Assembly: GCA_019634305.1 (NCBI GenBank)
Contig: JAHQVQ010000382.1
Coordinates: 1 to 36,035 of the forward strand
Direction: 5' to 3'
DNA length: 36,035 bases
Source of the DNA: Flammeovirgaceae bacterium
GTDB lineage: Bacteria; Bacteroidota; Bacteroidia; Cytophagales; Flammeovirgaceae
A program made the position numbers and the translations under genes. Below, piece after piece: positions 1-36,035 of the stretch. How positions within the stretch are numbered: the stretch's first letter is position 1; each line of letters opens with the position of its first letter. The notes under the pieces were generated by a model. That model did no database searches, had not been told where the DNA came from, and was given only the letters and a program-made list of their open reading frames with translations.

Positions 1-33
1 AAAAATAGATGTTAAACCGGGGACACTACCAAG

Positions 34-111
34 TTTTGCCTCCTGAGGGGGCAAAAGTAATTTTACCCCCTTCTAGGGGTTATCTCAAATCCCCATCCTC
101 AGGGTGGGGAT
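34..111. repeat. Cluster of three short GC-rich palindromes (34-56, 65-80, 89-111)
   Basis: TTTTGCCTCCTGAGGGGGCAAAA, ACCCCCTTCTAGGGGT and ATCCCCATCCTCAGGGTGGGGAT; each folds on itself and both spacers are 8 nt. Confidence 0.7.
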
Positions 112-383
112 CTTTTAAAAATATGCAAAGTTGGGACCATCCCTAATGTTGGACAAAATAAGTATTATTTATGCCTCTGTGGTACAAATCAATTCATCTG
201 ATTTCCCATCGATTATAGCTTTTCTGAATTTTTTTACCTGCTTTTAACAGTTACACTGCCTTTACTTTCATTAGATGGAAATCCCTTCCGACCAAGGTTT
301 TCTATTCAAAGTTTCCCTCTTAAATTTTGTAACACTCAGACAAGCTGTGTTGGCTTTAGGAAGAATCGTCAATTTTGTTCCCA

Positions 384-414
384 CTAAAAAACAACCTTTC
401 CCGTGAGGAAAGGT
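384..414 (-). terminator. Putative intrinsic terminator downstream of the minus-strand membrane protein
   Basis: ACCTTTCC-CGTGA-GGAAAGGT (394-414), perfect 8-bp stem; read on the minus strand it is followed by TGTTTTTTAG. Confidence 0.55.
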
Positions 415-552
415 ATTAGTTCAAGCCTGGGAAAGATCCTTTTTTATCAGATGGGGCATGGATAAAGGGCCCTACCCTACAAGATTAGCTCAATTGAGGG
501 GGGAAATTAATTATTTCGATTCAAGATTATTTCGTGCTAGTCACACTATTGC

Positions 553-1387
553 TTAAAACCACTCCCCCAACATTCTGATATAATTAAATGCCTGCAAAAA
601 TATGAGCACCACAGTGAAAATAGTGATAACAAATCTCACCCAGTCCATCCAGCTTTTTTTTTTCGGGAGATTTGGCCTGAAAAAGATTTATGAGGAAATA
701 GAAAAAACCTCCCAGCATGGGGATATAATACAAAAGGCTTTGCCCTGCTCCAAAATACTGATAAAAAGTAAGTCCTTCCCCAAATATTTTCACCACAATC
801 CAATGTGGCACAAAAATCATCATTTGGAAAACAACGCTGGTGATAATTGGTAATGACCATTCATCATTCTCTTTGTCCTGTAAGCTTTTGCTGGTCATCA
901 GCATCTGAAATGGCAAAAATCCATGGGCTGCAAATCCCAGCCAAAAGTATTCCTGGCTTAGCTCGGGCAATTTTATATTTCCAGAAAATGAAAAAATAGT
1001 AGTAATATTGACCAATAAAAGTGCGCCAGTAGCGGCTACCAACATTGGGAAAAATATAAAACCCATCACATTGCCTTCCATCCCACTCAAATAGGATTTT
1101 ACGATTATTATTGTTACCATCCACCCAATTAACGACAACCATAAATACTTAGGCTGATAAACTTCCCAAATATTGAAATCAGCAGGAAGGAACTGGCTTA
1201 TGCCATAAGTTATCCCTAGCACAAGCCCGGTATATACAACTAAAAAAATTAGGTAAGGTATTATTTTTAGTTTTACCGTATTTGTTCCAACAGGCGTAAA
1301 AAACGACTTGTTGCTACCAGAAAAACAAAGGAGGAAAATTAGCAACCCATAGGGGTTTAACAATACATTCAGAAGTGCTATCCACAT
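553..1387 (-). CDS. Hypothetical polytopic membrane protein; provided ORF ends at 584, but a 1-nt shift at T10 (654-663) extends it to a TAA at 553
   Basis: Multiple hydrophobic segments. The alternative frame after the homopolymer reads SWMDWVRFVITIFTVVLIFLQAFNYIRMLGEWF*, a plausible TM helix; the ORF-track frame reads the implausible KLDGLGEICYHYFHCGAHIFAGI. Confidence 0.7.
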
Positions 1388-1473
1388 ATTTTAAGAGTCC
1401 TTGCTACTTTTAGCTATCACCAATTTCTCCGCAAAGATATTCACTCCATCCCAATTTTCTTATCCCAAAAGAT

Positions 1474-2505
1474 TCACTTGCTACAATCGATCAAAACATG
1501 GATAGCATTTTCCGTGTTTTGAACATCTCTTAATTTAAAAGCCTCCGCAACTTCTGCCAGATTGTAGCGGTGCGTCACCATTTCCACTGTATTCACCAGA
1601 CCGTCCTGTACCAGTTGCAAGCCTTCCTGCCAAAATCTGCGCATATCAATATCTCTCTTGGGCTCTGTTGAAAAAATATCTACTCTTTTTTTGTGCATTT
1701 TAAAGAAATCAAATTCCCCATTACAAGGTCCAATACAACCATACATCACAATTCTTCCCCCAAATGCAGCCGCATCCAGCGCATCGATCATTCCGTTTCC
1801 TTCCAGCAAACAGGGAATCACCACATCAAAACCATCGGGAAAATCTTTACCCACTACATCCATTGTTGGCGTTTCCTCAGTAGGAACCTGATAGGTATGT
1901 GTGGCTCCATATTTTTTCGCCAGTTCCAGATTTTTTTCGTGTAAGTCTGTCACCACCAAATGTTTTGGGCTGAACAATGCCATTACCTGAGTCATCACCA
2001 AACCACTTACGCCCTGCCCGGTGATCAGCACCGAAGTATTCGCCTGAACCTTGGATAATTCCGCTGCATGCAAAATGCCGGGAAGCACCTCAAGCGAACT
2101 GATTTCTTCATCGGGAAAATCATCGGGAACTACCTTCACATTGAATGGCGAGCAAACAATATATTCGGCAAATGCACCCCAAACATACCGGCAGGAAACT
2201 TTCATACCCTTTTTTAAAGTATGTACATTTTTACCCACTTTATCGATTATACCAGAAACCTCATGACCCAGCCTGGCAGGAAATGTCATAAACTCCGGTT
2301 TTCTAATGCCTCTATAGGTTTCAATATCCGATCCGCAAATGCCTACATATTTTATCTTAATCCGAATCTCTTCATCACCCGGCTCGGGAATTTCCGCATA
2401 ATTCATGGAAATATTATACGGATCATTAAGCACTGCTACTTTTTGCGCATTCGGATGATTTTTTTCAACAAAGGATAGAGAAGCGATCTGCATTTTGGAA
2501 GCCAT
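1474..2505 (-). CDS. Zinc-binding medium-chain alcohol/sorbitol-type dehydrogenase
   Basis: VGICGSDIETYRG, GHEVSGIIDKVGKNV and a Rossmann segment SVLITGQGVSGLVMTQ are typical of the MDR family. Confidence 0.85.
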   Translation of the reverse strand: MASKMQIASLSFVEKNHPNAQKVAVLNDPYNISMNYAEIPEPGDEEIRIKIKYVGICGSDIETYRGIRKPEFMTFPARLGHEVSGIIDKVGKNVHTLKKGMKVSCRYVWGAFAEYIVCSPFNVKVVPDDFPDEEISSLEVLPGILHAAELSKVQANTSVLITGQGVSGLVMTQVMALFSPKHLVVTDLHEKNLELAKKYGATHTYQVPTEETPTMDVVGKDFPDGFDVVIPCLLEGNGMIDALDAAAFGGRIVMYGCIGPCNGEFDFFKMHKKRVDIFSTEPKRDIDMRRFWQEGLQLVQDGLVNTVEMVTHRYNLAEVAEAFKLRDVQNTENAIHVLIDCSK

Positions 2506-2640
2506 AATTCAAATGTTTTTTTGGAATGATACTACAAGTAGTTAATAAATAATTCCCAATGTAGAAAAATTAGCATTTTTCCTGGCAGAGTCTTCTCCTT
2601 TTGACAGACCCTTCGTTTTAGCACAATTTCTAAATTGAAC

Positions 2641-2667
2641 GCAGGGTCGCGAAAATGCAGACCCTGC
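2641..2667. terminator. Hairpin downstream of the PepSY/TonB operon, possible terminator
   Basis: GCAGGGTC-N11-GACCCTGC perfect 8-bp stem in the 2506-2796 gap; weak T-tract on either side. Confidence 0.4.
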
Positions 2668-2796
2668 TGAGACATTCTTTTTGGGTACATTGAGAATTGT
2701 TGTTCTTAATTTTTATTCAAGCTAATCACCCATGTGAAGCTGTACTGTACTGTTATGTAAAAATATAAAACATTTTTCCTTATCCAAAATATTGCA

Positions 2797-4092
2797 TTAT
2801 TTACCCAACTCCACCAACTTTTTCAACTGATAACTAAACAGGTACCAGGCTAGACCGATAAATACCAGCCAGCCAGTGGAAATAACCATTAACCCCAAAA
2901 AGGAAATATGATACCGGGTGATCAGAATATAATACATAAATCCCAGCATGATGAAGTAGATCAGCCAGTTGATATATTTCCATTTCCCCATTTGCTGCGC
3001 TTTAATTTTAGCTCTGTTTTTTACCTTTCTTTTCAGGCTAATCCAAATGCCTGAGAGGATCAAAGAAGATATGCCCAACCCGAAAATAAACCAGATGATT
3101 TTGGTAAAAAGTCCTCCCCAGTTTCCAAAGTGAAGTGGATCGGCAATATCATTGAGCCAGGTGACTGTGCTGATAGAAGATGCCCTTTGAACACCAGCTA
3201 CTTCATAGGTATTCGGATTTAGATAAACTCGATTGGCTCTGTTACGGACCAAAGCCACATCACTTTTCCCATTGATATATAATGCCTGGGCAGAACTTTT
3301 TGGGGGAAGAATGTCCATTACTTTCAAGCCGGGAATTTCTTTTTGAGCTGCTGCAATTGCCTTGTCATAATCTATACTAAAGGACAGGTTTGCCAGGGCT
3401 TCATCTGTTTCAATCTGGTTGGTGATCACCGGAGTTTTTGGGTTGGCAATATCGGAAATTCCCCCCAGGTTAGCTCTCTCCGCAAAATACCAAAGTCCCG
3501 TTACAGAAAATAAAAGCGTGAAAGGAACTGACCAGACACCCACCAAGCGGTGCAAACTTCTAAAAAATACTATTGCCCCTTTTTTCACTTCCAATTGAAA
3601 TAGCTTTAGATACCATTTTTTGTAGAATAATAAAGCCGTTACGAAGGATATAAATAACAAGAAGGCAAAAATCAAGACAGTAAAATGGCCGATTTGAAAG
3701 GGAATAAACAGGAAATAATGCAAATCCCTGAAAAACCTTTGAAAGGTTAAATGGGCGCTACCCTGCAATTCTCCTGTATATTGATTGACAAAACCATAAA
3801 TTCGTTCGTCATTATCCTGAATATAGACAATGTCACACAAATAGGGCTCTTCCGATCCACCCCAGTATTCAATTTTTCCGTTTGGAAAAGCTTCCCTTAT
3901 ATTGCTTACTATTTTGTTTTTTGAAGCAATATTCTTTTGAGGAACTACCCGCATTTCTGGTATAAAAAGCCAGTCCATTTCATGGCTCAAAGTTGCCAGT
4001 GTACCAGAAAAGCATACTATAAAAAATAGTATGCTTAACTTAATGCCAATCCAGCTATGAATTCTGAAAAATAGCTTTCGATTCAATTTCAT
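2797..4092 (-). CDS. PepSY-associated TM helix domain protein (iron-uptake associated)
   Basis: N-terminal FFRIHSWIGIKLSILFFIVCFSGTLATLSHEMDWL, HRLVGVWSVPFTLLFSVTGLWYF and further TM helices; lies directly downstream of the siderophore receptor. Confidence 0.88.
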   Translation of the reverse strand: MKLNRKLFFRIHSWIGIKLSILFFIVCFSGTLATLSHEMDWLFIPEMRVVPQKNIASKNKIVSNIREAFPNGKIEYWGGSEEPYLCDIVYIQDNDERIYGFVNQYTGELQGSAHLTFQRFFRDLHYFLFIPFQIGHFTVLIFAFLLFISFVTALLFYKKWYLKLFQLEVKKGAIVFFRSLHRLVGVWSVPFTLLFSVTGLWYFAERANLGGISDIANPKTPVITNQIETDEALANLSFSIDYDKAIAAAQKEIPGLKVMDILPPKSSAQALYINGKSDVALVRNRANRVYLNPNTYEVAGVQRASSISTVTWLNDIADPLHFGNWGGLFTKIIWFIFGLGISSLILSGIWISLKRKVKNRAKIKAQQMGKWKYINWLIYFIMLGFMYYILITRYHISFLGLMVISTGWLVFIGLAWYLFSYQLKKLVELGK

Positions 4093-4108
4093 AAAAACCT
4101 GAGCTTTT

Positions 4109-6577
4109 TTAGAAAGTATAGGAAACCGTTGTCATTAAATTTCTTGGAGCTCCTGGAAATGCGCGAATATAATCGTATCCACCAACCCAATGCGTTTCGT
4201 TCAACACATTATTCACATTCACCTGAATCTGAAATTTATCTACCTTATAATAAATGGCAGCATTCAATAATTCATAACCCGGAAAAACAGGAGGCTCATC
4301 CGTCTGAACAATAGAGCCATATCTTTCCGTTACAAAATTTGCCCCCAACCCAAAACCAATTCCATTAAATGTACCCTGATTAATCACATATTTCGTCCAG
4401 ATATTTCCAGCATGTTTGGGCGCATTTGGCTTCTGCCGGTTGATTTCCAATTCATCATCGCTTTGGGTAATTACAGCATCATTGTACGAATAATTCGCAA
4501 CAATACTCCAGTTGTCTCTTATCTTTCCAACCACATCAAACTCAAATCCTTTGGCTAGTTCTTCCCCAATCTGTATCAGTAAGTCTGGGTTCTCAAGATC
4601 ATTTGCAGCATACAATGCTCCTTTTTGCCTTAATTGATAAGCAGCCAGTGTCAGGTTAAGTCTACCTTCCAGCCAATTTGTTTTTGCTCCAAATTCAATC
4701 AGATCACTGGTTAAAGGATCGAATGGACCTCCTGCATTTGGATCATTAACCACCGATGCAGATTGGGGTTGATAACCTTCTACATAAGTTCCATAAACAT
4801 TAATATTGCGGGAAATTTCATATACAGCACCTATTCTTGGAATCAGGGCACTTTGCTCCACAGATGTTTCTTCAGCTGTTTTATATTTCAAATCATCGAA
4901 ATAATAGTCTTTTCTTAGACTGAAGAGCATTTTCAACTTGCCAATAGTAACCTGATCCTGCACATAAATACCATGAGAACTTAGTTTACTTTGAGGATAA
5001 AGATTGGTCTGGTAAATATAATTACTCATGTCCCGAAGCTGGTTGGCAGTAGGGTCGGTCAGATCGAAATGAGGTACATTTGGGATTGGATTACCATTGT
5101 GATCCAGTGCATAAGCAGCTGCATTTTCCGGGTTGAATGAATTTATCGTAGCGGTTCGGTCAGCCGTTAAATATCCTCTTGCCTGCAATTGCGAACCACC
5201 AGCTCCCAATACCTGTTGGAAATAATCATATCCTACCAATAATTTGTGTTCCAGTTTTCCTGTTTGCAAATTGAAATTGAAATAGTTGTTGAAGTTGTCA
5301 TTATTCCAGTTTCTTTTTCGGATAGATACCCGCATTTCAACTTTTTCAGGATCTTTGCTTCCATCGCCAAGTGTGGCAAAAGTATTGGCAGTACGATGTT
5401 CCAATAAATCTTCACTGTAACCAGATCTCATGTAAATGCTATTGAAAGCAATCTTTTTGGTGAATTGATGATTCAAGGATAAAGTAGCTGAGAGATTCTC
5501 TTCTTTTAAATAATCATTTGCCGCATTCAGTGCTTTGGAAGTCGGTACGGAATATAAATCCCCATTGCCAAAAACGGCCTGTCCTCTGTCCAGTCTGCCA
5601 TTGGAATTTTGGAAAACAATGTCAAAATTCAGCCTCGTTTTATCACTTGGCAAAAAGGAAAAAGAAGGTGCAATGATCAGATTTTTATCGAATTGCAAAT
5701 CCCGGAAATTCCCAGAATTTTCATAACCAAGATTTAGTCGGTAAAGCAACTTTTCATCTTTTGACATAGGCCCTGTAAAATCTGCCAATGTTCTGAAAGT
5801 ATTGAAACTCCCTACAGTAGCACTGATGGACTGCCTCTGTTCAGCTAATGGTTTTTTAGTCACCCGGTTGATGGTTCCTCCCGGTGAAGCATTTCCAAAT
5901 AATGCCGAAGCAGGTCCTTTTATCACTTCCACCCTTTCGATATGGGGAATCAGTTGTTGCTTCCAAAAACTGGTAAAAGCCCTCATACCGTTGACCAAAT
6001 TATCTGAATTTCCCTGTCCTTTTACTCTGTATCCTCTGATTGTAATATCATTATAAAAAGAAAACTGATTTACCCCACTGATATTTTTCACTACATCATT
6101 CACCCTAAAAGCTGCCTGATCCAATGCCAGCTCCTTGGTGACATAGCCCACAGATTGTGGTACATCCTTTAAAAGTGTGGCCGTTTTACTGGCTACAAAA
6201 GAAGTGTTATTGGCATATTCCGTCTCCATTCTTCCAATCACTTCCACAGTTTGCAATTCCTCTGCATACTCTTTTAAGGTAAAATCCAAAGTTAAAACCT
6301 GATTGCCTTCAATTTGTATATCTTGGGACTGGCTTTCAAATCCTATTCCCGAAATGATCAACTGATAATCTCCGGCAGGTATATTAGTGATGACATATTC
6401 CCCATTTACATCGGAAGGAGCTCCTAAACTTGTCCCCTTCAAACCCAGGCTTATGCCGGTTAATAATTCCCCTTTTCCATCTGATACTTTTCCTTTTATT
6501 GTCCCTTTGGCATCCTGTGCCTGAACGTTTCCAAATGCTGCTAAAATGAGCAACACATATAGTATTATCTGCTTCAT
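4109..6577 (-). CDS. TonB-dependent siderophore receptor with N-terminal carboxypeptidase-like (CarboxypepD_reg) domain
   Basis: Signal peptide, KGTIKGKVSDGKGELLTGISLGLKGTSLGAPSDVNGEYVITNIPAGDY repeat, plug motif VEVIKGPASALFGNASPGGTINRVTKKP, C-terminal beta-barrel ending in VSYTF. Confidence 0.93.
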   Translation of the reverse strand: MKQIILYVLLILAAFGNVQAQDAKGTIKGKVSDGKGELLTGISLGLKGTSLGAPSDVNGEYVITNIPAGDYQLIISGIGFESQSQDIQIEGNQVLTLDFTLKEYAEELQTVEVIGRMETEYANNTSFVASKTATLLKDVPQSVGYVTKELALDQAAFRVNDVVKNISGVNQFSFYNDITIRGYRVKGQGNSDNLVNGMRAFTSFWKQQLIPHIERVEVIKGPASALFGNASPGGTINRVTKKPLAEQRQSISATVGSFNTFRTLADFTGPMSKDEKLLYRLNLGYENSGNFRDLQFDKNLIIAPSFSFLPSDKTRLNFDIVFQNSNGRLDRGQAVFGNGDLYSVPTSKALNAANDYLKEENLSATLSLNHQFTKKIAFNSIYMRSGYSEDLLEHRTANTFATLGDGSKDPEKVEMRVSIRKRNWNNDNFNNYFNFNLQTGKLEHKLLVGYDYFQQVLGAGGSQLQARGYLTADRTATINSFNPENAAAYALDHNGNPIPNVPHFDLTDPTANQLRDMSNYIYQTNLYPQSKLSSHGIYVQDQVTIGKLKMLFSLRKDYYFDDLKYKTAEETSVEQSALIPRIGAVYEISRNINVYGTYVEGYQPQSASVVNDPNAGGPFDPLTSDLIEFGAKTNWLEGRLNLTLAAYQLRQKGALYAANDLENPDLLIQIGEELAKGFEFDVVGKIRDNWSIVANYSYNDAVITQSDDELEINRQKPNAPKHAGNIWTKYVINQGTFNGIGFGLGANFVTERYGSIVQTDEPPVFPGYELLNAAIYYKVDKFQIQVNVNNVLNETHWVGGYDYIRAFPGAPRNLMTTVSYTF

Positions 6578-6604
6578 TGTTTAATCAATTAAATTATTTA
6601 CCTC

Positions 6605-6624
6605 TATTTAGATTAATTCTAAAC
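6605..6624. promoter_or_regulatory. Fur-box-like palindrome upstream of the siderophore receptor
   Basis: TATTTAGATTAATTCTAAAC; arms TTTAGA/TCTAAA around a 5-nt centre, about 30 nt upstream of the receptor start. Confidence 0.5.
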
Positions 6625-6668
6625 AATGCAAATATCAGAAGCAAAATCCCTTATGGCAATAACTAGAG

Positions 6669-6738
6669 CTAGGTAAATTTTTTATGGCTTTAGGTAGGGA
6701 ACATTATTCACTATGGGAAGGTAAAAGATTTTACCTAG
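6669..6738. promoter_or_regulatory. Inverted CTAGGTAAA / TTTACCTAG repeats in the receptor upstream region
   Basis: CTAGGTAAA at 6669-6677, TTTACCTAG at 6730-6738, and the palindrome GGTAAAAGATTTTACC at 6720-6735. Confidence 0.4.
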
Positions 6739-6855
6739 TGCTAGGGAGTGGAGAATTTGTGTGTTTTCTGCTCGGTCGCAATTGTATTGCAATCGAAACA
6801 AATTCATGATCTATAATGCGGGAAAAATTGTTTATGAAGTTTTTCCAGGTTTGCA

Positions 6856-6985
6856 AAATCCTACTATTCGCCATTGTAAATGACGAATAGTAGGATTTAT
6901 ATCTAAGGATTTTTAATCCGGCTTTTTATTGAATCCTGATTAAAAATCTTTAGATAGCACTTCGGAATTTCAAATTCCGAAGTGC
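6856..6985. repeat. Three contiguous long inverted repeats (hairpins) downstream of the DUF1552 gene
   Basis: 6856-6870/6884-6898, perfect 15-bp stem; 6900-6918/6938-6956, 19-bp stem with one G-T pair; 6957-6970/6972-6985, perfect 14-bp stem with 1-nt centre. Confidence 0.9.
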
Positions 6986-6995
6986 ACCAAATTTA

Positions 6996-8351
6996 TTACC
7001 CAAAAATATCCGTATCTAATTTTCCGGTACTGTCTGAAAAACTTTCTGTTTCAATGCCCATGGTATTCAGCATACTCACAAATAAGTTGGACATAGGAAC
7101 CTGGTCATCGTATTTTACATATTGCCCGTGCTTCACACCCATTTTTGAACCCCCAGCCAAAACTAGTGGATAATTTATAGCATCATGAGTGGTACTGCAG
7201 GCACTTCCGTAAAGTACCATTGTGTTTTCCAGTAGTGAACCATACTCATCATGCGTATTTTTCATCTTATCCAGAAAATAAGCATATTGTTTGGCCAACC
7301 ATTGGTCATATCTCCCCCACTCCTGCCAGTGATTGGCCGACTTATCATGGCTGATGGCATGGTGACCTCTTTGCAAACCAAGGGCTAATTTTGGGAAGTT
7401 TTCACCAAATCCCATTCCATCTTCCCTGGCCATCATATAAGTCATAACTCTGGTAAGATCTACTTGCATGGCCAATACCATCAAGTCAAAAGTGGACTGA
7501 ATATAGCCTTGTGGGTCAACAGTAGCATTTACATTTAAATTCAGATGATCAGTACTGAAATCCTTCATGGGAATATCCAGCCAGGCTTCATTTCTTTTGA
7601 TTTGTGTCTCAACAGAATTCAGAGAAGTCAGGTATTCATCCATTTTCTGTTGGTCGGATTTCCCCAGCCTTTTCTGTAAATTTTTACTGTCTTCCAATAC
7701 CAAGTCAACTATTTTTTGATCCTGCTGTAGACTTTTCTTTCTTGCAGCTGAAGATTCTCCTCCTCCTCCCTGAGAAAAATATCTTTCAAAAATTTGTCTT
7801 TGCCTATGCTCTGATGGTAACGCTTTTCCAGTGTGGTCGAAAGAAAGTGTAGAAACCCTGGATTTATATCCCACTCCGCCATCTGTAGATAAAGCAAGAT
7901 ATGGATATCGGGTGTATTTGCTATTATGCTGAGCTACTACCTGATCTACAGAAATATTATTCTTATATTCATTTCCTCTTAAATCACCACCGGTAAGCCA
8001 TGTGTCTCCAGCCAAATGCCCTAACAGGTTTCGACTTCTGGGATGGCTTAATCCTTTAATGATAGAAATATCATCCCTAAAAGGAGCAAGTGGAGATAAA
8101 GTTTTTGTCAATTTGTAATCACGCCCTTCTCCCAATGGAAACCAACTCCAATTTTTGTGATGATGATTTTCAGCCGGAGGTAAACCACAACCATTTGGGA
8201 AGTAAACAAAACAAAGCCTTTTTGGTACTTCCTTAGCGGTACTGCTGCCCATAAATGGATCACCCATCGCCTCTAAATAAGGCAACATACAAGTGACACC
8301 AAGACCTTTAAGAAATGTTCTTCTATCTAATTTCCAGGATTTTTTCCCCAT
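6996..8351 (-). CDS. DUF1552 domain protein with Tat-type signal
   Basis: N-terminal DRRTFLKGLGVTCMLPYLEAM (twin-arginine motif); CFVYFPNGCGLPPAENHHH, IIKGLSHPRS, SVDQVVAQHNSKYTRYPYLALS are typical of DUF1552. Confidence 0.88.
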   Translation of the reverse strand: MGKKSWKLDRRTFLKGLGVTCMLPYLEAMGDPFMGSSTAKEVPKRLCFVYFPNGCGLPPAENHHHKNWSWFPLGEGRDYKLTKTLSPLAPFRDDISIIKGLSHPRSRNLLGHLAGDTWLTGGDLRGNEYKNNISVDQVVAQHNSKYTRYPYLALSTDGGVGYKSRVSTLSFDHTGKALPSEHRQRQIFERYFSQGGGGESSAARKKSLQQDQKIVDLVLEDSKNLQKRLGKSDQQKMDEYLTSLNSVETQIKRNEAWLDIPMKDFSTDHLNLNVNATVDPQGYIQSTFDLMVLAMQVDLTRVMTYMMAREDGMGFGENFPKLALGLQRGHHAISHDKSANHWQEWGRYDQWLAKQYAYFLDKMKNTHDEYGSLLENTMVLYGSACSTTHDAINYPLVLAGGSKMGVKHGQYVKYDDQVPMSNLFVSMLNTMGIETESFSDSTGKLDTDIFG

Positions 8352-8363
8352 TTTAATTATCGG

Positions 8364-11300
8364 TTAAAATTCCCCTCTAAAAGAAGGGCTAGTTACAATA
8401 TGTTCAAATACAGATTGAAAGCGGTAATCATCCCTACGAACAGCTTTCACTATCGCCTCTATTTCCTGCTCATCTACAAAAGTAACATCTCTACCAAGGG
8501 CATAGGAAAACAGGTGTTTTACCAATGACCGGGTAAATTCGTCACTTTTCATATTTAAAATATACGATTTTATTTCATCAATCCCATCCACTGCTTCACC
8601 ATCAGGCAATTCAGTTTTTACATCTATGGGTTTATCTTTAGCCACTGTTTGGAATATTCCCACAGCATTATAATTCTCGAATACAATTCCAAACGGGTCA
8701 ATCTTTTTATGACAATCCATACAGGAAGCCTTATCCCTATGTAAAAACAACTGCTCTTTTAAGGTAAGTTTTTCAAAGCCAGGAGTTTCAGGATCGAGTT
8801 CTGGAACATTTGGTGGCGGATCCGGAGGCCTGTCCCCCAAGATTTTTGACCTCAACCAAACTGCCCGTTTTATGGGATGCGCCTGAGTACCATCAGAATG
8901 ACCACTTAAGAAAGCTCCCTGTGATAATAAACCTCCTCTGTGCATTTCCTTACTAACCGGAACTGCTCTGAATTCATTTCCTTTTACATCATCAATTCCA
9001 TAAAACTCTGCTAAATTCTGATTGAGCATGGCAAAGTCAGATTCTATCAGGGTCATTATACTCATGTCTTCTTTAAGCACATAATCTATAAAATGATACG
9101 TTTCTTCTGACATATCATGTTTTACAAACCTTGTAAAATCCCTATACTCATTTACATTAGTGCTCATACTTTCATGTCGATCCACTCTGAGCCATTCTTC
9201 AGAAAACCTTCGAACCATTCGCCAGGCTTTTTCATCCTGAAGCATTCTTCTCACCTGTTCTTTTAAGTCACTTTTATCATGAAGATCACCATCTGCAGCT
9301 AATTCCAGTAACTCCTCATCAGGTGGGGAATTCCATAGAAAATAAGCAAGTCTGGATGCCAGATAATATTCTTTATCCTCTTCAGTGGCATCTTTTTCAG
9401 GCTCCGCCAAATAGATAAATTTGGGTGAGCATAAAACTGCTACTAATACTTCTTTTATTCCATCCTCATACCGATCGAAATCCTTTTTAGTATTCCGCCA
9501 GAATTTCATATAAGGTTCCAATTCACCCTCTTCCAAAGGTCTTCGGTAAGCATCTTCAATAAACCTGGTCAGAATCTCACGGGTATATTCTTCTTTATTA
9601 TCTTGCTTTTCGGACGGGAAAAATATTTTAGTATGACTTTCAGGAGGCCAGGTAGGATAAAAAGGAGCCTCAAATTCCAATTCTTTGATCAGCAATGGAG
9701 GGCCAGAATCCTTGTTGTTTTTTACTAAATAATCATTCCATAATCCCACAATCATGATATTAGCCAGAATTTCTGTTTCCACCGTATCAATCATGGGAAT
9801 GGGCAGATTTTCTAACCTTCCTTTAAAAATATAAGTTTCGGGTTCTCCTAGTTTGGCCGTTACATTTTTAAAAGTATCGAATGTTTTATAATCCATTCCA
9901 TCGTCTGTTCTGGCTCCGGCAAAAGTTCGAATGGATGGAATTTCATTATCATATTTAGCCTTGCTTTTTTCCGCTTCTGATTTTAATTCAATTGTTATTG
10001 GATGATCCTCTGGAAATGGTGTTACAACCACTCTACTAAATCCTACAAAAAATTTCCCGCCAATTGTCAGGGTATGCTCTCCTTCTTTCAAATATGCCAG
10101 CGTAATTGGAGTAAGTATCTCCTTTTCATTTTCCATGACCTTATCGAAATGAAGGCGCTCTTGCAATTTATATTTATCTACTATCAACTGCATAGAAGGC
10201 ATAGCATCGGCCGGTACAAAAGGATGACCAAAATCAATTTGGTAATAACCTTCTTTTGGAGCATTAAATTTGAAAACAGCTCTACTCTCTTTAATGATTT
10301 CCTTAGGAACCAATTGATTATCCCTCAATACCAAATTCGCTTTGTCTTTGACTTCTTTAGGACTCAGTATGATTGACCCATCAATTCCTTCTGCTATTTT
10401 CTTTTCCCTTAAACTTATAAATCCTTGTTTCTGGGAATACCATTGGTAACCTTTAGAAGCTTTCACCCTGAATTCAAAATCTCCCTTCATTGGGAAATAA
10501 TTTCTAAAAAGCAATTTCAGGTTAGGAGATGGTCCCTGCCATGATTTTGGTGTTACCTCTTTGTGTGGAAGCGCAGAATAAAGAATAATTCCCTCATTCA
10601 CTACTTCATATCGATCAGCATCAGAACCTCTCATGCCCACTCCAATATTTTTCTTGATTTCTGTTAATTGAGCCTCTTCTTCACTATTCAAACCTTTTTT
10701 AGGATTCCCATTTTCATCTAATATCTCCACTAAAAAATCATCCGGATTTATAGGAGCACTTTGATAACCTCCAATTTTTCCTGCAGGTAAATCTTTCCCT
10801 ATTCCTTTTCCAAATGTAACTTTATAATGGATCCCAACTGGCTTTTCAGCCGGTGCAATTGTTTTGTCAAGCGCCTCTCTGGCTATCTGTTTGTAATAAT
10901 CAATATGAAGTGGAGAAACTTGTAATACTTGCCCATTATTGCTAAATCCCATTTCTGATTTACCATCATCTGGCAAGACATCCCCAAACCGAACAGGTAC
11001 ATTCAATAAATTATTAAGCGAATTAGTATATTGACTTTTCGTAAGCCTTCTGATCACAGCTTTTTGCTCCGATTTCCTAATTTCCACAGCATAGTGAATG
11101 GATGCAGTAACCCAATCTACTAACACTCTTCTTTCATCATCTGTAAGTTGTTTTTCATCTTTTGGAGGCATTTCCCCACTATTTACCATATTCAGCATGT
11201 GCCTCCATGTTTCCGCATCCTTTCCCTGAACTAAATCCGGATCAATTTTATCAAGCCTTAATCCCCCTTTTTGTTCATCCTCTCCATGACAGTCATAACA

Positions 11301-11978
11301 ATACTTTTGGGTAATAGGATAGATGTCTTTGGCATACTCAAAAGTTTCCAGCGTTTCATTAACCAGGCTGGATTCCATTGCTGCCAGCCCTTCAATCCCA
11401 TAAGGATCATCTCCTAAAAATGCTCTTACTTCTTCTGGTAAATTCTTTGTTAAGAAGTTAGAACCATGAGTCAGAGAACCTCCATAATGACCTGTAATAC
11501 TCAGGATCATAACATTAACAAAAAGCGCAAAATGGTAGGCAGTAAACTTTCGCCCTTCTGATTTCGAAATATTTTGCCTTAATACTATCAGCCAAATACT
11601 CAATATAGCAGTTGCTAAACCCAACCATTTATGAATTTGGAAAACATTGCTTCCATATTCCTCTGAAGCAGCCAATAGTGTCCCGGCAACTACTGTGGGA
11701 ATAGCAGAGAAAACAGCCAGCCATAACAAAACTCCACATGCTGGTTGCAACTGAAGTGAGGGACGGAAAAAATTTAAAACTTCCAGAGCGAAAAGGCCCA
11801 ATAAAATACCAATAGGCATATGGACCAAAAGTGGATGAAACTGACCTAAAAATGCCAGTGTCCAATGCACTGCTTCTCCTTCTAATGGTATAAAAACAAG
11901 CGCTATTAAAAAGCAAGAAATAAGTATTGAGCCGTAGATTAACAACTTTCCACTTGTATATTTATCTATCTTATCCAA
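8364..11978 (-). CDS. Membrane-anchored planctomycete-type cytochrome c protein: DUF2231-like N-terminus, CxxCH, then DUF1587/DUF1595/DUF1592/DUF1588/DUF1585
   Basis: FHPLLVHMPIGILLGLFALEV (DUF2231-like), CYDCHGEDEQKGGLRLD heme site, RRLTKSQYTNSLNNLLN (DUF1587), RFIEDAYRRPLEEGELEPYMKFW (DUF1595), RPPDPPPNVPELDP and CMDCHKKIDPFGIVFENYNAVG (DUF1588), C-terminal DUF1585. Apparent TTG start. Confidence 0.9.
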   Translation of the reverse strand: MDKIDKYTSGKLLIYGSILISCFLIALVFIPLEGEAVHWTLAFLGQFHPLLVHMPIGILLGLFALEVLNFFRPSLQLQPACGVLLWLAVFSAIPTVVAGTLLAASEEYGSNVFQIHKWLGLATAILSIWLIVLRQNISKSEGRKFTAYHFALFVNVMILSITGHYGGSLTHGSNFLTKNLPEEVRAFLGDDPYGIEGLAAMESSLVNETLETFEYAKDIYPITQKYCYDCHGEDEQKGGLRLDKIDPDLVQGKDAETWRHMLNMVNSGEMPPKDEKQLTDDERRVLVDWVTASIHYAVEIRKSEQKAVIRRLTKSQYTNSLNNLLNVPVRFGDVLPDDGKSEMGFSNNGQVLQVSPLHIDYYKQIAREALDKTIAPAEKPVGIHYKVTFGKGIGKDLPAGKIGGYQSAPINPDDFLVEILDENGNPKKGLNSEEEAQLTEIKKNIGVGMRGSDADRYEVVNEGIILYSALPHKEVTPKSWQGPSPNLKLLFRNYFPMKGDFEFRVKASKGYQWYSQKQGFISLREKKIAEGIDGSIILSPKEVKDKANLVLRDNQLVPKEIIKESRAVFKFNAPKEGYYQIDFGHPFVPADAMPSMQLIVDKYKLQERLHFDKVMENEKEILTPITLAYLKEGEHTLTIGGKFFVGFSRVVVTPFPEDHPITIELKSEAEKSKAKYDNEIPSIRTFAGARTDDGMDYKTFDTFKNVTAKLGEPETYIFKGRLENLPIPMIDTVETEILANIMIVGLWNDYLVKNNKDSGPPLLIKELEFEAPFYPTWPPESHTKIFFPSEKQDNKEEYTREILTRFIEDAYRRPLEEGELEPYMKFWRNTKKDFDRYEDGIKEVLVAVLCSPKFIYLAEPEKDATEEDKEYYLASRLAYFLWNSPPDEELLELAADGDLHDKSDLKEQVRRMLQDEKAWRMVRRFSEEWLRVDRHESMSTNVNEYRDFTRFVKHDMSEETYHFIDYVLKEDMSIMTLIESDFAMLNQNLAEFYGIDDVKGNEFRAVPVSKEMHRGGLLSQGAFLSGHSDGTQAHPIKRAVWLRSKILGDRPPDPPPNVPELDPETPGFEKLTLKEQLFLHRDKASCMDCHKKIDPFGIVFENYNAVGIFQTVAKDKPIDVKTELPDGEAVDGIDEIKSYILNMKSDEFTRSLVKHLFSYALGRDVTFVDEQEIEAIVKAVRRDDYRFQSVFEHIVTSPSFRGEF

Positions 11979-12167
11979 CGGACTATATTCTGGTTCTACA
12001 GTGAACTAATTTAAAATTTTAGTCTTTCAAGTAAATTGAGTTTTCGCAGATTTCCAAGAAATATATCAATATTTTATCCCTTTAATCTCCTGAATTGGTA
12101 TATTCAATGTCTGGCTTATTCTACTTAGCTAAATAACTCCTGTTTTCCACTTAAAAACAACTTAATA

Positions 12168-14309
12168 CTAAAATTTAAGAGACACACTTTTTCCAGCGTA
12201 TATACCCTTGGGAAGGAGCACACTAATGTTGCTTTTTTTACTTTTTTCATTCCAAATAATCTGCATATTTTCATCCTTGGATTCCAGCTTAGCAGTTAGT
12301 GAAAAATGAAGATTTGACAATTCTCTATTTGGGTCTGAAACTGTAATTTCCTTCACCTCATTTCCTTTAACTTTAAGCATTAATATACCCGGACCATCAC
12401 AAGTCAAATTCAGATTTTCATTTAGCTGAATTTGACCTCCTTTGTAAAATACCACCTGATAAAGATTTAACCCTTTATGCTTTACGGCTTGGAGATCTTT
12501 TAAATTCACAAGAATTTCCACATCATTTTCAGGATGGTTCTCCAATGCTTCGGCTGAAGTAGCCGGAACTACATAATATTGATAGATTGATTCCTTGGAC
12601 CAGCTTCCATGATCCAGCCATAATTTGAATACGTCAAGCTTTACTTCTGCTTTTGGAGAATCAGATTGTCGGTTGATTTTAAACCAGCTACCAGTTGCCT
12701 CATCATTTTTGAGATTAATAGCAGTTGGTTTTGGAAAAATATAACCTACTCCATCATGGTAAACTTTAGTGATTTCTTCCATTTGGTACTCACCCTTTTT
12801 AACTGAATGCTTTTCTTCATTCTCCCAAACTAATACTTCTCCATTTAAAAGGCTTTGGTTAAGCGTAGTAGCAACTGTAGATTTTGTTTTAGTAGTTATC
12901 CCTGCACCGAGGCAAACATAAATATCATCAAAAAAGAACCATGATTTTCTAGCTTTAACAGGATCATGTGGACTAATAAAATCGAAGGCTACTGCTCCAT
13001 ATTGTCCATCCGTTACCGCCCCTACAAAATCAGTTAATCCATCTTTTTGAATATCTTTTTCGGGAATAAGTTCAGGTTTCTGAAGAATAGTAGTTCCGGG
13101 AATTTTTTGCCAATCATATACTGGCCAGATATCATAAAGTTCTTTTCCAGAAATTGAAATATGATTTACCCCATCTCCTCGATAATGATTATACAACCCT
13201 TCTCCATTGTAAGGGACTTCCATGTTATCATTTCTGGTGGAATACATTCTAACAGAGGTGAAAAATTCTGGTCGTTGGAAAGTAAAATGTTCTGATTGCC
13301 AAAAAAACGTAGCATGAGAAGTAGTAGCTTTTTTATCCTCCCTACAAATAGCAATAATTTCCTTAATTTCTTCTTTCCGATAACCGGAGGACTTTTGCAA
13401 TTTTATAGCAGTAGCCGCATTTTGAGGCTTCAAAGTTCCTTCCCGGCTAATACTTCTATTTTTTGCATTGGGATCAGGAAACTTTCCAAATATCATATGT
13501 TTACAAATACCATCAAGATAATAATCCGTCAAATGGTTAATTTTCTCATCGGCAAAAGCATACTTGGTTCCAGCCACATAAGCTGCCCATTCAGCAAAAG
13601 CATAGGCATAACCAGTTCCATAGGAAAGCGTATTGTTCACTCTATCTACCCGATGATGGAAACTAAAATCGTATTGCATTCCCCTGCCAGTAGCAAATTT
13701 GATTTCCCCTTCAATTACCTTAATCACGTCATCAAATTGAACTTCATCCTTATTGTACAATAGGTTTTTCGCCAATATCCCGGCAATTTTTATCCTATCT
13801 CCACTGGGCCTTGCACCAGAAGCATTAAGATGGGCTCTTCCAATAATTGGCTGTGTTTTTTCTACTAAATCTTTGGGTAAATCTCCATCCATAATTAATA
13901 GAAGTGTTACCAGATTAGTTGGTGTTCCTATCTGATTATGCCACCAATTGTCACAAATAAAATCCCTTTCCACCCAGAAATTAAGAGAGGATTCAATGGC
14001 AAACTTTAACTTTTTATTTTTATGAAATGATGATTTTTTACTTTTATATGCCCTGGCCATTAAGACCATATTACTCAAGTGAATTCTATTTTCAAATCCA
14101 GTACGGGAAACATCCGTATAATTGACATAATTCCAACTTCCATCTTCTGAAAGATCAGTAAATATTTGTTTTACTGTCTGGTCCTCAACTGTAATCCTCA
14201 AAGTTTCTTCAATAACTCTCTGCCTGACGATTTCAATATCAGATTTGGAGAAAGCAATGTGGGTGAATAATAGGAAAAATAAGATTGCAGGAATCCATTC
14301 TTTTTTCAT
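12168..14309 (-). CDS. Polysaccharide lyase family 8 (hyaluronate/chondroitin/xanthan lyase-like), secreted
   Basis: FSFHHRVDRVNNTLSYGTGYAYAFAEW and SHATFFWQSEHFTFQRPEFFTSVRMYSTRNDNMEVPYNGEGLYNHYRGDGVNHISISGKEL are PL8-like; signal peptide. Start moved from the TTG at 14315 to the ATG at 14309. Confidence 0.9.
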   Translation of the reverse strand: MKKEWIPAILFFLLFTHIAFSKSDIEIVRQRVIEETLRITVEDQTVKQIFTDLSEDGSWNYVNYTDVSRTGFENRIHLSNMVLMARAYKSKKSSFHKNKKLKFAIESSLNFWVERDFICDNWWHNQIGTPTNLVTLLLIMDGDLPKDLVEKTQPIIGRAHLNASGARPSGDRIKIAGILAKNLLYNKDEVQFDDVIKVIEGEIKFATGRGMQYDFSFHHRVDRVNNTLSYGTGYAYAFAEWAAYVAGTKYAFADEKINHLTDYYLDGICKHMIFGKFPDPNAKNRSISREGTLKPQNAATAIKLQKSSGYRKEEIKEIIAICREDKKATTSHATFFWQSEHFTFQRPEFFTSVRMYSTRNDNMEVPYNGEGLYNHYRGDGVNHISISGKELYDIWPVYDWQKIPGTTILQKPELIPEKDIQKDGLTDFVGAVTDGQYGAVAFDFISPHDPVKARKSWFFFDDIYVCLGAGITTKTKSTVATTLNQSLLNGEVLVWENEEKHSVKKGEYQMEEITKVYHDGVGYIFPKPTAINLKNDEATGSWFKINRQSDSPKAEVKLDVFKLWLDHGSWSKESIYQYYVVPATSAEALENHPENDVEILVNLKDLQAVKHKGLNLYQVVFYKGGQIQLNENLNLTCDGPGILMLKVKGNEVKEITVSDPNRELSNLHFSLTAKLESKDENMQIIWNEKSKKSNISVLLPKGIYAGKSVSLKF

Positions 14310-14476
14310 TTTCAATTTAGTTTGTTGTAAATCCTTTGAGAAAGGAGGTCAGTGATTAAAATCTCAGATTCAAGATAACAAACAGAACTAACAGATAGAA
14401 TTGTATTTAGACCAAAATGTATCTGAAACGTCTCTTAAAAGAAAATCAATTGCCTAATTTGAGAATGGATATTAAT

Positions 14477-14803
14477 TTATTCTTTATAAATAAGGTTTTG
14501 GACCTCTATCATCAAAAAAGTTTGATTTATCACTTCTTTAATTTGCTCCAATTCAGAAGTGGAGAATACAAATGCCATATTCTTAAAAGAAGTTTTAACA
14601 ACAAAATCTTTATTGACTTTACAATACTTCCTTTCTAGTGAATTACTTGTTTCTGATAGCTCCTGGGAAAATAATATAAATGAATCAATCGATAAATATA
14701 GTGCTACATTCCCAAAAACAATATGAACATGATCCTTATACGGACCTTTTGCAGTAAAACAAAATTCATTTTGATGATAAATATAATTTTGGCTTTTCTC
14801 CAT
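14477..14803 (-). CDS. Small (108 aa) hypothetical protein, paralogue of the upstream gene; possibly DUF6686-like
   Basis: HVHIVFGNVALYLSIDSFILFSQEL ... MAFVFSTSELEQIKEVINQTFLMIEVQNL matches the layout of the 14817-15143 product; 13 nt between the genes. Confidence 0.65.
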   Translation of the reverse strand: MEKSQNYIYHQNEFCFTAKGPYKDHVHIVFGNVALYLSIDSFILFSQELSETSNSLERKYCKVNKDFVVKTSFKNMAFVFSTSELEQIKEVINQTFLMIEVQNLIYKE

Positions 14804-14816
14804 GTTTTAGGAATTT

Positions 14817-15143
14817 TTATTGGTTAAGAATACTGACTGCGTCTAAAAGCAATTGGGCCTTTGCAAGTCCGGATTTCAATTGAAAGAATTCCTCTTTTGA
14901 AAAATTAAACTGAATATCTTCATGACAAGAATTTAAAATGACAAATGGAGTGTGATTTCCTTGTCTAATACAAACCTTATCAAAGTCAAGAGCAATTACT
15001 GATTTTGAAAATGTGTAAAACCCATTCGGGCTAAAGCTTATAAGAATATTATGAAAACTTAATCCTATTCTTTTGCATGTTTTACACTGTAAAACATGCA
15101 AATGTTTTTCCTCTACCAATATCCTTGGGTTACAATTTTTCAT
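14817..15143 (-). CDS. Small (108 aa) CxxC-containing hypothetical protein; possibly DUF6686-like
   Basis: CKTCKRIGLSFHNILISFSPNGFYTFSKSV ... IQFNFSKEEFFQLKSGLAKAQLLLDAVSIL. Confidence 0.65.
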   Translation of the reverse strand: MKNCNPRILVEEKHLHVLQCKTCKRIGLSFHNILISFSPNGFYTFSKSVIALDFDKVCIRQGNHTPFVILNSCHEDIQFNFSKEEFFQLKSGLAKAQLLLDAVSILNQ

Positions 15144-15185
15144 AATTTTAATTAGAGATTGAAATAAGATGATTTATTATTTTTA

Positions 15186-15223
15186 TTTAGACTAATTATA
15201 ATTAATATCAAAATTAGATTAAT
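15186..15223. promoter_or_regulatory. Two Fur-like half-sites upstream of the small paralogous genes
   Basis: TTTAGACTAAT (15186-15196) and TTAGATTAAT (15214-15223) resemble the left part of the TTTAGATTAATTCTAAA palindrome at the siderophore receptor. Confidence 0.35.
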
Positions 15224-15409
15224 CCATCTGAAAAATCAATCCCTAACAATGGTCAAAAAAAATTAACTATTAATGGTGAGGGGGGGAAGAAAAAGCCTCT
15301 AAAAATTGAATTGAACACAGTCAAAAAGAAGCTGTAAAGTCTCTCAAAGAAATATTAAGTAATTGGTCATCAGTTAATATGAATTTTTGACGAAGCAGTG
15401 TTTTCGCCA

Positions 15410-15454
15410 GACAAATCAAAAAGTCCTTGCATAGCGCTGTTATGCAAAGACTTT
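15410..15454 (-). terminator. Intrinsic terminator of the serine hydrolase gene
   Basis: AAAGTCCTTGCATA-GCGCTGT-TATGCAAAGACTTT (15420-15454) with one internal mismatch; read on the minus strand it is followed by TTTGATTTG. Confidence 0.7.
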
Positions 15455-15500
15455 ATTTTAAAATAAATACATGATTAATTTTGACTAACTACATAATCAC

Positions 15501-16793
15501 CTAATTGGGGAATGGATAAGGGCCATAAACGGCATCACGAAATTTCTTGTGTAACCCTATTTTGTCGTACGGAAACAATTGTACAAACAGAACCGCAGTC
15601 AATTCATTTTTGGGATCAACCCAAAATAATGTGCTTGCAGCCCCATCCCAAAAAAACTCCCCTACTGCGCCATTGTTTTCTTCAGGATTGGCTGGAGGGC
15701 TTAGGCGAACCGCAAAATCTATCCCAAATCCTACCGATCCTTTACCAGGCAACCAAGATCTTATTGTTACACTGTCAGTCAGATGATCTGTAGCCATAAG
15801 TTTCATAGTTTCAGGCTTAAGAATAGTTGCATTATCAAGTTGACCTTCATTTTCCAACATACGGGCAAATTTCATGTAATCATCCAATGTAGAAGTTAAG
15901 CCCCATCCACCCAGCTTCAATGGCCATTTCTTTGTATTAAATGAAAGTGCCTGTTCGTCCGGTATTCGATTAAGTGTATCATTTTCCAAGCGATAATTAG
16001 CGGCCAATCTATCTCGGTCTTCTTCTGGAACAAAATACCTGGTCTCTGTCATCCCAAGTGGATCTAATACATTTTCCCTTAGATATTGCTGGAATGGCTT
16101 CCCAGAAATTCTTTCTACTAATAAAGCCTGCATATCTACACTAGTACCATACTCCCACTGAGTTCCTGGTTGAAACCAAAGTGGAATGCTGGACAGTTTT
16201 TCTGCCATTTGAGTCAAACTTCCTTCTCGATTATATATATCTAATTCTCCAAATTTTTGTCCAAGGCCAGGAATGTCAGCCCTGTTTACAAAACCCGAGG
16301 TATGACGAGTAAGATCTCTAACTGTGATGGGGCGATCAATTGGCTCTACCAATATATTTCCAGAGGAATCGACACCGGTATAAACCTCCATATCGGCAAA
16401 TTCTGGTAAATATTTAGAGATTGGGTCATCCAATTGAAAAGCACCATCTTGATACAATGTCATTAGAGCCGTTCCCGTAATTGGTTTGGTCATGGAATAA
16501 ATGAGTACAATTGTATTTCTTGACATAACCGTTTCCGCCTCACGATCAGAATAACCTAAAGCATTATGATAAACCTCATTCCCTTTTTCATAAACTAAAG
16601 CGGAAATACCTGCCACCTGACCAGCATCGATAAAACTTTTTAAAGTAGAGTCAATTCGAGCCACTGCTAATTCGTCAATTACTTTAGCGGTTTCTTCTTC
16701 TGTAGTCTGATCTGATTTTGGAGCAGTACAAGCACTAACAATAATTAGTAAACCTGCTAGAAAGTTGAGGTAAGGACGTAATATCTTTTTCAT
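15501..16793 (-). CDS. Serine hydrolase, beta-lactamase/esterase (class C-like) lipoprotein
   Basis: Lipobox-like LIIVSACTAP; SMTKPITGTALM (SxxK) and YGTSVDM (YxT/S) motifs; C-terminal HKKFRDAVYG. Confidence 0.88.
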   Translation of the reverse strand: MKKILRPYLNFLAGLLIIVSACTAPKSDQTTEEETAKVIDELAVARIDSTLKSFIDAGQVAGISALVYEKGNEVYHNALGYSDREAETVMSRNTIVLIYSMTKPITGTALMTLYQDGAFQLDDPISKYLPEFADMEVYTGVDSSGNILVEPIDRPITVRDLTRHTSGFVNRADIPGLGQKFGELDIYNREGSLTQMAEKLSSIPLWFQPGTQWEYGTSVDMQALLVERISGKPFQQYLRENVLDPLGMTETRYFVPEEDRDRLAANYRLENDTLNRIPDEQALSFNTKKWPLKLGGWGLTSTLDDYMKFARMLENEGQLDNATILKPETMKLMATDHLTDSVTIRSWLPGKGSVGFGIDFAVRLSPPANPEENNGAVGEFFWDGAASTLFWVDPKNELTAVLFVQLFPYDKIGLHKKFRDAVYGPYPFPN

Positions 16794-16856
16794 TTTCGAT
16801 TTTTACAGTTGTTAAATAAATAGGCGATTTAAGTAAATTAGACCATAAAAACAAAT

Positions 16857-16894
16857 TGGAAAACAAGGAATAAGCCTATTTCAAAGCTTATTCC
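16857..16894 (-). terminator. Intrinsic terminator of the 16922-18433 gene
   Basis: GGAATAAGC-N10-GCTTATTCC (16867-16894); read on the minus strand it is followed by TTGTTTTCC. Confidence 0.65.
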
Positions 16895-16921
16895 CATACA
16901 GACTTTCTTTTAATAATTGAT

Positions 16922-18433
16922 CTACTTTCTTTTCATCCGAATGGCCAGGTACTTTTTGTTTGGCAAATCAATTTTCACATCCTCCCTAAATTCCCCTTGA
17001 GATTGAATTTCCATATTCCAGGTATCAATCAAATCTACTTGATAAGCATTATTATCTGGTAATTTATAATTGTAGGTGGAATTGCTTTCCTCACCAAGGT
17101 AATGTAATATATAATTATCATTTTGACCTACATAATCCTCTCCCTCTATTCCTTTCAAACCATCTCCAAATTCTCCTACAATCTCTTTCAGAAAGGCTAT
17201 TCTTTCGGGAGTTTCTCCATATAATGTACCTCCTTTTGCCCACCAAAGAATATCATCAGGATGCTTAAAAGTTTCTCCATGACTCACATAACCACCTCTT
17301 GCAGTAGCTACCCAAAATTTAAATAATAAATCTTCGGCTGAAAGGTTTCCCCATTTCTCAGGAATATTTCCTTCATAACCAACCTCATCTGCAATGATTG
17401 GTTTATTATATTTTTCGCGCCATTCATTCAAAGGATCCAGGTCATCAATCTGAATACTGGCATGAGTAATCCAAGGCCTGGTAAAGTCATAAAATCCATT
17501 ATTGGCATTATGGATGGAAATTAGATGATTATATGGATCAGTATTTTTTACAAACTGACCTAATTCTTCCCAATCCTCTTCAGAAAAATCATCCATTAAC
17601 TGATATTCATTAGCCATGGACCACCATACATTTCTATAAGCACCCAATCTGGCAATGATGTACCTCAGGTATTTTTTATTTGCTTCCTTTCCCATCCGGC
17701 TAAATCCCCATCCCTTATAATCGTATGGATGAAATAAAATTACATCGGCTTCTATTCCCATCTCCATCAATTCTTCTATTCTTTTGTCATAATGCTGGAA
17801 ATATTCATGGTTAATTTTATCGAAATCAAATTGTCCATTTGAGCCTTTTAAAAATGGATACATTGGTGGTTCATTTTGGCAATACTGGTAGTTTTTTGGA
17901 AAAACACACATTCTTACTTTATTAAAAGAATTTTCCTTTAAAGTCTGAAGGGTTTGTTTTTCTAAATCTTCACCCTGCCAAAACCACGCATAAAGTGTAG
18001 TTCCAAATGGGTAATAGTTTTCTCCATCACTGTAAGAAAAGTGAAATGAGTTTTTAACTTCTACCTTTCCATGATTTTGTGAAGAAGGTGTAACACAATT
18101 AAATCCCCCACTTTCTCCATTAATGGAATCTATTTCACTGATAATTTCGTAATTCCAGATCCCATTATCGTAAGGCATAAATCTTATCTTGTAATTTCCA
18201 TCTCCATCATAAAATCCGTCAACTTCTTTCCTTTCCCCATTGTGGGTAAAAATTCCTCTCAAAGTAGAAGTAGAATAGGTATCTTCCAATTCTTCCGCCT
18301 GGAAAGAAAGCTCAAACTTTTCCCATTGCTCTACATTGGGAAATTCAGGATTAATACCATCATCATCATTGATAAAGGTATCTGTACAGGAAATAATACT
18401 AATTAGAATGAAAAAATAAGCTAACCTGGTCAT
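16922..18433 (-). CDS. DUF5060 / DUF4038 (apiosidase-like) / DUF5605-type glycoside hydrolase, lipoprotein
   Basis: Lipobox-like IISC; DUF5060-like immunoglobulin fold (VEQWEKFELSFQAEE...YKIRFMPYDNGIWNYEI); FGTTLYAWFWQG; putative catalytic Glu in WWSMANEYQL and PIIADEVGY. Confidence 0.82.
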   Translation of the reverse strand: MTRLAYFFILISIISCTDTFINDDDGINPEFPNVEQWEKFELSFQAEELEDTYSTSTLRGIFTHNGERKEVDGFYDGDGNYKIRFMPYDNGIWNYEIISEIDSINGESGGFNCVTPSSQNHGKVEVKNSFHFSYSDGENYYPFGTTLYAWFWQGEDLEKQTLQTLKENSFNKVRMCVFPKNYQYCQNEPPMYPFLKGSNGQFDFDKINHEYFQHYDKRIEELMEMGIEADVILFHPYDYKGWGFSRMGKEANKKYLRYIIARLGAYRNVWWSMANEYQLMDDFSEEDWEELGQFVKNTDPYNHLISIHNANNGFYDFTRPWITHASIQIDDLDPLNEWREKYNKPIIADEVGYEGNIPEKWGNLSAEDLLFKFWVATARGGYVSHGETFKHPDDILWWAKGGTLYGETPERIAFLKEIVGEFGDGLKGIEGEDYVGQNDNYILHYLGEESNSTYNYKLPDNNAYQVDLIDTWNMEIQSQGEFREDVKIDLPNKKYLAIRMKRK

Positions 18434-18644
18434 GTTAAAAAATAGTTTTAGTTCGGTTGAAAAAATAGCTTTCGTATTGATAAAGCAATAAATGGGCTTG
18501 ATAAACCAAATCCCTATTAAGTTTTTAACCTTCTGGGGTTTAAGGGTTCAAAATTTCTAAAAACAGGATAGCTGTGCAATTTCAACTTTAATCAAAAGAA
18601 ATAAGAATTATTTCCAGTTTACGATAGGCATTGAAAAAGTTAAT

Positions 18645-18652
18645 TAAGTTTG
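18645..18652 (+). promoter_or_regulatory. Bacteroidota-type -7 box (TAnnTTTG) upstream of the 18694 gene
   Basis: TAAGTTTG about 40 nt upstream of the ATG; no well-spaced -33 TTG seen. Confidence 0.3.
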
Positions 18653-18693
18653 AGAAATCTTACGGAAAAGACCATTAAATACAAAAATTGAAA

Positions 18694-20544
18694 ATGAATA
18701 GATTAATGAAGCTACTGATTTCTATAGGAGCATTTTACCTATTGTCAGGCTGTACCTCCGAAAAAGAGGAAATCTTAAAATCCTACCAACAATGGCATAC
18801 TATTACCCTACCTTTTGAAGGCCCAGAAACTGCCGAAGATGCCAGTGAAAATCCATTCCTGAATTACCGTTTACAGGTAAATTTCCAATATGAAGATGGT
18901 GAACAATATAACATCAGAGGATTTTATGCTGCAGATGGAAATGCTGCAGAAACTAGTTCTACAACAGGAAAAGTATGGAAAGTGAGATTCACTCCGGACA
19001 AACCAGGAGATTGGAGCTATAAAGCATCATTTTATCATGGAGAAAAAGTTGCACTTAGTGAAAACCCAAAGCAGGAAGAAGCCATAAAATTGGGAAATGC
19101 GGAAGGAAAATTTAAGGTTATCGCATCTGAAATCACCGGGAAAGATTTTAGAGGACATGGTAGAATTGAAGCAGCCAATGGCTATTTCAAATTTAGAGGA
19201 ACAGAAAATTTTTGGCTAAAAGGAGGAACCAACAGCCCGGAGAACTTACTTGCTTTCAAGGATTTTGATAATACCTATAGAATGCTGGCAGAAGCAAGGG
19301 ATGGGGAGGCTGCTGCTCCAGAAGATATTCACTATTATAAACCACATTTGAAGGACTGGAAATCCGGTGATCCCACCTGGAAAGATGGCAAAGGAAAAGC
19401 TTTGATTGGAGGAATCAATTATTTGGCTTCCAAAGGATTAAACTCCATTTACTTTTTAACACTAAATATTAACGGTGATGGCAAAGATATCTGGCCTTAT
19501 CACTCTCCGGATGATTTTACCCGATTTGATATCAGTAAATTAGCACAATGGGAAATTGTTTTTCAACATATGCAGGAAAAAGGAATATTGATGCATGTGG
19601 TGCTGCAGGAAACTGAAAATGAAACCATTTTAGATAATGGAGATACTGGTTCTTTAAGACAATTGTATTTATACGAATTGATTGCCAGATTTGGACACCA
19701 CCTGGCATTAGTCTGGAATTTAGGAGAAGAAAACGGTCCGGCTCCATTTTCCCCAATTGGGCAAAATGATAGCCAGCGAAAAGCCATGACCAGTTTTATC
19801 AAAAATGCCGATCCTTACAAACATCCGGTGTTACTGCATACACATTCCCATGATCCGGTTCGTAGTGTTATTCTTGATTCAATAATTGGTTTTCCGGGAT
19901 TAGATGGCCTTTCATTACAACAAGATAAACGTGAAGAAGTGCCAGGTGTGGTAGAAACATGGAGGAAAAATGCCCACAATTCTGGCCATGATTGGTTAAT
20001 TACCATGGATGAAATTGGCATGTGGCATACTGGTGCCCAATCTGATTCCCTCGATCCGCAACATGAAACGCTAAGGGGAAATGTATTGTGGGGAACTTTA
20101 CTTTCTGGTGGTGCTGGTGTGGAATGGTATTTTGGTGCTAGAAATTTACACACCGATCTGAACTCAGAAGACTGGCGGAGAAGAGATCGTCTCTGGGAAT
20201 TGACCAATATTGCAATAACTTTTTTCAATACCCACCTGCCTTACTGGGAAATGTTGCCTGCTCATGAATTAGTGAAGCCCCAAGATGCATTTTGTCTAAA
20301 AAAGACAAATGAAATCTATGCAATTTATTTACCTAAAGAAGGAGAATATTCCATTGATCTAAGTGAAGCTTCAGGCAAATTTGACGTCTATTGGTTCAAT
20401 CCAATAAATGGAGGCGATATTCATGCTGATGCTTTAACTAAAATTGAAGGAGGAAATACTGTCCAACTAGGTAATCCGCCCGAAATTGATCATGAAGGTG
20501 AAAAACAGGATTGGGTGGTTTTAGTTAAAAAATCTCAGCCTTAA
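18694..20544 (+). CDS. DUF5060 domain glycosidase-like lipoprotein
   Basis: Lipobox-like YLLSGC; N-terminal QQWHTITLPFEGPETAEDASENPFLNYRLQVNFQYEDG...WKVRFTPDKPGDWSYKASF; VWNLGEENGP and LITMDEIGMW as putative catalytic Glu sites. Start moved from the TTG at 18688 to the ATG at 18694. Confidence 0.82.
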   Translation: MNRLMKLLISIGAFYLLSGCTSEKEEILKSYQQWHTITLPFEGPETAEDASENPFLNYRLQVNFQYEDGEQYNIRGFYAADGNAAETSSTTGKVWKVRFTPDKPGDWSYKASFYHGEKVALSENPKQEEAIKLGNAEGKFKVIASEITGKDFRGHGRIEAANGYFKFRGTENFWLKGGTNSPENLLAFKDFDNTYRMLAEARDGEAAAPEDIHYYKPHLKDWKSGDPTWKDGKGKALIGGINYLASKGLNSIYFLTLNINGDGKDIWPYHSPDDFTRFDISKLAQWEIVFQHMQEKGILMHVVLQETENETILDNGDTGSLRQLYLYELIARFGHHLALVWNLGEENGPAPFSPIGQNDSQRKAMTSFIKNADPYKHPVLLHTHSHDPVRSVILDSIIGFPGLDGLSLQQDKREEVPGVVETWRKNAHNSGHDWLITMDEIGMWHTGAQSDSLDPQHETLRGNVLWGTLLSGGAGVEWYFGARNLHTDLNSEDWRRRDRLWELTNIAITFFNTHLPYWEMLPAHELVKPQDAFCLKKTNEIYAIYLPKEGEYSIDLSEASGKFDVYWFNPINGGDIHADALTKIEGGNTVQLGNPPEIDHEGEKQDWVVLVKKSQP

Positions 20545-20551
20545 ATTAAAA

Positions 20552-20584
20552 AAGGAGCTGCATCAGGTAAAAATGCAACTCCTT
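20552..20584. terminator. Bidirectional terminator between convergent genes
   Basis: AAGGAGCTGCAT-N9-ATGCAACTCCTT hairpin with A-rich flanks, between the stops at 20544 (+) and 20605 (-). Confidence 0.7.
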
Positions 20585-20604
20585 AAATGAATATATTATC
20601 TGGA

Positions 20605-21399
20605 TTATTCCATTTCTTTTTTATGGTGGTTCTTATCCTTCCAGATAATTGATTGGACTTCCATAGTTTCTATTTCAGCCTCAGTGATTTCATCTCCTTC
20701 CATCTCTTTTGCCTCCATTAAATACATCAAGTTAGACTGATCATCATAAAGAAATACCTGCCCTTTATGAATCATATGCTTCATTTCTTTTCTCAACATT
20801 TTCACTTCCTTTCCACTCATTCCCACCTTCACATTGTAAACATCCTGGTGTTTATTATCTACAAAAATAATTTGCTCAATTTCATTAGTTTGTAGATTAG
20901 TCACCAACTGGATAGCGGCCTGGGCTTCGCCTTTTTTTCCGTAAGCTACCACCGTTTGAGTTTCATCCAAAGGAACAGCCATTTCTGTTAGTTCCCCAGT
21001 TTCCAGCATTTCAAAGTCTTTCTCTATCAGATTGGCTTCCAATGCTTTCATTGTTTCCATTTTATTTCCAGAAGCTACTTGTTCTTCAGCCTCTGCATTA
21101 CCAAGTGGCGACTCTACACCAGCTTCATCTACTTCGGTTTCGGGAGCTTCTTCTTCCCCAACAGGTGCAGGTGTTTCCATAGTGGCCTGGGAAGTAAGTG
21201 GAACCAGATCGTAATGATCTTCATCAATTATCCAGTTATCTTCCTCTACCACTAGATCTACAATTTCTTCAACAGGCTCTTCCATTTCTTCTTTTGGAGT
21301 TTCCTTTGCAGAATTACAACTAGTAAAGACAATAGACCCGAATACAAATAATGTTAGAATTGAAAAAGTGTAAGCTAATTCTTTTTGAATCTTTCTCAT
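20605..21399 (-). CDS. Glu-rich putative lipoprotein, unknown function
   Basis: Lipobox-like IVFTSCNS followed by a highly acidic linker (KEEMEEPVEEIVDLVVEEDNW) and a folded-looking C-terminal half. Confidence 0.75.
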   Translation of the reverse strand: MRKIQKELAYTFSILTLFVFGSIVFTSCNSAKETPKEEMEEPVEEIVDLVVEEDNWIIDEDHYDLVPLTSQATMETPAPVGEEEAPETEVDEAGVESPLGNAEAEEQVASGNKMETMKALEANLIEKDFEMLETGELTEMAVPLDETQTVVAYGKKGEAQAAIQLVTNLQTNEIEQIIFVDNKHQDVYNVKVGMSGKEVKMLRKEMKHMIHKGQVFLYDDQSNLMYLMEAKEMEGDEITEAEIETMEVQSIIWKDKNHHKKEME

Positions 21400-21762
21400 G
21401 ATTAACCTTGGTTAGAATGGATTAAAAATTATTTCAGCTAATAGTTATTCTATAGGTTTAAAACCTAATTAAGCCCCATCTAATAAAATAATCATCTGTA
21501 TTGTTAGTCATTTTATATATACAAGATAAGGGTTTTTTACGAAACATCAAACCATTAAAAACTGCTTCATTGAGTTTTGTTTCTGTGAAATAAAAGATTA
21601 AAAACCCAGGTTTGGAAAAGGTCAATACTATTTCATCTTTGAAATATCAATAGAGGTGAAAATCTAATTGATTGCAATAAAGGAAATTACTATTATGCGG
21701 ATTCGGATTTCAAATAAATAACTATCTTGGATATCTAATTAAAAAAAGAACTAAATCAGAAA

Positions 21763-23166
21763 ATGAAAAAAATCAGGCAAACAAACTTTCTACTTATCTT
21801 ACTCCTGTTAGCAGAAATTACTCAGGCACAAATTGAAATGCCTGCTATTTTTGGGGATAATATGGTTTTGCAGCAGCAAACAGAAGCTGCTATTTGGGGA
21901 AAAGCCTCACCTAAAAAGGAGGTAAAAGTGTCTACTTCTTGGGATGGGAAAGATTACACTACAAATTCAGATAAAGATGGAAATTGGAAACTAAAAGTAA
22001 GTACTCCAAAAGCTGGCGGACCATACGATATTACAATTTCCGATGGTTCAGAATTAAAACTAAGCAATGTATTAATTGGAGAAGTATGGGTCTGCTCAGG
22101 GCAGTCCAATATGCAAATGATTATGAAAGGCTATTTCAATCAACCCATTCTTGGTGCAAATGAAGCCATTGCCACCTCGGCTAATTCCTCCATCAGGCTA
22201 ATGACTATAGAACGGGAAAAAAATCTGGAAGAACAAGGCGATTTTAAAGGGAAATGGCTAGAATGTGAGCCAGAAAATGTTGCCCAATTTAGTGCTACTG
22301 CCTATTTTTTCGGAAGAATGATACAAAATGCCCTAGATGTTCCTGTAGGATTAATTTGTTCGAGTTGGGGTGGAACCAGAATTGAGCCTTGGATCAGTGA
22401 AAATGGATTTGAAGAATTTGATTGGGTAAATTTACCAGGAAAAAACCTGGAAGAATTCTCTCAGCAAACACCAACAGTGCTATTCAATGCTATGATCAAT
22501 CCGATGGTAGGTTATGGAATAAGAGGAGGATTGTGGTATCAGGGAGAGTCAAATAGAAACGAACCAGATCATTATGAAAAGTTAATGCCAGGATTAGTAG
22601 AAAATTGGAGAAAAGAGTGGGGAATTGGCAACTTTCCGTTCTATTATGTGCAAATTGCTCCTTTTGACTATGGCAAACAGGGATTGAACTCAGCCTACCT
22701 GAGAGAAGCCCAATTGAAGGCTTCTAGTGCTATTCCAGGTATTGGCATGGCTTGTTTGATGGATGCCGGGGAAAAAGATTGTATCCATCCTGCCAATAAA
22801 AAAGCTGCAGGAGAGCGACTTGCTTTTTTAGCATTAGCCAATACTTATGATAAAAAAGGGATTGAGTTTTCAGGTCCCATTTTTAAAGACATGACTATTG
22901 AAGGAAATTTAGTAAAGTTGACTTTTGATCATGCCAAAAACGGATTGACCTCTTACGGTAAAGAATTGAGTAACTTTTGGATTTCTGGTGAAAACAAAAG
23001 ATTCTATCCGGCAAAAGCCATCATCACCAGAGAAGGAATTTCCTTGATGTCCCCAGTTGGAAAACCAGTAGCAGTTCGCTATGCTTTCGATGATTTTGTA
23101 GTAGGCGATTTATACAACACCGATGGACTACCTGCTTCCTCTTTTCGGACTGATGATTGGGAATAG
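21763..23166 (+). CDS. Sialate O-acetylesterase-like SGNH hydrolase
   Basis: MPAIFGDNMVLQQQTEAAIWGKA, GEVWVCSGQSNMQM, SSWGGTRIEPW, GGLWYQGESN are characteristic. Confidence 0.93.
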   Translation: MKKIRQTNFLLILLLLAEITQAQIEMPAIFGDNMVLQQQTEAAIWGKASPKKEVKVSTSWDGKDYTTNSDKDGNWKLKVSTPKAGGPYDITISDGSELKLSNVLIGEVWVCSGQSNMQMIMKGYFNQPILGANEAIATSANSSIRLMTIEREKNLEEQGDFKGKWLECEPENVAQFSATAYFFGRMIQNALDVPVGLICSSWGGTRIEPWISENGFEEFDWVNLPGKNLEEFSQQTPTVLFNAMINPMVGYGIRGGLWYQGESNRNEPDHYEKLMPGLVENWRKEWGIGNFPFYYVQIAPFDYGKQGLNSAYLREAQLKASSAIPGIGMACLMDAGEKDCIHPANKKAAGERLAFLALANTYDKKGIEFSGPIFKDMTIEGNLVKLTFDHAKNGLTSYGKELSNFWISGENKRFYPAKAIITREGISLMSPVGKPVAVRYAFDDFVVGDLYNTDGLPASSFRTDDWE

Positions 23167-23485
23167 AAGGTTGATTGGGTTGAGCCCCCAAGGCTGGTTC
23201 AGGTCTGTTACCCGCAATGGACGTTGGGCCTAACTATCCATTAGAATTATAAAAATAGAAGTTTCCAAACTTTATTGGTTTTGGTAGAAAAGGGCGTTTG
23301 AATTGAAAGAGTCCAAATTAACCCTGCTAAAAACCATCCTTACAAGACTTGAACCAGAGAAGGTGATTTTACCAGAAAGTTTCAAATTACTATAAGACTT
23401 AAGTAACCGCTTCGCTTGATACTTAAGCCAGGAAACTTTTATACCTACTGGTTTTGAAAACATTTTTTGATATTACCAGAAAACC

Positions 23486-25012
23486 TCAAGCTTCAGCAGC
23501 CAAAATATTTCCGGCAATTATTTTTTGCCAGCCTTTATAAAATTGCTGTATTAAAACCTCCTCACCAGAAGGGTTGTATTCTTGCAGATTGTCCTTAAAC
23601 TGAGGTAAATCTTCGATATCTTTCCACAGACCAATTCCCAATCCTGCAATTAAGGCAGCTCCTAATCCTGAAACATCTGCAATTCCAATATTGACTACTT
23701 TTGTATTCAATAAATCTGAAAGAAATTGCATTAAAAATTGATTCCCAGTAATTCCTCCATCTGTTTTTAGTGATTTTAGCGGTAAATTACTTTCAGCTTC
23801 CATGGCCGCAATCACATCTTTTATCTGGTAGGCAATGGATTCCAAAGCTGCTCTTACAAAATGTTTTTTATCTGTCTTAAAAGTAATGCCATGAATAGAA
23901 GCTTTCCATTCCATTTGCCAATGCGGTGCGCCCAAACCACTAAAGGCGGGAATTAAATATACCCCTTCATTATCAGGAATACTGTTCGCCAATGATTCAG
24001 TGGTTTTGCTATCTGTAAATAAATCCAGTTGATTCTTCAACCATTCTATCGTTGCTCCACAACTTACAATTACTCCTTCCAAGGCGTAATCTATTCTGCC
24101 TTTAGTACTCCAGCAGATGGTAGTAACCATCCCTTTTTCAGATTGTACAGGTTCACTTCCGGTATTCCAAAGAATGGAAGATCCAGTTCCCAAAGTAGCC
24201 TTAGCAGTTCCTAGAGTGAAACAACCTTCTCCAAAAGCTGCTGCATGAGAATCTCCAATCATTCCCGTAATAGGTAAAGGTTTGGGAAATAAACCTTCAA
24301 AATTGGAGGCACCAAAATCATCTGACGAATGCCTGACTTCTGGCAAATTAATTTTCTCCAGACCAAATTTTTCTAATAAGAATTGGTCCCATTTTAAATC
24401 ATAGATATTGAAAAAAAGTGTTCTGGAAGCATTGGTAAAATCAGTGAGAAACTGTTGGCCTTTGGTCAATTTATAAAGTAACCAGGTATCAATTGTACCA
24501 AAAAATGCTTCCCCAGATGCTATAGACTCTTTTATGATTTCATTATTTTCATTCAACCAGATTAACTTGGTTCCGGAAAAATATGGGTCAATTTTTAATC
24601 CTGTTCTCTGGTTAATTTCCTTTTCCAACCCTTCATCTGAAAGCCTGTTGCAAACAGCGATTGAGCGTTTACATTGCCAGACAATAGCTGGATGCAGCGG
24701 TTTTCCTGCTTTATCCCAAACTACAAAAGTTTCTCTCTGGTTGGATATCCCACAAGATAAAATATTTGCCTCCTTACCAGGATTTTTTACCACAAACTCC
24801 TGCAAGCATTTTTTTACTGCATCGAGCACATTTTGGTAAATCTCCATGGGATCTTGCTCTACAAATCCCGCTTTTGGAAAATAAGAAGGAAGAGAAACTG
24901 TAGCTTTCACCTCTAATTTCCCTTCCTGATCAAAAAGAATAGCTTTAGTACCACTAGTCCCCTGATCAATTGATAAAATATATGAATTGGATATCTTAAA
25001 GGGTTTTTCCAT
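23486..25012 (-). CDS. FGGY-family carbohydrate kinase (glycerol kinase-like)
   Basis: YILSIDQGTSGTKAILFD, CGISNQRETFVVWDKAGKPLHPAIVWQCKR, ATLGTGSSILWNTG, LKTDGGITGNQFLMQFLSDLL. Confidence 0.9.
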   Translation of the reverse strand: MEKPFKISNSYILSIDQGTSGTKAILFDQEGKLEVKATVSLPSYFPKAGFVEQDPMEIYQNVLDAVKKCLQEFVVKNPGKEANILSCGISNQRETFVVWDKAGKPLHPAIVWQCKRSIAVCNRLSDEGLEKEINQRTGLKIDPYFSGTKLIWLNENNEIIKESIASGEAFFGTIDTWLLYKLTKGQQFLTDFTNASRTLFFNIYDLKWDQFLLEKFGLEKINLPEVRHSSDDFGASNFEGLFPKPLPITGMIGDSHAAAFGEGCFTLGTAKATLGTGSSILWNTGSEPVQSEKGMVTTICWSTKGRIDYALEGVIVSCGATIEWLKNQLDLFTDSKTTESLANSIPDNEGVYLIPAFSGLGAPHWQMEWKASIHGITFKTDKKHFVRAALESIAYQIKDVIAAMEAESNLPLKSLKTDGGITGNQFLMQFLSDLLNTKVVNIGIADVSGLGAALIAGLGIGLWKDIEDLPQFKDNLQEYNPSGEEVLIQQFYKGWQKIIAGNILAAEA

Positions 25013-25204
25013 TTTTAATTCTCACATTTAAGTATAGCATTCAAAAAGGTTTTTCCGAGGTTGTCTTTTCAGCATCTGATAATTACTCCACTAGGGACTT
25101 GAAAAATAATTTCCTTACCTAATTTCTATTTACCACACTAGCTTGAAGGCATTTTTTTCCATTCTATTTATCTCTAAAAAAGTAGAATTATCCCTTTTTA
25201 GACT

Positions 25205-26143
25205 TTATTTTTTAACTATTTCCTTTCCCATTTTAAAAAGTCCTTCAGGTGAAATTCCATAATGCTGGAAAATTTCTAGTTGTGAACCTGTTGCGGTATA
25301 TTCATCGGGAATACCCACAATTTTGAAGGGAAGAGCAATCCCTTGCTGCATGAGTAGACCGGCACAAAGTTCTCCCAATCCTCCATTCACACTGTGTTCC
25401 TCCACGGTAATAATTGCCCCACAATTTTGAGCAGTTTCCAACAAAAGTACTTCATCAAATGGTTTGATAGAATGCATACTTATCACCCTGCAACCAATGC
25501 CTTCTTTTTCCAATAATTCAGCTGCCTGAAGGGCGGGATAAACTGTTTCACCCGTGGCTATAAATGCCACATCTTTCCCATTTTTTATTTTAATTCCCTT
25601 TCCTAATTCAAATTTGGAACTCTCAGAATGTAGATCGTACATGGCTCTTTTACCAAATCGAATGAAAACCGGTTCCTCTAAATTAGCAGCTAATTTGATC
25701 GCATTTCTAGTTTCAAAATTATCCGCTGGAACAATAATATTTAAGTTATTAATTGCCCTTAGCACCGCTAAATCATGCAAAGAATGATGGGTGGTACCTA
25801 AAGCGCCATAACTTACCCCAGCACTTATTCCAATCAAATTCACAGGATTATCAGAATAACAAACATCATTTTTAATTTGCTCAAGTGATCTTGCTGTTAG
25901 AAAGCAAGATGGGGAAACTGCAAAAACCTTTTTTCCTGTGGATGCAAGACCAGTAGCCATGCCTACCAGATTTTGCTCTGCAATACCCACTTCTACTATT
26001 TGATCTGGATATTTTTTAACAAAAGCAACAAGTTTTCCTGATCCTCTCGAATCGCTGGTTACTGCTACAATTTTATGATCATTTTCTGCTAAAGCTTCCA
26101 GAGTTTCTGCAAAAGCTACCAGATTTGGAATTCCTAAATTCAT
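25205..26143 (-). CDS. Transketolase C-terminal subunit (pyrimidine-binding plus C-terminal domain)
   Basis: DSRGSGKLVAFVKKYPDQIVEVGIAEQNLVGMATGLASTGKKVFAVSPSCF; ATG one nt after the TAA of the N-subunit (ORF-track start is a TTG at 26161). Confidence 0.9.
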   Translation of the reverse strand: MNLGIPNLVAFAETLEALAENDHKIVAVTSDSRGSGKLVAFVKKYPDQIVEVGIAEQNLVGMATGLASTGKKVFAVSPSCFLTARSLEQIKNDVCYSDNPVNLIGISAGVSYGALGTTHHSLHDLAVLRAINNLNIIVPADNFETRNAIKLAANLEEPVFIRFGKRAMYDLHSESSKFELGKGIKIKNGKDVAFIATGETVYPALQAAELLEKEGIGCRVISMHSIKPFDEVLLLETAQNCGAIITVEEHSVNGGLGELCAGLLMQQGIALPFKIVGIPDEYTATGSQLEIFQHYGISPEGLFKMGKEIVKK

Positions 26144-26144
26144 C

Positions 26145-26981
26145 TTATTGTACCGTTTCAAAAGTGTTGGTGAATTGCTCTAATTCCTGCATACATTGCT
26201 CAAATTCTTCATCTGAAGGAACCCCATGATGCCATTTTAAAACATCTTCCATAAAGGATATTCCTTTGCCCTTCGTAGTATTGGCAATAACTAAGTTTGG
26301 CTTTCCTTTTTCAAATGGGGCCGATAAGAATGTATCTTTCAATTCCCCAAAATTATGCCCATCTACTTCTTTCACTGCCCACCCAAATGCCTGAAATTTT
26401 TCTGCTAATGGCTCTGAATTACACACATTTCTTGTACGATCCGTAATCTGCAAAGTATTTCGGTCCACTATGGCAGTCAGATTATCCAGCTTATAGTGGG
26501 CTGCAACCATAGCTGCTTCCCAGTTGGAGCCTTCAGCCAGTTCTCCATCACCCAAAAGTGTATATACTTTGTAGTCCTTTTTGTCCATTTTTCCAGCCAG
26601 GGCTACACCTGCACATATAGGCAATCCATGACCCAAAGCCCCTGTGTTTTGCTCCACACCATTTACTTTTCTGGTGGGATGCCCAACATAATGGGATTGA
26701 TACTGGCAAAGTGTTTCCAAATCGGATTCAGGGAAAAAACCTTTATCGGCAAGCACCACAAAAAGTGCTTCTACTGAATGCCCTTTACTCTGGATGTAAC
26801 GATCTCGATCCGGATCATGGAAATTATCCGGGGAAACATTCATCACTTCGTTGTAAAGCACATTTAAAATATCGATGCAGGAAAGACTTCCTCCTGTATG
26901 TCCTGCTTTAGCTTTTTTAATATAGGTAAGAATTTTCTTCCTATACGCTACTGATTTCTTTTGAATAGCTAAATTGCTCAT
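26145..26981 (-). CDS. Transketolase N-terminal (TPP-binding) subunit
   Basis: GHTGGSLSCIDILNVLYNEVM, YIQSKGHSVEALFVVL, TGALGHGLPICAGVALAGK, TLLGDGELAEGSNWEAAM. Confidence 0.92.
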   Translation of the reverse strand: MSNLAIQKKSVAYRKKILTYIKKAKAGHTGGSLSCIDILNVLYNEVMNVSPDNFHDPDRDRYIQSKGHSVEALFVVLADKGFFPESDLETLCQYQSHYVGHPTRKVNGVEQNTGALGHGLPICAGVALAGKMDKKDYKVYTLLGDGELAEGSNWEAAMVAAHYKLDNLTAIVDRNTLQITDRTRNVCNSEPLAEKFQAFGWAVKEVDGHNFGELKDTFLSAPFEKGKPNLVIANTTKGKGISFMEDVLKWHHGVPSDEEFEQCMQELEQFTNTFETVQ

Positions 26982-27006
26982 TTTTTAGAAAGGTTTATCA
27001 AGTAAA

Positions 27007-28428
27007 TTATTCTTCTGGAGCATTATGATAATGAACATCCCAATTCAGGTATTTTTCCAAAGCCTCCTGTAAAATACCAGCAGTGTGAGAAGCGTTCATT
27101 ACGGCATGGTGTTCAAATCCATTATTACAGATATAGCGCATAAGTTTTTGCAATTTTGGAACACTGGCCACCGCCCTGTTCCCAAAAGTGTTTAGCTCAT
27201 CATTGGTAAACATTCCTTCTCCAAAATATGCCCTAATGTTACCATCGCTATCAAAAGTACTGATTCTACCATAGGTTAAAAGTCCGGCAGGGGTTCTACC
27301 CTCCAAAGCACCATAGGTATTTTCTTCTCCTACCATTGTTCCTAAAATTGGAGCTGTTCCTATCTGAATATCTGGAATAAATGATTTTGCCCAGTTTCCA
27401 CAGTGGAATAACACACATTTGTTATCATCATCTGCATAGTTATTATTCCAATCTACCAAAGCACTTGGCGAGCCTGAAGCCAATTGCATAGCATACATGG
27501 TTAGGGTTCCAGTGACATCTACTTCACAGGCACTTGGCATCAACTGATCACTCATCATGCTCATGTTGGTACAAACATTACAACCATAATTTTCCTGTAC
27601 AGAAGTCCAGCATTGAATAGCAGTTGCATCCAGGCTATTAGCTTCCATAAAATCCGATAAAACTACACCCATTTTTGCCATTTGCACCAGTTTTTCCGAA
27701 GGTGTTTTTCCAGTTGGTGAATATGCTTTTATGGCATCCAGATTTTCTTTTACCTTTACATCACTTTCTTTAAGTTTGTCCGCATTTCCAATGATCTCAG
27801 ATAAATCCACAGTAGTAACTGAAATCCCATTTCTTTCCAGAATTTTTTCGCTATACCGAACTGTATTAAAAGCCCCTGGCCTGGCTCCTACTGCCCCAAT
27901 TCTTAAATTGGATAATCCCCTCACAACTCTACAGACACCTAAGAACTTTTGTAAATCCTTTTCAAAATCAGGATCGGATGGATGAACCACATGCTTTTGT
28001 GTGATAGAATAAGGAATTCCGTATTGCTTTAAATTATTACAAACTGAAATTTTTCCACAAAAAGCGTCTCTTCTTCTCGCCACATTCATCTTTCCAAGCT
28101 CATCAGGGTAACCCTGAATTAGAATCGGAACTTTTAAGTTTGATAAGCGAATGACATCAGCTACACCTTTTTCATCTCCAAAATTGGGAAGGCACACCAA
28201 AATTCCATCAATTTTATCCGCATTTTTTCGGAATAAGTCAGCACAGGTTTTAGCCTCCTGAAAGGTTTCCACTCCCCCTAACTTGGTTTCCTTGTCACCT
28301 ACCATTATCAGGTTGATCCCCACTTTAGTAGCAAGCTCCGAAATGTCCTTTCTTGCTTCTGTTACCAAGATATCTGGGAAAAAATCTCTATTTCCAATGA
28401 TTACACCCAGGGTGATTTGATGATTCAT
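27007..28428 (-). CDS. L-fucose/L-arabinose isomerase-like family protein
   Basis: 473 aa; IDGILVCLPNFGDEKGVADVIR, LRIGAVGARPGAFNTVRYSEKIL, ATAIQCWTSVQENYGCNVCTNMSMMSDQLMPSACEVDVTGTLTMYAMQLAS are typical of the fucose isomerase-like (COG2407-type) family. Confidence 0.85.
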   Translation of the reverse strand: MNHQITLGVIIGNRDFFPDILVTEARKDISELATKVGINLIMVGDKETKLGGVETFQEAKTCADLFRKNADKIDGILVCLPNFGDEKGVADVIRLSNLKVPILIQGYPDELGKMNVARRRDAFCGKISVCNNLKQYGIPYSITQKHVVHPSDPDFEKDLQKFLGVCRVVRGLSNLRIGAVGARPGAFNTVRYSEKILERNGISVTTVDLSEIIGNADKLKESDVKVKENLDAIKAYSPTGKTPSEKLVQMAKMGVVLSDFMEANSLDATAIQCWTSVQENYGCNVCTNMSMMSDQLMPSACEVDVTGTLTMYAMQLASGSPSALVDWNNNYADDDNKCVLFHCGNWAKSFIPDIQIGTAPILGTMVGEENTYGALEGRTPAGLLTYGRISTFDSDGNIRAYFGEGMFTNDELNTFGNRAVASVPKLQKLMRYICNNGFEHHAVMNASHTAGILQEALEKYLNWDVHYHNAPEE

Positions 28429-28523
28429 TTTTGAAAGGGTTTTATTTTTAGTTTAAAAACAAAAAAAGTCTTACAAATGGTGAAATAATAAAAATGTAGT
28501 TCATTATTTTTACATAAAAAAAC

Positions 28524-28572
28524 TTTCGTTTATTTTCGTTTTTTAAAATTATGGCAAATAAACGAAAATAAA
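28524..28572. promoter_or_regulatory. Putative operator of the adjacent DeoR regulator
   Basis: TTTCGTTTATTTTCGTTT (two direct TTTCGTTT units) facing AAACGAAAATAAA; TTTATTTTCGTTT (28529-28541) is exactly inverted at 28560-28572. Confidence 0.65.
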
Positions 28573-28646
28573 ATTAAATTTTCTATTTTTGAATACAATT
28601 CAGTTAAAAGTTCACATAGGAATTGAGACTTTAAATCCTAAACAAA

Positions 28647-29411
28647 ATGTTGGCGAATCAAAGAAGAGATAAAATAATTGCAATGCTACGTGAAGATGGT
28701 TCAGCCAAGGTAAATGAATTATCCAAGATTTTTAGAGTCACAGAAGTGACTGTGCGGCAGGATTTGGAGAAGTTGGAAAAGGAAGGAATGTTAGTGAGAG
28801 AACACGGGGGAGCTTACCTAAAAAATGTAGAAGATCCTGTGAAAAATATTACTCCATTGGATCAAAGTAACCTTGAAAAAAAGGAAAGTATTGCTAATGA
28901 ATGCATCAAACTTATAGAACCAGGTGATATTATTATTCTTGATTCAGGTTCTACCACCACAGAAATAGCTAAAAAATTATTTGGCTTTGAAAACCTTACT
29001 GTAATTACCAATGCACTTAATATCGCTTTAATGTTGGGCACAGAACCGGGAATTGAAGTGGTAATGACTGGCGGGGAATTTAAGCCTCCTACTCTTTCCC
29101 TCACCGGCCAGAAAGCTGCTGATTTTTTTGAAGGCATCAATGTTGACAAACTTTTTCTGGCCACAGCCGGAATTTCCCTCAAATCTGGATTAACCTATCC
29201 TAGTTTAAGTGATTTGGTGGTGAAAAAAGCAATGATTGAAGCTGCGGAAACGGTTTATTTGGTGGCTGATTCTACCAAAATTGGAAAAAGCTCTTTTGCC
29301 AGCCTGGGCGCATTATCACTAATTGATTTTCTTTTAACCGATCAGCATATTACCGAATCCCAAAAGAAAATTTTCAGAGAAAATGAGATTGAATTGATTA
29401 TTGCTTCTTGA
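28647..29411 (+). CDS. DeoR/GlpR-family transcriptional regulator
   Basis: MLANQRRDKIIAMLREDGSAKVNELSKIFRVTEVTVRQDLEKLEKEGMLVREHGGAYL HTH; DIIILDSGSTTTEIAKKL effector domain. Confidence 0.93.
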   Translation: MLANQRRDKIIAMLREDGSAKVNELSKIFRVTEVTVRQDLEKLEKEGMLVREHGGAYLKNVEDPVKNITPLDQSNLEKKESIANECIKLIEPGDIIILDSGSTTTEIAKKLFGFENLTVITNALNIALMLGTEPGIEVVMTGGEFKPPTLSLTGQKAADFFEGINVDKLFLATAGISLKSGLTYPSLSDLVVKKAMIEAAETVYLVADSTKIGKSSFASLGALSLIDFLLTDQHITESQKKIFRENEIELIIAS

Positions 29412-29628
29412 ATGATTATTTAGAATAAATTTTCTCATTCTCCTTAATTACCTTCATTTCTATATTGGAGCCTGGAAGAAACATAGAGTGTTATTTTAGC
29501 ATTTATTACATTTATAATTCAAAATTTTTTACTTTTTTTTAATAGTTGAGGTCTCTTAAATATTGAAGTTTTGGTCAAAATTGACTAATTTATTCCCTCA
29601 GAAAGGCTTTATATAAAAAGGTTTTGGA

Positions 29629-32592
29629 ATGATAGAATCTGAACAGTATTTAGAGGGCTATTTAATTTTAGATAATAAGGAAAATATTATCGCCTCCCAT
29701 AATACTGCACAAATTCCTTTTATGGAAAAAACCGTAGCTGTTGTTGGAAGTTCATTATCTGCATTATTTGAAGTCGATTTTTACCAGTTTATCCATTCAA
29801 AAATTGAAATTTTAAAAGCGCACCATAAGCCTCTTTTTGGGGAATATGGATATAATAGCCACGGTGGTCAACAGATTATTTTTGAGATTGGATTGATGGA
29901 TGAGATTAATAATGGAACTTGTTTTTTCCTTAACTTTAAACCAAGTAGATTAAAAGATAATAGCCTCTTTTTTAAATCAGTGATTAATGAGTATGATGGC
30001 TTTTGTTTTGTACTCAGTTTGGATTTAAAATATCTCTATTTTAATAAGAAATATGAAGATCTACTTTCCAAATTTTATGAAAAGCCACCTATAGTTGGAG
30101 AAAGCGCCCTACCACATTTCCAAAACCTCTATAACTTTCAGGAGGCTAAATTGGACATGGATAAGGCATTGAGTTGTAAAACCTTTGAGGTGGTGAGGAA
30201 ATATGGACCCAACCCTAAATATTTATCCTACAAATTCTCCCCTTTGTTTAATCAGGAAACAGGTAAGCAGGAAGGAATAATTGTATATGCCAATAAGAAA
30301 TACGAAGAACCAGAAAAGACCAAAATTTTATTAGAAAGGAAAGAAACTTTTGAGTTACTAGCTAATAACATGTTGGACATGCTGGCACTTCATGAAATGG
30401 ATGGTACTTATCTCTATGTGAGCAAATCCGCAAAAAATCTTCTTGGATATGAACCAGCAGAATTAATTGGTAAAAATCCATATGGATTTTTCCATCCGGA
30501 CGATCTAAAGCGGATTATGGAAGAATCTCATAAAACTGCCAACTCAGGGGAAAAGGTGCAATCAATTGAATATCGAATAAAAACAAAATCAGGAGATTAC
30601 ATCTGGTTTGATACTAAAACCAAGCCTGTGATTGATGAAAATGGGAAAATCACTCATTTACAAACCATCTCAACAGATATTACAGAAAAAATTAAGGCTA
30701 GAAAAGCCTTAGAGTTAAGTGAAGCTAAATTCAGAAGTTATATTGAAAATGCTTCAGATTTAATATTTTCAATTGATAATGAGGGTATTATAGAATATAT
30801 TTCACCAAATGTTTTTACAATACTCGGATATTTTCCTGAAGAATTATTTAAGAAATCTATTTTTGATTTAATACATAAAAATGATTTTCCTAAGACACAA
30901 CTAGAATTGAAAAAGGTTTATTCCAATCCTGATTACCAAGCTACTTTGGAGTATCAAATTAAACACAAAGATGGCTCCTGGAAATGGCATCAGGCACGAT
31001 CTACCAACAATAGATTATCAGGAGGAAAAATTCTAGTCATGGGAATTTCCAGAGATATTACCCAGCAAGTTATAGATAAAGCAAAATTAGTAATAAATGA
31101 GGCAAGATATAGGAAACTTTTCGAATCAATGGTTCAGGGAGTGGTTTATTATGATGTTGAAGGTAAAATCATAAGCGCGAATCCTGCTGCTGAAAAAATA
31201 CTAGGTCTAACGCTCAGTCAAATGCAAGGGCATGAGCCTATGGACCCTAAATGGAAAACAATTTATGAAGATGGCACTAATTATCTTCCCGAAACCCATC
31301 CGGCATTATTAGCTTTAAAACACAGAAAGGAAATTAAAAAACAAATAATGGGAGTACTAAATCCAAGAAAGAATAAATTTATCTGGATCAGTATTGATGC
31401 TATTCCCTTATTTTTAGAAGGAGAAAAAAAGCCCTATAAAGCCTTCATTACATTTGAAGATATTACCCTCCAAAAGCTAACATCCAAAAAAATTAGTGAT
31501 ATTGCGAACAGGTTAAAATTAGCCACCAGCGGAACAGGAATTGGAATTTGGGAGCTTGATTTGGTAACCAAGGAATTAATTGGAGATGAAAATATATATA
31601 AATTGCTTTATCGGAAAAAAATAAGTCAGACTTATAATCTGAAAGACTGGTTAAGAATGGTTCATCATCAGGATATTGAGAAAGTAAGAAAAGAGTTTGA
31701 TTTTAATGCTCCACGAAAAGGTAAATTTGAAACTGAATACAGAGTTATCTGGTCGAATGGAAATATAAAATACCACTTCACTACAGGAATTTTGGTGAAG
31801 AACAGGAAAGGTATTCCAGAAAAACTTATTGGGATCACCTATGATATCACCTCCAGAAAAACAAATGAAGCGAAAATATTAAAGCTCAATCAGGAATTAA
31901 ACGAAATAAACCAGAAAAAAGACCGGCTGCTTTCCATCATTGCACACGATCTAAGGAGCCCATTCAATAGTTCATTTGCTTTCCTTAATGTTTTATTGGA
32001 CAGGTTTGATGGTTTTACGCACGAGGAAATTCAAAAATACTTATCGCTTCTTCAAAAGAACTTTAAGAAGACCTTTGACTTTTTGGACCAACTTCTGGTA
32101 TGGTCTAGAAATCAGTTTGATAAGGTAGCTGTTAATCCAATTGAATTAAAAATGCTAGGAGAATTCAATAAGGTTCTGGCATTATTTTCCGACCAAATCA
32201 CCGCTAAAAATCTAAAAGTTAATCTGAATTTAGAGTCAGAAATAATTGTATTTGCAGATCAAGATATGGTAAATACGGTTATTCGAAATTTATTATCAAA
32301 TGCCATCAAATTCTCTTTTATTAATGGGGAGATTGATATTCAATCCCAACCACAAAAAAACAAGGTGGAATTTTTAATCAGGGATTATGGAATTGGAGTT
32401 CCTTCTCAAAAATTAAAAGAGCTTTTTAATAAGGGTCTTCTTCACACTACATTTGGCACCGAGGGAGAAAAAGGTTCAGGGCTGGGACTTGAAATCTGCA
32501 AAGATTTTATAGAAAAAAATGCTGGGAAAATCCGAGTAGAAAGTGAAGAAAAAAAGGGTACTGTGTTTTACTTTACCCTTCCGACCAAATAA
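29629..32592 (+). CDS. Multi-PAS sensor histidine kinase, no obvious TM helices
   Basis: Several PAS/PAC blocks (MDGTYLYVSKSAKNLLGYEPAELIGK, IEYISPNVFTILGYFPEELF, KIISANPAAEKILGL), HisKA LLSIIAHDLRSPFNSSF, HATPase NTVIRNLLSNAIKFS and GSGLGLEICKDF. Confidence 0.92.
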   Translation: MIESEQYLEGYLILDNKENIIASHNTAQIPFMEKTVAVVGSSLSALFEVDFYQFIHSKIEILKAHHKPLFGEYGYNSHGGQQIIFEIGLMDEINNGTCFFLNFKPSRLKDNSLFFKSVINEYDGFCFVLSLDLKYLYFNKKYEDLLSKFYEKPPIVGESALPHFQNLYNFQEAKLDMDKALSCKTFEVVRKYGPNPKYLSYKFSPLFNQETGKQEGIIVYANKKYEEPEKTKILLERKETFELLANNMLDMLALHEMDGTYLYVSKSAKNLLGYEPAELIGKNPYGFFHPDDLKRIMEESHKTANSGEKVQSIEYRIKTKSGDYIWFDTKTKPVIDENGKITHLQTISTDITEKIKARKALELSEAKFRSYIENASDLIFSIDNEGIIEYISPNVFTILGYFPEELFKKSIFDLIHKNDFPKTQLELKKVYSNPDYQATLEYQIKHKDGSWKWHQARSTNNRLSGGKILVMGISRDITQQVIDKAKLVINEARYRKLFESMVQGVVYYDVEGKIISANPAAEKILGLTLSQMQGHEPMDPKWKTIYEDGTNYLPETHPALLALKHRKEIKKQIMGVLNPRKNKFIWISIDAIPLFLEGEKKPYKAFITFEDITLQKLTSKKISDIANRLKLATSGTGIGIWELDLVTKELIGDENIYKLLYRKKISQTYNLKDWLRMVHHQDIEKVRKEFDFNAPRKGKFETEYRVIWSNGNIKYHFTTGILVKNRKGIPEKLIGITYDITSRKTNEAKILKLNQELNEINQKKDRLLSIIAHDLRSPFNSSFAFLNVLLDRFDGFTHEEIQKYLSLLQKNFKKTFDFLDQLLVWSRNQFDKVAVNPIELKMLGEFNKVLALFSDQITAKNLKVNLNLESEIIVFADQDMVNTVIRNLLSNAIKFSFINGEIDIQSQPQKNKVEFLIRDYGIGVPSQKLKELFNKGLLHTTFGTEGEKGSGLGLEICKDFIEKNAGKIRVESEEKKGTVFYFTLPTK

Positions 32593-32612
32593 TCTGTTAT
32601 TCTCTTCTAATT

Positions 32613-33791
32613 TCACAATTTCCAATCTATTTCATTATTTGTTTTCACCACAGATTCCGGATAGTGATGATCACCATCAAATATTTTAAGTTGGTCTTCT
32701 GATTCAATTACGATATCTTTTTCATGAATACTTCCATCTCTTAAAGTCAATTTGCTGATGTTGAGCCCCAGGTGCTTTGCCAAAAATTTATAAGCAGCCT
32801 GTCTTTTTGAGGTTCCATAATCGTGTTTTTCTTCTGGCAAGTGAACATTTTCTACCAATTCCTTTTTACCATACAAACCATAGATATATTGCAAGAAAGG
32901 ATATTCTACTTCCGGATTGTTTTTAGTCCAGTCATCACCATCGGAAATTAAAAGTTGGGGTTTTGGTGCGAAAGTCGCGGCAATTTCAACATTATTGGTC
33001 TGATGATTTTCACTTTTGTGAATCGGCATTCCACTTTCACACACACAACCACCAAAAAAGTGTGCAGAAACCATAACGGTGGGTACCGAAACTGTAATTC
33101 TTTTATCCAAAGCTGCCAGTAAAATGGTTTGAGTTCCACCTCCTGAAGCTCCAGTGACAGCTACCCTTTCAGGATCGGCAAATTCCTCTTTCAATAAAAA
33201 ATCAACCGCTCTCAAACAATTCCAGATTTGTAATTTTAAAGCTTCCTTGTGTTTATGTTCCCAGCCAATTTCCCTGGTTTCTCCATATCCCACCATATCA
33301 ATTGCCAGAACCATTGTCCCCATTTTAGCAAAATTGGCAAATCGAGTTTGAGCATCTTTCCTAAATCTTCCATAATCTCCTTCTTTAGACCAATGTCCGT
33401 GAGTGGAAAGAATTACGGGGATATTTTTCTTTATTTCCAAGGGTTTATACAATGCTCCCGTAACAAAAACCCCAGGCAAGCTTTCAAAAGCAATATTTTC
33501 AACAGAATAACCCTTATGTTTTCTCCAACTATGCCGAATTGTTTTCAGCGTTTTATCATAAGTAATTTGTTTCAATCCGACTCCATCTAAAATTCCCTGC
33601 CGAATTACTTCTGCTCTCTTTTCCCAGTCCTCCTTATTTTCAATAGTTTGCATTAATTTCTTCAGAATATCAGCCGCCTCATCCTCTTCATAATATCTAC
33701 CCTGGCAAAGCATGCCCGCTGAATTAGTTTGGGCAAAACATAAAGACATGGAAATGGTTAGTACAAAAAGTAAAGTTTGAAGGAATTTCAT
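32613..33791 (-). CDS. Secreted alpha/beta hydrolase, acetyl-xylan esterase-like
   Basis: Signal peptide; VFVTGALYKPLEIKKNIPVILSTHGHW; nucleophile elbow VTGASGGGTQTILLAALD; PEEKHDYG. Confidence 0.82.
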   Translation of the reverse strand: MKFLQTLLFVLTISMSLCFAQTNSAGMLCQGRYYEEDEAADILKKLMQTIENKEDWEKRAEVIRQGILDGVGLKQITYDKTLKTIRHSWRKHKGYSVENIAFESLPGVFVTGALYKPLEIKKNIPVILSTHGHWSKEGDYGRFRKDAQTRFANFAKMGTMVLAIDMVGYGETREIGWEHKHKEALKLQIWNCLRAVDFLLKEEFADPERVAVTGASGGGTQTILLAALDKRITVSVPTVMVSAHFFGGCVCESGMPIHKSENHQTNNVEIAATFAPKPQLLISDGDDWTKNNPEVEYPFLQYIYGLYGKKELVENVHLPEEKHDYGTSKRQAAYKFLAKHLGLNISKLTLRDGSIHEKDIVIESEDQLKIFDGDHHYPESVVKTNNEIDWKL

Positions 33792-33966
33792 CTTAAAATT
33801 TAGTTTTTTGGAAGGCTTAAAAAATCATTTCACTTCAATATAGGAAATTATTCTATTTCCAGCCTAAAACTATTGTACCAGATGTACTACTTCAAATTTT
33901 CTTTAGAATTAGAATGTAAATTATTATTTATCAAGATTCCATTTTTTGCCTAAACCATCTGTACTT

Positions 33967-35076
33967 ATGAAATACTTATTGAATACCCTTTTTATCCTGC
34001 TTATCTCAGGCCATTTTTTATTCGGGAATAATCCCAATCCGAATTACACCAAAAATTTTGTAATGGGTGAAATTCAACTTAAATCCATTAGTGCATTGAC
34101 CTTTGGCCCTCAGGGAATATTATTCCTGGGAGATCCCATGAATGCAGCTGTTTATGCCCTGGATACTAAAGACAGTAGTCCAATGGCTGCAGCTGAATCC
34201 TTTGAAGTGAAAAATATTGATAAAAAAATCGCCAGCTTTTTAGGAAGTGATCTGGAAGGCATTTCTATAAAAGATATGGTGGTTAATCCCATTTCAAAAA
34301 ATGTCTATTTATCCGTCATCCGAATGGGAGCCCCTATTATCCTGAAGGTGGATGCTGAGGGAAATTTGAGTGAAGTTACTTTAGATAATGTACTTCATTC
34401 AAAAATTGATTTAGAGAATCCTGTAAGTGAAGAAGCGGAATCAAGAGGAAGGAAATTGAGAACCTGGGCTATTTCTGACCTGGCTTTTTCTGGTGAAAAA
34501 TTATTTATAGCCGGATTATCAAATGAGGAGTTTGCCTCTACTTTCTGGACTATTCCTTTTCCATTTACCGAAAAACAAACCCTTACTAATTTGGAAATTT
34601 ACCATGCAGCGCACGGACGATATGAAACTCAATCTCCAATTAAAACTTTTTTGCCTTATACCATTGATAATGAACCACAGATTCTAGCCAGTTATACATG
34701 CACACCTTTGGTTACATTTCCTGTGAATCAATTGGAAGGAGGTAAAAAATTAATGGGAAAAACCGTAGCAGAACTAGGCAATAGAAATACTCCCTTGGAT
34801 ATCATCAGCTACAAAAAAGATGGCAATCCTTATATTTTAATTGCCAATTCTAATAGGACTTTAATGAAAATTGATCCCAATGATATCGCTTCATTTGAAA
34901 AAAGTCTTGACCAAAAAGTACCTTCAAGCGATACTGATGGAGTAAAATTCCTTTCAATTGCTCAGGTGGGTATCCAACAACTGGATAATTTTGATGAAGA
35001 AAATGTATTGGTAATTCAGCGATCAGTGAATGATGGTTCACTAAACCTAAAGCCAATTAGTAAGAAGAGACTTTGA
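33967..35076 (+). CDS. Secreted protein of unknown function, possible beta-propeller
   Basis: Signal peptide MKYLLNTLFILLISGHFLFG; repeated ALTFGPQGILFLGD, MVVNPISKNVYLSV, DLAFSGEKLFIAGL blade-like units. ATG at 33967 preferred over the TTG at 33946. Confidence 0.7.
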   Translation: MKYLLNTLFILLISGHFLFGNNPNPNYTKNFVMGEIQLKSISALTFGPQGILFLGDPMNAAVYALDTKDSSPMAAAESFEVKNIDKKIASFLGSDLEGISIKDMVVNPISKNVYLSVIRMGAPIILKVDAEGNLSEVTLDNVLHSKIDLENPVSEEAESRGRKLRTWAISDLAFSGEKLFIAGLSNEEFASTFWTIPFPFTEKQTLTNLEIYHAAHGRYETQSPIKTFLPYTIDNEPQILASYTCTPLVTFPVNQLEGGKKLMGKTVAELGNRNTPLDIISYKKDGNPYILIANSNRTLMKIDPNDIASFEKSLDQKVPSSDTDGVKFLSIAQVGIQQLDNFDEENVLVIQRSVNDGSLNLKPISKKRL

Positions 35077-35088
35077 TTAATCCTAATG

Positions 35089-35118
35089 TGGCTTCCGGAA
35101 ATTTCGGGAGCCATTTTT
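35089..35118 (+). terminator. Intrinsic terminator
   Basis: TGGCTTCCG-GAAATTT-CGGGAGCCA followed by TTTTTCC. Confidence 0.85.
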
Positions 35119-35131
35119 CCTTTCTTTAAAA

Positions 35132-36035
35132 ATGAAATACCTCTCAGGAGTTCTATTCTACTTTTTTATTTCAATTCAATTCACCTATACTCAATCCGGA
35201 TCTCAGTTAATTTTTCAAGACGATTCGGTAGCAGGTAATGGTAAATTGATCTTATCTGGTTTGGAAAAAGAAGACTTTGAAGCTTTAAAAGAATTGAAGC
35301 CTAAAGTTTTACAGTTCCAGGAATTTTTCCCTATTTATATTGGTAATAGCCTTCCTGATAAAGAAGAAAGCCTGCTCCCAGTTTCAGGAACCTATATTTT
35401 GGAGAATAATACTATTCGCTTCATGCCAAGATTTCCCTTTCTGGTCAATAAAAAATACTATACTTGTTTCTATCCTAATAGATTTAGAACCTTAATTCAA
35501 CATCAGGAATTTGAAACGGAAGAAAAATTGGTGGATTTGGTTTTTCTTCCTCAAAGTAACCTTGATAATCTTTTTCCTGAGGTCACCAATGTTTATCCTT
35601 CCATTGCAGAAATTCCCCAAAATCAACTTCGGTTTTATATTCATTTCTCCAAAAAAATGCTGACTGGGCATTCATTGCAGCACATTAATCTTTACAATCA
35701 GAATGGCGAATTGGAAGAAAATGCTTTTTTAAATCTCGATCCGGAATTGTGGGATCCCTCTGGCAAACGGCTCACCATTTGGTTCGATCCCGGAAGAATA
35801 AAAAGAGATTTAAGTCCTAACCTCGAATATGGAGTTCCTTTGGAAATTGGCAGGCAATATACTTTAGAAGTTTCATCAAATTTTAAAGATACACAAGGAA
35901 ATCTTTTGAGTAATTCTTTCAAAAAAACATTTGTGGTTAAAACTCCAGACCGATCATCTCCAAAATCCGAAAATTGGGAAATTAGCCACCCTCAACCCCA
36001 TTCAAAATCCTCCCTTTCTATAATTTTTAATGAAC
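35132..36035 (+). CDS. Secreted protein with a bacterial Ig-like (Big_5/SbsA-type) segment, truncated by the window end
   Basis: Open frame from ATG at 35132 to the window end, MKYLSGVLFYFFISIQFTYTQSG...; NVYPSIAEIPQNQLRFYIHFSKKM resembles an Ig-like strand pattern. Absent from the ORF track because it has no stop in the window. Confidence 0.7.
   Translation, partial: MKYLSGVLFYFFISIQFTYTQSGSQLIFQDDSVAGNGKLILSGLEKEDFEALKELKPKVLQFQEFFPIYIGNSLPDKEESLLPVSGTYILENNTIRFMPRFPFLVNKKYYTCFYPNRFRTLIQHQEFETEEKLVDLVFLPQSNLDNLFPEVTNVYPSIAEIPQNQLRFYIHFSKKMLTGHSLQHINLYNQNGELEENAFLNLDPELWDPSGKRLTIWFDPGRIKRDLSPNLEYGVPLEIGRQYTLEVSSNFKDTQGNLLSNSFKKTFVVKTPDRSSPKSENWEISHPQPHSKSSLSIIFNE

Follow-up and report, generated by a model that had tools for sequence, protein, structure and literature searches.

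A three-hairpin array beside a DUF1552 gene of a Flammeovirgaceae bacterium is most probably a gene-less, REPIN/BIME-like doublet of a RAYT transposase unit

The three end-to-end hairpins that adjoin a DUF1552 gene in the analyzed DNA (the window, a stretch of 36,035 nt) very probably represent a non-autonomous doublet of the REPIN/BIME kind that originates from the two ends of a RAYT (TnpA-REP, HUH-Y1) unit. Since its parts are found on either side of the transposase gene at many loci of one RAYT subfamily, the element corresponds to a RAYT unit without the gene. A previously unexplained hairpin array is thereby tied to a transposase subfamily, and the element is a parasite or passenger of the bacterial genome rather than a tail peculiar to the neighboring gene.

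The array occupies positions 6856-6985. The sequence-only reading of this DNA had described three long hairpins lying almost without spacers, and the stems, coordinates and near-zero spacers were all found. On the + strand, hairpin 1 (left end, 6856-6898) is formed by 15 bp, a 1-nt mismatch and 4 more bp, hairpin 2 (6900-6956) by 19-bp arms in which one pair is G-T, and hairpin 3 (right end, 6957-6985) by 14-bp arms around 1 base, which when folded give 13 bp with a 3-nt loop. The spacer is 1 nt between hairpins 1 and 2 and 0 nt between hairpins 2 and 3. The array folded with -67.9 kcal/mol vs. -24.4 ± 3.6 kcal/mol in dinucleotide shuffles (z = -12.25), and 0 of the 200 shuffles were as good. 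Its host neighbors are two genes on the - strand, the DUF1552 (HXXSHH) gene (6996-8351, PF07586), which lies outside the element with its 3′ end 10 nt away, and, on the other side and downstream of DUF1552, a TonB-dependent receptor gene (4109-6577), 286 nt away. The sequence-only reading had correctly given 10 nt as the distance from the DUF1552 stop codon, but had assigned it to the first hairpin; because the gene is on the - strand, the hairpin nearest the stop is that at 6957-6985. The window holds two more long intergenic palindromes (15070-15104 and 28529-28572), the sequences of which are unrelated to the element.

The limits of the element were taken from 14 Flexithrix copies, in which conservation stops sharply at the GCT and AGC triplets and the flanks are not shared. 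In the window, the element body spans 6863-6985 (+ strand, about 123 nt), agreeing with the match of the covariance model R1 described below, and has the consensus GCT-hairpin 1-hairpin 2-hairpin 3-AGC. The window copy carries ACT...TGC in place of GCT...AGC, so its terminal triplets have decayed. The consensus of hairpin 1 is ATTCGACTTT-TGC-AAAGTCGAAT, and in the window its stem extends 7 nt beyond the element edge into flanking DNA. Hairpin 3 has the consensus CTTCGGGATT-TCA-AATCCCGAAG followed by AGC, and is also found at the downstream end of RAYT genes. In hairpin 2, the half-end TATC-NNAG-GATTTNTAATCCG pairs with a second, inverted half-end, its complement, as a REPIN-like center. The position of the hairpin 2 loop (6919-6937, + strand) is where the RAYT transposase gene lies in relatives (L115, L116 and other subfamily loci). 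Reading the Flexithrix copies by eye gave the overall consensus GCTATTCGACTTTTGCAAAGTCGAAT-n3-TATCNYAGGATTTNTAATCCG-loop-CGGATTAAAAATCCTRYGATA-n3-CTTCGGGATTTCAAATCCCGAAGAGC. The earlier remark that the three stems are not a simple duplication fits this anatomy, the hairpins being the terminal structures of a RAYT-type element.

Template switching at quasi-palindromes can lengthen palindrome arms. In the window copy, the arms of hairpins 1 and 3 exceed the consensus length, and may have arisen in this way. A GTAG or GTGG foot was present in 6 of the 26 half-ends parsed from the 14 Flexithrix copies, the rest having mostly ATAG, ACAG or GCAG, and GTAG was the commonest foot tetranucleotide at RAYT loci (9/25). 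The feet of the window copy are TAAG and TAAA, without GT[AG]G.

The short GCT/AGC terminal inverted triplets and the look of an internal deletion could also be those of a MITE belonging to a DDE-type insertion sequence rather than to a RAYT. We regard this origin as very unlikely, since no target duplication was seen at the edges of the 14 Flexithrix copies, the ends are themselves hairpins, and RAYT genes are found between the two halves.

Searching the bacterium's own genome with 161 nt of the region revealed further partial copies on other contigs, either in the same three-hairpin order or as shortened versions. The R1 model, built from 4 other copies with the window copy left out, matched the window at 6862-6986 (72.7 bits, E = 2e-12). 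It also matched about 8 other places in the own draft genome (partial and decayed copies counted, several being decayed). R1 found further matches at the level of the genus, the family and the order, many of them in Flexithrix dorotheae, of the same genus, and the doublet was present in 43 of the 292 genomes of the order (R1, E ≤ 1e-4). The copy number, about 10 per genome, is low for a REP family. The pattern GGATTTNTAATCC was rejected as a copy detector on its own, many of its single matches being chance-like, and was kept only when hairpins adjoined it.

The copies differ in sequence from genome to genome. Two-sided compensatory change was detected in 29 of 44 stem pairs vs. 16 ± 2 in shuffles, and 90% of the alignment cells were paired vs. 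79% in shuffles, figures that lean towards structure because the alignment was fitted to the model, and whose shuffles ignore relatedness. Such changes would also be compatible with a conserved small RNA gene. This is extremely unlikely: the reverse strand scores strongly with R1 too, as DNA palindromes should, the region has 1 promoter-like site where 2.6 are expected by chance, and the edges coincide with transposon-type ends.

The DUF1552 locus itself could be compared in two relatives. Flexithrix dorotheae DSM 6795, the nearest named genome, with a DUF1552 95% identical to that of the window, carries an orthologous copy 20 nt past the stop codon. This copy lacks hairpin 1, and its base changes preserve hairpins 2 and 3. 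The element therefore predates the split of the two Flexithrix lineages. In MAG NP30 (DUF1552 80% identical), no element was found downstream of DUF1552, where the flank does not align; the gene therefore does not require the element. The sequence-only reading had let its proposal depend on conservation of the stems in relatives, and this was found both in the two hairpins retained at the F. dorotheae locus and in the recurrence of the whole unit elsewhere. Stem conservation is thus a property of the repeat family, not of the operon.

Several Flexithrix copies are orthologous between two genomes and old. In the sister-genome search, most sites were orthologous and already occupied, or synteny broke at the element, so that neither a clean empty site nor an insertion junction was obtained. 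Movement was not observed. The two-genome Flexithrix alignment breaks at the element edge in two cases, L045 against G001:C14:246706-247524 and L041 against G001:C47:304321-304961, which suggests rearrangement or deletion at the element ends.

The Flexithrix places examined were intergenic in 17 of 17 cases, 11 of them between convergent genes and frequently no more than 20 nt from a stop codon; this set includes orthologous pairs from two species, and its genes were called as long ORFs only. The preference for convergent 3′ ends may reflect tolerance of insertion there, or a secondary use in 3′-end formation. Together with the strong fold and the 10-nt distance from the DUF1552 stop, it would also be compatible with an array that is retained because it serves the DUF1552 mRNA mainly as a 3′-end RNA element, be it a terminator, a processing signal or an exonuclease block. 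We consider this unlikely. No intrinsic terminator (a hairpin followed by a T-run) was found in 6560-7100 on either strand, and the Rfam search of the region gave no family at gathering score (best 31.5 bits vs. 120 required, the sub-threshold matches being chance ones). Moreover, the three-hairpin unit occurs beside unrelated genes and around RAYT genes, and is missing downstream of DUF1552 in MAG NP30. Two suggestions of the sequence-only reading, a tandem terminator and a structured 3′ UTR specific to the gene, are therefore not supported. An effect of the RAYT-derived doublet on the DUF1552 mRNA, if any, would be secondary. This case advises caution against taking such arrays for operon-specific RNA structures.

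The association with RAYT genes was direct. At L116 in F. dorotheae, and at L115 in a different family of the order, a RAYT gene lies immediately between the element halves, one consisting of GCT-hairpin 1 and half of hairpin 2, the opposite one of the remaining half of hairpin 2 together with hairpin 3 and AGC. In gene orientation, L116 reads AGCTGTTCGACATTTGCAATGTCGAAC-TTTGATCATAGGATTTGAAATCC - gene - GGATTACAAATCCTGCGATAG-GCTTCGGATTTGCAAATTCCGAAGAGC. The F. dorotheae RAYT (C1:126278-126724) scored 107.9 bits with NF047646 (cut-off 80). Using it as an order-wide query, we delimited a cognate subfamily of 24 distinct loci (57-100% identity), with a clear score gap to the rest, which formed one group on the tree (support 91/95). 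The subfamily proteins have NHxH in 24/24 and YIHxNP in 23/24. A hairpin that abuts GCT on the upstream side or AGC on the downstream side was present at 19 of the 24 subfamily loci and at 2 of the 31 other RAYT loci (Fisher p = 2e-8). Hairpins were found at 21 of these 31 other loci, but with different sequence, the pattern to be expected with a separate repeat for every RAYT lineage. Across the 292 genomes, the doublet occurred in 16 of the 24 with a cognate RAYT vs. 27 of the 268 without one (p = 1e-9), these 27 genomes thus having the doublet with no cognate RAYT of the subfamily detected.

The system comprises an HUH-Y1 protein of the RAYT family whose gene sits between inverted palindromic repeats that have further copies in the genome, as in known RAYT systems, and the doublet has the REPIN/BIME layout of two inverted, hairpin-forming units with a spacer, dispersed in intergenic DNA. 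Complete doublets flank cognate RAYT genes at G196:C12:804965-806787, where they form a tandem array with a spacing of about 132 nt, and at G259:C10:114545-115674. Two further F. dorotheae RAYTs, L125 (G001:C1:608923-609396) and L131 (G001:C14:64289-64765), each have their own unrelated flanking hairpins, so this genome holds several RAYT-repeat families.

In the window genome (assembly 84.7% complete), a cognate RAYT was not found, the nearest RAYT being 50% identical and having different flanks. The own RAYT at G000:C115:13151-13702, above the NF047646 cut-off, was rejected as the cognate, as its flanks carry a different repeat. Beside it (L041, 13703-14089) is a partly repeated stretch of about 250 nt with TAACCAYAACTGCTGGTTCAAGTCTTG-type sequence, a different repeat. 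The own-genome Y1_Tnp genes at C108 and C307 were also discarded; both are interrupted by stops and the element was not seen beside either. With no cognate RAYT found, the window copy is probably immobile and, given also the decayed copies, the family is probably inactive in this genome. Most likely, the window copy is a fossil that F. dorotheae has as well.

The doublet is very probably what remains of a RAYT unit that lost the gene from its middle, and its two half-palindromes pair as hairpin 2. Judging from RAYTs studied elsewhere (PMC8266576), the cognate RAYT probably uses the hairpins as its single-stranded DNA substrate. The sequence-only reading had listed palindromes with a protein-binding role among its options, and this option fits, with transposase binding to single-stranded DNA as its expected form. 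Recognition would take place while the DNA is single-stranded, e.g., on the lagging-strand template, and the RAYT would presumably cut and rejoin near the foot, so that the doublet is copied or moved into intergenic DNA and no target duplication arises. Going further, one could imagine a distinct Bacteroidota class of RAYT-mobilized element, in which a three-hairpin cloverleaf substrate closed by GCT/AGC is recognized by its outer hairpins rather than as a GTAG-footed REP, and which was possibly co-opted as a two-sided 3′-end element between convergent genes; we hold this extension to be rather doubtful.

The kind of element is already known from the Bacteroidota TnpA-REP systems. REPINs, REP doublets that form a hairpin, and BIMEs of RAYT systems (Bertels and Rainey 2011, PMC3116915) share with the present element two inverted REP-like halves that pair as one long hairpin, the intergenic location, the compensatory changes and the RAYT association. 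The element differs from them in the extra outer hairpin of each half, giving three adjacent hairpins closable by a GCT/AGC stem, in its low copy number and in a GT[AG]G foot that is only partly kept. The REPtron, a REP-flanked tnpA-REP gene of E. coli and Stenotrophomonas (PMC2817692, PMC8266576), likewise has a RAYT gene between inverted palindromic repeats and a repeat family of its own for each RAYT lineage. The doublet equals a REPtron minus the gene, whereas the sequence, the extra outer hairpin and the AGC ends are different. We found no earlier description of the three-hairpin variant, Cytophagales included, with PMC6006769 judged from its text. The closest account is in that text, which describes TnpA-Y1 subclass 2.6 (Bertels group 5) as mostly from Bacteroidetes, of about 179 aa, with the motifs NH[LIV]H and YIH[QN]NP and with "atypical secondary structures" in the flanks that are copied elsewhere in the genome, lack GT[AG]G and are weaker. 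As far as this description goes, the subfamily resembles subclass 2.6 as a Bacteroidota RAYT of similar length, with an NHxH-type HUH motif, YIHxNP and flanking structures copied elsewhere. It departs from subclass 2.6, as so described, in the strong stems, in the GTAG present in part of the half-ends and in the HUH residue, which is often C (NH[CILVM]H; the x of YIHxNP is varied). The present analysis thus works out the anatomy of a REP-like element from Bacteroidota, of the sort left at "atypical secondary structures" in that text of PMC6006769.
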